Shown in pieces: positions 1-64,000 of a DNA stretch of 64,000 nt. The position numbers and the translations under genes are program-made. The stretch is from the NCBI RefSeq assembly GCF_000377705.1, contig NZ_KB898623.1, positions 464,684-528,683 of the forward strand. Direction: 5' to 3'. Every line of letters begins with the position of its first letter. The stretch's first letter is position 1. This DNA is from Salsuginibacillus kocurii DSM 18087. Lineage in GTDB: Bacteria; Bacillota; Bacilli; Bacillales; Marinococcaceae. The notes beneath the pieces were generated by a model, which worked only from the letters and a program-made list of their open reading frames with translations, was not told the DNA's origin and did not search any database.

Positions 1-449
1 TTGAGGATTTTAAGAAACCTCTCAAAGAAATTATGGTTTATCCTGTAGTGACCGCTCATCCCCTTGATTTTGTAGAAGAAGTGGCTTCTGTCTTATATGA
101 ACATGATATTAGTGCTCTCCCTATTGCTGCAGATGACGACACCTTAGTTGGCATGATTACTGAAACCGATATCTTACATACGCTTGTAAAACTTACGGGT
201 GCCCACCAGCCAAGTTCACAGATTGAAATCCAGGTGCATAATGTAGCTGGTCAATTAGCTGATGTAGCTGGCATCTTTAAAGAACGAGGTGTAAATGTAA
301 CAAGTGTCTTAGTTTATCCACATACAAATCCTGAGTACAAAATTCTCGTCTTCCGTCTCCAATTAATGGACCCGAGAGAAGTTATTAACGTACTTAAAGA
401 AGAAGGTTATCACATTAAATGGCCGACAGGTCCGGAGGTTCATCCATGA
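1..449 (+). CDS. acuB: AcuB, CBS-ACT domain protein (5' end outside the window)
   Basis: This is the C-terminal part of AcuB, a protein of the acetoin-utilisation/acetyl-CoA synthetase control locus. The reading frame is open from base 3, so the start lies before the window; 148 codons are visible of a family length near 210. The first part is the second CBS motif, with the typical end LVGMITETDILHTLVK. An ACT-like domain follows (from IEIQVHNVAGQLADVAGIF to the end). Such domains bind adenylates and small metabolites, so a regulatory role is likely, but the ligand is not known from the sequence. The stop codon overlaps the acuC start in an ATGA arrangement, which indicates an operon and probable translational coupling. 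Identification is firm because of both the domain order and the acuC neighbour. Confidence 0.92.
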   Translation, partial: EDFKKPLKEIMVYPVVTAHPLDFVEEVASVLYEHDISALPIAADDDTLVGMITETDILHTLVKLTGAHQPSSQIEIQVHNVAGQLADVAGIFKERGVNVTSVLVYPHTNPEYKILVFRLQLMDPREVINVLKEEGYHIKWPTGPEVHP

Positions 450-1609
450 TTAACAATTCTGTCTTTATTTATTCTGAAGAGCAGCTAACGTATAAATTTA
501 ATGACGATCATCCATTTAATCATATTCGTCTTCAATTAACCAAGGACCTTCTTCAAGACATGAACGCGTTATCTTCTACTCAATTACTTGCACCACGAAT
601 TGCTACAGATGAGGAAATTGGCCTCATCCATGATCCTGGCTATATTGATGCGGTCAAAAAATGTGGCCATGGCGGTCTATCAATTGGAATTGCAAACAAT
701 TATGGTTTAGGGACTGAGGACGTCCCAATGTTTGCAAATATGCATGAAGCTTCAGCTTTGCTGGTAGGAGGAACTCTGCAAGCTGTTGAAGAAGTAATGG
801 AAGGCCGTGCAGCACACGCCTTGAATTTAGGAGGAGGCTTGCATCACGGTTTTAGAGGCAAAGCTTCTGGATTTTGCATCTATAATGATAGCTCGATTGC
901 TATTGAATATTTACGCAAAGTATATGGAATGCGCGTTCTTTACATTGATACAGATGCTCATCATGGGGATGGGGTACAATGGGCGTTTTATGAAGACCCG
1001 GACGTCTGCACCCTTTCAATCCATGAAACAGGGCGCTATCTCTTTCCGGGGACCGGTACTGTTAATGAAAAAGGACAAGGGAAAGGATTTGGTTTATCGA
1101 TCAACGTACCTGTGGATGCCTTTTCAGAAGATGAATCTTTACTTGAGATGTATGAAACTGCTGTATGGGAAGTGGCTGACTTCTTTAAACCAGACATTAT
1201 TGTAACTCAAAACGGGGCTGATGCTCACTATTACGACCCATTAACCCATTTATCTGCCTCTGTTCGTTTTTTCAAAGAAATTCCCCGCATTGCTCATGAA
1301 ATTGCTCATGACTACTGTGATGGTAAATGGGTAGCAGTAGGAGGGGGAGGATATGATATTTGGCGAGTTGTCCCCAGAGCATGGTCTTTCATATGGTTAG
1401 AGATGGAAGAGAAACTTGAAGAAGCTACGGGCCCTTTGCCTACAAGCTGGCATAAGAAATGGCAGCCTCATGCTCCTGTTAAGCTTCCTGAAGCGTGGGA
1501 AGACCCTTCCTCCCTCTATCCGCCTATCCCAAGACGTGATGAAATTAATGAAAAGAACCATAAAACACTTGAAAAAGCTTTATTTCATATCCGCAACGAA
1601 CGTAAGTAA
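446..1609 (+). CDS. acuC: AcuC, class I HDAC-type protein deacetylase
   Basis: AcuC belongs to the histone-deacetylase/acetylpolyamine amidohydrolase family and in B. subtilis removes the inhibitory acetyl group from acetyl-CoA synthetase. The zinc site is visible in DTDAHHGDGV at about residues 169-178, and the second aspartate region in TQNGADAHYYDPLTHL. The glycine-rich GGGGYD loop lies near residue 300. The ATG at 446 was chosen over an in-frame start at 419: GGAGG lies 7 bases before it, the resulting 387 residues match the family, and the longer form would begin inside acuB. It overlaps the acuB stop. The hairpin at 1627-1668 ends the transcript. No acuA is present downstream; in related genomes acuA lies upstream of acuB, which is outside this window. 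Confidence 0.95.
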   Translation: MINNSVFIYSEEQLTYKFNDDHPFNHIRLQLTKDLLQDMNALSSTQLLAPRIATDEEIGLIHDPGYIDAVKKCGHGGLSIGIANNYGLGTEDVPMFANMHEASALLVGGTLQAVEEVMEGRAAHALNLGGGLHHGFRGKASGFCIYNDSSIAIEYLRKVYGMRVLYIDTDAHHGDGVQWAFYEDPDVCTLSIHETGRYLFPGTGTVNEKGQGKGFGLSINVPVDAFSEDESLLEMYETAVWEVADFFKPDIIVTQNGADAHYYDPLTHLSASVRFFKEIPRIAHEIAHDYCDGKWVAVGGGGYDIWRVVPRAWSFIWLEMEEKLEEATGPLPTSWHKKWQPHAPVKLPEAWEDPSSLYPPIPRRDEINEKNHKTLEKALFHIRNERK

Positions 1610-1626
1610 CTACCTTGCACCACTAA

Positions 1627-1668
1627 AAAGCTACCGCAGTAGAAGTTCCTGTTCACTGCGGCAGCTTT
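1627..1668. terminator. Bidirectional terminator between acuC and motS
   Basis: A 14-bp stem (1627-1640 with 1655-1668) with a 14-base loop lies between the convergent acuC and motS genes. It has one A-C mismatch on the + strand that becomes a G-U pair on the - strand, where it is followed by a short T run. It probably serves both genes. Confidence 0.85.
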
Positions 1669-1675
1669 GTTTAAG

Positions 1676-2476
1676 TTATTCTTCTTCTACTTCTTCAGCC
1701 CGTAATTCTTCTTCATAAGAAGGGTCAGAAACGATGAGAACCACTCGTCTGTTTTGCCGAAGATTTTCCTCCGAATCATTCGGTGCCACCGGACGAGTAT
1801 CTCCATAACCTGTGGCAACAAAACGGTCCCCAGGTAAACCTTCCTCTTCTGTTAAGTACCGAATCACACTGCTGGCACGAGCACCTGACAGTTCCCAATT
1901 AGACGGATATCGTTCAGTAGAGATCGGTCGGTCATCTGTATGACCTTCTACTTCTACCATATTGGAAACATTATTTAATAAAGTCGAGACTTTACTCAAG
2001 AAGGGTTCTGCTTCTGGTAATAGTTCTGCTTCTGCTGAATCAAACAGTAGCCTTTCTTGAAGTACAAGGACAATGCCACGGTCGTCCCTTGTGGCAGTTA
2101 TAACTTCTTGAAGTTCTTCTTCTACTAAATATTCTTCGATTTCATCTTGTAAATCATCCAGCTCTTCACCTTCAGCAAGTTCATCTGTAGCTTCATCCTC
2201 GTCACTATCTTCATCTTCTAGTTCATTGAGGTCGTCCCTAGCCTCTTCAAATTCATCACTGTCCCGTTCAGGATTATCAAATTCAATAGCTGAAGGCATA
2301 AATTCCATGATTTGTCTGTCTTCAAAGGAGTCAGCTATCGCTCGAAACCGTTCCGCATCAATCTCTGACATGGAAAAAAGCATAACGAAAAAGACCAGGA
2401 TGAGAAGAACCATATCAGAGAACGTCGTCATCCACTTTGGGGCTCCCTTATCTGGTTCTTGACGTCTACGCTTCAT
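1676..2476 (-). CDS. motS: MotS/MotB-type flagellar stator subunit
   Basis: This is the peptidoglycan-anchored stator protein that pairs with MotP. A basic N-terminus precedes a single membrane helix (about residues 18-38) carrying the essential ion-binding aspartate, D21 in TFSDMVLLILVFFVM. The helix residue 11 positions later is M32, the site where MotB has Val and many MotS proteins have Leu. Residues about 65-115 form a very acidic linker rich in D and E. The C-terminal OmpA/MotB peptidoglycan-binding domain shows VEGHTDDRPI and NRRVVLIV. At 266 aa it is longer than the roughly 240 aa of B. subtilis MotS because of the linker. It overlaps motP by 11 bp. The position beside ccpA matches B. 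subtilis motPS (ytxDE), so Na+ coupling is the family expectation. Confidence 0.9.
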   Translation of the reverse strand: MKRRRQEPDKGAPKWMTTFSDMVLLILVFFVMLFSMSEIDAERFRAIADSFEDRQIMEFMPSAIEFDNPERDSDEFEEARDDLNELEDEDSDEDEATDELAEGEELDDLQDEIEEYLVEEELQEVITATRDDRGIVLVLQERLLFDSAEAELLPEAEPFLSKVSTLLNNVSNMVEVEGHTDDRPISTERYPSNWELSGARASSVIRYLTEEEGLPGDRFVATGYGDTRPVAPNDSEENLRQNRRVVLIVSDPSYEEELRAEEVEEE

Positions 2477-3278
2477 TCGCTAAGCCCTCCGAATCTTCAA
2501 GTTCTTCCTTATCCTTTTGCTCTCGGCGAACAAAGGCACTTAGCTTTTCTTCCAGAATCTTTGGATTTTGGCCAGATTGAACACCAATCACACCTTCTAC
2601 AATCACTTGTTTAACAAAAACTTCTTGTTCTGTTTTGCTTTCCAATTTACTAGCTAATGGCAGAAAGAACAAATTAGCAAGAATTGTTCCGTACAGCGTC
2701 GTGAGCAGAGCGACTGCCATATTCGGTCCAAGTGTCGTCGGATCATCGAGTGATTGCAGCATAAGGACAAGCCCGATTAATGTCCCGATCATCCCCCAGG
2801 CAGGAGCATATTCGCCTGCTTTTTGGATAAGCATTCGTCCTCTTTTATGGCGTTCTTCCATAGCTACTACTTCCGCCATCATAATATCTTTGATGATATC
2901 CGGCTCGATACCATCTACTGACAGCAAAACTCCTTTGCGAATAAACGGGTCTTCTACATCTTCAATACCTGCTTCCAAAGCAAGCAATCCTTCTCGCCTG
3001 GCTTTAGTAGACAAATCTACGAACGTATCAATTAGTTCCCTTAAATCATGCTGATCATTTTGAAAACCTTCTTTGAGTACGCGAGGCAATAGTTTTAAAT
3101 CTTCGGTCGAAAAGTTAACTAAGATAGCTGCCATAAGACCCCCGAATACAATCAAAAAGGCCGTAATCTGCACAAAAAAGACAACCATATTCAGCCCTTC
3201 ATTTGTAAAAACAGCAAACAGAAGGGCTATTATTCCGACTAGAACGCCTATTGGCGTAAGAATATCAAATTTTTTCAT
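2466..3278 (-). CDS. motP: MotP/MotA-type flagellar stator channel subunit
   Basis: MotP forms the ion-conducting stator ring with MotS. Four membrane segments can be seen: two near the N-terminus (about 7-50) and two at about 150-210. The conserved prolines lie in EYAPAWGMIGTLIGL and FFLPLASKL. A cytoplasmic loop of charged residues (LSTKARREGLLALE and EERHKRG) carries the surface that contacts FliG. The length of 270 aa is normal for the family. Its 3' end overlaps motS by 11 bp, so the two are co-translated. The upstream gene is ccpA on the same strand, 66 bp away, and co-transcription from ccpA is plausible, as reported for B. subtilis. Confidence 0.92.
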   Translation of the reverse strand: MKKFDILTPIGVLVGIIALLFAVFTNEGLNMVVFFVQITAFLIVFGGLMAAILVNFSTEDLKLLPRVLKEGFQNDQHDLRELIDTFVDLSTKARREGLLALEAGIEDVEDPFIRKGVLLSVDGIEPDIIKDIMMAEVVAMEERHKRGRMLIQKAGEYAPAWGMIGTLIGLVLMLQSLDDPTTLGPNMAVALLTTLYGTILANLFFLPLASKLESKTEQEVFVKQVIVEGVIGVQSGQNPKILEEKLSAFVRREQKDKEELEDSEGLANEA

Positions 3279-3344
3279 AATCCTCTCCCTAACCTATCCC
3301 ATGTTCCTCGCGCATCAGATCCTTTCGAGCTTCAAGCTGTTCAT

Positions 3345-4346
3345 TTAAGAACGAGTAGAACCACGATATTCAATCCGGTGAGGCAATTCAACAATGTGTT
3401 CACCTACGTCTTCTTTACTCATATATTTTGTTAATAGACGCATAGAGACAGCTCCAATATCATACATTGGCTGCACCACTGTTGTTAATGTAGGACGCAC
3501 CATAGTAGCGAGTCTTGTGTTGTCAAACCCAACGACTTCAATATCTTCTGGAACATTGAATCCTTTGTCCTGCAAACCATGAATAACACCTAAAGCCATC
3601 TCATCTGTAGAAGCAAAGAACGCAGTTGGCGGTTGTTCACTTTCCATCATCTGCTGAGCTGATTCAAGTCCTGTATCATACGTATATGTCTCAATTGAAA
3701 CGTGCTCCTCACGAACGCTAAGTCCCGCTGACGAGAAGGCCTCTTTATATCCATTAAATTTCTTTAGGCCGCTCATTGGGTCTTCTAACGGTCCAGAAAT
3801 GAATCCAATTTGTTGATGACCTTCTTTAATGAGTTCATGAATGGCGTCAAATGCAGCCTGCTGATAGTCAATATTAACTGAAGGTATATCGTGCCCTTCT
3901 CCTAACGTTGCAGCCAGTACAACTGGGACAGAAGCTTGTTTAAATTGTTCAGCATGCTCTTCAGTAATCTCTCCGCCCATAAACAAAATGCCGTCTACTT
4001 GTTTCTCAAGTAGAGTATTTATGAGATGAATTTCTTTTTCTTTATTTTGATCAGAGTTACAAAGAATCATGTTGTACTTATACATGGTGGCGATATCTTC
4101 GATTCCTCTTGCCAGCTCCGCAAAAAAGATGCTTGAGATATCTGGAATAATGACCCCAACTGTAGTGGTTTTTTTGCTTGCCAGCCCTCTGGCTACTGCA
4201 TTTGGTCGATAACCTAAACGTTCGATTGCGTTCAATACTTTTTTCCTGGTAGCAGGTTTTACGTTTGGGTTTCCGTTAACTACTCTCGAAACCGTTGCCA
4301 TTGATACTGATGCTTCACGAGCTACATCGTAAATTGTTGTATTCAC
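3345..4346 (-). CDS. ccpA: CcpA, catabolite control protein A (LacI family)
   Basis: CcpA is the global LacI/GalR-family regulator that binds cre sites together with HPr-Ser-P. The N-terminal helix-turn-helix ([20 protein letters not shown]) and the hinge helix ([14 protein letters not shown]) are almost identical to characterised CcpA proteins. A periplasmic-binding-protein-like core follows, with [18 protein letters not shown] and the C-terminal [16 protein letters not shown]. The start is taken as GTG at 4346: AAGGAGG lies 8 bases upstream, and the 333-residue product matches the 334 of B. subtilis. An in-frame upstream ATG at 4475 would add 43 residues absent from the family and has no ribosome binding site. 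The gene lies between motPS and aroA as in B. subtilis. Confidence 0.96.
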
Positions 4347-4710
4347 TGTAAGGGCCTCCTTATATTTCCTTTCAACGTTACTTTCATAATATATCGTAAT
4401 CATACGACATTTGCAGGAGGTTCCGCAATTCCTTACCTTAATTATATCGACAAAATCCGTTTTTCTTATAGTCATTCCAACAAGAGAAGTAAGATCGTTC
4501 CTGGTTCTTTAGAACTAACCTTGTCCGTTAAGAATGTACTCTCCATCACAAGTCGTCTACGTAATATTGTTCCCTTGAAACTTTTTAAAAAAACTAAAGA
4601 TAATCTTTGAATACTATACTGGAGAGATTGAATAAACATATATAAAGTGCCCTATCACCTGTTTATCCATTTCACTTGTAAGTATACCCAACTTATAAGA
4701 AAATGCTCAT
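4347..4710. other. Non-coding region upstream of ccpA
   Basis: About 360 bp separate the ccpA start from the aroA terminator. It is AT-rich and holds the ccpA ribosome binding site (near 4355-4361) and presumably its promoter. I could not identify a convincing -35/-10 pair or a cre site. Confidence 0.5.
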
Positions 4711-4743
4711 AAAGAAAGCTGACTTCATTAATATGAAGTCAGC
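4711..4743 (-). terminator. Terminator of aroA
   Basis: An 11-bp perfect stem (4718-4728 with 4733-4743) with a 4-base loop is followed on the - strand by a T-rich run. It lies 15 bp after the aroA stop. Confidence 0.85.
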
Positions 4744-4757
4744 CGCTTCGCGCTATT

Positions 4758-5834
4758 TTATCCTTTAAATAATCCTGCTTCACGCAGAGAGCCAAGAAAA
4801 TCATCAAATGTTGGGATATCCATTTGCTGGGCAGAATCAGAAAGAGCTACAGCAGGGTCAGGATGAACCTCTGTCATAACTGCATCAGCCCCAATGGCAA
4901 ATGCTGCTTTAGCTGTTGGCAAGAGTAGATCACGGCGCCCTGTTGAATGGGTTACATCTACCATTACTGGTAAGTGAGTTTCTTGTTTTAGAACAGGGAC
5001 AGCTGAGATATCAAGGGTATTGCGGGTGGCATTTTCATACGTGCGAATGCCTCGCTCACAAAGCATAATTTCACTATTTCCATTGGCATGGATGTACTCA
5101 GCAGCTTTTACGAATTCATCCATTGTTGCAGACATGCCACGTTTTAAAAGTACGGGCTTATTTACAGCTCCAACTTCTTTCAATAATTCGAAGTTCTGCA
5201 TATTACGAGCCCCAACTTGAATGACATCAATGTATTCTAGTGCATTTTCAACATCTTTTGGACTTACGATCTCTGAAATAGTGACCATATCAAGTTCGTC
5301 GCCAACTCGCTTCAGAATTTCCAGGCCTTCTTGTCCTAACCCTTGGAAATCGTATGGAGATGTACGCGGTTTGTAAGCACCGCCTCGTAGTAAGCGCAAT
5401 CCTTGATCTTTCATTGCTTTAGCTACTTCGTATACTTGTTCGTAGCTCTCAACGGAGCAAGGTCCTGCTACTAGCTTTTGTTCAGAGTTACCGACTTTTT
5501 CACCTTTGAGGTCCACCACTGTATCTTCAGGATGCTTTTTTCGTGATACTAGGAGGGACTTACTGTTATCATCTTCTTGAAGTTCTAAACTGGCTTTAAA
5601 GATTTGTTTAAATAAATGCTGAAGAGTAGAAGTTTCAAAAGGCCCTTTATTATTTTCAGCAATTAAATCTAGCATTTTTCGTTCACGTACAGGATCAAAT
5701 CGATTCTGGCCTGCCTTACGTTTAACTTGCCCAATCTCTTGGGCCAATCTAGCTCGTTCGTTAATAAGGTCCAAAAGTTTTAGATTTACCTCATCTAGCT
5801 GATCTCGTAATTGATCTAGTTGCTCGTTACTCAT
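4758..5834 (-). CDS. aroA: Bifunctional DAHP synthase/chorismate mutase AroA (AroG type)
   Basis: This enzyme condenses phosphoenolpyruvate and erythrose 4-phosphate to DAHP, the first step of aromatic amino acid synthesis. An N-terminal AroQ-type chorismate mutase domain (about residues 1-90, with [19 protein letters not shown]) is fused to a class I-beta DAHP synthase. The synthase domain shows [26 protein letters not shown] and [16 protein letters not shown]. In B. subtilis the mutase-like domain mediates feedback inhibition by chorismate and prephenate. The ATG at 5834 gives 357 aa, matching the 358 of B. subtilis, with GAAGGAG and a second GGAG upstream. A GTG four codons earlier would overlap that ribosome binding site. 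A good SigA promoter lies at 5907-5935. Confidence 0.95.
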
Positions 5835-5906
5835 GCTCAACTCCACTCCTTCTGTGTATTTTCATTTCTTTAAAAATTATGATACATTTCTGTATGATTA
5901 GAGCCT

Positions 5907-5935
5907 ATTATAAATGATTGCTGTATAGATGTCAC
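5907..5935 (-). promoter_or_regulatory. SigA-type promoter of aroA
   Basis: On the - strand GTGACA (5930-5935) and TATAAT (5907-5912) are separated by 17 bp, close to the vegetative consensus. They lie about 75 bp upstream of the aroA start. Confidence 0.7.
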
Positions 5936-6042
5936 CCTATTTTTCTTTATTAATTAAACGCTTTTAAGCGTTAAAGTATTTTTTGCTTTTATATAAGGAT
6001 TTTCACCGATAATTAATTCATTTTTTTGAGGAGGATCTTCAA

Positions 6043-8178
6043 ATGACCAGTTCTTCCACTTTTTTTGCGTTGGACATTGGAACACGTTCTGTGATTGGTT
6101 TGATTTTACAACAAACAGCTGAGGGCTATCATATTATTGATGTTGAGACTAAGGAACATGAAGAACGCTCTATGCTAGATGGGCACATACATAACATTCC
6201 AGCCGTAGCTAAGGTTATTACTGCAGTTAAAGAACGGCTCGAAGAAAATCATGGCCCTCTTACCATTGCTTCTGTTGCTGCAGCAGGACGTGCCCTGAAA
6301 ACAAAACGCAGGGAAAAATCAATAGATATTTCTACACTACCCCGTCTAAGCAAAGAAGACATTCTCCATCTTGAATTAAGCGCTGTTCAGGAAGCTCAGC
6401 ATGACCTCGCTCAAGCTTTTGAAGAACACCAAGAAAATTATCATTGTGTGGGCTATTCCGTCATGAAGCGGAAACTCGATGATGAGGAACTGCTTAACTT
6501 AGAAGATCATACAGGCAGCACGGCAACGGTTGAAATTATTGCTACCTTCTTGCCCAAGATGGTAGTGGATTCCTTATTAACAGCCTTAAAACAGGCAGAC
6601 CTTGAATTAGAAGCGTTAACACTTGAACCAATTGCGGCGATCAATGTTCTTATTCCGCCCTCTATGCGCAGATTAAATGTGGCTCTCGTTGACATAGGAG
6701 CAGGAACTTCAGATATAGCTATTACAAATGGGGGAACAGTAATCGGTTATGGCATGGTTCCACTCGCCGGAGATGAAATCACTGAAGCGTTAAGTGATTC
6801 ATTTTTACTTGATTTTCCTGATGCTGAACGATTAAAACGAGAATTATCCGAGCATGAACATGTACAATTTGAAGATATATTAGGCATGCCAAATGAACGA
6901 TCAAAGGAAGAAGTGCTTGAACCCATTCGAAATACGATTTCCCAATTAGCCTCTGAAATCGCTTCAGAAATTATGACGTTAAATCAACAAGCGCCCCGTG
7001 CTGTCATGTTGGTCGGCGGAGGGAGCATGACCCCCGAGCTCACAGTTGCTCTAGCTGAAGCTCTTGATTTACCAAAAGAACGGGTAGCAATCCGGGGATT
7101 AGACGCTATTAAATCATTATCTACTGTGGCTGATTCCAGCCAAGGCCCAGAAATGGTGACACCAGCCGGCATCGCTATTGCAGCCAGAGAGTATCCAATT
7201 GAGTATTTATCTGTCGTGGTAAATCAACTTACGGTTCGTTTATTTGATGTTAAAGAATTGAACGTTGGGGATGCCCTTATGGCTACTGGTCTCCAACTCT
7301 CAAAACTTTACGGGCGCCCCGGCATGGCCTATGTTATTCAAGTAAACGGACAGCGAATTACAGTTCCAGGTACTCATGGTGCACCGCCGAGTCTTTTATT
7401 AAATGGCTCAGAAACTACACTGTCTGCCCCCATTCAATCAGGAGACGTAATTCAAACCACTCCGGGCGACGATGGGAGTTCTCCCTCGGTTACGGTTCAA
7501 GATGTCTGTGACCCTGCTAGCGGGATGACCATATTCATTAACGGAAAACCTGTCACCCTGGAACCGTCCATATGGAAAAATGGAGAGATGGTCTCCATAG
7601 ATACACCAGTCTTTGATCGTGACACCATTAAAACGATACTTCCTAAAACGGTGGAAGATGCTCTTCAGCTTTACGAGCCTAACTGGTTAGACCTTGCCAC
7701 CTCCCAATACTATGTCATAAATGATCAGCCTGTGTTTCAAGAGCAACTTACGATTACAGTCAATCAAAAAATGGCCTCTATTCAAACTGCTATAAAAAGT
7801 GGGGACACACTCGAGATTACTCCTAATAACACGTTTCCGCTCACGGTTGGAGAAATCCTCAACCTAAACGGTTGGGAAACAGAAGACACCATTCAACTCT
7901 TCGTAAATGAAGAGAAAGTGACTTTAAAAAAGCCAGCAGTTGCAGTGAAAGTAAATCATTCTCCGGTTTCGCTAGAAGAAGAAGTAACAGACGGAGCCCG
8001 CCTTACCGTTGAGCCAATAGGGGAAGAAGCCTTTACATTTCAAGAATTATTCCGAACTGTAGACCTTCATATAAATCCTGAAAGAGGACAAAAACTAATT
8101 TTACGTAAGAATGGTAAAGATACCGAATTATCCACTACGTTAGAAGAAAACGACACTATCGAAATACGTACTGAATAA
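6043..8178 (+). CDS. FtsA/PilM-like actin-fold ATPase with repeated C-terminal modules
   Basis: Residues 1-390 form an FtsA/PilM-type actin-fold domain. Phosphate-1 is at ALDIGTRSVIGLIL (about 9-22), an SHS2/1C-like subdomain follows, phosphate-2 is at VALVDIGAGTSDIAI (about 215-230), and the adenosine motif is VMLVGGGSMTPEL (about 320-332). The remaining 320 residues are unlike FtsA. They hold several short related units of the form NG-x-x-(V/I)-T-x(2) followed by (S/D)GD-x-(I/L)-x-(I/T)-T-P, seen near residues 433, 498, 574, 620, 636 and 688. These look like tandem beta-grasp-type folds. There is no amphipathic membrane anchor at the C-terminus and no signal peptide. The gene stands alone between aroA and the ytxGHJ group, with GGAGGATCTTCAA before the ATG. 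It is annotated in related genomes as an FtsA-domain protein, but I know of no assigned function; a division or envelope role is inference. Confidence 0.75.
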   Translation: MTSSSTFFALDIGTRSVIGLILQQTAEGYHIIDVETKEHEERSMLDGHIHNIPAVAKVITAVKERLEENHGPLTIASVAAAGRALKTKRREKSIDISTLPRLSKEDILHLELSAVQEAQHDLAQAFEEHQENYHCVGYSVMKRKLDDEELLNLEDHTGSTATVEIIATFLPKMVVDSLLTALKQADLELEALTLEPIAAINVLIPPSMRRLNVALVDIGAGTSDIAITNGGTVIGYGMVPLAGDEITEALSDSFLLDFPDAERLKRELSEHEHVQFEDILGMPNERSKEEVLEPIRNTISQLASEIASEIMTLNQQAPRAVMLVGGGSMTPELTVALAEALDLPKERVAIRGLDAIKSLSTVADSSQGPEMVTPAGIAIAAREYPIEYLSVVVNQLTVRLFDVKELNVGDALMATGLQLSKLYGRPGMAYVIQVNGQRITVPGTHGAPPSLLLNGSETTLSAPIQSGDVIQTTPGDDGSSPSVTVQDVCDPASGMTIFINGKPVTLEPSIWKNGEMVSIDTPVFDRDTIKTILPKTVEDALQLYEPNWLDLATSQYYVINDQPVFQEQLTITVNQKMASIQTAIKSGDTLEITPNNTFPLTVGEILNLNGWETEDTIQLFVNEEKVTLKKPAVAVKVNHSPVSLEEEVTDGARLTVEPIGEEAFTFQELFRTVDLHINPERGQKLILRKNGKDTELSTTLEENDTIEIRTE

Positions 8179-8251
8179 CAAGAGGAGAGAAATGAGGGCC
8201 ATTAGCTCTCACCCTCTCATATCTCCATGCATAGACTGCTTCCCATAAGTA

Positions 8252-8293
8252 AAAAGCTGGCTTTCTCTTTATCACAAGAGAAAGCCAGCTTTT
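8252..8293. terminator. Bidirectional terminator between the FtsA-like gene and brxC
   Basis: A perfect 18-bp stem (8252-8269 with 8276-8293) with a 6-base loop is flanked by A and T runs on both sides. It ends 3 bp before the brxC stop and serves both convergent genes. Confidence 0.92.
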
Positions 8294-8295
8294 CT

Positions 8296-8628
8296 TTATG
8301 AATGGGGCCAGGCATCTTCTAAGGCTTCCACGGTTATTGCACGGTGTGAGTCATGCCATAATACTCTGTCTCTTTCTAATAATAATGCCTGAGGCGATTC
8401 ATGCTTAATCGCCCACCGCTTCGCCACAATATCTGAAAGGGAGCGGTCCTCAATAACATGTAGAAAGTAAAAGTCATGCGTATCGTACTTCTTACTAAAG
8501 CTTTGAAATTCTTCAAAAGCCTTCGCGCTTATTGGACATCCAGTGCTATGTTTGAACAAAAGCACCGGTGTTGTGCCCATTAATGCTTGATTCAATTCTT
8601 CTTCAGTTTTCAATTGTATGATAGCCAA
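8296..8628 (-). CDS. brxC: BrxC/YtxJ, monothiol bacilliredoxin
   Basis: This is a 110-aa thioredoxin-fold protein of the YtxJ family. The single active-site cysteine is C31 in HSTGCPISAKAF, the position expected for a monothiol bacilliredoxin that acts on bacillithiolated proteins. A cis-proline region follows later (ESPQALLL). It is the last gene of the ytxG-ytxH-ytxJ group, 29 bp after ytxH, and ends at the shared terminator. In B. subtilis the operon belongs to the SigB/SigH general stress response; a candidate SigB promoter is seen upstream of ytxG here. Confidence 0.9.
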   Translation of the reverse strand: MAIIQLKTEEELNQALMGTTPVLLFKHSTGCPISAKAFEEFQSFSKKYDTHDFYFLHVIEDRSLSDIVAKRWAIKHESPQALLLERDRVLWHDSHRAITVEALEDAWPHS

Positions 8629-8657
8629 GGTGTCAGCCCCCTGTGCTTCGCCTTCAA

Positions 8658-9107
8658 TTAGGATTGGTTTTTTTCTTCTTCCTGAATAGAAGTTTGCAGA
8701 TCTTCTACTTCCTGTCTTACCGATTCTTTAATCTCTTCTCCTGAATGCTGTAACTCATCAGCTAAGTCATCGGCTAATTCTTCAGCAGATTTTTTCGTTT
8801 CATCTACATCACTTTTTACACTGGATGTAGCTTCCTTTACCTTTTCTACTACTTGATTGGACTGATCAGTTACAGTTTGCGCAATGTTAGAAGACTTTTC
8901 CTTAGCCACATTAGCCCAATCTGATCCTCTCTCATATGCTGAGTTTGTCCAAGTGGCAGTGCGATCATACGCTGATTGTGCACCTTCTGAAATGTCACTC
9001 CTTAGCTCTTTTCCTTTTTTGGGCGCAAGAAGTAAAGCAGAAGCTGCACCTACAATCCCCCCGATTAATGTTCCAATCATAAAATCTTTTGTGTTCATAT
9101 CACTCAT
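8658..9107 (-). CDS. ytxH: YtxH-family general stress protein
   Basis: The N-terminus carries the YtxH domain: a hydrophobic, glycine-rich segment (FMIGTLIGGIVGAASALLLA) followed by PKKGKELRSDI. The rest is a helical, acidic, low-complexity tail with many EE and heptad-like runs (residues about 60-149), suggesting a coiled coil. It is probably a single-pass membrane protein with the tail in the cytoplasm. The molecular role of the family is not known. It lies 33 bp after ytxG and 29 bp before brxC, and the ribosome binding site AAGGAGG precedes the ATG. Confidence 0.85.
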   Translation of the reverse strand: MSDMNTKDFMIGTLIGGIVGAASALLLAPKKGKELRSDISEGAQSAYDRTATWTNSAYERGSDWANVAKEKSSNIAQTVTDQSNQVVEKVKEATSSVKSDVDETKKSAEELADDLADELQHSGEEIKESVRQEVEDLQTSIQEEEKNQS

Positions 9108-9140
9108 TTTAAAACCTCCTTAAAGTAGTTAGAGTTACAA

Positions 9141-9572
9141 CTAATGGTTTTTTGGTTCCACTTCTTCTTTTTTTCTTTTCCATTTTCCGTATAGATCGAT
9201 TGCTGCACTTCCCCATTGAACCGCTTGAGCCACTTGCCCTGATTGCTGTTCAGTTTGCGTGGATACTTTTTCAGACATCTGTTGGAATGATTCATTGATG
9301 GTATGGACCGATTCCCCAAATTCATGAATGGTTTCAACTACAGAATCCAAGCGTTCAGACTTACTCTGAATGTCTTCAGCAAGTTCATTACTTGTATGTA
9401 TCAAACTTTCTGCTTCTGTGGTAACCCCTTGAATCTGTTTTTCAAATCGTCCGAGTGTCTCTGTTGCTTCTTGCATGGTACTCGTAACTGCTTTTAACGT
9501 TTTAATAATATAAATAATCAAGATAACAAGAGCAATAGCAACAACCCCTACACTTATATATACGAGCTCCAT
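9141..9572 (-). CDS. ytxG: YtxG, DUF948 general stress protein
   Basis: A single N-terminal membrane helix (about residues 3-24, VYISVGVVAIALVILIIYII) is followed by a long amphipathic helix region (about 30-120) with repeating hydrophobic spacing and many Q, E, S and T residues. This is the DUF948 pattern, reminiscent of methyl-accepting chemotaxis coiled coils. At 143 aa it matches B. subtilis YtxG. It is the first gene of the ytxG-ytxH-brxC operon; AAAGGAGG lies 10 bases before the ATG. Its biochemical function is not known. Confidence 0.85.
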   Translation of the reverse strand: MELVYISVGVVAIALVILIIYIIKTLKAVTSTMQEATETLGRFEKQIQGVTTEAESLIHTSNELAEDIQSKSERLDSVVETIHEFGESVHTINESFQQMSEKVSTQTEQQSGQVAQAVQWGSAAIDLYGKWKRKKEEVEPKNH

Positions 9573-9597
9573 CCTCTATGCACCTCCTTTTTTCTAC

Positions 9598-9623
9598 TTT
9601 CCCAAGAAATCTAAAAATAAAAC
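9598..9623 (-). promoter_or_regulatory. Candidate SigB-type promoter of ytxG-ytxH-brxC
   Basis: On the - strand GTTTTA (9618-9623) and GGGAAA (9598-9603) are separated by 14 bp, close to the SigB consensus GTTTAA-N13-15-GGGTAT. The predicted start would be just upstream of the ytxG ribosome binding site. The orthologous B. subtilis operon is known to be SigB-dependent; the -10 match is only 4 of 6. Confidence 0.5.
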
Positions 9624-10194
9624 TGCGTATGAAAAGAATTTCGACAAGAGGTTGGAAAACCCTTTGTCTCTTAGGAAATGGATTCTTTCAATATTAATAT
9701 AAATGAATTCCCTATCCAAATCCCGGCTGTCACACTCACTAACTCTATAAGGTTACCCTATTGAAATTATACCAATATAAAGAGGCTGTCAGCATTATTA
9801 AATTACTTCTTTCCATTGTTGAGACAAGAATGGAGTTATAAAATGTTGAAGTGGACATTAATACAGTGACAACCCTACAGCTCAGCACCTCGTTTCTTGG
9901 TAGCTCTCTACACCAGAGCTAAAGAAAGAAGCTGTCTCAAAAAGGTGAGTTTAAGGTATGAAAGTTAGCAAGCAACCGGAATAAGCGAAGCTCCAACAGG
10001 TGTAGCGCCAGTAGTGAATGATAATATATGTAATTATCGATGAATGGACTTTTTCAGAAGCCTCCGTGGGACAGAATGAAGACCCAGCGGCGAAGATTGC
10101 AACTCTAATTTAAAAAGCGGACCATTCCTGTGGTAAAAGCGAACCCATTCCAGTTGTTGCCGACTACTGACTTTAGGGGCTGAGTCTGTCACTA
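9624..10194. other. Long non-coding region between ytxG and murC
   Basis: No supported ORF is present in about 570 bp. Short stretches resemble decayed repeats: GGCTGTCAGC near 9785, AAGCTGTCTCAAAAAGG near 9930 and GAAGCCTCCGTGGG near 10056. The region reads like the remains of one or more small dispersed elements rather than a regulated leader. Confidence 0.4.
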
Positions 10195-10223
10195 AAGAAA
10201 AAAGCGGTCACCAGGACCGCTTG
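10195..10223 (-). terminator. Terminator of murC
   Basis: An 8-bp stem (10202-10209 with 10215-10222) and a 5-base loop are followed on the - strand by seven T residues (10195-10201). It lies 17 bp after the murC stop. Confidence 0.88.
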
Positions 10224-10239
10224 CAACTGTATACGTGAC

Positions 10240-11532
10240 TTATTTGCTTTCATAAGCTGTTTGGATTTTTTGAATATCCCCAGCTCCCATAAAAAGAAGA
10301 ATACTTTCTTTATGATTTTTTAATTGAGTAATTGTTTCTTCCGAGATTACAGTTGATTGAGGGATGCGTTCTTTTAAATCATTAATCGTAAGTGTTTCAT
10401 TTTGTTCACGAGCCGAACCAAAGATATCACAAAGATAAACAGCATCTGCTACTTGCAAACAATTAGCAAACTCAACCAAAAAAGTCTTTGTGCGAGTAAA
10501 CGTATGGGGCTGAAACACAGCCACTATCTCTCGGTCAGGATATTTTTGACTAGCTGCTTCTAACGTGGCTTTTATCTCTGTTGGATGATGAGCATAATCA
10601 TCAATTAAAATTTGACTTCCAAATGGTTTTTCAGAAAATCGGCGCTTCACTCCTGGAAACGAAGAGAGACGATCTTGAATGATTTTTGCAGGTACTTCTT
10701 CATAGTGGCAAATAGCAATTACTGCTAAGGCATTAAGGACGTTATGCGTGCCATGGGCAGGAATAGTAAAGGAACCAAAAAAGTCACCACGAACTGTAAC
10801 ATCAAACGTAGTACCTGCAGGCGTAGTTTCAATTTTATTCGCATTAAAATCGTGGTCGCCGTCAATACCATAATAAATGATGGGCACAGCTGCATTTAAC
10901 GTCTGTAAATGTTCATCATCGCCACAAGCTATAATCGCTTTTTTCACTTGACTGGCCATTTCTTCAAACGCATCTACTACGTCATTGATGTCTTCAAAGT
11001 AATCAGGATGATCAAAATCAATGTTAGTCATGACCGCATAATCCGGATGATAATGTAAGAAATGTCTGCGGTATTCACAAGCTTCAAATACAAAAAAACG
11101 ACTGTTTTCTTCACCTTTACCGGTACCATCGCCAATCAAAAATGAAGTTGGGCGATATTCTTCCAGCACATGTGCCAAGAGGCCAGTGGTGCTCGTTTTT
11201 CCATGGGACCCTGTCACCGCCACTGAAGTATAGTTTTGAATAAATTCCCCGAGAAACGATGGGTAGGGTTTAACTTCTACCCCCAGCTCTTTTGCTTTAG
11301 CTACTTCTGGGTTGTCATCTCCATAAGCTGGGGAAGCTATAATGGTTTGTCCATATTCAACATTACTTTCATTGAAATCAAGAAGTGGGATATTTCTTTC
11401 CTCTAATGGCTTTTGAGTAAAGAAATATTTGTCTACATCTGACCCTTGAACGTTTTCATTCATATCCATCAAAACTTGAGCAAGTGCACTCATCCCTGAG
11501 CCCTTAACTCCGATAAAGTGATACATTGTCAT
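10240..11532 (-). CDS. murC: MurC, UDP-N-acetylmuramate--L-alanine ligase
   Basis: MurC adds L-alanine to UDP-N-acetylmuramic acid, the first cytoplasmic step of stem-peptide synthesis. All three Mur ligase domains are visible: the N-terminal UDP-binding Rossmann domain ([14 protein letters not shown]), the ATP-binding P-loop [15 protein letters not shown] near residues 105-119, and the C-terminal domain starting near [22 protein letters not shown]. The length of 430 aa is normal. GGAGG lies 6 bases before the ATG at 11532. As in B. subtilis it lies close to ytxGHJ and ytpR/sftA. It appears to be monocistronic. Confidence 0.96.
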
Positions 11533-11730
11533 GGTGGACCTCCATCTTTCTTAACCGATCCTAACTAAGACCGGAAAGCTAATCGTCTATCCGAAATGTG
11601 TGCTAACTTACATCCAATTTACACTTCATTCATTATAGCAGATCGTTCGTGTTTAACAAATCGAGATCTTTTTCCTATTCATTCATATGATAAACAAGTC
11701 AAACTATGTTCCTGCTGGCGCCAAAAAAGA

Positions 11731-11758
11731 AAAATGCTCTATTCGCCTAGAGCATTTT
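11731..11758 (-). terminator. Terminator of the nicotinate phosphoribosyltransferase cluster
   Basis: A 10-bp stem (11731-11740 with 11749-11758) with an 8-base loop is followed by a T run on the - strand. Its first base coincides with the last base of the upstream gene's stop codon. Confidence 0.85.
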
Positions 11759-12414
11759 CACTTCACATATGACATAAACTGTATTCCTTTTTCTTTACGA
11801 TAAGATAAACTGTGACCTTCGCCTGCTTTTTCACGGTCTGATTGAAACACATGCTCTACCACTTGCTTCACTTCCGGTGCCAAAGCCACAGCCGGACCAA
11901 GGTTTACCGTTTTAAAGCCACAACGCAGAGGCCGAAGGAGATACCATTCTCCCTGGTTAAGGGATTGCAAGGGACCAAGGGGCTGATAAGCCAAAAGTTT
12001 TTCTTCATTGGAATAAGGAAAAAATGCCTGCTGTTCATCACCTGTTCGCTCACTTATAATTTGAACCGGCTCTAAGGCTGAAGTCATAATTAACCCGCCC
12101 ACTGCTAACTCTGAAGCTGACAGATTACCGCTTTCCTTGCGGATATAAAGGTCAAACAGGCGTGAACCAATGATCGTAACATAGTCAAAAGCAAACCAAT
12201 GTTCAAACAACTCTTGCCATTCTTTCGTTTCCGTTTCGTCAGGATGGAGGAATGCCAGCTGTCGAAACAAATGTTTGGCTCGCACTTTATCTCGAAGGTT
12301 TGCATTTACTTGCACCCAGTTAAAATACTTTTCATAGATGGAAACTAATGCTTGATTTGCTTCCTCTTGTTTCTTTTCTTTCAGACTTTCAAAATTGATT
12401 ATCGACTTCGCCAC
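11758..12414 (-). CDS. Conserved hypothetical protein next to nicotinate phosphoribosyltransferase
   Basis: I do not recognise this 218-aa protein. It starts at GTG (AAAGGGG lies about 10 bases upstream) and has no signal peptide or membrane segment. The first 80 residues are helical and charged, with HPDETETKEWQELFEHWFAFDY; the middle carries VTIIGSRLFDLYIRK; and the C-terminal half is rich in beta-type residues (EWYLLRPLRCGFKTVNLGPAVAL). There is one cysteine. It follows the phosphoribosyltransferase gene by 49 bp on the same strand and shares its terminator, so a link to NAD salvage is possible. That link rests on position alone. Confidence 0.55.
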   Translation of the reverse strand: MAKSIINFESLKEKKQEEANQALVSIYEKYFNWVQVNANLRDKVRAKHLFRQLAFLHPDETETKEWQELFEHWFAFDYVTIIGSRLFDLYIRKESGNLSASELAVGGLIMTSALEPVQIISERTGDEQQAFFPYSNEEKLLAYQPLGPLQSLNQGEWYLLRPLRCGFKTVNLGPAVALAPEVKQVVEHVFQSDREKAGEGHSLSYRKEKGIQFMSYVK

Positions 12415-12463
12415 GTCTTTCCACCCCTTTCAAAAAGGTGAGCGTCTCTCTGATCTAGTAGCC

Positions 12464-13561
12464 TTAATCAATTCGTTCTAGACGTGGATTGTTCCGATAT
12501 TCCCGTCCTGCTTTGGCTTGATGCTCTTTATCTAATAAGACGTTATCTCCTGTGAAACCGATATGAATGTCTAAAAGGCTGCTTCCCACACCATACATAT
12601 CAATTGGGACATTAGCTTTCTCATACGCAGCAATTTTCTCAGCTGTAAAACCTCCGCTCGCTACGATCTTCACATGATGAAAGCCTTCATGATTCAGAGC
12701 TTCCCTAAGCGCAAAAACGAGGGCTTGATTTACACCACGTGGGTCAAAATCCCCCATGACTTCAGGTTGTCTGCAAAAGTATTGATCAACCATATGATTA
12801 GAAGTATCTACTCTAACACCTTTTAATTTATCTCCAAATTCACGTGCAACCAATAAAGAATCAGTGATGACATCATTATTATAATCCACTAGCGCCATTA
12901 ATTCATCCTCGGGGTACATTTCCTGGTAGGCTTTTGTAGCCTCTACCACATCCCCTTCAAATAATTGGATTAAAGCATGCGGCATCGTGCCAATTCCTTT
13001 TTTGCCCCACCATTCATGCATGGCATGTGTAGCCTGGGCTTTAGACCCACCTATAAAGGCAGCATAACCATCCCCAGCCTGTTGGGTAAAGTGGTCATCA
13101 CGGTCGCCCATAAAAATAACCGGCTTTTGGACACCGGAGCTCCGTGCTGATTTAACAACTTCATATACGTTTGTAGCTACTGATGTTCTTCTAGCAAAAA
13201 TCCCATCAATAACACCTTCGAGAAAACCAAAACTTTGATAAGGACCAGTAATCGTCAAAACCGTTTCAAACGGTTCAATCTTATCTCCGTCTTCTAATGA
13301 ATGAATAATAAGATTCTCAGGCTCCTCTGCGAAGGTTTGAATTAAAGCAATTACTTCATCAGTCCCACATAACACAGCATGCTTTTTTTGAAAAAATTGC
13401 ATCGTTACTTCTTTGTCTGCTTTGTATTTTTTCGCAATTTCTCTTGTTTTCAAGAAGTATACAGCTGAGAACCAGCCATCCCCCACGCGATTGTCAAATT
13501 TAAAAGTTTCATTTGTCAAACGCTTAATCTCTCCGTTTAGTTTCTTCTCAATTTCTTTCAT
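12464..13561 (-). CDS. Nicotinate phosphoribosyltransferase (short form)
   Basis: This enzyme salvages nicotinic acid to nicotinate mononucleotide. The 365-aa chain shows the NAPRTase pattern: an N-terminal FDNRVGDGWFSAVYFLKT, the catalytic barrel with RRTSVATNVYE, GGSKAQATHAMHEWWG, ALVDYNNDVITDSL, VRVDTSNHM and the phosphate loop KIVASGGFTAEKI near residue 305. It is much shorter than the roughly 490-aa B. subtilis PncB and resembles the compact archaeal/thermophile type. A conserved hypothetical gene follows 49 bp downstream and a small ORF lies upstream behind its own terminator. The substrate could in principle be nicotinamide instead; the neighbouring motifs do not decide this. Confidence 0.85.
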   Translation of the reverse strand: MKEIEKKLNGEIKRLTNETFKFDNRVGDGWFSAVYFLKTREIAKKYKADKEVTMQFFQKKHAVLCGTDEVIALIQTFAEEPENLIIHSLEDGDKIEPFETVLTITGPYQSFGFLEGVIDGIFARRTSVATNVYEVVKSARSSGVQKPVIFMGDRDDHFTQQAGDGYAAFIGGSKAQATHAMHEWWGKKGIGTMPHALIQLFEGDVVEATKAYQEMYPEDELMALVDYNNDVITDSLLVAREFGDKLKGVRVDTSNHMVDQYFCRQPEVMGDFDPRGVNQALVFALREALNHEGFHHVKIVASGGFTAEKIAAYEKANVPIDMYGVGSSLLDIHIGFTGDNVLLDKEHQAKAGREYRNNPRLERID

Positions 13562-13606
13562 TATTTATCTCCTTGCTCACCATTACATGCTACTTTTTTT
13601 GCAGTG

Positions 13607-13648
13607 TAAAAGCCCGTACTAGTGAATGCATAAAACAAGCACGGGTCT
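13607..13648 (-). terminator. Terminator after the small ORF
   Basis: A stem of about 8 bp (13611-13617 with 13641-13648) with a large loop is followed on the - strand by TTTT. It lies between the small ORF at 13653 and the phosphoribosyltransferase gene. Confidence 0.55.
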
Positions 13649-13652
13649 TATT

Positions 13653-13841
13653 TTAGTGATATTCTTTCTGGGTATGCTGTTCCATAATAACAGCTTCGAC
13701 AATCTCCTGGATGTCATGTTGCTTTAAATCGGCAAACCCATGTTTCAGTACAATCGGCATGCTAAGCTCTTGTTCGGTTAAAAGTGTTAACCAGTCTGGC
13801 GCTTTTGTTTCAAGAAGTTCATCAAGTTGAATTTGTTGCAC
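13653..13841 (-). CDS. Small conserved-looking hypothetical protein, 62 aa
   Basis: The ORF is open from 13943, but a strong ribosome binding site (AAAGGAGG) lies 8 bases before the GTG at 13841, so the 62-residue form is preferred. The longer form would begin at a TTG without a ribosome binding site. The product is acidic, soluble and helical, with LLETKAPDWLTLL, LSMPIVLKHGFADL and IQEIVEAVIMEQHT. I cannot assign a family. It lies between sftA and the NAD-salvage gene on the same strand with its own terminator. Confidence 0.5.
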   Translation of the reverse strand: MQQIQLDELLETKAPDWLTLLTEQELSMPIVLKHGFADLKQHDIQEIVEAVIMEQHTQKEYH

Positions 13842-14007
13842 AACGGACCCCTCCTTTAGATTGTTGAGGCTACGTGCGCGTTCTTTTTGTCTTGCTTCTT
13901 GTTCTTTTTTCACTAGGGCCAAGAAAAGTACATAACTTACCAACGAGTGCTCGCATGTTCATTTGTTTCTACATACTATAATAAATAAGGTTGCGTGTGA
14001 AAACAAG

Positions 14008-16593
14008 TTATTCATCGGAACTCAATATTTCTTCCGTTCGCTCTAATGATTCTTTTGTAACCAAAACTTGTCTAGGTTTCGTACCATTGGCTTCAGAAAT
14101 GATACCTCTTGAGGCCATCATATCAATTAATCGAGCCGCGCGGTTAAAACCAATATGGAAATGGCGTTGCAGCAACGACGAAGAAGCACCGTCCTGCTCG
14201 ATGACAAACTGGCAAGCCTCGTCAAACAAATCATCCTCATCTTCTTTTTTTCCACTTGCATCAACCTGTTGAGTTAACGTACTTCGCTGCAATAAAAACT
14301 CAGGCTTCCGCTGGCTTTTAACATCCCGGGCAACCGCTTCTATCTCATCATCATTGACGAAGGTACCTTGAACACGGATCGATTGGGAAGAACCATTAGG
14401 ATGGTAAAGCATATCCCCCTTACCAATTAAACGCTCCGCTCCCCCGGAGTCAAGAATTGTGCGTGAATCTGCCTGGGAAGATACAGCAAACGCTACTCGC
14501 GTTGGAATGTTGGCTTTAATTAAACCAGTAATTACATCTACAGATGGACGCTGCGTAGCTACGAGTAAGTGAATACCACATGCTCTCGCTTTTTGAGCGA
14601 TGCGACAAATCGAATCCTCAACTTCTTGGGCAGATACCATCATAAGATCAGCCAATTCATCAATAACAATTAGCAAGTACGGCATTTTATCAGCACACTC
14701 ACCATTCTCGGTTTTCAGCTGGTTAAACCGGTGAATGTCACGAACACCGGCATGAGCCAGACGTTCATAGCGATCTTCCATTTCAGAAACCGCCCATTTC
14801 AAAGCAGCAGTGGCTTCTTTAGCATCGGTAATGACAGGAGAAGCCAAGTGCGGAACATCGTGATATGCCGCCAGCTCAACCATTTTAGGGTCGATTAATA
14901 ACATCTTTACATCAGTCGGGTCAGCCTTGTAAAGCAGGCTAAGTAAAATTGAATTAATACATACACTTTTTCCTGAACCTGTAGCACCAGCGATAAGACC
15001 GTGCGGCATTTTCTGTAAGTCGCATACCACAGGGTCACCCGCAATATCGAGCCCCATAGCTACAGCAAGAGGCGAATCATGTTTCCTAAATACATCTTTT
15101 GCTAGAATTTCCCTTAAAAAAACTGGCGTACTCGAAGGATTTGGAACTTCTACCCCAATTAGGTTCTTACCTGGGATAGGAGCTTCCATGCGCAAATCTT
15201 TTGCCGCCAGTGCCAATTTCAAGTCATCTGTCAAATTTGTTATTTTACTAACCTTCACACCGGGAGCAGGTTGTATTTCAAATCGAGTTACGGCCGGCCC
15301 TCTCGTAACATGCTGCACTTCTGCTTTTACATTAAAGTGAGCTAACGTCGTTTCTAGCAGTTCACGTTGTTGTTCTAGTTCATTTTCATCATGTTCTGCT
15401 TTTGGTGCTGGTTTATTTAATCTCGCAAGTGATGGTTTTTGGTAAGGAGCTGGCTCTTGGCTTGAGTGTTTCAAGGCTTCCATACGTTTTTGCTTTTGGT
15501 ACTTAGCTTGATCTTTAGGTTCCATCATAACGTTAAAGGGCACATTTTGCTGAGCCGTCCCCTCTGTGTCTTGCTTTTGAGCTGCACGTTGTTTTTTTCG
15601 TTCTTGGTGGCTTAAACGCTTTTTGCCGGAAGCTTTTTCAGTTGTCTCGTTCTCACGTTCCGAGGCTGGCTGACCTCCTGCAGGATAAGAGGACAATTCC
15701 TCTGACTTTGAGTCCATCACACTGTCAGAACTATTTATCTTCTTCCTCACCGGGGTTAGAGGTTCAGGTTCAGGTTCAGGTTCAGAATCTAATTCTGGCT
15801 CTTGAGAGCTTACGGGTTCAAACTCATGTACTGGCTTCACGGTGGCTGCCATACGCTCAGGTTGAGCATCATCCATGTTCATGTCCGTCTCTGTTTGTTT
15901 AAAATAAGTCTCCGTCCCCGCTGATGAACTCTCATCATATACGGGTTCGGAATATGGCAAACCATTATCCGGGTCTTCTTTCTCTCTCGCCTGATTCAAA
16001 ACCTCCTCTTCAACCGGGGTTGGGTGCTCTGCTTTTTCGGCTGGTTCAGTAAGCCTTTCTTCTAGCTCTTCAGCTACTTCCTCTTCCGGTTCTTCTTCCA
16101 TGAATGTAACTTGTTCTTTCTCAGTGTCTTTTGCAGGTGTACGAAAGCCGTGAATAGGGCTTGGTATTTCCTGCGGTACAAATGGAGTCGACCGCGATGG
16201 TGAATGTTGGTCTACAGTAGCTAACAGTTCCTTGGAAGTAGAAGCATTCTTTTTTTGTTTTGATTCAGAGGGTTCTCTGGCAGCAGAATATGTTGAAGAC
16301 TCATTCGTTGCAGGAGAAGAGGCGGGTGAATGGGCCTGGTACTGTCTCGATTCAGCCGACTTCTTTTTATAAGTGGGATCATCCACGTCTAATGGAAAAC
16401 GAAAAGCCCCCTTTTTCGGGTATTGATACGTCATTTTCACGCCCTGGCTTTCTGAATGCGGCACGCGCCCTCTAGAAGAAGACTTGGCAGGCGCCTCCTC
16501 CTTGGAGCGTTTTTCTTCATTAACTGAAGCAGATTCATCTCCAAAAAAATAAGCTTGTAACCGGTTCATCCAACGTCCCAAGCGATTTCTCAT
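14008..16593 (-). CDS. sftA: SftA (YtpS), soluble FtsK/SpoIIIE-family DNA translocase
   Basis: SftA is the soluble FtsK-like motor that moves trapped DNA away from the closing division septum. No membrane segments are present at the N-terminus, which separates it from SpoIIIE. Residues 1 to about 390 are variable, hydrophilic and acidic, with a run of alternating E and P (SEPEPEPEP near 275). The conserved motor follows: Walker A GATGSGKS at about 533-540 and Walker B LLIVIDELADLMM near 644. RAFAVSS-like switch motifs are seen as TRVAFAVSSQADS. A winged-helix gamma domain closes the protein (about 795-861, with LLQRHFHIGFNRAARLID). The 861 aa is shorter than the 952 of B. subtilis, the difference lying in the linker. 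It stands between ytpR and the small ORF. Confidence 0.93.
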   Translation of the reverse strand: MRNRLGRWMNRLQAYFFGDESASVNEEKRSKEEAPAKSSSRGRVPHSESQGVKMTYQYPKKGAFRFPLDVDDPTYKKKSAESRQYQAHSPASSPATNESSTYSAAREPSESKQKKNASTSKELLATVDQHSPSRSTPFVPQEIPSPIHGFRTPAKDTEKEQVTFMEEEPEEEVAEELEERLTEPAEKAEHPTPVEEEVLNQAREKEDPDNGLPYSEPVYDESSSAGTETYFKQTETDMNMDDAQPERMAATVKPVHEFEPVSSQEPELDSEPEPEPEPLTPVRKKINSSDSVMDSKSEELSSYPAGGQPASERENETTEKASGKKRLSHQERKKQRAAQKQDTEGTAQQNVPFNVMMEPKDQAKYQKQKRMEALKHSSQEPAPYQKPSLARLNKPAPKAEHDENELEQQRELLETTLAHFNVKAEVQHVTRGPAVTRFEIQPAPGVKVSKITNLTDDLKLALAAKDLRMEAPIPGKNLIGVEVPNPSSTPVFLREILAKDVFRKHDSPLAVAMGLDIAGDPVVCDLQKMPHGLIAGATGSGKSVCINSILLSLLYKADPTDVKMLLIDPKMVELAAYHDVPHLASPVITDAKEATAALKWAVSEMEDRYERLAHAGVRDIHRFNQLKTENGECADKMPYLLIVIDELADLMMVSAQEVEDSICRIAQKARACGIHLLVATQRPSVDVITGLIKANIPTRVAFAVSSQADSRTILDSGGAERLIGKGDMLYHPNGSSQSIRVQGTFVNDDEIEAVARDVKSQRKPEFLLQRSTLTQQVDASGKKEDEDDLFDEACQFVIEQDGASSSLLQRHFHIGFNRAARLIDMMASRGIISEANGTKPRQVLVTKESLERTEEILSSDE

Positions 16594-16671
16594 AATCTAT
16601 CACACCTAACTTACGGTTTAAATTCTACTTTATCATACTTGTTATGTATTCTAATTCTAACGAAGACAATG

Positions 16672-16700
16672 AAAAACCACCAGCCCTGCTGGTGGTTTTA
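16672..16700 (-). terminator. Terminator of ytpR
   Basis: A perfect 12-bp stem (16673-16684 with 16688-16699) with a 3-base loop lies 5 bp after the ytpR stop. The T run on the - strand is interrupted by one C. Confidence 0.85.
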
Positions 16701-16704
16701 GTAC

Positions 16705-17331
16705 TTATGCTTTACTAGAATGGTATTGAGTGAGAAAGTCTTGGCCGGTGTCATAGTTCTCATCCAGAACGAGGATACCTTTTCCTTCTTCATGTTCAGG
16801 AAGAGCCAATTCTTTCGCCGAACAGATCATACCGGTAGAATCAACCCCGCGTAATTTTGCAGCTTTTATTTTCATTCCAGTCGGCATAAATGCACCTGGG
16901 AGTGCCACAACCACCTTCTGCCCAGCCTTAACATTAGGGGCCCCGCACACGATTTGATATGCAGTTTCTCCTATATCTACCTGGCAAACGCTCAACTTAT
17001 CAGCGTCTGGATGTTTCTTTTTTTCTTCAACATAACCTACTACAAAAGAAGAAACTTCAGGACGACTATATACTGCTTCCCATCCAGATTCCTTCAATGC
17101 TTCGTTTAAAATGCTCACATACTCATCCTTCACTGGGAGCATGCCTTTTTCATGAATTGAACCAAAGGTACTAACATTAAATACGTGCCACCCGACTGTT
17201 TCACCTGAATTTATATTGAACAAACGAGCTACATCGCCTTTTTGTTCAACGTCTCGCTTCTCCTTTGAAATTTCTTTAAGAGAAACAAGCAAAGTGTCAC
17301 CTATTCCTTCTGGATTGTAGAACATATTCAT
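16705..17331 (-). CDS. ytpR: YtpR, tRNA-binding (EMAP) domain protein
   Basis: An N-terminal DUF4479-type region (about 1-90) is followed by an OB-fold tRNA-binding domain of the EMAPII/PheT-N type (about 95-200). The latter shows VGYVEEKKKHPDADKLSVCQVDIG, IVCGAPNVKAGQKVVVALPGAF and STGMICSAKELALP (quoted in parts of the same domain). This resembles the N-terminal module of bacterial PheT but as a stand-alone protein of 208 aa. Its tRNA target is not known. The gene lies between ytpQ and sftA, an order shared with B. subtilis. The ribosome binding site AAAGGAG precedes the ATG. Confidence 0.9.
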   Translation of the reverse strand: MNMFYNPEGIGDTLLVSLKEISKEKRDVEQKGDVARLFNINSGETVGWHVFNVSTFGSIHEKGMLPVKDEYVSILNEALKESGWEAVYSRPEVSSFVVGYVEEKKKHPDADKLSVCQVDIGETAYQIVCGAPNVKAGQKVVVALPGAFMPTGMKIKAAKLRGVDSTGMICSAKELALPEHEEGKGILVLDENYDTGQDFLTQYHSSKA

Positions 17332-17511
17332 GGTTTATTGTCTCCTTTATGTTTAATCGTTGTAACATTACGGGTTATGAGAAAATTCCCCTTTTGCAGT
17401 CTGAGTGGCCTCAACTGCTAAGGAGAGAATTGTCAGTACGTCTGTCCCTGCACCGGCATATTATCAATTATCACGAGTACCGTTTAACAAGGCCATCATT
17501 TTTAACCGCTT

Positions 17512-18309
17512 TTATTGTTTTGGCTTTTTTCTTGCCATTATAAATATAGGACGTAACTGCTTGGCTTCATACACCATAGGCATAGCTGTAATTGGAACTT
17601 GACCATTACTGAAAAAACGAAAAGCCAATTGCCCTAACACATCATACCCTTGTTCATTGCGTATATCTGCAAACACTAAAACGTCCTGATGGGGGATAGC
17701 GAGTGCAAGTTCTCCCTCTGCTTTAGCGGCCATTTCTTCTAACAGCGTGTCATTCAAAATTCTGCTTGCATCATATCCGTCGTTTGTATTAACAAAATAA
17801 AATAGGTTACCAGCCACTTCATCTTGAGTCATTGTTGTAGTAAGAGCCCTTACATTAAATTTGGCAGTTTCTTTTATATTCTCTACCTCTACATTTTCAG
17901 CTCGCAGCATTCCTTCATCCAGAAGCGTGTAAGACTCGCCCAAGTCAAATGCATAATATATGCGGGTTTCTGCTGTGTGCTCTTCTGTAATCAACGGTTC
18001 TTTACTCTCTGCTTCAGTCGGAAAAGAAGCAGCTCTCACCACTGGATAAATCAAGTGTTCATTGCCTTTAATAGGTGTTCTTTTGTCCATGGCGGCAAAT
18101 GTCCCATCTATATGCTTCACATATTCTTGCAGGGCTTTTTCACCTTCACGTTCATATTTTGCTTTTAGCTGTGATAAATCAATCGTTACCCCTTGGTGGT
18201 CATGCGTACGCTCTACCCGCAGCGAGGAATTATCTTTATCAAATTGAAAGGTACGCTCAGGTGAACGCAGCCTTTTCTCCATTTCATTTCGCAACTGATT
18301 CACTTCCAT
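17512..18309 (-). CDS. ytpQ: YtpQ, DUF1444/UPF0354 protein
   Basis: The 265-aa product matches the UPF0354 family (YtpQ, 270 aa in B. subtilis). Recognisable parts are the N-terminal MEKRLRSPERTFQFDKD, the central LIYPVVRAASFP, and the C-terminal DVLVFADIRNEQGYDVLG and FFSNGQVPITAMPMVYE. No membrane segment, signal peptide or catalytic motif is evident. It lies upstream of ytpR with a 180-bp gap that contains no gene. In B. subtilis the thioredoxin-like ytpP is the upstream neighbour; here that place is taken by a PTS_EIIC_2 gene. The function of the family is not known. Confidence 0.88.
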   Translation of the reverse strand: MEVNQLRNEMEKRLRSPERTFQFDKDNSSLRVERTHDHQGVTIDLSQLKAKYEREGEKALQEYVKHIDGTFAAMDKRTPIKGNEHLIYPVVRAASFPTEAESKEPLITEEHTAETRIYYAFDLGESYTLLDEGMLRAENVEVENIKETAKFNVRALTTTMTQDEVAGNLFYFVNTNDGYDASRILNDTLLEEMAAKAEGELALAIPHQDVLVFADIRNEQGYDVLGQLAFRFFSNGQVPITAMPMVYEAKQLRPIFIMARKKPKQ

Positions 18310-18377
18310 CAGGATGTCCCTCCTTCACGCTAGTTATTTTAACATGTAATCAGGGACGAGAGCGAGAATCCAAGCGC

Positions 18378-19409
18378 CTACCCCTGTTCAATTTTCATAT
18401 CACCGGGCTTGATCCAGCCTTTCTTTTTAAACCAGGAACTACAAGCTAAACTTATCAAAGCTGGGCCGAGAAATTGTAGTATGATAACGAGTAAAAGGAC
18501 GCTGGTGGAAAAGCCCATGACAGAAAAGGTCATAATTTGCCCGACTAACCCGCTGCTTCCCATCCCAGCACCGGCTGCATTATTTTCCATTTGAAACCAG
18601 GCAGTGGCAAAAGGGCCGACCAGTGCACCTGCAATCGTAGGAGGCAGAATGATGATTGGTTTGTTGATCACATTTCCAATCTGAAGCATCGACGTTCCTA
18701 CTCCTAGTGCAGCGAGACCTGAAATACCGTTATCTCTATAACTACTCACGGCAAACCCTACCATTTGCGCGGTACATCCAATCGTTGCTGCGCCTGCAGC
18801 TAACCCTTCCAAGTTAAGCATAATAGCAATAGCTGCACTAGAAATGGGAGCTGTTAGAGCAACTCCCATTAATATTGCGACGAGTGCTCCCATAATTATA
18901 GGCTGTTGTTCTGTGGCAAAGATTACTACTTGCCCAAATCCTTGTAAAAATTGATCAAGAGCAGGTCCTACAAAAACAGCTACCGTAAATCCGCTCACAA
19001 TCGTAACAAAAGGCGTTACTAAAATATCGACCTTGGTCTCTTTGGATACCAGCTTCCCTAGTTCTACGGCCACTAAAGCAGACACAAAGGCACCTGCAGG
19101 ACCACCGCCTTCACCGTCAGCTAACGCACCTTCTGCTCCGGCAGCTCCGCAGACAATAGCAGCAAATATAACAAGCGGCGGTGCTTTTAAACCATACGCC
19201 ACAGCCGCACCTATAGCAGGGCCCATCAGACTCATGGCCAAAGCTCCCATATCCTCAAGATAAGCAGAGCCGAGCTGAGTACCAATCGTTTCAATAATTA
19301 GACCAATAATTAAAGAAGAAAACAAACCTAATGCCATATAACTAAGGGCAGTGATAAAATATGTATGAAAGGACAACTCAATCTCTTTTTTAGCAAGAAA
19401 TGCTCTCAT
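18378..19409 (-). CDS. PTS_EIIC_2-family polytopic membrane protein
   Basis: The 343-aa protein has about eight to ten hydrophobic helices, many rich in Gly and Ala (GALAMSLMGPAIGAAVAYGL, VIFAAIVCGAAGAEGALADG). It carries the NKPIIILPPTIAGALVGP segment typical of the PF13303 PTS EIIC-like family. No EIIA or EIIB domain is fused and none is encoded next to it. The phosphorylation partner is therefore unknown and the protein may be a non-PTS transporter. GGGGGAG precedes the ATG by 9 bases. It lies 68 bp upstream of ytpQ on the same strand and may be co-transcribed. The substrate cannot be read from the sequence. Confidence 0.75.
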   Translation of the reverse strand: MRAFLAKKEIELSFHTYFITALSYMALGLFSSLIIGLIIETIGTQLGSAYLEDMGALAMSLMGPAIGAAVAYGLKAPPLVIFAAIVCGAAGAEGALADGEGGGPAGAFVSALVAVELGKLVSKETKVDILVTPFVTIVSGFTVAVFVGPALDQFLQGFGQVVIFATEQQPIIMGALVAILMGVALTAPISSAAIAIMLNLEGLAAGAATIGCTAQMVGFAVSSYRDNGISGLAALGVGTSMLQIGNVINKPIIILPPTIAGALVGPFATAWFQMENNAAGAGMGSSGLVGQIMTFSVMGFSTSVLLLVIILQFLGPALISLACSSWFKKKGWIKPGDMKIEQG

Positions 19410-19504
19410 TTTTGCTTTCTCCCCCCCTTTAATCCCCCTATTCGTTAGAGGAATCAGGTAATTCTTGTCGAAAATAAGGGTATCAGCCGGTTGTTAAACA
19501 CTCC

Positions 19505-19532
19505 TAGACAGATGGTGTACATTTAGTATAAA
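19505..19532 (+). promoter_or_regulatory. SigA-type promoter of ytoQ
   Basis: TAGACA (19505-19510) and TATAAA (19527-19532) are separated by 16 bp and lie immediately before the AAGGAGG ribosome binding site of ytoQ. Confidence 0.6.
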
Positions 19533-19547
19533 CAAGGAGGTCTTTAA

Positions 19548-19994
19548 ATGAAACTACATGTTTATTTAGCAGGTCAAATTCATGATGATTGGAGAAAAAG
19601 CTTGCGTGCTAAAGCTGAAGAAATGAAGCTTCCACTTACTTTTTCAGGACCAATGGAAAACCATGACCGTTCTGACAACATAGGAGAAGAAATCCTTGGT
19701 CAACAACCAACTTCCATTGCCAAAGACGAAGCTGCTTCGAGCATTAATAATTTACGCACCCATATTTTAATGCAGAAAGCGGATGTTGTAATTGCTTTAT
19801 TCGGAGAATCATACAAGCAGTGGAATACGGCTATGGATGCGGCAAGTGCCGTAGCATTAGGCAAACCATTAATCTTAATTCGACCTGAATCTCTTCATCA
19901 TCCGGCAAAAGAATTAGCAAATAAAGCTCAAGTCGTAGTGGAAACAGAAGAACAAGCTTTACAGGCTTTAGCTTATGTATTTGATACAGAATAA
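19548..19994 (+). CDS. ytoQ: YtoQ-family protein
   Basis: The 148-aa product matches the YtoQ family, which has a nucleoside 2-deoxyribosyltransferase-like fold. Typical parts are LHVYLAGQIHDDWR at the N-terminus, FSGPMENHDRSDNIG, and ADVVIALFGESYKQWNTAMD in the C-terminal half. These are the positions where deoxyribosyltransferases hold their substrate, but activity has not been shown for this family as far as I know. AAGGAGG lies 8 bases before the ATG. It is monocistronic, with its own promoter and a downstream terminator. Confidence 0.88.
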   Translation: MKLHVYLAGQIHDDWRKSLRAKAEEMKLPLTFSGPMENHDRSDNIGEEILGQQPTSIAKDEAASSINNLRTHILMQKADVVIALFGESYKQWNTAMDAASAVALGKPLILIRPESLHHPAKELANKAQVVVETEEQALQALAYVFDTE

Positions 19995-20063
19995 AAAGCC
20001 TTCTTCATCAATTATGCTTTTCTCGCTCAAGTGAACTTACTTTTCTTTCCCGGAGAAACACAT

Positions 20064-20102
20064 AAAAGCCCCGATCCGAAAAAAAGTTGGAGCGGGGCTT
20101 TT
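20064..20102 (+). terminator. Terminator of ytoQ
   Basis: A 10-bp stem (20064-20073 with 20093-20102) ends in TTTT. The loop is long (19 bases) and contains a run of seven A. Confidence 0.75.
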
Positions 20103-20157
20103 ATAATGTACCTTTTTTAAATTGGCTCTATTAAAGGCGAATGTTTATTGTTAAGAA

Positions 20158-20281
20158 TGATGTTGATTGTAGATAAAAGAGCGAGTCGCCTTTGGGAAAG
20201 CATTAGCTGAACCTCGCAGGGTGTTTTCCCGAGGAAGCTAAAGCAATGTACGGGGCAAGCGAGCGTCTAACAGCAACATTT
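20158..20281. repeat. Degenerate copy of a MITE-like palindromic element
   Basis: Imperfect terminal inverted repeats (about 20158-20173 and 20264-20281) flank a core with CCTCGCAGGGTG and CGAGGAAGC. That core resembles the GACCCCGCAGG / GAGGAGGCT core seen in other copies in this window near 44.5 and 52.1 kb. It lies just after the ytoP stop. Confidence 0.5.
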
Positions 20282-20295
20282 AACAAAGCCTTAAA

Positions 20296-21372
20296 TTAGA
20301 CATTGCTGTGGATGGACTGCAAGGTCGACTGGTCCACGCCTTTTACCAATTTGGTAATCAGTTCTTTTGCAGCTGCATAGTCATCGACATGGACAATGGA
20401 AGCTGAAGTGTGAATGTAACGCGAGCAGATTCCAACAACAGCAGAAGGAATGCCATCGTTCGAAGTATGTACACGCCCGGCATCGGTTCCTCCTTGAGAA
20501 ATAAAGAACTGATAGTCAATGTCATTGGATTGTGCAGTATCAAGTACATAATCACGCATGCCTCGGTGTGTAATCATCGTCCGGTCATAAATCCTTAGCA
20601 GAGCTCCTTTGCCTAACTTTCCAAATGCATCTTTCCCACCTGTTGCATCATTAGCTGGCGAGGCATCTAAAGCAAAGAAAATATCCGGTTTAATCATTTG
20701 AGCTGCCACTGCTGCTCCCCGAAGGCCTACTTCTTCTTGGACAGTAGCGCCTGAATAAAGGGTATTTGGAAGTTTCTCCTTACTCACTTCTTTTAAAAGT
20801 TCTGCTGCTAGCCCGACCCCATAACGATTGTCCCAAGACTTTGCCAGGATTTTTTTGTTATTTGCCATTGGCGTAAACGGACAAACCGGCACAATTTGCT
20901 GACCAGGTTTAATGCCAATGTTTTTCTCAGCATCTTCTTTGTTGTCCGCTCCTACATCAATGTACATATTTTTAATTTCCATTGGCTTTTTACGCTTCTG
21001 TTCATCCAATAAATGAGGAGGCGTCGAGCCAATAACGCCAATGACAGGACCATTGTCAGTCATGACCTCAACCCGCTGAGCAAGTAGCACTTGACTCCAC
21101 CAGCCACCCAACGTTTGAAAACGAATTAAGCCTTTATCGTTTACTGATTTCACCATAAAACCGACTTCATCCATATGACCAGCAACCATAACTTTTGGAC
21201 TGCCTTCATCTCCATGCCTAACGCCAAATAGGCCACCTAAACGATCCTGAAGAATCTCATCAGAGTAAGGTTCGATTAAGGAGCGAAAGTAACTGCGTAC
21301 TTCATGTTCAAAGCCAGGAGCGCCCTGGATTTCTGTCAATGTTTGAAACATTTGCTTCGTAACTTCGTTCAT
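20296..21372 (-). CDS. ytoP: YtoP, M42-family glutamyl aminopeptidase
   Basis: This is a cobalt- or zinc-dependent aminopeptidase of family M42. Metal ligands and catalytic residues are seen in [13 protein letters not shown] (His, Asp), [16 protein letters not shown] (bridging Asp), [18 protein letters not shown] (general base Glu-Glu) and the late ligand His in [23 protein letters not shown] (split here across the same segment). The 358 aa equals the family length (357 in B. subtilis). It probably acts on cytoplasmic peptides; large tetrahedral oligomers are typical of the family. The gene is transcribed away from ytzB and is monocistronic. Confidence 0.93.
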
Positions 21373-21472
21373 TGTCTAACTCCTTTCGTGTTCCAAAAGA
21401 ATGACTCTTTATAATTGTAGCGAACCTTACCTTTATTTTCTATGCTTTATTCTGAAAAGTCCATCCGTTTTC

Positions 21473-21501
21473 TTGCATGGATTCTAAATACCCCGCATAA
21501 T
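21473..21501 (+). promoter_or_regulatory. SigA-type promoter of ytzB
   Basis: TTGCAT (21473-21478) and CATAAT (21496-21501) are separated by 17 bp and lie 46 bp upstream of the ytzB start. Confidence 0.55.
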
Positions 21502-21547
21502 AGAAGAGAATAACCTACTCTGAAACTTTTAGAAAGGATGGACATGG

Positions 21548-21853
21548 ATGAAGATTAGAGATCTACTGATCGGTGTTGGACTAGGATTTGCAGCGGGTTA
21601 TGCAGTAAAAGAAGCATGTGCTCACAAAACAGTTTCTCCTGAAAAAGCTTTAAAATACGTAAAAGAAAATGTTAAAGATTCAATTCCAGTTAATGGTTCC
21701 TGGATTCATATGACGCCAGAGAACTATGAAAAAGACGAATTAGAGTACACTGTCTATAAAGGCGGAATCTCAAGCACACAAGCAGGGGAAACAAAGCAGC
21801 TGGATTTTGTGGTCGATGCCAAAACAGGCACCATCCTTGAACTTTCCTCATAA
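21548..21853 (+). CDS. ytzB: YtzB, PepSY-domain small protein
   Basis: The 101-aa product starts with a short hydrophobic glycine-rich helix (LLIGVGLGFAAGYAV) that may act as a membrane anchor. The PepSY pattern follows: SPEKALKYVKENV, a central beta segment and the closing LDFVVDAKTGTILEL. PepSY proteins are often secreted or membrane-attached peptidase regulators. The length and position next to ytoP agree with B. subtilis YtzB. AAAGGATGG precedes the ATG. The stop codon TAA lies exactly at the left end of a dispersed repeat (see 21851-21972). Confidence 0.82.
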   Translation: MKIRDLLIGVGLGFAAGYAVKEACAHKTVSPEKALKYVKENVKDSIPVNGSWIHMTPENYEKDELEYTVYKGGISSTQAGETKQLDFVVDAKTGTILELSS

Positions 21854-21972
21854 ATAGAAAAGCGGAGGGCGCCTGATCATTGGCGAAGGGCCCTTCTTCA
21901 CCGCCGAGGAGGCTGTCGCCGCCGCAGGGCGGGGAAAAGGGATCACAAGCCAATGGCGCCCGAAGCTGGACA
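21851..21972 (+). repeat. Dispersed stop-codon-abutting repeat, family 1, copy 1
   Basis: The element begins TAAATAGAAAAGCGGAGG, with TAA being the ytzB stop, and ends GAAGCTGGACA. Its middle shares long stretches with 32206-32321 (for example CCTTCTTCACC, GAGGAGG, CGCCGCAG and GGGGAAAAGGGATC). Outer arms pair imperfectly (GGGCGCC near the left, GGCGCCC near the right). Related elements starting AGAAAAGCGG and ending GCTGGACA are common in Bacillaceae genomes. Confidence 0.8.
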
Positions 21973-22034
21973 ACGAAAAGCGGAGGGCGGCAGATTTGCT
22001 ACGGTAATGAACTCATGACCGATAGCAGCTAGAA
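21973..22034 (+). repeat. Truncated second unit of the family 1 repeat
   Basis: GAAAAGCGGAGGGCGGC restarts directly after the first unit, with a possible end at GCAGCTAG near 22030. The conserved middle is missing, so this looks like a truncated or diverged tandem copy. Confidence 0.5.
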
Positions 22035-22101
22035 TAGCCTAATACTTCTGCGCACCTGGTTGAAATATCCGTCAATAAGTTTAAGCTTTCCAAACTTCAC
22101 T

Positions 22102-22139
22102 AAAAAAACGGGCCTCCCCCCTGGAGTGCCCGTTTTTTG
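22102..22139 (-). terminator. Terminator of the fru operon
   Basis: An 11-bp stem (22103-22113 with 22128-22138) includes a six-base A/T run at its base on each side, so it can act on both strands. It lies 40 bp after the fruA stop. Confidence 0.9.
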
Positions 22140-22178
22140 TAGCTTTGCTAAAGTCCCTTTACAATTTTCAATCTCATT

Positions 22179-24065
22179 TTATTTAGCTAATGGCTTCTTC
22201 CATAAGCCAAGCATGAGAGCTGTAACAATAGCACCAGTAATAATTGCTATCATATATAAGCCCCATTCCATCCAGCCGCCTTCAACAGCAAAGGAAACAA
22301 ATAAACCACCGTGTGCAGCTTCAAGGCCGATGTTAAAGAACATCGACATTCCACCTGCTATCGTTGAGCCAATGACAAGCGATGGAATGACCCGGCCTGG
22401 GTCTGCTGCTGCAAATGGAATCGCACCTTCAGTAATAAAGGAAGCGCCTAATATATAGTTAGTTTTTCCGGCATCTCGTTCTTCTTCGTTAAACTTATTT
22501 CTAAAGAAAGTTGTGGCTAACGCAATACCTAACGGTGGTACCATTCCACCAGCCATAACCGCAGCGTGCGGCCCAAAGTTTCCGGCGTCAATCATAGCTA
22601 AACCGAAAGCAAAAGCCGTTTTGTTAATTGGACCGCCCATATCGATCGCCATCATGCCGCCCAGAATAAGTCCAAGAATTGCTGCATTCACGCCTGTCAT
22701 ATTACCAAGCCATGTTTCTAGAAACGCCATAAATTCTGCCACAGGTGTAATAATGACAAATTCCATTAAAAGACCGACAATTGCTATACTAAGCACAGGA
22801 TAAATCAAGATCGTTTTGATACCGTCAAATGTTTTCGGCAAGCCACTGAACACGCGTTTAAAGCCAAGGACGACATAACCCGCTAAGAAACCAACAATCA
22901 ATCCACCAAGAAAGCCAGCATCACCCGTATGGGCCATGAAACCGCCGATCATTCCCGGCGCGAAACCTGGACGATCCGCAATGCTCATTGCGATGAAACC
23001 AGCAAGGACGGCTACCATCAATCCAAAGGCATGATCTCCGCCAATTGAATCAAGTGCTGCCGCAAGTGGGTTATCTAGATCAATATCAATCATAAAAGAA
23101 ATTGCGAGTAAGATTCCGCCACCTACAACGAAAGGCAGCATGTTGGATACACCATTCATAAGGTGTTTATAAAATCCACCTACTCCCCCGCCAGAGCCTG
23201 AGGCTGAACTGGTGTCAGCATTCTCGCCTCCGCCTTCATAGATTGGCGCCTCACCGTCTAAGGCTGCCTGAATCAATTCCTCAGGGCGTTTCATCCCATC
23301 GGTTACACCTTTTTGTAAAACTGGCTTTCCGTGGAAAGGACCCATATCCACTTTTGTGTCGGATGCTACGATGATGGCTTCTGCTTCTTCAATGTCAGTT
23401 GCAGTTAAGCGGTTTTTTACGCCATCAGAACCGTTTGTCTGGACTTTAATATCGACATTCATTTCAGCCGCTTTTTGTTTAAGGGCGTCTGCTGCCATAT
23501 ACGTATGGGCAATCCCCGTTGGACAGCCAGTTACTGCCAGTACCTTGCGGCCAGTTGTTTCTTTTTCTTCAGGGGCAGCATCTGCTTTTGTTTCCTCTTG
23601 ATCTAGTTTTTCTTTTTCTTTTCGATCAACTAATTCTAAAATCGTACGCTTGTCTTCAGCTTGCAACAGTTGCTCGCGAAAATCTTGGTCCATTAATAAA
23701 GTAGACAAGCGGGACAACGTTTGCAAATGGTCTTGGTTTGCCCCTTCCGTCGCTGCAATCATAAAAAATAAATGAGCTGGTTCACCGTCCAGAGAGTCGT
23801 ATTCTACCCCCTGTTCTGACCGGCCAAAAGCAATAGCCGGTGTATCCACAGCAGCCGTTTTAGCATGAGGAATTGCAATGCCTTCTCCCATCCCCGTTGT
23901 GCTTTGGTCCTCTCTTGCTTGAATCGCTTCCTGAAATTTAGCTGCGTCCTTTAAATGACCTGCTTGCTCTAATTGCCCGGTAAGCTCAGCAATTACTTCT
24001 GGCTTATCCTTACTCTTTAAATCAAGAATCATGGTGTTTTCTGTTAATAACTCTGTAATCCTCAC
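22179..24065 (-). CDS. fruA: FruA, fructose-specific PTS enzyme IIABC
   Basis: FruA takes up fructose and phosphorylates it to fructose 1-phosphate. Domain order is EIIA (about 1-145, active His67 in GIAIPHAKT), EIIB (about 172-265, active Cys in AVTGCPTGIAHTYMAAD) and EIIC (about 290-628, multiple membrane helices with GGPINKTAFAFGLAMI). The 628 aa matches the three-domain FruA of B. subtilis (635). It is the last gene of fruR-fruK-fruA, 33 bp after fruK. The start at 24065 has GGGAG upstream. A linker rich in Gly and Ser before the EIIC domain (SSASGSGGGVGG) is unremarkable. Confidence 0.96.
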   Translation of the reverse strand: MRITELLTENTMILDLKSKDKPEVIAELTGQLEQAGHLKDAAKFQEAIQAREDQSTTGMGEGIAIPHAKTAAVDTPAIAFGRSEQGVEYDSLDGEPAHLFFMIAATEGANQDHLQTLSRLSTLLMDQDFREQLLQAEDKRTILELVDRKEKEKLDQEETKADAAPEEKETTGRKVLAVTGCPTGIAHTYMAADALKQKAAEMNVDIKVQTNGSDGVKNRLTATDIEEAEAIIVASDTKVDMGPFHGKPVLQKGVTDGMKRPEELIQAALDGEAPIYEGGGENADTSSASGSGGGVGGFYKHLMNGVSNMLPFVVGGGILLAISFMIDIDLDNPLAAALDSIGGDHAFGLMVAVLAGFIAMSIADRPGFAPGMIGGFMAHTGDAGFLGGLIVGFLAGYVVLGFKRVFSGLPKTFDGIKTILIYPVLSIAIVGLLMEFVIITPVAEFMAFLETWLGNMTGVNAAILGLILGGMMAIDMGGPINKTAFAFGLAMIDAGNFGPHAAVMAGGMVPPLGIALATTFFRNKFNEEERDAGKTNYILGASFITEGAIPFAAADPGRVIPSLVIGSTIAGGMSMFFNIGLEAAHGGLFVSFAVEGGWMEWGLYMIAIITGAIVTALMLGLWKKPLAK

Positions 24066-24098
24066 AACTTACACTCCCCTCTAATTTACTAGGTGTTG

Positions 24099-25022
24099 TT
24101 ACCCTATAATCATTGAATCGGTTTTTACGTTTTGTTTTAATGATTCAATTTCTTCATGTGTGCCCAGGCGCTCACTAAATGCAGTAGCACTGCCGGCTGC
24201 GATTGCAAGCTTCAAGGCTTCTGCCGGATCATTATCACTTTGTTTTGCAGCTAAAAAGCCGGCCACCATCGAATCTCCAGCACCAACTGAGTTTTTCACT
24301 GTACCTGCCGGCGGGTAGGCCCGGTATGCTTGCTCGTGATCAATTAAAAGTGCTCCTGCTCCGGCCATTGATACCAAAACGGTTGGAATACTGTAATCTT
24401 GCTGAAGTTTTTGGGCGTAATGATAGATGTCCTTTTCGTGGTTTAATTGAATGTTATAGAGTTCCCCCAACTCGTGGTGGTTTGGTTTTATGAAATGAGG
24501 CGACGCTTCAAGCGCTTTCTCAAAAGGTTCTCCACTTGTATCTAAAATCGTATGAACCTGTTTCCTATGCACTTTCGTAAGGATACTTTTGTATATATCC
24601 GTTGATAAACTTCCTGGTACGCTGCCTGAAAGTACGACAGTGTCAGCTGGGCCCAGTCCTTCTAATTTAGAAAGGAGAGCTTCTTCCTCTGCTGGTTTGA
24701 TATGGGGGGCGGGCCCATTAATTTCAGTTTCTTCATCTGCTTTTATTTTCATATTGATACGGGTGTCTGCTTCAATTTCTGTAAAATCGGTATCAATTGA
24801 ACGCTTCTGCAGTTCTTCTTGTAGATAACGACCTGTAAAACCACCTGCAAAACCGAAAGCTTTGTTTTGTAGGCCCAGCTGGTTTAAAACAGTAGAAACA
24901 TTGATTCCCTTGCCTCCTGGTGTCTTTAAATCTTCTTGGGCGCGATTAACGTGACCAGCCTGCAGTTCACTCATTTTAACCATGTAATCTATGGCAGGGT
25001 TTAATGTTACGGTGTAAATCAT
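24099..25022 (-). CDS. fruK: FruK, 1-phosphofructokinase
   Basis: FruK phosphorylates fructose 1-phosphate, the product of FruA, to fructose 1,6-bisphosphate. It is a PfkB/ribokinase-family protein of 307 aa: N-terminal IYTVTLNPAIDYMV, GGKGINVSTVLNQLG, the SGSVPGSLSTDIYK loop, and the catalytic anion hole NSVGAGDSMVAGFLA (Asp base). The start overlaps the fruR stop by 4 bp (25019-25022), which indicates translational coupling. The operon order fruR-fruK-fruA is the usual one in Bacillaceae. Confidence 0.95.
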   Translation of the reverse strand: MIYTVTLNPAIDYMVKMSELQAGHVNRAQEDLKTPGGKGINVSTVLNQLGLQNKAFGFAGGFTGRYLQEELQKRSIDTDFTEIEADTRINMKIKADEETEINGPAPHIKPAEEEALLSKLEGLGPADTVVLSGSVPGSLSTDIYKSILTKVHRKQVHTILDTSGEPFEKALEASPHFIKPNHHELGELYNIQLNHEKDIYHYAQKLQQDYSIPTVLVSMAGAGALLIDHEQAYRAYPPAGTVKNSVGAGDSMVAGFLAAKQSDNDPAEALKLAIAAGSATAFSERLGTHEEIESLKQNVKTDSMIIG

Positions 25023-25774
25023 GACTTCACTACCTTTATCTCGGTGTATTCACTGTATCGCTGTTGATGGTCTTCAGAAATATCTTCGGTTGTTACTAAT
25101 GTAGCTGCGTGCAGTGGAGCAATATGGGCAAACGCTGTCTCTCCCATTTTTGAATGATCAGCCAAGACATAATTCTTATTGCCAACTTGTAAAGCTGTTT
25201 GTTTAACAACACTTTCCTCTGGGTCAGGGGTTGTGTAGCCCGCCTCGTCATCCACAGCGTTAACCCCAAGGAAACACGCATCAAACCTATAATTTTTTAA
25301 TGTTTCTGCAGCTGCATGCCCTACTAAGGCAGAGGTTTTTTCTTTTGCTTTCCCTCCAGTTACGTACGTAGTAATACTGTGTTCTAAGAGAAGTGGAACA
25401 TGAGTAATCCCATTTGTAACCACTGTAATTTCTCTATCTTTCAAATGTGGGATCATATAGAGGATCGTCGTGCCTGCATCTAAAAAAATACAATCCTGCT
25501 GTTTAATAAGACTAGCCGCATAATGAGCAAGCTGCTGTTTTTCTTCAACGAACTGTACTTGTTTTTCAATTAAAGCTGGTTCTTCTTGACGGCGCTTTAA
25601 TAAAGCTGCTCCTCCTCGCACCCGCTTAAGCTCCCGTCTTTCTTCCATTTCTGTTAAATCACGTCTAATCGTAGACTCCGAAGAACCAGTCGTTTCAACA
25701 AGTTCATGAATCGTAGCCATTTCTTTTTCTTTTAACATTTCTCGTATTTTAGTCTGTCGTTCAACAGTTAACAT
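25019..25774 (-). CDS. fruR: FruR, DeoR-family regulator of the fructose operon
   Basis: The N-terminal DeoR helix-turn-helix is seen in ELVETTGSSESTIRRDLTEM (about 21-40). A DeoRC sugar-phosphate sensor domain follows (about 75-230), with FLDAGTTILYMIPHL, VVTNGITHVPLLLE and FLGVNAVDDEAGYTTPDPEE. The effector is expected to be fructose 1-phosphate or a later intermediate. ATG at 25774 was chosen because GAGGTGG lies upstream and the 251-aa product equals B. subtilis FruR; the ORF is open to 25837 but that extension would read into the promoter. Its own upstream region holds a promoter and a striking array of hexamers that it probably binds. Confidence 0.93.
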   Translation of the reverse strand: MLTVERQTKIREMLKEKEMATIHELVETTGSSESTIRRDLTEMEERRELKRVRGGAALLKRRQEEPALIEKQVQFVEEKQQLAHYAASLIKQQDCIFLDAGTTILYMIPHLKDREITVVTNGITHVPLLLEHSITTYVTGGKAKEKTSALVGHAAAETLKNYRFDACFLGVNAVDDEAGYTTPDPEESVVKQTALQVGNKNYVLADHSKMGETAFAHIAPLHAATLVTTEDISEDHQQRYSEYTEIKVVKS

Positions 25775-25808
25775 GATGTCCACCTCATTTATGAACCGCT
25801 TACACTGT

Positions 25809-25837
25809 ATTTTAAACGATACAACCATCAATTTCAA
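25809..25837 (-). promoter_or_regulatory. SigA-type promoter of fruR-fruK-fruA
   Basis: On the - strand TTGAAA (25832-25837) and TAAAAT (25809-25814) are separated by 17 bp, 35 bp upstream of the fruR start. Two hexamers of the operator array fall on or just inside the -35 element. Confidence 0.7.
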
Positions 25838-25900
25838 TCATTTTCGATCATAAACAATCAATATTTTTTAACATCAATCAAAAACAATCATTTTCAACCA
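25825..25900 (-). promoter_or_regulatory. Phased operator array, probably for FruR
   Basis: Seven hexamers close to CAATCA (+ strand; TGATTG on the fruR strand) end at 25830, 25840, 25850, 25860, 25880, 25890 and 25900, that is in exact 10-bp steps with one step (25870) unoccupied. Four are perfect CAATCA; the others are CCATCA, CGATCA and CAACCA. The array covers the -35 element and about 60 bp upstream of it. DeoR-family proteins often bind direct repeats of about this length and spacing, so FruR is the likely ligand. A weak cre-like half (TGTAAGCGG) lies near 25795 to 25803. Confidence 0.72.
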
Positions 25901-25955
25901 TCTTCTTTTCTACAAAAACGATTATGTATGATGTGATCACACGTTAGCCAAACAA

Positions 25956-25982
25956 AAAAACTCGCTCTAAAAGCGAGTTTTT
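25956..25982. terminator. Terminator of ytnP (bidirectional shape)
   Basis: An 11-bp stem including A and T runs (25956-25966 with 25972-25982) has a 5-base loop and a strong T run on the - strand. It lies 23 bp after the ytnP stop. Confidence 0.9.
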
Positions 25983-26005
25983 AACGAAGCTACAGAGGTT
26001 GGAAT

Positions 26006-26851
26006 TTATGATCTTGTACGTTCTAAAGCGTCTATCACCGTACGCTCAGAATCCATTTTAAGCGCTCGGTATTTATAATCATGATAGAAAGTAAACCAAG
26101 CAGAGCGCTCATAACCATAAGCCATCCATTTTTGTTTCGCAAAGATGGAATCCATAGGGTAATCATCGTAAGCCATCACCCACAATGCGTTTTCATGAGC
26201 ATGTGTAGGCATTAGATCAGCCATATGGATGAGCGTCTCCCCTTCTTGTTCCATCAAAATAATGGAATGACCTGCACTATGGCCACCGGTATGAATCATC
26301 TTAAGACCCGGAAGAAGCTCCAACTCATTGGAAAAAGGAATTACTTGGTCTTCGATCGACTGCCAATTTTGCGGCCAATACGTATTTTTCGAACGGACAT
26401 TAGGATTTTTCATTTCTTCCCATTCAACATCAGAAGTATAAATAGTTGCTTTTGGAAAAGCAGGCACTGCTTCATCACCCATTCCCTCGACAAGGCCAGT
26501 AGCATGGTCAAAATGCAGGTGAGTCATTAAAACTCCATCAATATCTTTTCGGGATAATCCCAATGAGTCAAGACTTTCATCTATTTGTGCTTCTTCATTA
26601 ACCCCATAGTTCCGTAATTGTTTCTCATTAAGCCTGCCATTTCCAATGCCTGCTTCAATTAAAAAATTATAGTCTTCCGTCTGCACAAGAATTGGGTCGG
26701 TCCTTAGTTGGATCTGATTCTTATCATTAGCAGGATATATTTTGCTCCATAGCGGTTTAGGTACAACCCCAAACATTGCCCCTCCATCCAAGTGGTTAAC
26801 ACCGCCTTGAAGCCATGTTAATGTCCAATTTCCAAATTGTAATTGCTCCAA
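26006..26851 (-). CDS. ytnP: YtnP, metallo-beta-lactamase-fold lactonase
   Basis: YtnP belongs to the lactonase branch of the metallo-beta-lactamase superfamily; the B. subtilis protein degrades quorum-sensing lactones. The zinc motif HxHxDH is seen in GVLMTHLHFDHATGLVEG, with further ligands in IHTGGHSAGHSIIL and HMADLMPTHAH. The start is taken as TTG at 26851, preceded by GGAGGAGG; this gives 281 aa, the exact length of the B. subtilis protein, and aligns its N-terminus. The longer frame from 26899 would add 16 residues not in the family. It follows trmB by 66 bp on the same strand. Confidence 0.9.
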   Translation of the reverse strand: MEQLQFGNWTLTWLQGGVNHLDGGAMFGVVPKPLWSKIYPANDKNQIQLRTDPILVQTEDYNFLIEAGIGNGRLNEKQLRNYGVNEEAQIDESLDSLGLSRKDIDGVLMTHLHFDHATGLVEGMGDEAVPAFPKATIYTSDVEWEEMKNPNVRSKNTYWPQNWQSIEDQVIPFSNELELLPGLKMIHTGGHSAGHSIILMEQEGETLIHMADLMPTHAHENALWVMAYDDYPMDSIFAKQKWMAYGYERSAWFTFYHDYKYRALKMDSERTVIDALERTRS

Positions 26852-26917
26852 AAAGCCTCCTCCTCTCCTCAACCTCTGAACATGTGTACAGTGTATCACA
26901 GATGTTTTGAAAACGCT

Positions 26918-27571
26918 TCAATCGTTTGGAGGGAGTTGTTTCATAGCTTCTACGCGGTAAATAGGCTGACCTTTTTCAGCGAATTTTTCCTCATATTCAG
27001 TTCGGACATTTTCAGTGTCATGGTGACTTGCATGCAAGTCGAGACTAATATTTTTTAGTATAAAGCCGTAATGGGAAAGGCTCGCAAGAGAATATTCAAA
27101 GTAGCCTTGATTATCGGTTTTTACATGGATTTCACCATTTGGAGTAAGGACGTGATCATAAAGTGCCAAAAATGATTGATACGTTAACCGCCTTTTTTCA
27201 TGCCGTTTTTTCGGCCACGGGTCGGTGAAATTATTATACACACGCTGGACTTCCTCACTGGCAAACATCGCATCGAGCTCTCCAACATCTCCATGAATAA
27301 AAAGCAGATTATCAGGCTCTGCGTCTACAGCTCTCTGCACCGCTGTAACAAGCACACTTTCAAACTTTTCAATACCAATAAAATAGACATCTGGATACTT
27401 TAACGCCATTTCCGTTACGAATTGGCCTTTACCTGTTCCAACTTCAATATAAATCGGCTTTCCCTTTGAAAGAGTGCTCCATTTACCTTTATAGTCTTCT
27501 GGCTGCTGGACCACATACTCCGAATGTTCTTGTAAATACTCAGCTGCCCAAGGCTTGTGCCGCATTCTCAT
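26918..27571 (-). CDS. trmB: TrmB, tRNA (guanine46-N7)-methyltransferase
   Basis: TrmB makes N7-methylguanosine at position 46 of tRNA. The 217-aa protein has the SAM-binding motif IYIEVGTGKGQFVTEMA near residue 40, the substrate motif NFTDPWPKKRHEKRRLT near 115-131, and a C-terminal KTDNQGYFEYSLASL. It starts at 27571 behind AGGAGAG and lies only 15 bp after the GH32 gene, so the two are probably co-transcribed. In B. subtilis its neighbour is ytmP; here the GH32 gene and 768 bp of non-coding DNA separate the two. Confidence 0.95.
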   Translation of the reverse strand: MRMRHKPWAAEYLQEHSEYVVQQPEDYKGKWSTLSKGKPIYIEVGTGKGQFVTEMALKYPDVYFIGIEKFESVLVTAVQRAVDAEPDNLLFIHGDVGELDAMFASEEVQRVYNNFTDPWPKKRHEKRRLTYQSFLALYDHVLTPNGEIHVKTDNQGYFEYSLASLSHYGFILKNISLDLHASHHDTENVRTEYEEKFAEKGQPIYRVEAMKQLPPND

Positions 27572-27586
27572 TTACATCTCTCCTAC

Positions 27587-29104
27587 TTATTCCTGGGGTG
27601 GAATGATTTCTTCTTGAAACGATACCAAATCAAATGGAGAGGAGACAGCCTCTTTTAAAGAAAACCATTCTGCCTTTAATTCCCCTCCTGCCGGAAGTTC
27701 AACGGTAAGATCAAATTCCTGCACAGACGATGGAAACCTGCGGCTGCTAAGTACTACTTCTCCATCATTAAAGAAAAGTTCCAACGATGAGGCATCAGCA
27801 AAAAGCTGAAGACTGTGTACATAATCCAATGGAGCCCGGCGCGTTTCCCACCTTTGTGTCTCCCAATTAACTCTTTTTAATATCGCTTGTTTCGATTCTT
27901 TATTCCACGTAAGTACCATTGTATCGTCAATCTGGATCGTTACTTCGCCAGTGGGAATCTTTACTTCAGAAAGAACTAACTCATACGCATTTGCCGGAAG
28001 ATCTAATGAAAACGATCGAGCATCTCCGGCTTGCAAATGTTTCTCATTAGAAACATCAGCTCTTAATTGTTTAAGTTCACGGGCCGGCGTTTGATAAAGC
28101 AAGCCTTCCCGTAAGTTCAGTTCCCGCGGAATTGTTAAACAATGAATCCACTCATTTTGTACCGATGGCTGACTCTCTTCACATTGTTCGGGTACTCCCA
28201 TCCACCCGATTAATAGCCGGCGCCCGTCCTCGGCAACAAACGTTTGCGGTGCATAAAATTCAAACCCGTAATCAAGCTCTGTGAAATCTCCGTGCTCCAT
28301 CCGCCCTGTCGACTTATCCCATTCCCCAATAACATAGCCGGATTGATAGATATTTTGGTATTTATTTTCTTCAGCTTCAAGACCTTGCGGAGAAAACACT
28401 AACACGTCTTTCCCATTTAGCATAAAGAGATCTGGACACTCCCACATGAAGCCAAAGTTTTCTAATGGACCATAATTGCTGCCAGCTACAATACCAACGT
28501 AACTCCAGTCCCTTGCATTTTCAGAGCGGTATAATACTGTACTCCCCTCTTTGTCTTCGGTTTGAGCTCCAAGGATCATCCAGTAGGTGTCATCTTCTCT
28601 CCACACTTTTGGATCTCGAAAATGGGCAGTAAACCCTGGCGGCACTTCAACTAAAGGCCCTTCTTTTTCAAATGTGAGCCCGTCTTCAGACGTGGCTAAA
28701 CACTGATAGCTTTCACGCTCGCCTTGTTCATCCTTAACATTCCCGGTGTAAAACAAATGAAGTTGGCTGTCAACTTCAATCGCACTGCCTGAATAGCAGC
28801 CATTTTTATCATAGCGGTCAGAAGGAGCTAGAGCTATGGGAGCCCACCGCCAATTGATCAAATCAGAAGAAACCATATGAGCCCAGAACTTTGAACTGTG
28901 GTCCGGGGCAAAAGGGTTCCATTGAAAAAATACATGGTATTCACCTTTCCAATGAATTAAACCGTTGGGGTCATTCAACAGACCAACAGGCGGCTGAATA
29001 TGATATGTTTGCCGATAAGGATCTTTTTCTACCTGTGGTGCTTTAGCTGCTACACTTTTGTAAGCTTCTTGATGTAACCGTAAGGAAGATTGATTATGGC
29101 TCAC
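27587..29104 (-). CDS. sacA: GH32 sucrose-6-phosphate hydrolase (SacA/ScrB type)
   Basis: This enzyme splits sucrose 6-phosphate (or sucrose) into glucose 6-phosphate and fructose. The five-bladed propeller of GH32 shows the nucleophile Asp45 in GLLNDPNGLIHW, the transition-state stabiliser in HFRDPKVW and the acid/base Glu in MWECPDLFML. A C-terminal beta-sandwich closes the protein (about 370-505, ending near ELFFNDGEVVLSSRRFP). No signal peptide is present, so it acts in the cytoplasm, which favours the phosphorylated substrate. GTG at 29104 follows AAGGAG by 8 bases. No sucrose transporter lies in the window. The fructose released would feed into glycolysis. Confidence 0.87.
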   Translation of the reverse strand: MSHNQSSLRLHQEAYKSVAAKAPQVEKDPYRQTYHIQPPVGLLNDPNGLIHWKGEYHVFFQWNPFAPDHSSKFWAHMVSSDLINWRWAPIALAPSDRYDKNGCYSGSAIEVDSQLHLFYTGNVKDEQGERESYQCLATSEDGLTFEKEGPLVEVPPGFTAHFRDPKVWREDDTYWMILGAQTEDKEGSTVLYRSENARDWSYVGIVAGSNYGPLENFGFMWECPDLFMLNGKDVLVFSPQGLEAEENKYQNIYQSGYVIGEWDKSTGRMEHGDFTELDYGFEFYAPQTFVAEDGRRLLIGWMGVPEQCEESQPSVQNEWIHCLTIPRELNLREGLLYQTPARELKQLRADVSNEKHLQAGDARSFSLDLPANAYELVLSEVKIPTGEVTIQIDDTMVLTWNKESKQAILKRVNWETQRWETRRAPLDYVHSLQLFADASSLELFFNDGEVVLSSRRFPSSVQEFDLTVELPAGGELKAEWFSLKEAVSSPFDLVSFQEEIIPPQE

Positions 29105-29872
29105 ACTTTACACTCCTTCTAGATGTTCGCGAATTTATGAATGGATAGGAAGGACGGTGCTAGTCTAGTTATTGACCCTTTTGCAACAGTCGCTCTCCCA
29201 TCGGACACACTTGCCATCCACTTTGCCTATCTTCTACTTTTCACCTTATAGGACGGTCGTCTGCTTGAGTTGCAATAACTTAGGTTAAGCTATACACATA
29301 TGTAGTCTCTGTCAGTATGGTATCGATTGCACACACTTAGATAAACACCGATAGTGAGAATTTCATCGTTTTATAAATTGTGCGTTCTTCTTTCCTTTTA
29401 TCAGTCAACCTGAACCCTTTAGCGATGCCCACATCTTCTATACAAGTGGCGCAATCAGTTCAATCTTAAAACTGTTGCTGCGTTTGTTGGCTCACTTCTA
29501 ACCTTTAGAAGAGGGAGATTCACTGCAGACTACAGTCACATAACGTATTACCTAAAGCTTGAGACGATTCTCAGTGTACCCATTTCTCCATGATATCTTT
29601 ACATCATACATGAAAAATAACAGTTTGTATAAGAGGTTTTTTATTTGCTAATGACAATAAAAACACCAAAAAACCGACCCTAAAAAAGAGCCGGTGGATT
29701 GTAAGCGGAAGCACCTTCCTGCAAAGACGAGAGCTTTTTCTATAACGACGCAGTACAGCGAATACTCCAACGTAAATCAGGACTAGAAAAAGACTCAATC
29801 ATTACAGCGCAAAAGTTGGACATTGAAAAACACCAGCTTTATATTCCGCCTTGACTTTATAATATGAAGAAA
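29105..29872. other. Long non-coding region between ytmP and the GH32 gene
   Basis: About 770 bp without a supported gene. A - strand ORF at 29604-29798 (64 codons, TTG start, hydrophobic) has no ribosome binding site and no recognisable family, so I do not call it. The GH32 promoter is probably near 29105-29200 but no clear consensus was found. The region looks like DNA brought in with, or left behind by, insertion of the GH32 gene into a ytmP-trmB arrangement. Confidence 0.45.
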
Positions 29873-30727
29873 TTATTCCCCAGGAAATTCTGAAGTGGAT
29901 GCGTTTACTTTATCTATTAACTGCTGAAGGTCATTCAACCAAGCATCCGCTTCCTCAGCTTCATTGCGGTTTAAATGCCAAATAATACTATGCAAGGTCT
30001 GGGAGATGACATACCAGTGCATACGGAAAAATAAATTTTCTTCCATCGGCAAACCATAATCATGCAGCCACTCGTCCCATTCCGCTTCTGGAATATACCA
30101 ATATAATAACAGTCCTAAATCCAAGGCTGGGTCTGCAACGGTGGCACTATCCCAATCAATCAAATATAAATTATGCGCTTGGCTTACCATCCAATTATTA
30201 TGGTTGATGTCACAATGACACACTACCATTCGAGGGGGTTGTACAAGCTCCCGGTACTTCGACAAATACGCGAGAGCCCTTTGCAACAACGGGTGGCTAG
30301 AACTCAAATGAAAAAGTTGGTTTTGTAAATCTTCTATAATCCACTCAGGAGTTAATGGTGTGTTGCCAATACGTTTAAACATATCCAATAGTTCGCTCGA
30401 ACGATGGATTTTACTTAATAATTGAGCAACATCCGTTCTATTCATCTCCGAAGATTTTAGCTCTCGACCATACACCCATTGCTGGGCGGTGATGACATCC
30501 CCATTTTCAAGACGCTTGGTCCATAACAATTTAGGTACAATACCTTCAGCTGATAAAACTGCCAAAAAAGGGGAGGAGTTTCGTTTTAAAAATATTCTTC
30601 GATCTCCAGCTCGAGCAATATAAGCTTCACCCGTAGCACCACCAGCAGGTTCTACGTTCCACCCTTCGCCTAATAATAATTCCAATAGCTTCACCCTCAT
30701 TTTCATTTGATCATTCAAATATTTCAT
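29873..30727 (-). CDS. ytmP: YtmP, aminoglycoside/choline kinase-like phosphotransferase
   Basis: The protein has a kinase-like fold of the aminoglycoside phosphotransferase (APH) family. The nucleotide-binding N-lobe carries GGATGEAYIARAG and the lysine in RRIFLKRNSS. The catalytic loop is VVCHCDINHNNWMV (Brenner's motif; Asp base), and the metal-binding aspartate is in LYLIDWDSATVADPALDLG. The 284 aa covers a complete domain. The physiological substrate (choline, an amino sugar or another small alcohol) is not evident. AAAGGA lies 8 bases before the ATG. Confidence 0.82.
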   Translation of the reverse strand: MKYLNDQMKMRVKLLELLLGEGWNVEPAGGATGEAYIARAGDRRIFLKRNSSPFLAVLSAEGIVPKLLWTKRLENGDVITAQQWVYGRELKSSEMNRTDVAQLLSKIHRSSELLDMFKRIGNTPLTPEWIIEDLQNQLFHLSSSHPLLQRALAYLSKYRELVQPPRMVVCHCDINHNNWMVSQAHNLYLIDWDSATVADPALDLGLLLYWYIPEAEWDEWLHDYGLPMEENLFFRMHWYVISQTLHSIIWHLNRNEAEEADAWLNDLQQLIDKVNASTSEFPGE

Positions 30728-30794
30728 GCCGTTATTCCTTTATGTAAAATAATGAACGTTTTTCAATTGTGGGATCCGCTTTTTAACGAATACG

Positions 30795-30827
30795 AAGCAG
30801 AGTCACAACAGTAGACGGACTCTGCTT
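30795..30827. other. Orphan hairpin upstream of ytmP
   Basis: A perfect 10-bp stem (30795-30804 with 30818-30827) with a 13-base loop is followed on the + strand by TTTTA, but no + strand gene lies before it. It stands in the divergent region of ytmP and purU (30728-31211), which otherwise contains no gene. Confidence 0.45.
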
Positions 30828-31211
30828 TTATATGTATATCTTGTTTCAACGTTCGCCTGCTGTACAGGTCCGGGTTTTAGTGAATCGATCTTAATAGTAC
30901 CAAATAGGTATGGGAACCGTCAATAAACGATTAAATTTGACTTCCTCCTCGTTCGAAAGCATCTCAGCTTTTTTATCAAATTTGTTATTTTTCGCTGAAC
31001 CTCCCCCTCACCCAGTTTTCATTCACGCTTTAGAATGGTATAGTTTTTAACTATGTGACAAGCTTTCAATTTATCGATCCCACTGTACAAATCACATGAA
31101 GAATCTATGCACACAGGATAAATAATTTTACTCATACAGGAGGGCTAGGCAAGCTCCTCCTAGGTTCATCCTATAACCAGCTGTTTATTATTAAGAAGGA
31201 GAGGATTAAAA

Positions 31212-32084
31212 GTGTCACCTGAGAGTCATTCGTTACACCGGGCCAGATTATTAATTTCTTGTGCTGATCGGCCAGGCATTGTTTCTACCGTTTCTAATTT
31301 TTTATACGAAGCTGGAGCTAACATCGTCCAATCAGACCAATACAGTACAGACCCGACAGGTGGAATGTTTTTTATGCGGATTGAATTTGATTTCGATATT
31401 ACTCAACATACCATCGATGAATTGCGTTATTCCTTTCAGACCGTTGCTTCTCAATTTGATATGAGCTGGCGTATTGAAAGTGATAAAAGAAACAAACAAA
31501 TGGCTATCTTTGTCTCCAAAGAAGACCATTGCTTACTTGAACTGCTCTGGCGCTATAAAAGCGGAGAGATAAAAGCAAACATCCCACTAGTTATCAGCAA
31601 TCATGATGAGTTGCGTGAGACGGTAGAAAGTTACGGGATTACCTTTTATCACATTCCGGTAACAGCGGAGACCAAAACAGAAGCTGAACAAAAAGCAATT
31701 GATCTACTGGAGTCCTTTGAAATTGATGTAGTCGTTTTAGCTCGCTATATGCAGATTTTATCTCCAACGTTTGTGTCTGCATTTTCACAGCGCATTATAA
31801 ATATTCATCATTCATTCCTACCCGCCTTTATCGGGGCCAACCCTTATAAAAAAGCATTTGACCGCGGTGTGAAATTAATAGGTGCCACTGCGCATTACGT
31901 TACAAATGATTTGGATGAAGGGCCGATTATTGAACAAGACGTTTTGCGTGTGAACCATCGGGATACCACTGAAGATTTGCGGGTAGCCGGCCGCAATGTT
32001 GAAAAAATAACACTCGCCCGCGCCGTTAACTGGCACTTATTAGACAAAGTCCTAGTTTACAAAAACAAAACCATTGTATTTTAA
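31212..32084 (+). CDS. purU: PurU, formyltetrahydrofolate deformylase
   Basis: PurU hydrolyses 10-formyltetrahydrofolate to formate and tetrahydrofolate and so balances one-carbon pools. An N-terminal ACT domain (about 8-85, ARLLISCADRPGIVSTVSNF) is fused to a formyltransferase-like domain (about 95-290). The catalytic triad region is visible in NIHHSFLPAFIGANPYKKAF and in GATAHYVTNDLDEGPIIEQD. The 290 aa is typical. GTG at 31212 follows AAGGAGAGG. The leader contains an inverted repeat near 31139-31163 (AGGAGG ... CCTCCT) that could pair with the start region. The stop codon lies at the left end of a family 1 repeat. Confidence 0.94.
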   Translation: MSPESHSLHRARLLISCADRPGIVSTVSNFLYEAGANIVQSDQYSTDPTGGMFFMRIEFDFDITQHTIDELRYSFQTVASQFDMSWRIESDKRNKQMAIFVSKEDHCLLELLWRYKSGEIKANIPLVISNHDELRETVESYGITFYHIPVTAETKTEAEQKAIDLLESFEIDVVVLARYMQILSPTFVSAFSQRIINIHHSFLPAFIGANPYKKAFDRGVKLIGATAHYVTNDLDEGPIIEQDVLRVNHRDTTEDLRVAGRNVEKITLARAVNWHLLDKVLVYKNKTIVF

Positions 32085-32205
32085 ATAGAAAAGCGGAGGC
32101 GTTTGGTTTAGATGCGACAAGTTTTTCTAGAACTGTGCAGCGTTGTCCGCAACGCGGAGTCAGGACTATAAAAAACCTCGAGCATCTAAACGCCGCAGCT
32201 AGACA
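32082..32205 (+). repeat. Family 1 dispersed repeat, copy 2a
   Basis: Begins TAAATAGAAAAGCGGAGG, with TAA being the purU stop, and ends GCAGCTAGACA. Its arms GGCGTTT...TAGATGC and GCATCTAAACGCC are inverted repeats. The interior differs from the other copies, so only the ends define the family. Confidence 0.78.
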
Positions 32206-32321
32206 GAAAAGCGGAGCGGGCTTGCTTAACGACGAAGAGCCCTTCTTCACCACTGAGGAGGACGCGTCCGCCGCAGTGTGGGGAAAAGGGATCTCAAATC
32301 GGTAGCCCGCGAAGCTGGACA
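32206..32321 (+). repeat. Family 1 dispersed repeat, copy 2b
   Basis: A second unit follows directly in tandem, from GAAAAGCGGAGCGGGC to GAAGCTGGACAG. It shares most of its interior with the copy at 21851-21972, including CCCTTCTTCACC, GAGGAGG, CCGCCGCAG and GGGGAAAAGGGATC. Confidence 0.8.
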
Positions 32322-32354
32322 GACATGCGGAAAGTGGCAGTCAGGGGCGGCAGG

Positions 32355-32398
32355 CAAAAAGAGCGGATAAGAAGTTTACCTCTTTTCCGCTCTTTTTT
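32355..32398. terminator. Bidirectional terminator between purU and the NERD-like gene
   Basis: An 11-bp stem (32356-32366 with 32387-32397) carries A and T runs at both ends. It serves the convergent transcripts and overlaps the last bases of the gene at 32397. Confidence 0.88.
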
Positions 32399-33332
32399 AT
32401 AGTTCAGCATCTCTTTCTACTGTATCGCGTAAGAAGGAGGTAGTTACTGCATGGTCTAATAACACTTGTGCCGCCTTTAACTGGCCGGTTTTAAGAGGAG
32501 AGGGCTGACGCTTCAATTTATCCATCCATGCCTCGCAGTTACGCTTATCAACCATTTTTACATTCATGCCCCTGCCCCGGTTGTCTATAAGTACATCTGG
32601 AGCAAAGACAATTCGCTCAAAAGAAAGGTCTAACTGGTAAGGAGTTAATAAATCATGTGTAACTGTCTCCAGCCGGTTTAAAGCAAGCAAAGGGCTCAGT
32701 ATCTTTTTCTGTCCGCCACTAACATATTCTTTCCAAAATCGGTCTGAGCTTGCTTCAATTACGCTAGTTTCCTGTCCGTCTACAGGTACAATACATAAAA
32801 TTTCATTCGGACCAATTAATAAAATATCCAAATCAACCGTAGCTCGGCGAGTTTCTAGTGAAGGATTGTACATAATCATATAATTATCCGGTAACTGGTT
32901 TAAGAAATAAAACAAATGATTGTCATAATAATAAGCAGGATGAACCTTTGATTCTTCGGACAGAGACGAACTCGCCCATTTTATTTGGGAACGAACCAGT
33001 TCTTTTTTGAAACGAGCTTTGACTTCATCAAACGACATTCCGGCCAAACGCTCATAAATATCCTCTTCCTCTTGGAGCTCAACCGTTTGCCGGCGTTTTC
33101 CATAAAATTGTTTAATCCGGTCAATTGTTTGATAAATAAATCCCTGCTCAGCTTCTTCAAACCATTCGTTAGACTCTCCCTCATGTTGATAAGAATAGCT
33201 ATTAGCCTGTCGCCATGCTCGTTCTAGTTGACGCCACCGCTCTTTTTTCAGCCGCGTGAATTGACTGGGGTAACGCTTCATATCTATTTCATAGCGCGAA
33301 ACATAATCTTGTAATTTAATTAAATGAGCCAT
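32397..33332 (-). CDS. NERD-like (nuclease-related domain) protein
   Basis: The 311-aa soluble protein has a charged helical N-terminal region (about 1-120; KRYPSQFTRLKKERWRQLERAW quoted only in part of its length is typical). The central part (about 135-200) looks like the restriction-endonuclease-like NERD fold: a helix ending HLFYFLNQLP, a beta strand, then TVDLDILLIGPNEILCIVPV. In active NERD proteins this strand ends with a Glu-x-Lys pair; here the place reads VPVDGQE, so the catalytic pair seems lost or shifted. The C-terminal part has no recognised domain. It lies alone between purU and lrgB. The assignment rests on pattern only. Confidence 0.5.
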   Translation of the reverse strand: MAHLIKLQDYVSRYEIDMKRYPSQFTRLKKERWRQLERAWRQANSYSYQHEGESNEWFEEAEQGFIYQTIDRIKQFYGKRRQTVELQEEEDIYERLAGMSFDEVKARFKKELVRSQIKWASSSLSEESKVHPAYYYDNHLFYFLNQLPDNYMIMYNPSLETRRATVDLDILLIGPNEILCIVPVDGQETSVIEASSDRFWKEYVSGGQKKILSPLLALNRLETVTHDLLTPYQLDLSFERIVFAPDVLIDNRGRGMNVKMVDKRNCEAWMDKLKRQPSPLKTGQLKAAQVLLDHAVTTSFLRDTVERDAEL

Positions 33333-33411
33333 GTGCCTCGCCCTTTCTAACGCTCAGTTCCAAGTTCTCCCCATTGTACCACAATTCGTTCATTAACTGA
33401 TTAGCTTACAC

Positions 33412-34098
33412 TTAATGAAACAAAGCAATAATCAAAGGTGCGAAAAACGCCACAATAACTGCGCTAACAGTCATAGCTATTGAACTCACTGCCCCTTCAA
33501 TTTCATTGTTTTCTAGAGCTTTTGCTGTGCCGATTGCATGAGAAGCCGTCCCTGTACCGATGCCTCTTCCTATGAAACTTTGAATATTAAACAAGCGAAA
33601 AGTGTATTGAGCTATCATAACCCCGCCAAGACCTGCAATCATAACAAAAATAGCAGCAAGGGATTCATTACCTCCGAGAGTGGCAGCTACATCCATGGCT
33701 ACCGGTGTAGTAACGGATTTCGGCACAATTGAAAAAAGGACAGTCTCATCTACCCCAGCGAGCCTTGCCAAAAAATAACCGGAGAATATTCCTACCAAGG
33801 CCCCTGTAACCATACCCATTGAAAGCGGATAGAAGTATTGTTTTAATAGATGCCATTGGTTAAACAACGGGTAGGCTAGAGCTACCACCGCTGGCCCCAA
33901 AAGAATCTCAATCCACTGACCGCCAAGCATATACGTTTCATACGGAATATCAAATAATAGCAATAGAGACAACAGCAAAAAGGTACTTGTAACTAAAGGC
34001 AACGTAAGCGGATGGGGAATGCGCTGGTAAATGAAACGTCCAGTCACATATAAACCAATGGTTCCTGTAATCATTAGGACAGCAATCCATATACTCAA
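33412..34098 (-). CDS. lrgB: LrgB-family membrane protein
   Basis: LrgB-type proteins pair with holin-like LrgA proteins; the family influences murein hydrolase activity and, in some plants and bacteria, transports glycolate or pyruvate. The 228-aa chain has seven or more hydrophobic helices and the diagnostic FSIVPKSVTTPVAMDVAATLGG and GTGTASHAIGTAKALE. Its start overlaps the lrgA stop by 4 bp (34095-34098). It is the last gene of a run of four overlapping or close genes (HAD, thpR, lrgA, lrgB). Confidence 0.9.
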   Translation of the reverse strand: MSIWIAVLMITGTIGLYVTGRFIYQRIPHPLTLPLVTSTFLLLSLLLLFDIPYETYMLGGQWIEILLGPAVVALAYPLFNQWHLLKQYFYPLSMGMVTGALVGIFSGYFLARLAGVDETVLFSIVPKSVTTPVAMDVAATLGGNESLAAIFVMIAGLGGVMIAQYTFRLFNIQSFIGRGIGTGTASHAIGTAKALENNEIEGAVSSIAMTVSAVIVAFFAPLIIALFH

Positions 34099-34469
34099 GA
34101 CGTCTCCCTCCTTTGAATCAACACATCCGTAATCTTTCCGCTTACTACCATAACAAGCACCGTGCTAACCAAAACAATGATAAAAAGCCATGCTCCACTC
34201 CCCTGAAATACATGGCCAAGCGTAACCGCTCCAGCCATAACAGGTAAAAACAAAAGAGGCATATGCCGCAACAGAAGCGAAACTCCTTGAGCAACCCAGG
34301 CTGTTTTAACAATATTGGTGGCAAAAAGCCCTAATAAAATCAGCATGCCGATAATACTTCCAGGAATCAGTAATGAAAATGTAGTTTGAATCCACACACC
34401 GGTTAAATAAAGGCCATATAAACCAGCGATTTGTAAGCATATTCGTAATCCATCTGCAACAGTAATCAT
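34095..34469 (-). CDS. lrgA: LrgA/CidA-family holin-like protein
   Basis: The 124-aa protein has four hydrophobic helices with the family pattern FSLLIPGSIIGMLILLGLF near residue 30 and LLLRHMPLLFLPVMAGAVTLG in the second half (split across one segment). CidA/LrgA proteins form holin-like oligomers and in Staphylococcus and Bacillus respond to overflow metabolites. It overlaps thpR at its start and lrgB at its end by 4 bp each, so all three should be co-translated. No LytSR-type regulator lies nearby. Confidence 0.88.
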   Translation of the reverse strand: MITVADGLRICLQIAGLYGLYLTGVWIQTTFSLLIPGSIIGMLILLGLFATNIVKTAWVAQGVSLLLRHMPLLFLPVMAGAVTLGHVFQGSGAWLFIIVLVSTVLVMVVSGKITDVLIQRRETS

Positions 34470-35041
34470 ACTGCACCTGTTTCCAGAGGAAATTGTTCAA
34501 TGATTTCATATTTGGGCCGTTTGCCTGGATGAATTTGGTAAAGGTTAATATACTGACATTCCCATGCCAGCCCCTCTCCCATTGTCAGCACCTCTTCTTC
34601 CATTTTCTTTAACGGGCACCCTTCTTTTCCCTCCCAGTTCTTAGCAATCGTAATGTGGGGAGTAAACGGCCGTTTCTCTACTGAAAACCCGGCATCAGCA
34701 AGACTTTCGGTCACCTTTTTATGTACTTCTTTTAACGCAGGCGATGTACCAGGGTCTGCCCATAAAATACGTGGAGAGTCCGGCTTCCCAAAATAATGAA
34801 GCCCTTTCACCTGCTGGGTTATAGAGCGCTCATTAAATGATAGTGACTCTACCGACTGCTGAACAAAGTCCAGGTCACTTTTTTCTAACCCTCCAAAAAA
34901 GTGAAGCGTAATATGATAATCTTCTTGCTGCGTCCATTGTTTAAAAGCAAGCCCTTGCTTTTTCCAACTAGAAGCACACTGACTTATCATATCTCGAACT
35001 TCTTCTGCCACACCCAATCCTAGAAAATAGTGAGCTTTCAT
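34466..35041 (-). CDS. thpR: ThpR, RNA 2',3'-cyclic phosphodiesterase (2H family)
   Basis: The 191-aa protein is a 2H phosphoesterase of the ThpR/LigT group, which open 2',3'-cyclic phosphate ends of RNA. The two catalytic HxTx motifs are HITLHFFGG (about residue 45) and HITIAKNWEG (about 130). The B. subtilis counterpart is YtlP. It follows the HAD-family gene by 19 bp and overlaps lrgA by 4 bp. Confidence 0.88.
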   Translation of the reverse strand: MKAHYFLGLGVAEEVRDMISQCASSWKKQGLAFKQWTQQEDYHITLHFFGGLEKSDLDFVQQSVESLSFNERSITQQVKGLHYFGKPDSPRILWADPGTSPALKEVHKKVTESLADAGFSVEKRPFTPHITIAKNWEGKEGCPLKKMEEEVLTMGEGLAWECQYINLYQIHPGKRPKYEIIEQFPLETGAV

Positions 35042-35060
35042 TAACTATTGCTCCCTTCCA

Positions 35061-35720
35061 TTATTGTTTAACTTCTCGCAAATACTGATACAGGTCATGT
35101 AAAGATTCAGTCTCTAACACAGGAATGATCTCATTTTCAGTTAGGTTTGCGGCATGATATGAAATAAAATCAACTCCAGCCAAATTAGCTGCCTTACCAT
35201 CAATCCAGGAGTCTCCGATCATGACCCAATCCTTCGCAGAAATCATTGGATAATCATGCAGCACCTTTTTCACTGAGTCAGGGGAAGGTTTTAACGCTTG
35301 CAAGCGGTCTCTTCCATATACCGCTTGAAAATAAGAGAGCAGCCCGTTATTTCTTAAAGCGGTAATAGCTGATTCGGTAGCGTTATTTGTCACCACTACA
35401 AGCTCGGCCTCCTTGCTAAGATAAGAAACGAGTTCCTTTGCTCCTGCTTCTGCCTCTGCTTCTTTCATCCCTTCCATCTCGCAAGCTGCTACACAGGCAT
35501 ACATCCTCTCTACTAAACCATTGTTCCCGTATTGTTTTTCATACTTGCGACCAGCTTCAATCAGCTGAGCAGGCGGAGGTTTTTCTCCCACCTCTTCTGG
35601 GAGCACTACATTTGCCAGGTGCAGTTCTTGTATACAAGCTTGCCTCATATCATCAAAATTTATTGCAGAGGCAATTAACGTCTGGTCCATATCAAACATC
35701 CAGCCAGCATAGTGTTTCAT
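35061..35720 (-). CDS. HAD-superfamily hydrolase
   Basis: This is a 219-aa HAD phosphatase. Motif I is GWMFDMDQTLIAS (nucleophile Asp), motif II is VVTNNATESAI (Thr-Asn), motif III is the lysine in LQALKPSPDSVKK, and motif IV is VMIGDSWIDGKAANLAG. A helical cap lies between motifs I and II. The pattern is that of phosphoglycolate phosphatase-like or nucleotidase-like enzymes, without a decisive substrate signature. The ATG at 35720 has GGAGG 5 bases upstream; the frame is open to 35777 but that extension lacks a ribosome binding site. It heads the operon with thpR and lrgAB. Confidence 0.82.
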   Translation of the reverse strand: MKHYAGWMFDMDQTLIASAINFDDMRQACIQELHLANVVLPEEVGEKPPPAQLIEAGRKYEKQYGNNGLVERMYACVAACEMEGMKEAEAEAGAKELVSYLSKEAELVVVTNNATESAITALRNNGLLSYFQAVYGRDRLQALKPSPDSVKKVLHDYPMISAKDWVMIGDSWIDGKAANLAGVDFISYHAANLTENEIIPVLETESLHDLYQYLREVKQ

Positions 35721-35855
35721 TGTGGCCTCCTTTTTTGTATTATTATCATTCAATTCCTTGCAAACTGAGTTCAGCAATAGGTTTTAGAGACTTTTTTATG
35801 TTATTATAGTTGCACTACGCAATGCATATAATTTTGTTGAAGGAAGGGATTTGTC

Positions 35856-36788
35856 ATGCGTGTAGCAAACAATATGTCTGAACTTGTTGGTGATACACCG
35901 CTTGTTAAACTTCAGCGCTTGCCACATGAAGATGGGGCTGAGGTTTACTTAAAATTAGAGTTTCAAAACCCGAGCGGCAGTGTTAAAGACCGAGCTGCTA
36001 AAAACATGCTTGAACAAGCAGAAGCAGACGGGGTTATTGATAAACATACAGTCATCATTGAGCCCACTTCTGGCAATACCGGAATCGGCCTTGCCATGAC
36101 TGCTGCATCTAAAGGGTACCGTGCGATCTTAACCATGCCTGATACGATGTCTAATGAACGGATTAACCTATTAAAAGCCTATGGTGCAGAAGTGGTGCTG
36201 ACACCTGGCGATAAAAAAATGCCGGGAGCCATTGACAAAGCCCATGAACTTGTAAAAGAAATTCCAAATAGTTTTATGCCCATGCAGTTTGAAAATGAAG
36301 CTAACCCTGATGCCCACCGCCATACCACTGCTCATGAAATCAAAGAAGCTATGGACAGTATCGGTAAAGACTTAGGTGCATTTGTCGCTGCTTCAGGTAC
36401 CGGCGGCACAGTAACTGGTACTGGGGAAGAGTTGAAAAAGTTTTACCCCGGTCTTGCGGTGCATGTGGTAGAACCGTTTGGCTCTCCTGTATTATCAGGT
36501 GGAAAACCTGGACCCCATAAATTGGTTGGTACTTCCCCAGGGTTTGTTCCTCCTATTTTAAACCAGGATGTATATAACCATATTTACAAAATAAAAGATG
36601 AAGATGCTTATCAAACAACTCATGACTTAGCTCGCAAAGAAGGTATTTTAGTTGGCCCCTCTTCCGGAGCTGCCTGCTACGCTGCCTTGGAAACAGCAAA
36701 GACCTTACCTTCTAATCAAGCTGTTGTTGCCATCGCTTGTGATACAGGTGAACGTTACCTTTCGACTGACCTCTTCGATTTTGAATAA
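35856..36788 (+). CDS. ytkP: YtkP, PLP-dependent cysteine synthase-like protein
   Basis: The protein is a fold-type II PLP enzyme of the O-acetylserine sulfhydrylase group. The PLP lysine is K44 in NPSGSVKDRAAKNML; the substrate loop is IEPTSGNTGIGLAM; the phosphate-binding loop is AASGTGGTVTGTGEEL; and SSGAACYAAL lies near the end. The 310 aa and the position before pepV agree with B. subtilis YtkP. Whether the in vivo reaction is cysteine synthesis from O-acetylserine or another beta-replacement is not established. AAGGAAGGG precedes the ATG. It is transcribed convergently with pepV. Confidence 0.9.
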   Translation: MRVANNMSELVGDTPLVKLQRLPHEDGAEVYLKLEFQNPSGSVKDRAAKNMLEQAEADGVIDKHTVIIEPTSGNTGIGLAMTAASKGYRAILTMPDTMSNERINLLKAYGAEVVLTPGDKKMPGAIDKAHELVKEIPNSFMPMQFENEANPDAHRHTTAHEIKEAMDSIGKDLGAFVAASGTGGTVTGTGEELKKFYPGLAVHVVEPFGSPVLSGGKPGPHKLVGTSPGFVPPILNQDVYNHIYKIKDEDAYQTTHDLARKEGILVGPSSGAACYAALETAKTLPSNQAVVAIACDTGERYLSTDLFDFE

Positions 36789-36895
36789 ATATAAGTATAG
36801 TATAAGAAATTCACCATTCATTGAACAAGGAACTATGGCCGCTTGTATAATCTGTCACCTTTACTTTCTGGCGGCCACAGTTCTTATAATCCCTT

Positions 36896-38317
36896 TTACT
36901 CAAGTGTTTGTTGGACGGCTAAGCGATAAATGGCTTCCGCATAAATAGCCGTGCACTTAACTAAATCCGCTATTTCCATATATTCATCAGATTGATGAGC
37001 TCGACTTTCTCTCCCCGGCAACAACGGCCCAAAAGCCACCCCCTTTTCCAATGCTCTGGCATAAGTTCCTCCGCCTGTGGATAGAGCCTCCCCCTTCTCT
37101 CCTGTCTGCCTTTCATATACTTCGGATAACGTTTGAACCCATTTTGTTTCTGCCTTTACATAATGCGGAGCTAAATGGTCATATTCCTTCCAGGTTCCAT
37201 TAAAATCAGCTACGGCTTTTAATAGCTGCCTCATGATTTCTTGCTTCGAAAAAGAAACTGGATAGCGGATATTTATACCGATGTCGCCTCCTTCAGCCTC
37301 AGAATAAGAAATTCTCCCTAAGTTTACGGTAAGCCCCCCACTGAATTCATCTGTTAGCTGCAATCCCAATCCACTTCCATCGCCTGGGCCAAACCCTTCC
37401 TCGACCGTTTCACAAAATCTTTGTTCAGCTAAACTTAATGGTAATTCACGAAGAAACGAGCATAGAAGCACAGCTGCATTTTTCCCTTTACTTGGAATAG
37501 ACCCATGGGCCGATACACCTTCTACGTGAAAAGTTACTACCTCGCCATTCATATCTATATGGCCCTTTTCTTGCGCAAACCTCTGCTCAAATAACAATAG
37601 CGCTTTTTCTTTTGTTTTCTTAGATGAAAACGTGCAGGCAGCTTTTGCCTCAGCTGCTACCATATTTAACGCTTCTCCACTCTGAATGTGGTGAAGTGTA
37701 AGTTCAGCTGTCGGTACTGGGGGAAGGGGTGAAAAAGAAATGAAACCATCTATAATGCCTTTCTCAGATGTAATAAGAGGAAAATTGGCATCCGGAGTGA
37801 ATGCCGCTAGTGGTTCTCTTTCATTGGCAAAATAATGCGCCATACATCCCCAATTTCGCTCCTCATCAGTACCTAGAATTAAGCGAATACTACGTTTTAA
37901 AGGGAGCTTCAATTCTTTAATAATTGAAAGGGCTAGAAAGGATGCAATAGCAGGCCCCTTATCATCAAGTGCCCCCCTGCCATAAATTTTCCCATCCTCA
38001 GCTGATTTTCCAAAAGGAGAGTAGGTCCAGCCAGTACCCGCAGGAACAACATCCAAATGACAAAGGATACCTACACAGTCACTGCTTATTCCTTCCAATT
38101 CAAGGTGCCCTGCATAGCCATCTACATTTCTAACAGTAAAACCACGTTCTTCTCCCCACGTCAACACCTGCTCCAATGCATCCTTTATCTCATTCCCGAA
38201 AGGCGCGTTTTCACCAGGGGCTTCCCTGTACACACTTGGTATCGCAATCAAATGCGTTGTTTTTTCTATAAGTTCTTGCGTTTTAGCTTCTGCTTCGGCC
38301 TGCCAATCTATATTCAT
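36896..38317 (-). CDS. pepV: PepV-type M20 dipeptidase
   Basis: The 473-aa protein is a zinc dipeptidase of family M20 (PepV; YtjP in B. subtilis). Metal-site motifs are ILCHLDVVPAG, GALDDKGPAIASFLAL and LILGTDEERNWGC; the lid domain spans about 190-390; and the final ligand region is LSTGGGTYARALEKGVAFG with His in SRAHQSDEY. It works in the cytoplasm on dipeptides with an L- or D-amino acid at the N-terminus in characterised relatives. It is monocistronic. Confidence 0.92.
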   Translation of the reverse strand: MNIDWQAEAEAKTQELIEKTTHLIAIPSVYREAPGENAPFGNEIKDALEQVLTWGEERGFTVRNVDGYAGHLELEGISSDCVGILCHLDVVPAGTGWTYSPFGKSAEDGKIYGRGALDDKGPAIASFLALSIIKELKLPLKRSIRLILGTDEERNWGCMAHYFANEREPLAAFTPDANFPLITSEKGIIDGFISFSPLPPVPTAELTLHHIQSGEALNMVAAEAKAACTFSSKKTKEKALLLFEQRFAQEKGHIDMNGEVVTFHVEGVSAHGSIPSKGKNAAVLLCSFLRELPLSLAEQRFCETVEEGFGPGDGSGLGLQLTDEFSGGLTVNLGRISYSEAEGGDIGINIRYPVSFSKQEIMRQLLKAVADFNGTWKEYDHLAPHYVKAETKWVQTLSEVYERQTGEKGEALSTGGGTYARALEKGVAFGPLLPGRESRAHQSDEYMEIADLVKCTAIYAEAIYRLAVQQTLE

Positions 38318-38564
38318 TCTATATTCATCCTTTCAATTTCAATTCGAAAGCATTTTTGCGAATTGCGCGACATTATAGTATAATAATCAGCAATCACAAT
38401 GTAACTTGGAATTCAAGTATCCTAAAAGTGCTATAGTTGCTGCTCTTAACAAACCAATCAAATGTCTCACTATGTAAGTAGAGTTTATGATCGCAGGCAA
38501 GGTGGATATCTTCTATGGTTTTGTCGAAAACTTAACTAGAATCTTGGTTAGGGGAGTGGTTTTA

Positions 38565-38783
38565 GTGAAAGGATCAACCGATCGAATGCTCACCCGCATT
38601 AAGTCCATGTACCTTTATATTAAAGAGAAAGGATCGGTGACTACGGAAGAATTGGTTGATGAATTTGGCACCACCCAGCGCACTGTCCAGAGAGACTTGA
38701 ATGTTTTAGAGCATAACAAACTTGTGCACAGCCCTTGCCGGGGCAAGTGGGAGACAACAAAACGAAAAATTAAAGTATCCTGA
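38565..38783 (+). CDS. ytzE: YtzE, small DeoR-type helix-turn-helix protein
   Basis: This is a 72-aa stand-alone winged helix-turn-helix with no effector domain. The recognition region is VDEFGTTQRTVQRDLNVLEHN (quoted in part), preceded by MLTRIKSMYLYIKEKG. The frame is open from 38487, but GTG at 38565, with AGGGGAG upstream, best fits the roughly 70-residue B. subtilis YtzE; the ATG ten codons later is also possible. Targets are not known. It lies between pepV and rsuA, as in B. subtilis, and ends at a bidirectional terminator. Confidence 0.75.
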   Translation: MKGSTDRMLTRIKSMYLYIKEKGSVTTEELVDEFGTTQRTVQRDLNVLEHNKLVHSPCRGKWETTKRKIKVS

Positions 38784-38855
38784 TTGTGGCTGCTTTTCGA
38801 TAAATACTCACTAAATGCTTGTGCTTACTTTTTACTACCGAAAGACGCCACTTAT

Positions 38856-38888
38856 AAAACGGGAGATCAGCCATTCTGATCTCCCGTT
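38856..38888. terminator. Bidirectional terminator between ytzE and rsuA
   Basis: A perfect 13-bp stem (38858-38870 with 38876-38888) with a 5-base loop lies between the convergent genes. Confidence 0.88.
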
Positions 38889-38895
38889 CCTTTCT

Positions 38896-39624
38896 TTACT
38901 CTTGATAATAAAGAGCATGTTCAAGCTGTTCGAGCTCTTCCTCGGAAAGATCCCGATATTCTCCAGGGTCTAAATCTTCATCCAACCAGAGGGGGCCAAT
39001 TCGTACGCGGCGCAGTTCAATCACTTTATTACCTACAGCTGCAACCATTCGTTTTACTTGATGATATTTCCCCTCGGTCAATACCACCTTAATTACTGGT
39101 TCAGATCCTTCCTCTTTCACTTCTAGCTTAGCTGGTTCAGATTGATGCCCATCCGCAAGTTCAATCCCGTCAGCAAAAGCTTGTACCGCTCCTTCCGCCA
39201 AAGGTTCTGCCAGCCTTGCTTCATACTCTTTTTCTATATGCTTTTTCGGACTCATTAGAGCGTGAGACAATTTTCCATCTGTCATTAATAGAAGCAGGCC
39301 TTCCGTGTCTTTATCCAATCTACCTACTGGAAAAGGTTCACGTACCGCATCTTCCCATTCAAGCAGATCAATAACAGTTTCCTGGTTTTCATCTTTTGTA
39401 GCGCTCACCACATCACCAGGTTTGTTCATCATTAAGTAGATATGTTGGCGATATTCTACGATCTCCCCCCATACAGATACTTCGTCTTCATCAGGGTCTA
39501 TGTTTATAGAAGATTGGCGTACCCGTTCCCCATTAACGCTCACAGCCCCTTGCTTCACGAGACCTTTTATTTCTTTTCTTGTCCCATATCCCATGTTTCC
39601 AAGCAGCTTATCTATTCTCACCAT
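38896..39624 (-). CDS. rsuA: RsuA/RluE-family 16S rRNA pseudouridine synthase
   Basis: The enzyme isomerises uridine to pseudouridine in rRNA, in RsuA at U516 of 16S rRNA. An S4 domain at the N-terminus (about 1-60, RIDKLLGNMGYGTRKEIKGL) is followed by the catalytic domain with the active-site aspartate in PVGRLDKDTEGLLLLMTDG and the C-terminal EGKYHQVKRMVAAVG. The 242 aa is typical; the B. subtilis counterpart is YtzG. It overlaps the upstream Rossmann-fold gene by 17 bp. Confidence 0.92.
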   Translation of the reverse strand: MVRIDKLLGNMGYGTRKEIKGLVKQGAVSVNGERVRQSSINIDPDEDEVSVWGEIVEYRQHIYLMMNKPGDVVSATKDENQETVIDLLEWEDAVREPFPVGRLDKDTEGLLLLMTDGKLSHALMSPKKHIEKEYEARLAEPLAEGAVQAFADGIELADGHQSEPAKLEVKEEGSEPVIKVVLTEGKYHQVKRMVAAVGNKVIELRRVRIGPLWLDEDLDPGEYRDLSEEELEQLEHALYYQE

Positions 39625-40300
39625 TACTCGCCTCTCTCTTTTTTATTTCATCCACTAATTGTTTGCCAAAATGACCAAGTGAGCCGTTCATATAAGAATA
39701 AGCCACACCGCTCGGTATATGTGTTAAGGCACTTTCTCTAATCGGTTGATCGACCGAGGCCTCACATAGCATTTGTTCTAGCTCAACAATTGATTCAAGG
39801 GTATGTTTTGTAGCTAATCGATTAGCTGTGAGAACTTCTTCTTCAGCCCCTTTAATAAATGTGAGCTTCTTTTCAAAAGCTGCCTGCAATTTCTTAACCA
39901 TTTTGTCCTCTTTTGTATCCAAAACAAAGGTGCCTAACTCCGTTTGGGCAATATGTTCAGCATGACCAGCAAGTTTTAACGGGATAACAGTTTGCTCTCC
40001 TAGCCTTTCTTCTGCTTCCTCTTTCATCAGGGAGGTAGCAGTATGAAAAAAGACAGTCCCTTCCTGAAAATAAGCACCATATGCTTCAAAAAACGGTTGA
40101 TATGCTTCCGCCGGCAAGGCAACGATCACATAACTATAGTGCTTAAACTCTTCGGGTGGGACATAAGTGAACGTCCGTGTTGTATTACGATTTGCTGCCT
40201 CTATACTCGCTTTTGTTCGATTATAGATTGGCACCTTACTAGAGTCTGCATAACAATCAGCAAGCAATCGGCCTAACTTCCCAAAACCTATGATTAACAT
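39608..40300 (-). CDS. NAD(P)-binding Rossmann-fold protein
   Basis: The N-terminus has a dinucleotide-binding fingerprint, MLIIGFGKLGRLLADCY, followed by a basic residue after the second strand (YNRTKAS), which suggests NADP. The VIVALPAEAYQPFF segment resembles the equivalent strand in pyrroline-5-carboxylate reductases. The C-terminal helical part (KHTLESIVELEQMLCE) resembles the dimerisation domain of such enzymes, but no specific catalytic signature was seen. It overlaps rsuA by 17 bp and follows the SEDS gene by 17 bp, so the four genes from murJ to rsuA could be one transcript. Confidence 0.65.
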   Translation of the reverse strand: MLIIGFGKLGRLLADCYADSSKVPIYNRTKASIEAANRNTTRTFTYVPPEEFKHYSYVIVALPAEAYQPFFEAYGAYFQEGTVFFHTATSLMKEEAEERLGEQTVIPLKLAGHAEHIAQTELGTFVLDTKEDKMVKKLQAAFEKKLTFIKGAEEEVLTANRLATKHTLESIVELEQMLCEASVDQPIRESALTHIPSGVAYSYMNGSLGHFGKQLVDEIKKREASNGENR

Positions 40301-40317
40301 ATAGTCTCTCCTTAGAG

Positions 40318-41511
40318 CTAAGCTTTTTTACGTTCCGTATCCTGAACAGAAAGCTCTTCTGATTCTGGTAGATCTTGTTCTTCTCTATTACGTTTTTCAA
40401 TGGCATTTTTCCGTGAAATATTAGCTAAAATAGCTATACTTGCCAGCGAAACAAGCAAGGAAGAACCACCATAGCTCACAAATGGAATCGTAATCCCTGT
40501 AATGGGTAATAAACCAGTAGCTGCTCCAGCATTAAACACGAATTGGGTTAACAGTTGGAACACAATCCCCAACGCCAATAAGGTGCCAAACACGTTACGG
40601 CAGCGGGTGCCGATTAGCACCCCTCTTATTCCTATAACCACAAAACACAGGATCAAAAAGCCTATACCTAGCCAGCCCAATTCTTCCGAAATGACGGCTA
40701 GAATAAAATCCGTATGAGGCTCTGGTAGATAGGCCAGTTTTTGCACGCTTTGCCCGAGACCTGTGCCCGTTAATCCACCATGGGCTATAGAAATGTACGA
40801 TTGAACTAACTGATAACCGCCTGAAGTAGACGCGTATTCAAACGGATCCCGAAAAGCAACCAGCCGCTGAGCCCGGTATTCCGCTATATTTGCCATGTAC
40901 CATACAACGAGGCCCGAACTAAAGCCAAGCAAAATTAAATGACGCCAGCGAGCACCTGATAAAAAGACTACAATACCTGTCACTAATAAAATAGCACTGG
41001 CAGTACCTAAATCCGGTTGAAGCAGGATAAGGGTGAAAATCACGATCACTACAATTAAAGGGGGGGCTACACCAGTACCGAAACGATTAATGTAATCTTG
41101 CTTTTTAGAATAAACTTGGGCTAAGTATATGACAGTACCTAACTTAACTAACTCCGAGGGTTGAATGGTTAGTGGACCAATTTGCAGCCAACGCTGCGCC
41201 TCATTTGCTGCACTTCCTATCAATAAAACGAGCACAAGTAATATAATTGAAACGATAATAATATAGGGACTAAGTTTCAAATACACACGATAATTTATGT
41301 GCATCAACACAAAAAACAGCATAAGGCCTGCTATAAAGTAAATAAGCTGGCGGGTGATAAAATGGGTGTAGTTATCATATAAGTCTAGTGCCAAAACATA
41401 ACTTGAACTATAAACCATTACCAATCCAAATAGACAGAGGATGCCGACAGTCGTTATCAAGACCAAATCATAATCTTTATACTTACTTAACAACTTTGCA
41501 TCCCCCTTCAT
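40318..41511 (-). CDS. SEDS-family (FtsW/RodA/SpoVE) peptidoglycan glycosyltransferase
   Basis: The 397-aa membrane protein has about ten helices and SEDS signatures: GLVMVYSSSY in helix 1, a large extracellular loop with SGGYQLVQSYISIAHGGLTG, GQSVQKLAYLPEPHTDFILA and ISEELGWLG, and the terminal PFVSYGGSSLLVSLASIA. SEDS proteins polymerise lipid II with a partner class B PBP. None is encoded next to it. It lies directly downstream of the flippase murJ (89 bp). Whether it is FtsW, RodA or SpoVE cannot be decided without comparison to the other copies in the genome. Confidence 0.88.
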   Translation of the reverse strand: MKGDAKLLSKYKDYDLVLITTVGILCLFGLVMVYSSSYVLALDLYDNYTHFITRQLIYFIAGLMLFFVLMHINYRVYLKLSPYIIIVSIILLVLVLLIGSAANEAQRWLQIGPLTIQPSELVKLGTVIYLAQVYSKKQDYINRFGTGVAPPLIVVIVIFTLILLQPDLGTASAILLVTGIVVFLSGARWRHLILLGFSSGLVVWYMANIAEYRAQRLVAFRDPFEYASTSGGYQLVQSYISIAHGGLTGTGLGQSVQKLAYLPEPHTDFILAVISEELGWLGIGFLILCFVVIGIRGVLIGTRCRNVFGTLLALGIVFQLLTQFVFNAGAATGLLPITGITIPFVSYGGSSLLVSLASIAILANISRKNAIEKRNREEQDLPESEELSVQDTERKKA

Positions 41512-41600
41512 TTTCCAATTCTATGAGATTGAAAATATTATACCATTGTAGAACCAACCGCAAAAGAGAAGAAAGATTCACTCTCCCGCCCAAGAATACT

Positions 41601-43226
41601 TTATTCGTCTTTCTTTAAAAAGGAGAAGCGGTTCCCCAGCACTTTTCCTGCAAGGCCCGTTCTAAAAGTAAGCAACAAATATAACAAGGCACCGGTCAAA
41701 ACGCCAAAGATTAAAACGAGCAAATAATCCGTCCAGGCCGTAAGCCCAAAGAATTCCACAGCTCCAGAGCTTACAATCCAAACCGCGATTGCCATCGCAA
41801 ATGAAAAGCCGGTGATCAACAAGCCTCTTCTGACCAACAGGCCAAATTCAAAGCCGGTAAACTTCCGAATAGCCCAAATCGCAACGGCAATTGCCACTCC
41901 GTAGCCGATATAAGTGGCATAGACTCCGCCAAGGGGGCCAAAAACGTAAATCATTCCGTAATTAATAATAAGCTTTACCAATAACCCTGCAATAAGAGCG
42001 ATAACCGCGTATTTTTGCCGCTGCAAGCCTTGCAGCATGGCAGCTGTTACCGAAAAGATCGCAAAAAAGATAGCGATTGGAGCATAATGACGTAAAATTT
42101 CTCCGCCTAAAGCTACATCTTCTAGGCCAAATAACGTACCAAATGCAGGATAGGAGAGCAAGGATAAACCAACGACTGCCGGCACGGTTAAAAACAGTAT
42201 AATTTGAAAAGCCTGCCTCATTTGGGCATGTAGTTTATCTTCGTTTCCTTCTGTATAAGCGTTCGTTATCGAAGGAATTAAATTAATAGACATCGCAGTG
42301 GCGAGCGCCATCGGAATCAAAATTAATTTGTGAGCAGACTGCGCAAAGATTCCGTAAGCCGTTTCTGCTTCACCTTGAGTGGCTCCTGAAGCGATCATAG
42401 CATCATTAAAACTAAATAAATCTATAAACTGAAACAATGGAATAGCTAACCCAACAATAGAAAACGGGATAGCATATAAGACCAACTCTTTGTACATAGC
42501 GGGCAGTTTAAGTTCATGATCTACTGTACCATTCGCAATTTCAGCGTGGATATGACTCCTTCGTTTTCGCCAAAATGCCAGTAGTACAAAAAGTGAAGCT
42601 ATTCCACCGATAAAAGCTCCGAATACAGCGAAGCCGACCGCTGTTCCAAGTGTACCTTCGAGAATGTGTAGAATAAAAAATGTCATAACTAAAATAAACA
42701 TAATGCGAATGATTTGTTCGATCACTTGAGATACAGCTGTAGGTCCCATGGACTGGAACCCTTGAAAGTAGCCTCTAATAATTGACATCACTGGGATTAC
42801 CAATAAAGCAGTGCTTACCATCCTAATGGTGAAGACTACATCAGACATCTGGTTACCTTCTAATTCGTCAGGGTTCGATATAATCCAGCCGGCAATTACA
42901 GGGGCAAACAAAAACAAGAGCAAAAATGCTATGAAGCCCGTAACCGACATAATAAGCAAACCAGAACGAAACAAGCGGTAGCCCGTCCGATAATCGCCCA
43001 GTGCTTGATACTTTGACACAAATTTAGAAACCGCCATCGGCACGCCCATGGTGGCCATACTTAATAATACGGTATAAGGCAAATAACCATATGTATACAA
43101 CGCCAACCCTTGTTGACCAACCAGCGCAGTAAAAGGAAAAATGTAAACAAGTCCTAATGTTTTGGAGATAAAGGTCGCAAGCGTCAAAATCATTGTGCCG
43201 CGAATTAATTTATTATCTTCTGCCAT
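41601..43226 (-). CDS. murJ: MurJ (YtgP), lipid II flippase of the MOP superfamily
   Basis: The 541-aa protein has about 14 membrane helices and belongs to the MVF/SpoVB group; B. subtilis YtgP (544 aa) is the lipid II flippase MurJ. Typical features are the N-terminal RGTMILTLATFISKTLGLVY, IRGYFQGFQSMGPTAVSQVI in the middle (with the conserved PTAVSQ), and FSVTAAMLQGLQRQKYA. It moves lipid-linked disaccharide pentapeptide across the membrane. The gene is next to rsuA in B. subtilis; here the SEDS and Rossmann genes lie between the two. Confidence 0.9.
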   Translation of the reverse strand: MAEDNKLIRGTMILTLATFISKTLGLVYIFPFTALVGQQGLALYTYGYLPYTVLLSMATMGVPMAVSKFVSKYQALGDYRTGYRLFRSGLLIMSVTGFIAFLLLFLFAPVIAGWIISNPDELEGNQMSDVVFTIRMVSTALLVIPVMSIIRGYFQGFQSMGPTAVSQVIEQIIRIMFILVMTFFILHILEGTLGTAVGFAVFGAFIGGIASLFVLLAFWRKRRSHIHAEIANGTVDHELKLPAMYKELVLYAIPFSIVGLAIPLFQFIDLFSFNDAMIASGATQGEAETAYGIFAQSAHKLILIPMALATAMSINLIPSITNAYTEGNEDKLHAQMRQAFQIILFLTVPAVVGLSLLSYPAFGTLFGLEDVALGGEILRHYAPIAIFFAIFSVTAAMLQGLQRQKYAVIALIAGLLVKLIINYGMIYVFGPLGGVYATYIGYGVAIAVAIWAIRKFTGFEFGLLVRRGLLITGFSFAMAIAVWIVSSGAVEFFGLTAWTDYLLVLIFGVLTGALLYLLLTFRTGLAGKVLGNRFSFLKKDE

Positions 43227-43491
43227 GTCGTGTACCTTCTTTCATTTAATACCGTTACACGTACGAATTTTAACACACAAACTCTCCCCTGACGAAAAAT
43301 AGCAGAAGTGCAAGGCCTTGCTTTGATAAAACATGCCAAACCGGTGTTAACACAAAAGGCGCGAAAGGCAACGGCTCCATTGAGAAAGCAAGTACCTGAA
43401 AATCACAGGGCGGTATCCCTGCGTGCAAGCGTTGCTGCACCAAAGAAGACACGGGCGAGGTCAACCGAAGTAAAGACCAAGCCAATGTCTA

Positions 43492-43598
43492 GCTTGTGCC
43501 TGTGGTGAAAGCGTCCACCTGAAGAGAAGAACTGAAACCACTATATTGAATATTTATCTAAAGGTTTAGAACCTGTGGACAGTTTTGCAAACCTAATG
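43492..43598. repeat. Partial copy of the MITE-like palindromic element
   Basis: It shares GAAAGCGTCC-type and CCTGAAG segments with the copy at 44437-44628, and an identical 20-base block, at 43571-43590, with 44606-44625 there. The 5' part is diverged. It lies between murJ and the YjbQ-family gene (43227-43670), a region without any gene. Confidence 0.6.
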
Positions 43599-43670
43599 AA
43601 TCAATGTCCGCCACCCCTCAGCGTCCCGCATAAATGCGTGAGAACCTCTTGCTGCTTTACCGCATGCGAC

Positions 43671-44072
43671 TTAGTCGCTTATAGTTTTCACATAAATTGT
43701 GCGTCTACGTGGCCCATCAAACTCACAGAAATAAATGCCCTGCCACGTTCCTAAAAGAAGCTTGCCATTTTCTACAATAATCGTTTGCGATGGTCCAACT
43801 GTACTGGTTTTCATATGAGCTGCTGTGTTTCCTTCTCCATGCAGATCCTTAGAATGTGTCCACGGATAAATTTCATCAAAGCGTCGAATCATATCTGTTT
43901 TCACATCAGGGTCTGCATTTTCATTAACAGTCAATCCAGCTGTCGTATGCATGGATTGAACTGTGACTACGCCTGTTTTCATTCCTGCTTTATGAACAAT
44001 CTTATTCACATCATTTGTGATGTCAACCATCTCATCTCGTTGTTTGGTTTCTACATGAATTTTTTCTAACAC
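43671..44072 (-). CDS. YjbQ/UPF0047-family protein
   Basis: The 133-aa protein matches the YjbQ family, whose members can show weak thiamine-phosphate synthase activity but have no settled function. Conserved parts are [16 protein letters not shown], the His-rich [16 protein letters not shown], and the C-terminal [15 protein letters not shown]. These residues form a trimeric metal-binding site in known structures. GGAGG precedes the start. The B. subtilis homologue would be YugU. It stands alone between two repeat copies. Confidence 0.85.
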
Positions 44073-44436
44073 TACAATTCCTCCTTTAGTATACCTGCTT
44101 GCAATTTTTCAATCTTGCTCTAACTTTGCTATGATTAAAAAATGCAAGCGAGGTGTATTTATATAAGAGATGCTTCCATACTAGCCTTGCAAATGTATCC
44201 ACAAGGAGTGCCGGTTATCATGTGCTTCTAGTTTTGTTTGTTTATCGGCTTCCTCCACCTTGCCTCCTTGAACCTTGCTTTGCGGGGTCTCTCCCGCCCG
44301 TTTTTCCGGAGGGAGTATCGTGGAGTGCGCTCGCTAAACATATCATCTCATCCTTTAGAAGCAGAGTGCCCTCCCTCTTTTGAAAACAGGTGAAAATAAC
44401 AGGGGGGGGAACGGTTTTCATCATTCGTGTTATAGA
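44073..44436. other. Non-coding region between the YjbQ-family gene and the repeat
   Basis: About 360 bp with no ORF that has a ribosome binding site or family resemblance. A GC-rich part near 44270-44320 and a run of nine G at about 44402 stand out. It may be the remains of older repeat insertions. Confidence 0.35.
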
Positions 44437-44628
44437 AAACTTATAAGAAGCGAATGGCGGCGAGTTCACCGGGCAAAGCAACAGTTGAAGACCCCGCAAT
44501 GAGCGGATTTTGCTCATGAGGAGGCTGAAGCGTTGCCCGTGGAAAGCATCCGCCTGAAGCAAAGGACGAACCCCCTATAGTTGGTTGCTTCTTAACGTTT
44601 GAAGTACCTGTGGACAGTTTTGCAACGC
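44437..44628. repeat. MITE-like palindromic element, most complete copy
   Basis: Imperfect inverted ends (44437-44451 and 44587-44600; AAGAAGC against GCTTCTT) flank a core with GAAGACCCCGCA, GAGGAGGCT, GCCCGTGGAAAGC and CCGCCTGAAG. After the right end comes a 20-base block also present at 43571-43590. Elements with this GACCCCGCA / GAGGAGGCT / CCCG(C)GGAAAGC order are widespread in Bacillaceae. It does not encode a protein. Confidence 0.7.
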
Positions 44629-44812
44629 TAGTGACGCTTCCACCTATTTCTACAGCACACTTTTAAATCAACCCTGTGTGCTATCAATTTCCATGTTAAA
44701 GTACTATCCTCTGTTCATTGATATGGTGAACATGCCTCGTATAGAAAACCAACGAGCACCTAACAATCGTCACCTTTACAGCGCCTATATAAAAGAAAGG
44801 AGACTTACGAAG

Positions 44813-46087
44813 ATGCAAACGGAAGTCATTGTAGTTGGTGGCGGCCCAGCCGGTCTTATGGCGGCTATATCAGCTGCTCAACACGGAGCAAACGTAACCT
44901 TATTAGATAAAGGTAAAAAGCTTGGACGAAAGCTAGCTATTTCAGGAGGTGGCCGTTGTAACGTTACAAATCGGATGGCCTTAGATGAATTAATTAAACA
45001 CATTCCCGGGAACGGAAAATTTATGCACAGCCCCTTTTCTATCTTCAATAATGAAGATATTATTTCCTTCTTTGAAGATATGGGGATTCCCTTGAAAGAA
45101 GAAGATATGGGCCGCATGTTCCCAGTAAATGATAAAGCTGTAACCGTTGTAAGAACTCTCTTGGATAAACTTGAAGAGCTTGGCGTAACCATGCTTACCA
45201 AAACTGAAGTTCACGATTTATTGATGGATGAAGACCGTATTAAAGGTGTTCAATTAGCAGATGGTACCCAACGGGAAGCAGATGCTGTCATACTAGCTAC
45301 AGGTGGCAAATCTGTACCTCATACAGGGAGCACGGGAGATGGTTATCCTTGGGCCGTTAAAGCAGGACATACAATTACAGATCTTTACCCAACTGAAGTA
45401 CCAATCACTTCCCCGGACGACTTTATTCAGTCCAAAGAATTGCAGGGCTTGTCCCTCCAAGATGTTGCATTATCTGTAACTAACCATAAAGGGAAAACCG
45501 TAATCACTCATCGTGGCGATATGATATTTACCCATTTTGGGATTTCCGGGCCGATTGTGTTACGGTGCAGCCAATATGTTGTTAAAGAACGGAAGAAAAA
45601 ACCTGACAATCTCGTTACTCTTTTGCTTTCTCTCTATCCTGAAGCAAAGGAAGAGTCATTATTTCAACAACTAGTCACTCTCAAAAAAGACCAAGGGCAA
45701 AAGTCTATTAAAAATGTGTTAAAAGCTTGGGCGCCTGAGCGTTTGTTGCTGCTTCTTTTAAAAAAAAGCAGTATTCCTTCTGATACCCGCACGGAGCAGG
45801 TAGCAAACGAAAGCCTGCGCCAACTAGCTCACTTCTTTACCCGTTTTCCTATTGCGGCCGATGGTACGCTTTCCATTGAAGAAGCGTTCGTTACTGGCGG
45901 AGGTGTTTCTATTAAAGAAGTACATCCCAAAACCCTCGGTTCAAAAAAGAAAGACGGTCTTTACTTTTGCGGAGAACTACTAGATATTCACGCTTATACT
46001 GGTGGCTACAATATTACTTGTGCTTTTTCTACTGGCTATGCTTCAGGAAAAGCCGCGGCCGAAACTCTTCAACCATTTATTCAATAA
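44813..46087 (+). CDS. ytfP: YtfP, HI0933-family FAD-dependent oxidoreductase
   Basis: The N-terminus has the FAD-binding Rossmann motif TEVIVVGGGPAGLMAAISAA, followed by KLGRKLAISGGGRCNVTN, a signature of the HI0933/BaiN family. VILATGGKSVPHTGSTGDGY and the C-terminal FVTGGGVSIKEV and CGELLDIHAYTGGYNI also match. The ATG at 44813 lies 10 bases after AAAGGAG and gives 424 aa (420 in B. subtilis YtfP); the ORF is open from 44678, but the extra 45 codons are not family-like. The substrate is unknown. The hairpin after the stop is part of a DnaA-box cluster. Confidence 0.9.
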   Translation: MQTEVIVVGGGPAGLMAAISAAQHGANVTLLDKGKKLGRKLAISGGGRCNVTNRMALDELIKHIPGNGKFMHSPFSIFNNEDIISFFEDMGIPLKEEDMGRMFPVNDKAVTVVRTLLDKLEELGVTMLTKTEVHDLLMDEDRIKGVQLADGTQREADAVILATGGKSVPHTGSTGDGYPWAVKAGHTITDLYPTEVPITSPDDFIQSKELQGLSLQDVALSVTNHKGKTVITHRGDMIFTHFGISGPIVLRCSQYVVKERKKKPDNLVTLLLSLYPEAKEESLFQQLVTLKKDQGQKSIKNVLKAWAPERLLLLLLKKSSIPSDTRTEQVANESLRQLAHFFTRFPIAADGTLSIEEAFVTGGGVSIKEVHPKTLGSKKKDGLYFCGELLDIHAYTGGYNITCAFSTGYASGKAAAETLQPFIQ

Positions 46088-46089
46088 CC

Positions 46090-46234
46090 ATTCACAACCT
46101 GTGGATAAACACCTTTGCTTATACACAGGTTGTGAATTAATAAAACCTCTGTTATAAAGCGCTCTTTGCCACCCTGTGCATAACCTCTCTTTTTATCCAC
46201 TTACTTATCCACTGTTATTCAGAAGTTATTAACA
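46090..46234. promoter_or_regulatory. DnaA-box cluster in the ytfP intergenic region
   Basis: Seven sites match TTATNCACA in 8 or 9 positions. Perfect sites are 46100-46108 (-), 46119-46127 (+) and 46175-46183 (-). One-mismatch sites, all +, are 46193-46201, 46205-46213, 46215-46223 and 46226-46234. The first two boxes sit in the arms of a 19-bp inverted repeat (46090-46108 and 46119-46137, one mismatch) directly after the ytfP stop, which may also act as a terminator. DnaA-box clusters away from oriC are known in B. subtilis, where they titrate DnaA and tune initiation; that role here is inference. Confidence 0.78.
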
Positions 46235-46263
46235 ACTCAAACAAAAACAATTATCCTTAAGAA

Positions 46264-47622
46264 TCAAATTAATAACCAGCCTATTATGGTTCCTACCCCG
46301 CCATACAAGAGAGCAAAAGGCATATTTTTCAGCGTAATTAGGTATGGATTTTGTTCGGTTGCCTGTGAGGTCATCGTCACCGTAATTCCATACGTCCCTA
46401 CCGAAGCTGTGGATAACGAACTAGTTATAAAAACAATACCAATGCTCATAGGATTCATTGTTTCATAGAGCGGAACTACGACTTCTTGCAATATTCCAAT
46501 GGTGGCAATTGGATGCATCCCAATCATAGCCATGGCTAAAAAGGTAAATTGAATAAACAGCAGCACCACCAAAGGCTGATTTGCAGCTAACATAAACGGT
46601 TCTTGAATCATGCCTAAAAAAGGTGTCTCATTCAAGCTGCCTGAAAAGAATCCGAGCGCTACAAATAACACGACGAAGTTTTGCATGTTGTTTAAACGGA
46701 ACCACCACGTTTTTGCACCTATGGTCCAAAAGGAGCGTATCCGCTTTATTAATATGGCCCAGACCACCGCAAATGGAAAAATAACCAAGGTGACTGTGAT
46801 AATAAATGACAGCCCGGTAAGATTTCCGATCCCCACCACTAAGAATAAAAATGCAGTCAAGGCGACCGAAAGCTGAAAAATACGTTTAGTCATTTCTAGT
46901 GGATTAATTGTTTTTGTCAGCGCTGCGCCATTCGGCTCGTAGGCCACCCGGCGAAAGCGCTGGCCAATAATTCCGTCTAAAATGAGCACTATCCCAGAGA
47001 TAAGCAACAGCCACGGCAGGTATTCTAAAAAGCTTACTCCGGTGGTATCCACTGTAATAGCCACCATAATTTCCATCGGGCTCCAAGCTAAAACCAAAGC
47101 AAAACCCCGTAATGTTGTACGAGAAATGAAATCATCCCGTACTGCCTTTGAAAAATGAGCTAAATTTTGTTTGAGCACATCCTGGATAAGTGGAATTGCA
47201 GATAGATTAATGAAAGCTACTAATAAATACGTAGTGCCTAAACTACGTGTATACAACCTACCTAAATCTTTAACCCGTGCTTGCAGGAGTTGATTAATGC
47301 GGCGGTCAAACCGCCCTGCTCTAACGACACTCTGCATCCAAGGAAGCATGGCTAAAAAAGCTAAGAGTGAAAGATTATTCGTCATCAGTTGAGGTAGTTC
47401 TAGCACGCTGACATTTCCCCACAAGAAAAAGATAACCCCCGCACTTACAAACAGAGTGCCCAACAACCGAAACAACTTGGTGGCTCCGACAAAAGAAATC
47501 AGAAGCGCTGGGATTGCTAGCACTCCTGCCATATAGGTTAATACTTCCGAGCCAAGAAACATATCAATTAGATAAAGGCCGAGCACTGTTAAGTATAAGT
47601 AACCAATTGAAAATTTGTTCAT
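46264..47622 (-). CDS. Uncharacterised polytopic membrane protein
   Basis: I do not recognise a named family. The 452-aa protein has about 11 or 12 hydrophobic helices and a cytoplasmic loop with RAGRFDRRINQLLQARVKDL. A repeated symmetry is suggested by two Ser/Pro-bearing segments, FALVLAWSPMEIMVAIT and MAMIGMHPIATIGILQ, each followed by long helices, as in ion-transporter (IT) superfamily carriers. A third conserved-looking stretch is TSSLSTASVGTYGITVTM. It is transcribed towards the DnaA-box cluster and lies downstream of leuS with a terminator between them. A transport role is an inference from topology. Confidence 0.65.
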   Translation of the reverse strand: MNKFSIGYLYLTVLGLYLIDMFLGSEVLTYMAGVLAIPALLISFVGATKLFRLLGTLFVSAGVIFFLWGNVSVLELPQLMTNNLSLLAFLAMLPWMQSVVRAGRFDRRINQLLQARVKDLGRLYTRSLGTTYLLVAFINLSAIPLIQDVLKQNLAHFSKAVRDDFISRTTLRGFALVLAWSPMEIMVAITVDTTGVSFLEYLPWLLLISGIVLILDGIIGQRFRRVAYEPNGAALTKTINPLEMTKRIFQLSVALTAFLFLVVGIGNLTGLSFIITVTLVIFPFAVVWAILIKRIRSFWTIGAKTWWFRLNNMQNFVVLFVALGFFSGSLNETPFLGMIQEPFMLAANQPLVVLLFIQFTFLAMAMIGMHPIATIGILQEVVVPLYETMNPMSIGIVFITSSLSTASVGTYGITVTMTSQATEQNPYLITLKNMPFALLYGGVGTIIGWLLI

Positions 47623-47683
47623 GCTATTACTCCTCTATTGCCAAATCCCTAACTCCTACAAACTGCCTATCATCTGACCCTAC

Positions 47684-47721
47684 GAAAAGAAAGCCACTCT
47701 CTCCTGGGGAGAGAATGGCTT
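47684..47721 (-). terminator. Terminator of leuS
   Basis: A 14-bp stem (47691-47704 with 47708-47721, one G-U) with a 3-base loop is followed on the - strand by a T-rich run. It lies 15 bp after the leuS stop. Confidence 0.88.
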
Positions 47722-47736
47722 CCTGCGAACTTCGAT

Positions 47737-50169
47737 TTAATTCGCTACGATGTTCACAAGCTTGCCTGGTACAGCAATTACTTTTCGAATGGTTTTCCCT
47801 TCGATCTGTTCTTTAATCTTCTCATCTTCAAATGCTGCTTCTTCAAGTTCTTCTTTGCTTGCTTCAGCTGATACTACAAGCTTGCTGCGCACTTTTCCGT
47901 TAATTTGCACGACGACTTCCACTTCGTCAGTTACAAGATAAGCTTCATCATACGTCGGCCATGCTTCGTAACCGATTGTTTCGTTATGACCAAGTACGGA
48001 CCAAAGCTCTTCAGTGAGATGAGGAGCGACGGGTGCAAGCATTTTAACAAAGCCTTCTATTTGCTCTTTTGATAGTGTGTCTTCTTTATAAGCATCGTTT
48101 ACAAATACCATCAGTTGACTGATGCCTGTATTAAAACGAAGATTGGTAAAGTGTTCCGTTACTTTCTGGACAGTTTCATGATAGGTACGTGTCATATCCT
48201 CACTAGCTTCATTTTCCGCTTGAATAGTAGAACGTAATGCCTTCCCGTCCTCGGCTACGACTAAGCGCCATACCCGGTCCAAAAAGCGGCGGGCTCCATC
48301 CAGTCCATTGGTTGACCAAGCAATGGAAGCATCCAAAGGTCCCATAAACATTTCATACAAACGAAGCGTATCTGCTCCGTGCGTTTCTAAAATGTCATCT
48401 GGATTGACAACGTTCCCTTTAGATTTACTCATCTTCTCATTGTTTTCCCCAAGAATCATGCCCTGGTTGTAAAGGCGTTGGAACGGCTCTTTCGTAGGGA
48501 CTACGCCGATGTCATACAACACCTTGTGCCAAAAACGTGCATAAAGCAGGTGAAGCACGGCATGCTCTGCACCACCGATATAAATGTCCACCGGAAGCCA
48601 GTGAGCAAGCTTTTCCGGCGCAGCCAGTTCTTCAGTATTGGTTGGGTCAATAAAGCGTAAGTAATACCAGCAGCTTCCTGCCCACTGCGGCATCGTATTG
48701 GTCTCGCGCCGGCCTTTCATGCCTGTTTCCGGGTCAGTTACTTCAACCCAGTCTGTTGCATTAGCAAGCGGCGATTCACCCGTACCTGACGGTTTGAATT
48801 CATCCATATTTGGCAGTTCAAGTGGAAGCTCTTCTTCAGGCACCGTCGACATGGACCCATCTTCCCAATGAATCACTGGGATGGGCTCGCCCCAATAACG
48901 CTGGCGGCTAAACAACCAATCTCTTAAGCGATACGTGACTTCTTTATTACCGATATTTTGTTCTTCCAGCCATTGAATCATTGTTTCAATGGCTTCATCA
49001 GTATGAAGTCCATTTAAAAAATCAGAGTTTACGTGCGGTCCGTCTTCCACGTAGGCTTCTTTTTCAATGTCGCCACCTTCGACAACTTCGCGGATCGGCA
49101 GGCCAAATTTTTGTGCGAATTCGTAGTCTCTTTCATCATGCCCAGGCACTGCCATGATCGCTCCGCTTCCGTAGCTTGCAAGCACGTAGTCTGCAATCCA
49201 GATCGGCATTTTTTCGCCATTAGCCGGGTTAATCGCGTGAGCTCCCGTAAATACGCCTGTTTTTTCTTTGGCAAGCTCTGTCCGCTCTAGTTCACTTTTT
49301 GAACCAACCTCATCCTGATAAGCTGCCACTGCTTCTTTTTGTTCTTCACTTACAATTTTATTTACAAGTTCGTGCTCTGGCGCAAATACACAGTAAGTAG
49401 CTCCAAAAAGTGTATCCGGACGAGTCGTAAACGCTGTAAATGTTTCTTCGCTTCCATCAATAGCGAACGTGATTGTAGCTCCTTCAGAGCGACCAATCCA
49501 ATTACGTTGCATGTCTTTAATACTCTCCGGCCAATCCAGTTCTTCTAAATCCTCAAGCAAACGATCAGCATACTCTGTAATTTTCAACATCCACTGCCGC
49601 ATCGGGCGTCGTTCTACCGGATGGCCCCCGCGTTCACTGACCCCATCTACGACCTCTTCGTTGGCAAGTACAGTGCCAAGCGCCGGGCACCAATTTACCG
49701 GCACTTCATCAATATAAGCAAGCCCTTGCTTATATAATTGAATAAAAATCCACTGTGTCCATTTATAATACGCAGGATCGGTCGTATCGATCTCCCGGTC
49801 CCAATCGTAAGAAAAGCCAAGGGATTTGATCTGACGGCGGAAGTTATCAATATTCGCTTGGGTAAACTCGCGAGGATGCTTATTTGTATCGAGCGCGTAC
49901 TGTTCAGCCGGAAGACCAAACGCATCCCACCCCATCGGATGCAAAACATGATAACCTTGCATGCGCTTCATTCGCGATAAAATATCTGTTGCTGTATAAC
50001 CTTCAGGGTGCCCGACATGCAGTCCGGAGCCCGAAGGATATGGAAACATATCTAGAGCATAATATTTCGGTTTATGTTCATTGCCTTTCGGGTCTTCTGT
50101 TTTGAAAATACGTTCTTTTTCCCAAAAGGATTGCCATTTTTGTTCAATCTCCTGATGAGGGTATGCCAT
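47737..50169 (-). CDS. leuS: LeuS, leucyl-tRNA synthetase
   Basis: LeuS charges tRNA-Leu. It is a class Ia synthetase: the HIGH-type motif is [16 protein letters not shown] near residue 45, the editing CP1 domain lies at about 225-415 ([20 protein letters not shown] quoted within it), and the second signature is [16 protein letters not shown] near 575. The anticodon-binding domain and C-terminal domain complete 810 aa (804 in B. subtilis). The ATG at 50169 has AAGGAGG 9 bases upstream; the ORF extends to 50241 but that part belongs to the leader. A T-box riboswitch and a strong promoter precede the gene. Confidence 0.97.
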
Positions 50170-50252
50170 GAAATTGTCCTCCTTTTTCTTTGCCACAGTG
50201 AGTCTTAAACTGCTTTTCATGATAACGCAGGGTGTTGTCATTTACATTCAGT

Positions 50253-50514
50253 ATAAAAGCCTCCCATCCCTGCCACTATTCTGACGAGGGACGAGAGGCT
50301 ATGAATTATTCGTTAGTCTTCCCGCGGTACCACCCAATTTGGCGTCTACCTGAAAAAGATAGACGACCCGCTTCAATCCTTAACGCGGATCACGGCAAAA
50401 AGTACTACTATTCCCTTTTGCAACTCCGAGGCGAGTTCAACTCCCGCTTTCGCCTGGCTTACAGCTACCGCCAGTTCTCTGGACCCCAAGCGTTGAGCCT
50501 ACTACTCCTCATCC
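50253..50514 (-). promoter_or_regulatory. Leucine T-box riboswitch of leuS
   Basis: On the - strand the leader starts with GGATGAGGAGTAGTAGG (stem I base, near 50514), and has a candidate specifier CTC in GTTGAACTCGCC (near 50440). The conserved T-box GGGTGGTACCGCGGG (50322-50336, antiterminator bulge) follows. The terminator is a 14-bp imperfect stem (50258-50271 with 50287-50300) followed by a T run. Uncharged tRNA-Leu would bind and allow transcription of leuS. The specifier reading CTC agrees with Leu. Confidence 0.95.
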
Positions 50515-50543
50515 AAGTTATTATGCGATGATCTATAACCTAC

Positions 50544-50572
50544 ATTTTAGAAATATCCAGCACGAATGTCAA
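50544..50572 (-). promoter_or_regulatory. SigA-type promoter of the leuS leader
   Basis: TTGACA (50567-50572) and TAAAAT (50544-50549) on the - strand are separated by 17 bp and lie about 30 bp before stem I of the T-box. Confidence 0.85.
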
Positions 50573-50603
50573 GGTAAACACGCCTAACATTCATTTTTTC
50601 CAA

Positions 50604-51818
50604 TTAACCAACTGCTTCTGACTGGGTGGGCTCAGGCTCTTCTATCGATTGCCCTCTCCGTTTTAGAGGAAGGTCAAAAATCCATACCGCCAGAAAAGCC
50701 AGACTAAATAACGCAAGCAACGTCCCAAAAAGGATTGTCATATTAAACAAATCAACGACCAATCCTCCAAAGAGAGGCCCTATCATTCGGCCGCCAGTGG
50801 CCACACTATTCACAATCCCTTGATAAAAACCTGCTTTCCCCGTTGGCGCCAATTTATGAGCGACTGTAGGTACTGCAGGCCACACAAATAGTTCACCAAT
50901 CGTAAGAATCATCATAGCTGCAAGAAAGGCTGTAAAAACTTCAGCTTGTGAAAGAACACTAAACGAGATCACAAAGATAATGAGACCGGTATACAATTGG
51001 GCTTTTAAACTAGTTACCCAATGCCTTACTACATAAGCCATCACTGGCTGCATCGCCACAATCATAATTCCATTTACTGTCCAGAGTATACTGTAGCTAG
51101 ATAACGGAATGCCGAGCTCTTGAATGTGTACCGAAACATTGGACTGCCACTGCACATAAGCAATCCAGCAAATCAAGAAGCCACCACATAACAGCAGCAA
51201 TGGTAAAAGTGTCACCTTTAAGCTTGGAGCTTGCTTCTCTTTTTCAGTGGTTGAAGAAGCAGAAACCTGATTCACCCGTATTGAGCGAAAGCTTATTAAC
51301 ACAAACAGGAATAATAAAATATACGAAAGACCATTCGCCATGAAGATGTTCTGAATGTTAAAGGTAGCAACAACACCTGCTAACGCTGTGCCGGCAGCCA
51401 CGCCGATGTTTTGTGCAACATACATGGCATTAAAGGGGCGGCGGCCGCCTTCAGGCCAGACAGAACCTGCTAAAGCATAAAAAGCGGGGAACGTCATGCC
51501 TCCTCCAAATCCAATGCCTGCTAAAAACAACATATATTGATAATAATCATGATACATCGCCAACAGAAAAGCAGCGATCAGCGCTATGCCAAGGCCGAGC
51601 AGAATTGTTCGATACCCGCCGATTTGGTCAAATAATCTCCCGCCAATCAAACTACCTATTACGCCGGCACCGGCATTAACCATTAACACGAAGCCGGCAA
51701 GAGATAAAGGCTGCCCTAACTCCTGGTGAATAAAGATTGTATTTAAAGGCCATAAAAACGACACAGCGGTAACGTTTGAAGCCATTCCTATAATAAGCAG
51801 CCATAAAACTTTGGGCAT
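50604..51818 (-). CDS. yttB: MFS transporter (YttB-like)
   Basis: The 404-aa protein has 12 hydrophobic helices of the major facilitator superfamily. The loop 2-3 signature is GGRLFDQIGGYRTILLG; the second half repeats the fold, with IGPLFGGLVVDLFNM near residue 350. The closest recognisable group is the YttB/multidrug-like branch, which lies near leuS in B. subtilis as well. The substrate is not evident. GGGGGAAGAG precedes the ATG. It is upstream of leuS on the same strand but leuS has its own promoter. Confidence 0.78.
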   Translation of the reverse strand: MPKVLWLLIIGMASNVTAVSFLWPLNTIFIHQELGQPLSLAGFVLMVNAGAGVIGSLIGGRLFDQIGGYRTILLGLGIALIAAFLLAMYHDYYQYMLFLAGIGFGGGMTFPAFYALAGSVWPEGGRRPFNAMYVAQNIGVAAGTALAGVVATFNIQNIFMANGLSYILLFLFVLISFRSIRVNQVSASSTTEKEKQAPSLKVTLLPLLLLCGGFLICWIAYVQWQSNVSVHIQELGIPLSSYSILWTVNGIMIVAMQPVMAYVVRHWVTSLKAQLYTGLIIFVISFSVLSQAEVFTAFLAAMMILTIGELFVWPAVPTVAHKLAPTGKAGFYQGIVNSVATGGRMIGPLFGGLVVDLFNMTILFGTLLALFSLAFLAVWIFDLPLKRRGQSIEEPEPTQSEAVG

Positions 51819-51990
51819 TCTCTCTTCCCCCTATTTCGATTCCCGAACCAATTGTAGAAGAATCCTTTTAAAAGCACAAGATAATACAGGCAAACCTCCG
51901 AAACTTTACTCCTCCTTTGTATATAAAGAGACCCGTGCTAAAATGAAAGAACTTGGGCAAAGGTGCTTATTAATATTAATGCTGTTGAAG

Positions 51991-52138
51991 AACGTTGATG
52001 ATATTGCTCGTTTATAGGCCGGACATAGCCGGTCCTCCTGGGAGATAAAAGCTAGCCTGGTGAGACCCCGCAGGGCATCAGCCTGAGGACACTCGAGAGT
52101 CACCCGCGAAAAGGGGCCATAGACGAAATATCAACGCT
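51991..52138. repeat. MITE-like palindromic element with clear inverted ends
   Basis: Terminal inverted repeats 51991-52015 and 52119-52138 (ACGTTGATGATATTGCTCG against CGAAATATCAACG) bound a core with GAGACCCCGCAGG, CCTGAGGACACT and CACCCGCGAAAAGG, the same order as in the copy at 44437-44628. It lies in the yttB-ytqA divergent region (51819-52258), which has no gene. Confidence 0.75.
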
Positions 52139-52258
52139 ACTCTAGAACGGCACCTTAATTAAGGCCATAACTTTTAAAAACATCCTTAATTTTTTATATC
52201 TTGATAAACAACCAGCCTTTTCAAGCAAGGCTTAACGTTAGAAAGCGAGGATTTCTAG

Positions 52259-53224
52259 ATGCAGTCGAACGAAGCTTCTCCACTTATGTGGGGAGATAAA
52301 AGATACCATACCTTAAATCACCATTTCAGGGCACATTTCGGTGAAAAGGTCATGAAAATCCCATTAGATGGTGGTTTTGATTGTCCAAACAGAGACGGAA
52401 ATGTGGCCACCGGCGGATGTACGTTTTGCAGCGCCAGAGGCTCAGGAGACTTTGCCGGAGACCGTAAAGACGACTTGGTTACGCAATTTCAACAAATCAA
52501 AGCACGTTCACATAAAAAGTGGAAATCAGGAAAATACATTGGGTACTTCCAGGCCTTTTCTAATACGTATGCTCCTGTAGAAACATTAAGAGAAATGTAT
52601 GAAGTGATTTTGGAACAAGAGGGTGTCGTAGGTTTATCCATTGCCACTCGGCCTGATTGTCTGCCTGATGATGTAATCGATTATCTAGCCGAGTTAAATG
52701 AACGAACTTACTTGTGGGTCGAATTAGGACTCCAGACCGTCCATGAACGAACAGCTAACCTTATTAACCGAGCCCATGATTATGAATGTTATGTAGAAGG
52801 CGTTAACAAATTAAGAGCCCACGGCATTCGGGTCTGTTCTCACATCATTAACGGGCTGCCGCTAGAAACGAACGAAATGATGATTGAAACCGTAGACGAA
52901 TTAATGAAGTTAGATATTCAAGGCATAAAAATCCATTTGCTCCATCTCATGAAACAAACGCCTATGGTAAAACAGTACGAACAAGGTCTTGTTGAATTCC
53001 TTAGTTTCGAAGATTATGTTTCGCTCGTAGTAGACCAAATTGAGCGAATCCCTCCTCATGTGGTTATTCACCGCTTAACTGGTGACGCTCCGAATGAAAT
53101 GCTGATTGGTCCGATGTGGAGCATGAACAAATTTGAAGTGTTAACAGCCATTGATCGTGAATTAGAACGCAGAGAAAGCTGGCAAGGCAAACGCTATGTT
53201 GCTAATGAGGTGCCGATGACGTGA
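52259..53224 (+). CDS. ytqA: YtqA (MnmL), radical SAM protein of tRNA wobble-uridine modification
   Basis: This is a TIGR01212-family radical SAM protein of 321 aa. The iron-sulfur cysteines are C42, C54 and C57 (CPNRDG...GGCTFCSARG, spacing CX11CX2C), followed by GYFQAFSNTYAPVETL and VGLSIATRPDCLPDD, then WVELGLQTVHERT. The B. subtilis protein has recently been linked, as MnmL, to converting the cmnm5U34 of tRNA to nm5U34. It overlaps ytqB by 4 bp (GTGA), which supports a shared pathway. GCGAGG precedes the ATG by 8 bases. Confidence 0.88.
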   Translation: MQSNEASPLMWGDKRYHTLNHHFRAHFGEKVMKIPLDGGFDCPNRDGNVATGGCTFCSARGSGDFAGDRKDDLVTQFQQIKARSHKKWKSGKYIGYFQAFSNTYAPVETLREMYEVILEQEGVVGLSIATRPDCLPDDVIDYLAELNERTYLWVELGLQTVHERTANLINRAHDYECYVEGVNKLRAHGIRVCSHIINGLPLETNEMMIETVDELMKLDIQGIKIHLLHLMKQTPMVKQYEQGLVEFLSFEDYVSLVVDQIERIPPHVVIHRLTGDAPNEMLIGPMWSMNKFEVLTAIDRELERRESWQGKRYVANEVPMT

Positions 53225-53796
53225 AGTACTACGACATCCTTCCCTTCGTCCATCATTTATTAAGTCAACTTATTCAACCTGGGGACACGGCTATCGATGC
53301 GACAGCCGGAAATGGGCATGACACTCTTTATTTGGCTTCTTTAGTTGGAGAAAAAGGCCGCGTCCATAGCTTTGATATTCAAGAACAAGCTCTAACGAAC
53401 ACCACTCAAAAGCTTCAAGAACACGAAGTTTATTCGCGGGTCAATCTGCATCATGCTGGACATGAACAACTGAAAAAGAAAATAGATCAGGAAGAATGGC
53501 CTCAGGTAAAAGCCGCTATTTTTAACCTGGGGTATTTGCCAGGCGGGGATAAATCCATTGTTACTACAGCTGATACTACGATTACTGCCTTACAAACACT
53601 GAAATCATCCCTCTCTCCTGGCTCCGTTATCCTTTTAGTCGTTTATCACGGCCATGAAGAAGGTAAACAAGAACGCGACGAATTAATGAGCTATGTCCAA
53701 TCATTAAACCCGGTTGACATACAAGTCGCCAAATATGAATTTATGAACCAAACTAACAATCCTCCCTTTTTGTTAATCATGGAACGAAAAGGGTAG
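53221..53796 (+). CDS. mnmM: YtqB (MnmM), SAM-dependent tRNA methyltransferase
   Basis: The 191-aa Rossmann-fold methyltransferase has motif I DTAIDATAGNGHDTLYLASL near residue 25, an acidic residue after the second strand (VHSFDIQEQAL) and the motif IV-like KAAIFNLGYLPGGDKSIVT. The B. subtilis protein (MnmM) methylates nm5(s2)U34 of tRNA to mnm5(s2)U. It starts at GTG within the ytqA stop and ends at a strong terminator, so the two form a two-gene operon. Confidence 0.9.
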   Translation: MKYYDILPFVHHLLSQLIQPGDTAIDATAGNGHDTLYLASLVGEKGRVHSFDIQEQALTNTTQKLQEHEVYSRVNLHHAGHEQLKKKIDQEEWPQVKAAIFNLGYLPGGDKSIVTTADTTITALQTLKSSLSPGSVILLVVYHGHEEGKQERDELMSYVQSLNPVDIQVAKYEFMNQTNNPPFLLIMERKG

Positions 53797-53842
53797 ATAC
53801 TCCTGATCACTTTCATAAACATAAAAAGTTTTCCTATCTGCT

Positions 53843-53870
53843 AAAACCGTCCATCATGGGCGGTTTTTTT
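53843..53870 (+). terminator. Terminator of ytqA-ytqB
   Basis: An 11-bp stem with one G-U pair (53843-53853 with 53857-53867) is followed by a run of seven T. Confidence 0.9.
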
Positions 53871-53924
53871 GTGGGGAAGGGCAGACATCTATTCAGTCTG
53901 TACAAAATTTTTTGTATTCACCGC

Positions 53925-53954
53925 TTGCCAAACATGATTAATTCGGTTTACAAT
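53925..53954 (+). promoter_or_regulatory. Candidate promoter of the YczE-like gene
   Basis: TTGCCA (53925-53930) and TACAAT (53949-53954) are separated by 18 bp. A dyad TACAAAATTTTTTGTA at 53901-53916 lies just upstream of the -35 element and could be an operator. Confidence 0.5.
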
Positions 53955-54032
53955 TCCTCTTACGCCATATAGAGACTATTAAACTGATTATGTTTAAATA
54001 AATAACTACAACTCGCCCGGAGGTGATTATAC

Positions 54033-54686
54033 ATGCTTTTTTCTCGTGTGCTCTTATATTCCATTGGAATGCTAATCAATTTTTTCGGGGTAGCGCTTGT
54101 CATCCACTCCACCTTAGGAACTGGCTTTTGGTCAGCACTCTTTGTCGGTCTAGCTGACTTGGTTGGGGGGACTGCTGGTTTATGGTACGGTATTTTCCAA
54201 TTTATATTTATTTTTGTAAATGCTCATCTAATGGGCGCACGACCTGAAGTTGCCGCCCTTATTCCGCTCGTGTTAGAGAGTTTTATATATGATTTCTGGC
54301 TTGAAATTGTTTTTGCTGGTCTTAATTTAGCACAGGCCCCCTTGTACTTGCAGGTTGGTACATTTGCTGGCGGCTTGCTATTAATCGGCCTGGGAGTTGC
54401 TTTGTACATTTTGCCGATGTTCCCTCGTGCCCCAGTGGATCAGCTATTTTTAGCTATCAGTCAACGCTTTCAATTTAGTATACGTACGTCACAGACTCTG
54501 GTGGCAATAGGAGCCGCCACAGGTGGTTTGCTTATCGGTGGTCCAGTAGGTGTTGGCACCATCATTGTAGCTTTTACATTAGGCCCTATCATTCAATTCT
54601 GGCATGAAAAGCTACTAGTCGTTTTTCCTGATTTCCATGAAGAAGTGATCTGGGAAGAAACAGCTTGGGACGAAGTATATGAATAG
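54033..54686 (+). CDS. YczE/YitT-like membrane protein
   Basis: The 217-aa protein has five or six hydrophobic helices in the pattern of the YczE family: VLLYSIGMLINFFGVALVIHS at the start (quoted in part), STLGTGFWSALFVGLADLVG, and PRAPVDQLFLAISQRF near residue 130. The last 20 residues are acidic. The function of the family is not known; YczE has been connected with secondary-metabolite production in some bacilli. GGAGG lies 8 bases before the ATG. It is monocistronic between the ytqAB and ytpBA operons. Confidence 0.72.
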   Translation: MLFSRVLLYSIGMLINFFGVALVIHSTLGTGFWSALFVGLADLVGGTAGLWYGIFQFIFIFVNAHLMGARPEVAALIPLVLESFIYDFWLEIVFAGLNLAQAPLYLQVGTFAGGLLLIGLGVALYILPMFPRAPVDQLFLAISQRFQFSIRTSQTLVAIGAATGGLLIGGPVGVGTIIVAFTLGPIIQFWHEKLLVVFPDFHEEVIWEETAWDEVYE

Positions 54687-54733
54687 TCAATCGATCAGCC
54701 TTGCCTGATATTTCTTTCTTATTTGCTGCCGCG

Positions 54734-54780
54734 TAAAAAAAACCGATTTCAGGTCTTCTCACCTGAAATCGGCTTTTTTA
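54734..54780. terminator. Bidirectional terminator after the YczE-like gene
   Basis: A 12-bp perfect stem (54743-54754 with 54761-54772) with a 6-base loop has an A run before and a T run after, so it can act for both strands, although ytpB ends 135 bp further on. Confidence 0.9.
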
Positions 54781-54914
54781 AACGGTTGCTACTTAGTAAC
54801 GGGGTGACACTTTGAATTCACTACAGGCGGATGCTTTCATCACAGCAATAGTACCGCCTTTTGCTTCTTATAGGTAGCGAAACAAACAAGTATGTTTACG
54901 ATGACAGCCTTTTA

Positions 54915-55973
54915 TTATGAATAGTTTTTTCTAAACATCCAGCTGTTCACATAAAAGAAGATCGTCGGTAAGCCTCCTAAACGTACAAAGCGTTTAGCCG
55001 TTTCTTTCACTTCTTTTTGTTTCTGCACCTTTTCATCAGCAAGGTAAAGAGCCATGATTCCACGATTTAGCAACTTATGAAATTCTGCATCCGGAAGACG
55101 TTGTAAGTGCTTTTCTGCTTGCGCTTTAAAGTACGTAAACCGCTCCACTAAATGATCTTCATTTTCATAATAAAAACAGAAGTTCAATTCCCCATCTTTT
55201 AAGTCTTCTTCTTGATCTATAAAGTAATCAAGTAAAATATGAAAACCTTGCACCCATGGAAAATAACCATTTTTAATCAAAGTTGCTTTATTTTCAGCCA
55301 TCTTTCCTTGTGAGGCATATCCAGCCAGAGAATATACACCTAAGGTAGAGCCAGTACTAGCAGCAAATTCAAACCAGTGCATGCCAGGGAACTTAGCTTC
55401 TTCTCCTTCAAACCACTCTTTTAATAGGGGGATCCTGTCTTCTTCACGAACATGTTTGTAGACTTGTAAATCTCGATAGTAACGGGACAAATCCTCCATT
55501 TGATTTTGCACATCATAAAAACCAGGCAATTTTAAAAGTGCTTGCTGACAGGTCTCAACAAGTCCCACTAAAAAGCCGTTGTCGCCCTGATGGTTGCGGT
55601 AGCGGTAATAATCCGTCTGCTCCATGTCAGGGTGCAATGCTTGCTCCATCGCTTCATGGAGTGCCCGAAAATCATCAGGGTCCTGCGATTCACTTTTATC
55701 ACACAGATTATCTAAATAATCCGCAATTGTTTGGTACGCTACAATAAAACGAATGACATTTTTTCTCCCACTTGGAGCAAGTAATGCATACGAGCCCCCG
55801 CCTTCACAATGAAAAGTCTTTTCGGTTAAGCAATGCATTGCCTGTTCCTTAAATAACGGATCCGGAATATTTACTGCTTGTTCTTTCCATCGTTCAATTT
55901 CTTTATGAACCTCTGGGATAATCCTTTTGTTCATCTTATATAGTAACGTCCATGATTGAGTTGGTACTTTCAC
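54915..55973 (-). CDS. ytpB: YtpB, tetraprenyl-beta-curcumene synthase
   Basis: YtpB converts heptaprenyl diphosphate to tetraprenyl-beta-curcumene, the precursor of C35 terpenes (baciterpenols). It is a large terpene cyclase without the classical DDxxD motif; acidic stretches such as DYLDNLCDKSESQDPDD and DYFIDQEEDLKDGELN are visible in the expected places. The GTG at 55973 follows GGAGG by 6 bases and gives 352 aa (367 in B. subtilis). The frame is open to 56024, but that extension begins with a run of Arg and lacks a ribosome binding site. It follows ytpA by 57 bp on the same strand, as in B. subtilis. Confidence 0.9.
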   Translation of the reverse strand: MKVPTQSWTLLYKMNKRIIPEVHKEIERWKEQAVNIPDPLFKEQAMHCLTEKTFHCEGGGSYALLAPSGRKNVIRFIVAYQTIADYLDNLCDKSESQDPDDFRALHEAMEQALHPDMEQTDYYRYRNHQGDNGFLVGLVETCQQALLKLPGFYDVQNQMEDLSRYYRDLQVYKHVREEDRIPLLKEWFEGEEAKFPGMHWFEFAASTGSTLGVYSLAGYASQGKMAENKATLIKNGYFPWVQGFHILLDYFIDQEEDLKDGELNFCFYYENEDHLVERFTYFKAQAEKHLQRLPDAEFHKLLNRGIMALYLADEKVQKQKEVKETAKRFVRLGGLPTIFFYVNSWMFRKNYS

Positions 55974-56030
55974 TTTGCGCCTCCTTCTCCTGCCTTCAGT
56001 TCGAACAATAATAACTCTCGACAAAGAGTA

Positions 56031-56825
56031 TCATATTGTGGCAGATACCGACAGTCTTGCATCGATAAATGTCATCATGTATTCAAAAACATCATGTTTT
56101 TCAGGCTCATTAAACAATTCATGGTATAACTCTGGAAAACGTTTAAACGAACGGTCAGAAATCCATAAAGCGTTGAACCACTCATTCGTCCGGTGGGCAT
56201 CAACCACAAAATCGTCCCCTGCTTGCATAACAAGAAGTGGTATATCAGGAAACTGATTCGCATATTCAAAACTTTCTCTTATCGCTCTAAGCAATTCATT
56301 ATACCAGCGGAGAGTTACAGTAGAAACACGGTACTGATCCTTGATAAATTCAGCACGAATCGATGGATCTCTTGTAATAGACTCGGCAGTAATCCTGCTT
56401 TTCACGCTGAAACCCGGAAGAATCCGGTGCAATACTTTGCCAGTAACCGCCACTGCTTTATTAGGGTTGGTATACAAGCCAAAGCAAGGAGAAGACAAAA
56501 TAATACCTGTTATGTCCATATATTTATACAGAGCTGTCTGAACAACGGCAAGACCACCCATACTATGACCCACTAAATAAATCGGCAACGAAAATTGCTC
56601 TGCTTCTTTATACCAGCTGTACACTGTATCAATATATTGGTCAAAATGTTCAACGTGGCCGCGCTTGCCTCGTGTCCGGCCAAAACCAGGAAGGTCCCCG
56701 CTTATAACATGAAAACGCTGTTGTTGAAACTGATCTATCAACCATTTATACCTTCCATGGTGCTCACCTGCTCCATGCACTACAATGACGATTCCACGTG
56801 CTTGTTCCACTTCCCACGTTCGCAT
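56031..56825 (-). CDS. ytpA: YtpA, alpha/beta-hydrolase (lysophospholipase)
   Basis: The 264-aa protein is a serine alpha/beta-hydrolase of the monoacylglycerol-lipase type. The oxyanion region is VIVVHGAGEHHGRYKW, the nucleophile is Ser in LVGHSMGGLAVVQ, the acid is in LLVMQAGDDFVVD and the His in ELYHELFNEPEK. B. subtilis YtpA is a lysophospholipase thought to generate the phospholipid antibiotic bacilysocin. The ATG at 56825 aligns with the B. subtilis start and has GGGGTG upstream; the ORF is open 13 codons further. It is the first gene of ytpA-ytpB. Confidence 0.88.
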   Translation of the reverse strand: MRTWEVEQARGIVIVVHGAGEHHGRYKWLIDQFQQQRFHVISGDLPGFGRTRGKRGHVEHFDQYIDTVYSWYKEAEQFSLPIYLVGHSMGGLAVVQTALYKYMDITGIILSSPCFGLYTNPNKAVAVTGKVLHRILPGFSVKSRITAESITRDPSIRAEFIKDQYRVSTVTLRWYNELLRAIRESFEYANQFPDIPLLVMQAGDDFVVDAHRTNEWFNALWISDRSFKRFPELYHELFNEPEKHDVFEYMMTFIDARLSVSATI

Positions 56826-56914
56826 ACAGGCACCCCTTTCCCTTGCTCTGCTGTCATTTTTCAAAATATTTTGCTACACTTACACCAATCACTTACAGAA
56901 AGGAGCAGTAGCCG

Positions 56915-57472
56915 TTGTTTTATACGTATGGCGACAAAACACCACAAATTGCACAAAGTGCTTATATAGCTGATTATGTCACGATTACAGGTGATGTCAA
57001 GGTTGGAGAGGAAGCAAACATTTGGTTCAACACTGTAATACGAGGCGATGTAGCCCCTACACTCATCGGCCAACGCGTTAATATCCAAGATCAATGTGTG
57101 TTGCACCAAAGCCCAAAATATCCGCTCATTTTAGAGGATGATGTCTCTATAGGTCATAAGGTGCTGTTACATAGCTGTACTATTCGAAAAAATGCACTAA
57201 TTGGCATGGGAGCACAAGTGTTGGATGGTGTCGAAATTGGAGAAGGAGCATTTGTCGGTGCAGGGAGCTTAATTCCACCTGGCAAAACAATCCCTCCGCG
57301 CACGCTTGTTTTCGGTCAGCCTGCTAAAGTAATTCGTGAATTAACCGAGGACGATATCGAAGAAATGCAACGGATCCGTGAAGTCTATGTAGAACGTGGC
57401 CAATACTATAAAAATTTACAAGAGACCCAGCAGCAGTTAAGCCGGGAAGATGTAACTCCAAAAGAAGGATAA
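56915..57472 (+). CDS. ytoA: YtoA, gamma-carbonic anhydrase family protein
   Basis: The 185-aa protein is a left-handed beta-helix built from hexapeptide repeats (for example ADYVTITGDVKVGEEANIWF and GAFVGAGSLIPPG). Three histidines in the places of the zinc ligands can be seen in DQCVLHQSP, VSIGHKVLLHSCTI. The family includes carbonic anhydrases, but many bacterial members (PaaY/YrdA type) have low or no activity. Translation probably starts at TTG (56915) 9 bases after GGAG. It is divergent from ytpA. A GQPAKVIRELTEDDI segment closes the coil before a helical tail. Confidence 0.88.
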   Translation: MFYTYGDKTPQIAQSAYIADYVTITGDVKVGEEANIWFNTVIRGDVAPTLIGQRVNIQDQCVLHQSPKYPLILEDDVSIGHKVLLHSCTIRKNALIGMGAQVLDGVEIGEGAFVGAGSLIPPGKTIPPRTLVFGQPAKVIRELTEDDIEEMQRIREVYVERGQYYKNLQETQQQLSREDVTPKEG

Positions 57473-57532
57473 GAAATCATCCTCATTCAAGTTTTTTGTT
57501 TACTTCATTCTTTATTAGCGAATTCGTTCACC

Positions 57533-57573
57533 ATAAGAAAACCCCAGTCAAAGGAGACCGGGGTTTTTCTTAT
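57533..57573. terminator. Bidirectional terminator between ytoA and metK
   Basis: Long imperfect stem (57533-57549 with 57556-57573) with a GC-rich top and A/T runs at both bases, lying between the convergent genes. Confidence 0.87.
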
Positions 57574-57621
57574 ATGGTTCTCGGACAAACTCCTCCGTAG
57601 TGGAAGATCTCCACTCATTCT

Positions 57622-58824
57622 TTAAACATACGCCTGGTCACGCAACACACTTGCTTTATCTGTAGCTTCCCATGGGAGTTCAATATCCGTGCGGCCAAAA
57701 TGACCGTACGCTGCAGTTTGTTCATAAATAGGACGGCGCAAGTCGAGCATTTTTATAATGCCAGCCGGTCGGAGATCAAAGTGCTCACGAACTATAGCGA
57801 CAAGTACTTCTTCAGATACGTTGCCTGTGCCAAATGTATTAATAGAAATAGATACTGGACGGGCCACGCCAATAGCATAAGCGAGCTGGACTTCGCACTT
57901 CTCTGCAAGTTCTGCGGCCACAATATTCTTTGCTACGTACCGCGCTGCATAAGACGCCGAGCGATCTACTTTTGTAGGGTCCTTACCGGAGAAGGCTCCG
58001 CCTCCATGTCTAGCAAAGCCGCCATACGTATCTACAATAATTTTTCGGCCAGTAAGGCCCGCATCTCCCTGTGGGCCTCCGATAACGAAACGCCCGGTTG
58101 GGTTAATATAATACTGGGTCTGCTCGTCCAGCCAGTCTTCAGGAACTACAGCTGAAACGACATGTTCCTTTAAGTCTTTTTCAATCGTCTCCATTGTCAC
58201 CTTAGGATGATGCTGTGTCGAGATCACAATAGCATCCACCCGCTTAGCGTTGCCTTCGTCGTCGTATTCTACAGTGACTTGCGTTTTGCCGTCAGGCCGC
58301 AAATAAGGAATGGTTCCGTCTGTGCGAACTTCGGTTAAGCGGCGGGCAAGCTTTTGGGCAAGGGAGATAGGCATTGGCATCAATTCTTCTGTTTCATTAT
58401 CTGCATAACCAAACATTAATCCCTGATCACCAGCACCAATACTTTCAATCTCTTCTTCTGTCATTTGCCCTTCTCTTGCTTCAAGGGCTTCATCTACTCC
58501 TTGAGCAATGTCTGCAGACTGTTCATCAATAGATGTTAATACAGAACAGGTATCTGCATCAAACCCGTATTTCGCCCGTGTATATCCAATTCGCTTCAAC
58601 GTATCACGTGCTACTTTGGGAATATCTACATACGTAGAAGTAGTAATCTCTCCTGTTACAAGCACTAAGCCTGTATTTACCACCGTTTCACAAGCTACCC
58701 GAGCATTCGGGTCTTCTTTTAACATCTGATCAAGAATCGCATCAGAAATTTGATCACAGACTTTATCAGGATGGCCTTCTGTCACTGATTCAGATGTAAA
58801 TAATCTTCGTCCTGTATGTTCCAC
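57622..58824 (-). CDS. metK: MetK, S-adenosylmethionine synthetase
   Basis: MetK makes S-adenosylmethionine from methionine and ATP. Signatures are [20 protein letters not shown] at the N-terminus, [12 protein letters not shown] near residue 120, the P-loop-like [19 protein letters not shown] near 265-282, and [17 protein letters not shown]. The GTG at 58824 lies 7 bases after AAAGGAGG and gives 400 aa (B. subtilis 400); the ORF is open to 58860 without support. A SAM-I riboswitch with its own promoter precedes the gene, giving feedback by the product. Confidence 0.97.
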
Positions 58825-58960
58825 GTCATTTCCTCCTTTTAGAGCTCTATGATACGGCACTCATTCCCGGACCAAAAGCCGGTAGGAAAAGAGAACGACA
58901 TCCAGCGGTTTAGGTACTATCAGCCTAAAAAGAGAAAATCTCCGCTTCATATCCATGGAG

Positions 58961-59040
58961 AAAAGCTTTTATTTTAAGGAATAAAAGCTTTTCTTATCCT
59001 TTTTACATTTAAGAGAGCAAAGCTTTCTTAAAGTGTAAAA
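58961..59040 (-). other. Two extra hairpins in the metK leader
   Basis: Between the S-box terminator and the metK start lie a perfect 13-bp stem (58961-58973 with 58980-58992, 6-base loop) and a second long stem with one bulge (about 59003-59019 with 59023-59040). Neither is followed by a T run on the - strand, so they do not look like terminators. Confidence 0.6.
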
Positions 59041-59210
59041 ATACCCTTTTCCATTAGGCGAGGAAAAGGGTTATTGTCGGTTCACCTTTTTCGCCTCTTA
59101 TCTTCCAAGGCATATACGGCCTTGCCAGGTTAGCACCTTTCCTCCATTGTTACCTGGGGATGGTTGCTGGGTTTCATTGGGCCTGTCCCTCCACCAACTC
59201 GGGATAAGAG
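59036..59210 (-). promoter_or_regulatory. SAM-I (S-box) riboswitch of metK
   Basis: The aptamer (59097-59210) shows, on the - strand, CTTATC...GAG, GGAGGGACAGGCCC, ATGAAACCCAGCAACC, AAGGTGCTAA and the closing GATAAGAG that pairs with the start to form P1. The expression platform is a perfect 10-bp stem (59043-59052 with 59062-59071) followed by a T run. Binding of SAM would favour the terminator and reduce metK expression. Confidence 0.96.
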
Positions 59211-59226
59211 TATCCGTTCGCGACAT

Positions 59227-59255
59227 ATGATATCGTTTTTCCTCGACCATGTCAA
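59227..59255 (-). promoter_or_regulatory. SigA-type promoter of the metK leader
   Basis: TTGACA (59250-59255) and TATCAT (59227-59232) on the - strand are separated by 17 bp, about 17 bp upstream of the riboswitch P1 stem. Confidence 0.85.
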
Positions 59256-59282
59256 CGAATGTTGCTTGATTCTCCTTACTTT

Positions 59283-59690
59283 CTATTTGTTTCCCCCTTG
59301 CTTTTGTTGAATTTGACACAAACCATCATTACAAGATGGTGCTTCTTTTTTAAACCGGTAACGATTATACGCAACCCAAGCATAGAGACGTTCTCCTAAA
59401 GGCCGTGCCATTGGAAGATAAGATAATAAAGCAAGAGCAGATGTAAGAGGAAGGGCAAGCATTATTCTCCTTACTGCGCTAAAACCGTGATACACATAGG
59501 TATCATCAACAAGAAGGTGCATTGAAGCCTGGACTGCCTCTTCTGATAAGAAAAAATAACTTTCGATAACCCCATTCTCATGTATCGATTTCCATTCGAG
59601 GCGGTTCCACCAGTCCAGTTGTTCCAGCCTGCGTTTGGTTTCTACGCACAGCGGGCATTTTCCATCATAAAATACGAGTAAAGACTGCAT
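59283..59690 (-). CDS. DCC-family thiol-disulfide oxidoreductase-like protein (DUF393)
   Basis: The 135-aa protein begins with a thioredoxin-like strand and the DxxCxxC motif FYDGKCPLCVETKRRLE (C12 and C15). It matches the DCC/DUF393 family named after this motif. Near the middle is FSAVRRIMLALP, and the C-terminus carries a further pair CNDGLC. Redox activity is inferred from the CxxC motif; no substrate is known. The gene is divergent from pckA and ends just before the metK promoter, so read-through into the metK leader is possible. Confidence 0.85.
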   Translation of the reverse strand: MQSLLVFYDGKCPLCVETKRRLEQLDWWNRLEWKSIHENGVIESYFFLSEEAVQASMHLLVDDTYVYHGFSAVRRIMLALPLTSALALLSYLPMARPLGERLYAWVAYNRYRFKKEAPSCNDGLCQIQQKQGGNK

Positions 59691-59753
59691 CCTAATTCTC
59701 CTCTCTTTTAACTAATTAATCACACTATATTTTGAAGTTTTTTAAAAATAGTG

Positions 59754-59781
59754 TGGACCAAATGAATAAATGTGTTATACT
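59754..59781 (+). promoter_or_regulatory. Candidate promoter of pckA
   Basis: TGGACC (59754-59759) and TATACT (59776-59781) are separated by 16 bp, 60 bp before the pckA start. The weak -35 and good -10 would fit a controlled promoter; in B. subtilis pckA is repressed by CcpN during glycolysis. Confidence 0.5.
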
Positions 59782-59841
59782 AATTCCAACAAAGCGATTA
59801 CAAATTTAGTTTTGCACATTTGCAGAAAGGGTTTTGCCTTT

Positions 59842-61425
59842 ATGAGTATTGTGAGCCTTACAAGCGAATTAGAGCGGATGATTGAAAACCGGCCTACAAA
59901 AACAGACTTAGCTGTTTCTTCGCTCGTAGAAGAAGCACTCCATAAGAAGGAAGGACACCTTACCGCCTCAGGAGCCTTAAATGTTTCCACAGGCTTATAT
60001 ACGGGCCGATCCCCGCAAGATAAATATATAGTAGATGAACCTTCTGTACGGGAACGCATTGATTGGGGTCCTGTTAATCAACCTATGGAAAAATCCACTT
60101 TTAAAAATTTGTATAAAAAGGTGCTCACATACCTTGAAACTAAAGATGATTTATACGTTGGCCATGCATTTGCAGGTGCAGATCCCTCTTATCGGCTTCC
60201 ACTTAGGGTGGTAAATGAATATGCCTGGCATCAACTGTTTGCCCGGCAACTGTTTATCAAGCCTACCGAAGAAGAATTAGAAGATATCGTACCAGAATTT
60301 ACGATTGTCTCGGCCCCAAATTTTAAAGCAGACCCTGCTATTGACCATACCCGCTCTGAAACGTTTATTATCATTTCGTTTGAAGAACGGATTATTCTAA
60401 TAGGCGGAACGGAGTATGCAGGAGAAATGAAAAAATCTATTTTCTCTATTATGAATGCACTTCTGCCTGAACGAGATGTACTACCCATGCACTGTTCAGC
60501 AAATGTCGGCAAGGAAGGTGAGGTCTCCCTCTTCTTTGGCCTTTCCGGCACAGGCAAAACTACCTTATCAGCCGACCCTAACCGTTACCTTATTGGAGAC
60601 GATGAACACGGTTGGTCCAGCAACGGCATTTTTAATATTGAAGGCGGTTGTTATGCAAAATGTATAAACTTGTCTGCTGAGAAAGAGCCTGAAATCTATA
60701 ATGCTATTACGTTTGGGTCCGTGCTAGAAAATGTAGTAACAGAACCAGCTTCCGGCCAACCTGATTATGACAATACCGATTACACTGAAAACACACGGGC
60801 AGCTTACCCTATCCAACATATCCCGAATGCCATCACACCTAGCAGGGCAGGGCACCCGCACACAATCATTTTTTTAACAGCAGATGCCTTTGGAGTCTTA
60901 CCTCCTATTAGCCGTTTAACAAAAGAACAGGCAATGTATCATTTTCTAAGTGGTTATACCAGTAAATTAGCTGGTACAGAACGCGGAATCACCGAGCCAG
61001 AAGCTACCTTTTCAACGTGCTTCGGTTCACCATTTCTGCCGCTGCCGGCTTCAGTATATGCAAAAATGCTTGGGCAAAAAGTGCTCGAACAGAATGTTAA
61101 TGTATATCTAGTCAACACCGGTTGGTCTGGAGGGCCTTACGGAACTGGAAAGCGCATGAATTTAACCTATACTCGTGCTATGGTGCAAGCGGCCTTAGAG
61201 GGCGATCTGCAATCAGTTGAAACTGTCGTGGATCCCATTTTTGGTCTTCATATACCGACACGCTGCCCCGGGGTACCTGATAATGTACTGCAGCCCCGTC
61301 AAACCTGGGAGGACCCCCATGCTTATGACCAAAAGGCAAATGAACTTGCTGAACAGTTCAAGCAGAACTTCAAAAAGTTTGCAGACGTAGACACTTCGAT
61401 TCAACAAGCTGGCCCACAAATTTAA
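59842..61425 (+). CDS. pckA: PckA, phosphoenolpyruvate carboxykinase (ATP)
   Basis: PckA converts oxaloacetate and ATP to phosphoenolpyruvate, the first committed step of gluconeogenesis. The kinase-type P-loop is [20 protein letters not shown] (split around GLSGTGKTT), with the metal-binding [19 protein letters not shown] and the oxaloacetate-site [12 protein letters not shown] at the N-terminal part. The start ATG at 59842 gives 527 aa, the length of the B. subtilis enzyme, behind AGAAAGGG; the ORF is open from 59770. It is monocistronic. Confidence 0.96.
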
Positions 61426-61463
61426 GACTACTCATTTATACGTTGTGCACTTCTGAAGCAGAT

Positions 61464-61505
61464 AAAACCTCTCCATCTCTTTTTACGAAAGGGTGGGGAG
61501 GTTTT
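61464..61505 (+). terminator. Probable terminator of pckA
   Basis: A 12-bp imperfect stem (61464-61475 with 61494-61505) ends in TTTT 40 bp after the pckA stop. The T run is short. Confidence 0.6.
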
Positions 61506-61617
61506 AACGATGGCAGAGTTAAGCCGAATTAAAATGTTGAATCATATACTTCCTACTGAATAGGAATGCTGGCCAGAAACGTGTGAAAAGGGGGAGTAGC
61601 ATTTCCGTTTCCCTTCT

Positions 61618-62094
61618 TCATGTGGACATAAGGTGGTTCTTTATATATGTTAATGATTCCTTTAAAACTTCATCTTTCATTATAAAACTAAAGGAAGAGT
61701 CTTCGCGGATATTTTCTGGAAGCAGGTCATATATGGCAGGGCCTTTTGTTTCCATATAGTCCCTTTTTTCAATCAACTGGCTTAAATTAGCGGCGTAGAT
61801 ATTCTTAATTACTACATCAGCTCGTCCGCTAACTTCATATTGCCCCAGATAGTGTAAGTTTTCAATTCGCCCACCCGTTTCTTCCCATACTTCACGTATA
61901 GCTGCTGCTTCAGGCAATTCTCCCTTTTCCACCTTGCCGCCTGGAAACTCATATCCTCGTCGTGGGTGGTTAGTTAACACCCAGCGTCCTTTATATTGGC
62001 ATATCACCCATACATGTTTGGCCTGGGTAGAGAAAGGTTCATATTCAAAAGATAGACGAACTTGATTGTTATAATAATCCAAAAATGTTTTCAT
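61618..62094 (-). CDS. ytkD: YtkD, Nudix hydrolase (8-oxo-dGTPase type)
   Basis: The 158-aa protein has a complete Nudix box, GGKVEKGELPEAAAIREVWEETGG in the family pattern GX5EX7REUXEEXGU (residues about 53-75). B. subtilis YtkD has the same length and hydrolyses 8-oxo-dGTP and related nucleotides, protecting against oxidative mutagenesis. It lies between pckA and a SpoIIM-like gene; in B. subtilis it also neighbours pckA. No ribosome binding site is stronger than GGAGGAAG before the ATG. Confidence 0.9.
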   Translation of the reverse strand: MKTFLDYYNNQVRLSFEYEPFSTQAKHVWVICQYKGRWVLTNHPRRGYEFPGGKVEKGELPEAAAIREVWEETGGRIENLHYLGQYEVSGRADVVIKNIYAANLSQLIEKRDYMETKGPAIYDLLPENIREDSSFSFIMKDEVLKESLTYIKNHLMST

Positions 62095-62572
62095 GAAATG
62101 TACTTCCTCCGCTCCTAAGTATGCTACCTATGAAGAAGCTTACACTTCTCTGCTGCAATTTTATTAATTCATTATTGCTTGCTTTTCCTCTTGGTACGTT
62201 TATTCACTTTGACTCTCTTCCCCCTTCTATTCAGCAAGGTACAAATACGGGACTAATGCGGCGTAATGATCGTTGATTACCCCCGGCAGCCGGGACAGTA
62301 CTAATAGCTCTCGTTATCCAGCCTTTAATTTAAGCTAGAGAATGTGTACGTAGACAAAAAGTGAACTTCATATAAAATAACCTTTATTCTCATACCCTTC
62401 TAATTCGCTAAATATGCTAGTAAAAGTCCTACATTTTTGCCTGCGCTAATTCAGGTAATTTAGAATATAGAAAAGAAAGCTACATCGCTTATGAGCAGGG
62501 TTTAGGTAATTTACCAAGAGGGTAAAACCGTACTAGCTGTGTACTAAAGGTTTGAAGAAAGGGCGGCAACTG
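62095..62572. other. Divergent non-coding region ytkD / SpoIIM-like gene
   Basis: About 480 bp without a supported ORF. A small GC-rich dyad (CCCCGGCAGCCGGG near 62281) stands out; no promoter pair, riboswitch or repeat was recognised. Confidence 0.4.
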
Positions 62573-63193
62573 ATGAAGACTTTTTACAAGGAACAATGGG
62601 AGCAATTTAAAAATAAATATTTAATGGCTTTCCTAGTAGCCATGATAGTTTCACTAGTGGCCGGTATTGGCGTTTATGCATTTCTTCTGGCTAATTCCGG
62701 GCTTCTTGAAATGGTTATGGGAGAACTAGAAGCTCAGTTTTCAGACCTCGGTGTGCAGTCAGACACCGGCCACCAAGAGTTGTTTTGGGTTATTTTATTA
62801 AATAACCTGCAAGTTTCCTTGCTCGTTGTACTGCTCGGTTTTATCCCCATTGTTGTTCTTCCTCTTCTAAGTCCAATAGCTACTGCAGGGTCAGTAAGTG
62901 TAGTTATGGCCTATGTACAAATTCACGGCGGCGAAAGCCCGCTCCCGCTTTTTGTTACTGGTATTCTTCCACACGGCATTATTGAAATGGTTGGCTTATT
63001 TTTAGCCAGTGCCGTAGGAATTGTCCTAAGTATCGATACAGCCAAAAAGCTGTTCACTGAAGCACGACGCGACATTCGTTTATCCGAGTCCATACACCAG
63101 GCCTTTAAAATGTATATCGGTGTGGTTGCTCCGCTTATTGTGCTAGCAGCTCTCATAGAAGGGTTTATTACACCTTTATTATTAACCTCATAG
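62573..63193 (+). CDS. SpoIIM-like (DUF95) membrane protein
   Basis: The 206-aa protein has five hydrophobic helices and the DUF95/SpoIIM signature GILPHGIIEMVGLFLASAVG near residue 135. A soluble loop follows the first helix (LEAQFSDLGVQSDTGHQE). True SpoIIM acts in septal peptidoglycan removal and engulfment, but related proteins without a sporulation role are common. The ATG at 62573 lies 9 bases after AAAGGG; a TTG seven codons earlier is less likely. It is not in the spoIIM context of B. subtilis, so I call it only a family member. Confidence 0.72.
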   Translation: MKTFYKEQWEQFKNKYLMAFLVAMIVSLVAGIGVYAFLLANSGLLEMVMGELEAQFSDLGVQSDTGHQELFWVILLNNLQVSLLVVLLGFIPIVVLPLLSPIATAGSVSVVMAYVQIHGGESPLPLFVTGILPHGIIEMVGLFLASAVGIVLSIDTAKKLFTEARRDIRLSESIHQAFKMYIGVVAPLIVLAALIEGFITPLLLTS

Positions 63194-63207
63194 TCAGGTG
63201 TAATAAA

Positions 63208-63693
63208 CTACTTCTTATACGACTCACGTTTAACCTCGCTATAAAGTTTTTTGGCCACTTGTTCGGACCACGATCCTTGATTTTCTTTGCGGTTTTTAAA
63301 TTCTTCCAATAAGGCATCCCCAGAATAACCGTCTGCAATTAACGTCTCTAAAATAAAATTAAAAACGTCTTCTTGCTGAATCGCCATTTTCGCATCAAAT
63401 AAAACTCCCAGCTCTTCCGATAATTCATGAATTTCTCGGACATGGCCAATCATTGTCGCCGGGTCATTATTTTCATCAGTAATGGTCACTTCCATTACGA
63501 AAGGCTCTTGGCTCTCGAGAAGAGTGTTAAACCGTTCTCTATACTTAGGCGAAATAACAGCATCAACCAGCCACCAGCCAGTTCCCTCTTCACGGTTGAT
63601 AACAAGGCCTTCCTTATAGGAAATTGACTCATGAACAGGAGACTCATCCTTTAAAAATACTAATTCCAATCCTTTAAGTCGAAAGGTTTTCAT
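63208..63693 (-). CDS. YwpF-like protein
   Basis: The 161-aa soluble protein resembles B. subtilis YwpF: MKTFRLKGLELVFLKD at the start, LVINREEGTGWWLVDAVI in the middle and an acidic C-terminal half. YwpF has no known function. GGAGGGG lies 7 bases before the ATG. It is convergent with the SpoIIM-like gene, 14 bp away, with no obvious terminator between the two. Confidence 0.6.
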   Translation of the reverse strand: MKTFRLKGLELVFLKDESPVHESISYKEGLVINREEGTGWWLVDAVISPKYRERFNTLLESQEPFVMEVTITDENNDPATMIGHVREIHELSEELGVLFDAKMAIQQEDVFNFILETLIADGYSGDALLEEFKNRKENQGSWSEQVAKKLYSEVKRESYKK

Positions 63694-63802
63694 CCTTGCC
63701 CCTCCTGTTTTCTTTCTCTCATTTAATCACACTTTTACCCATTAAGAAAAGGCTAGCCCATATTAGAATAGAACGTTCAAGCTGCCTGCCCCATTTTGTT
63801 AA

Positions 63803-63841
63803 AGCCCCCTACCTTTCACCACAGTGAGAAGGCAGAGGGCT
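63803..63841 (-). terminator. Probable terminator of the aminotransferase gene
   Basis: A long imperfect stem (about 63803-63819 with 63824-63841) lies 30 bp after the stop at 63872 and is followed by an interrupted A/T run. Confidence 0.55.
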
Positions 63842-63871
63842 CAAGTTTTCCCAATCTATATTAAGTTCTGT

Positions 63872-64000
63872 TTAGGAAGATGAATGTTCCTGATGTTTAG
63901 GCAGCTTTTTGTAAGCTTCTTTTAATCGCCGCACCCCTTCTTCGACATGACCTTTTGGACAAGCCACATTCATTCGGGCAAATCCACTGCCTTCTTTTCC
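63872..64000 (-). CDS. PatB/MalY-type PLP aminotransferase or C-S lyase (C-terminal end only)
   Basis: The 42 visible codons run off the window edge. They read GSGFARMNVACPKGHVEEGV followed by a basic helix and a short polar tail. The GFxRxNxACPxxxxEEGxxRL pattern is the C-terminal signature of the MalY/PatB branch of class I aminotransferases, which act as cystathionine beta-lyases; the Arg binds the substrate carboxylate. The rest of the gene is outside, so the exact function stays open. Confidence 0.72.
   Translation of the reverse strand, partial: GKEGSGFARMNVACPKGHVEEGVRRLKEAYKKLPKHQEHSSS

Follow-up and report, generated by a model that had tools for sequence, protein, structure and literature searches.

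A conserved array of DnaA boxes downstream of ytfP in Salsuginibacillus kocurii and its probable role in replication control

The box array on the 3' side of ytfP

The window (the whole 64,000-nt stretch of DNA analyzed here) comes from the S. kocurii DSM 18087 genome, a 3.83-Mb draft in 23 contigs. It encodes an HI0933-family FAD flavoprotein, whose gene we take to be ytfP, followed by two convergent genes (Table 1); a YjbQ gene lies upstream of ytfP at 43671-44072. The first convergent gene encodes a 452-aa membrane-protein-like product with no Pfam or NCBIfam match, and the second is leuS. Between 46100 and 46234, on the 3' side of ytfP, eight 9-mers lie within one mismatch of the DnaA box TTATNCACA (starts 46100 to 46226), and three of these are perfect: 46100 (-), 46119 (+), and 46175 (-). 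The original prediction had counted seven boxes, which is one too few, and three perfect ones, which is right. It had also described the last four boxes as co-oriented, and 46193, 46205, 46215, and 46226 are indeed all on the + strand. A ninth box, again perfect, lies at 46408 (-), inside the neighboring gene downstream of the array.

Table 1. Features of the ytfP-leuS interval in S. kocurii (positions in the window).
Feature	Position	Strand	Remark
ytfP, HI0933-family FAD flavoprotein	44813..46087	+	PF03486, E 1.6e-93; array begins directly past the stop codon
Degenerate DnaA box CCATTCACA, two mismatches	46088..46096	+	12 bp ahead of the following - box; several relatives have a + box there
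Inverted repeat made of two convergent box pairs	46090..46137	.	22-nt arms, 4 nt apart
Perfect DnaA box TTATCCACA	46100..46108	-	-75 relative to module A
Perfect DnaA box TTATACACA	46119..46127	+	within the second arm of the inverted repeat
DnaA box TAATTCACA, 1 mismatch	46131..46139	-	12 bp past the preceding + box
Perfect DnaA box TTATGCACA	46175..46183	-	module A position 0
DnaA box TTATCCACT, 1 mismatch	46193..46201	+	module A position +18
DnaA box TTATCCACT, 1 mismatch	46205..46213	+	module A position +30
DnaA box TTATTCAGA, 1 mismatch	46215..46223	+	at +40; misses the +49 place of several relatives
DnaA box TTATTAACA, 1 mismatch	46226..46234	+	at +51; misses the +61 place of several relatives
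452-aa hydrophobic membrane-protein-like product, convergent	46264..47622	-	between array and leuS
leuS, convergent	47737..50241	-	C-terminus used as query for leuS in the regions of relatives

Across the genome, 3806 9-mers (2002 + 1804) match the box with at most one mismatch, or only about one per kb, so eight within 150 bp is far beyond chance. The expectation is 0.14 boxes per 150 bp and the Poisson P(>=8) is about 3e-12, a value to be taken as a guide only, palindromic boxes being non-independent; it agrees with the earlier claim that random DNA would rarely give such a cluster. The window as a whole holds no excess of these matches (74 against a shuffled mean of 67.7). Perfect boxes number 138 genome-wide; the sole site with more than three per 150 bp is near tsaD/gcp, which has four, and the array is the second-densest site by this measure. 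Judged by perfect boxes, therefore, the genome does not hold a multitude of equally dense windows, a scan that the original prediction had proposed. The density of boxes with at most one mismatch was ranked in the window and in seven further stretches of the same genome, the best of which reached six.

The seven fetched stretches revealed other box clusters of this genome at dnaA-dnaN, ywlC-spoIIR, rlmH (which we take to be the same gene as yydA), and tsaD/gcp. At the last of these, four perfect boxes share one direction within 92 bp. The dnaA-dnaN locus sits on another contig (C4), and the array is thus a dense cluster outside oriC. Three of the clusters, at tsaD/gcp, ywlC-spoIIR, and rlmH/yydA, are near genes of B. 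subtilis DnaA-box clusters (DBCs), being counterparts of regions reported as bound by DnaA in that species (PMC4447404).

Two other identities were considered and set aside. The single Rfam hit (E 0.53) scored 18.4 bits, below the gathering score of 83. A distant blastn search against plasmids for iteron-like sequences returned 34 records of short matches, with a best E of 0.7 among the 20 listed.

Conservation of the array and its spacing

We read the 420 bp 3' of the ytfP stop codon in 168 regions, comprising 28 from the family, 23 further best hits from the order, 37 chosen mostly to give each family group of the order one member, and 80 named loci. Clusters of 5-9 boxes per 150 bp were found in 27 regions, and the remaining 141 had at most two. 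Because three cluster loci were counted twice (L011=L043, L014=L044, L136=L046), the 27 regions correspond to 24 distinct carrier genomes; more duplicates occur among the negatives. The carriers span six family groups plus Halalkalibacter. In 51 control regions upstream of ytfP, no more than two boxes were found. Within the family, 9 of the 28 genomes with ytfP have the cluster and 19 do not. Named carriers amount to five of 80 (Bacillus piscicola, Salibacterium aidingense, two Halalkalibacter species, and Alkalihalobacterium chitinilyticum), and the other 75 loci, including those of Neobacillus, Priestia, Paenibacillus, and B. spizizenii, are without one. The one same-genus genome in the set (L002, genome G001) lacks the cluster and has a single box in the 400 bp after ytfP; there, leuS lies convergently about 0.55 kb past ytfP. 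The conservation that the original prediction had proposed to look for is hence found across families and is missing from this single congener. Mapped onto a tree of 53 YtfP rows, presence of the cluster takes 9 changes to explain, compared with about 16.7 for shuffled labels. It is thus clustered on the tree and is probably old and often lost, and this patchy presence, with its 9 gains or losses, means that the cluster is dispensable.

In 17 of the 27 cluster regions, leuS was found within 1.5 kb, running convergently toward the boxes; in the other 10 it was not found within that distance. Given this convergent intergenic placement, no promoter is expected at the array. The membrane-protein-like gene is found downstream of ytfP in two of the 168 regions, here and in L025, which has no cluster; among the 27 cluster regions it adjoins the array in this genome only. 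In nine carriers with both loci on one contig, the ytfP array lies 0.59-1.21 Mb from dnaA (contigs were treated as circular where that gave the shorter path). One genome has no ytfP match at E <= 1e-100 (L190, genome G002); it keeps the array between leuS and a SpoVB-like gene, at 1361-1669 of the fetched locus.

The boxes recur in two arrangements, written here with the strand of each box in brackets and the spacing between. Module A is [-]18[+]12[+], a 24-letter pattern that some genomes extend by 19[+]12[+]; module B is [+]12[-], followed in some genomes by about 23[-], and precedes module A in many ytfP carriers. Of the 24 carriers, 17 match module A with no more than 3 mismatches in its 24 letters, and the other seven have 5-9. 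Setting the - box at 46175 to 0, many carriers share a register of + at -88, - at -76, - near -53, - at 0, + at 18, and + at 30, and some add + boxes at 49 and 61. Counting box pairs, (++,12) recurs in 21 genomes, (-+,18) in 17, (+-,12) in 14, and (--,23) in 6; in 2000 shuffles of box positions, which ignore kinship, no single pair was found in more than 11 genomes. In four genomes of one family group (L187, L188, L189, and L246), module A matches a second time on the 3' side of leuS, some 6-15 kb away from the ytfP array, which points to a split or duplicated element.

Boxes are kept far better than the DNA between them. In a MAFFT alignment of the 24 genomes made without the pattern, letters in boxes defined in one genome and compared in other genera were 0.731 identical, against 0.379 for spacers, a comparison in which the aligner may favor the pairing of similar boxes. 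Across the aligned genomes, 2182 of 4095 boxes (0.53) remain boxes of the same orientation. When 17 genomes were compared in register, identity was 0.885 for the core boxes, 0.511 for the +49 box, 0.347 for the +61 box, and 0.335 for spacers, with rotated columns reaching at most 0.763; this comparison is biased toward the core boxes because the register is the best module A match and the set is restricted to genomes with at most three mismatches (17 of 24). The +61 box is no better kept than the spacers (0.347 vs 0.335). The array is thus conserved in relatives, boxes over spacers, though patchily. In S. kocurii itself, module A retains the shared spacing, with 2 of its 24 letters mismatched, and the copy as a whole is among the more degenerate ones, with weakened boxes that fall off the +49 and +61 places.

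Module A at ywlC and likeness to known elements

The same module occurs at an unrelated locus. Of 199 genomes from the order, 99 contain module A (at most three mismatches), and the other 100 have no match at all; the reversed pattern has only four matches in total. In 78 of the 97 fetched module A loci, ywlC lies no more than about 1.5 kb away (69 of them also have spoIIR); of the rest, five have leuS or ytfP-leuS, one has tsaD, one has dnaA-dnaN, and 12 are near none of nine marker genes (L160, L163, L184, L185, L186, L255, L274, L280, L297, L303, L311, and L312). Neighbors at these last loci include DUF1516/PxpB in L184, a transport protein in L186, and a sigma factor in L160. Although module B was not used in finding them, the ywlC loci contain [+]12[-] in 63 of 78 cases and [-]21[-] in 59. 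When module B was tested in 87 of the 97 loci (ten were left out), 57 had at most 6 mismatches in 32 letters, 12 had 8-9, and 18 had at least 10, and the best reversed control had 10. Module A is not universal, since B. spizizenii has no match at up to three mismatches; its ywlC region reads [+]12[-]21[-]12[-].

No genome among the 199 has module A at both ywlC and ytfP/leuS, with 78 and 12 having it singly (one-sided Fisher p 0.002, from loci mapped by hand, ignoring kinship and hinging on the three-mismatch cut). In S. kocurii, the ywlC region has boxes, yet the module A motif matches at ytfP alone.

The closest known counterparts are the B. subtilis DBCs, above all ywlC, which like the ytfP array are dense groups of boxes outside oriC. 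In B. subtilis, DnaA binds the ywlC region, among others, in vitro (PMC4447404), and across the order this locus carries module A and, in many cases, module B too, as at ytfP. The two sites differ in place, the ytfP array lying 3' of ytfP and mostly facing leuS; in order, with B then A at ytfP and A then B at ywlC; and in B spacing (12/23 at ytfP, 12/21/12 at ywlC). Distance from the origin also sets the ytfP arrays, at 0.59-1.21 Mb from dnaA, apart from the clusters of the functional B. subtilis study, which its title (in the references of PMC4447404) calls oriC-proximal. Neither ytfP nor leuS is mentioned in the main text of PMC4447404, as distinct from its 269-region supplement, and no description of a DnaA-box cluster at ytfP was found in the literature searched, which bears out the earlier remark that none was known there as far as that main text goes.

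Likeness to elements of E. coli is more partial. DARS1 and DARS2 are each a small group of boxes of which one faces the rest, and we presume, from gene neighborhood, that their core triples in E. coli K-12 are both [+]14[-]12[-], in contrast to the [+]12[-]23[-] of ytfP-array relatives. The DARS core geometry was rejected for the array on this difference, and the original idea of a reloading site, in the DARS sense, is not supported. E. coli datA is, like the array, an intergenic DnaA-box cluster downstream of genes and away from oriC, and it lowers the amount of active DnaA (PMC5742627). However, datA needs IHF, which B. subtilis lacks according to a 2026 review (PMC13220808).

A proposed site for cooperative DnaA binding and its alternatives

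A number of related bacteria keep the array, spaced in nearly the same way, which makes a role in the control of DNA replication probable. We consider it likely to be a chromosomal DBC of the B. subtilis kind, one that would bind DnaA cooperatively and restrain initiation; deletion of six clusters outside oriC in B. subtilis is reported to cause early initiation (PMC5295017, PMC13220808). The original prediction of a chromosomal DnaA-box cluster away from oriC is supported in that the array is non-random and has a spacing common to relatives. DnaA would bind the boxes cooperatively in a set geometry, with the tandem boxes of module A, at 3-bp gaps, seeding a short DnaA filament; such a gap is within the spacing of 2-3 bp that E. 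coli DnaA favors (PMC11317965). The convergent pair of module B, plus a further - box in some genomes, would form a second unit. Passage of the fork at this mid-arm site would double the array dosage and withdraw DnaA, which would delay or steady the next initiation at oriC. The occupancy by DnaA, its cooperativity, and the effect on initiation are inferred.

Other explanations were weighed against this one. S. kocurii may retain only a decaying remnant of an element that functions in its relatives, as could be read from the weakened boxes, the loss of the outer register, the membrane-protein gene that adjoins this one array out of 27, and the cluster-free same-genus genome L002. We think this unlikely, however, as eight boxes remain, three of them perfect, making this the second-densest site by perfect boxes, and the spacing of module A is intact with 2 mismatches of 24. 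A different proposal is that the array resembles datA or DARS in function, its geometry holding DnaA in contacts that alter its nucleotide state, through ATP hydrolysis or the release of ADP, rather than merely its free amount. A spacing shared over deep divergence exceeds what a sink needs, and module B has the DARS topology, in which a box points against the one or more that follow it, forming a head-to-head pair (PMC5742627). Against this stand the core spacing of DARS1 and DARS2 described above and the review's statement that B. subtilis has neither IHF nor datA nor DARS (PMC13220808), and we regard a datA- or DARS-like role as rather improbable.

Control or termination of transcription, with DnaA as a roadblock or a hairpin terminating ytfP and its convergent neighbor, would suit an array placed directly past a stop codon. 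The inverted repeat described originally is real, its arms measuring 22 nt (46090-46111 and 46116-46137) with 91% complementarity, and the surrounding 201-nt region folds with a z of -4.95. Strong hairpins also occur in L027, L143, and L145, and a looser scan gave one weak site per strand, with 6-pair stems inside the inverted repeat. However, the standard scan of 45900-46400 for a GC-rich stem and T-run found no terminator-like site, the genes are convergent so that a promoter is not expected, and folding is inconsistent among the carriers: in the first 75 nt of all 24, this genome included, z is <= -3 in seven and > -1 in nine, and the place of the stem varies. A terminator as the main feature was rejected on these grounds, and with it the original idea that a terminator and DnaA boxes share the same bases; the hairpin seems to be a side effect of boxes arranged as a palindrome, and a transcriptional role is very unlikely. 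A secondary or former replication origin would account for dense DnaA boxes in a somewhat AT-rich segment (64% against 58% in the window), but this is scarcely credible for an array that does not lie beside dnaA and dnaN, which have boxes of their own on contig C4. The sign of the GC skew is constant through the window, and a simple scan found neither a DnaA-trio-like run nor an unwinding element. Equally remote is an array that owes its form to chance or relatedness alone and has no function. Common descent, which shuffled box positions ignore, and an aligner that may favor the pairing of similar boxes would work in its favor; boxes are nonetheless kept where spacers are kept much less, and the same modules recur at the unrelated ywlC locus.

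Beyond the reading of the array as a DBC, we put forward, as a speculative and rather doubtful proposal, that many Bacilli have a structured A-B element for DnaA, at ywlC in some genomes and at ytfP-leuS in others, whose address is mobile, whose geometry is kept, and which would set either the nucleotide state of DnaA or its assembly. The 2026 review describes it as unknown whether regulators of the DnaA ATP/ADP balance exist in B. subtilis (PMC13220808). If the proposal is true, the A-B geometry, a head-to-head pair beside a tandem filament, would impose specific DnaA-DnaA contacts, and the element would be a Gram-positive counterpart of datA and DARS, for which the review names none in B. 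subtilis (PMC13220808). The box grammar common to two unrelated loci, in different genomes, allows a direct test of a sink against an assembled complex: if these sites are plain sinks, their spacing should be indifferent, and if they are assembled complexes, small changes to the spacers should abolish the effect.
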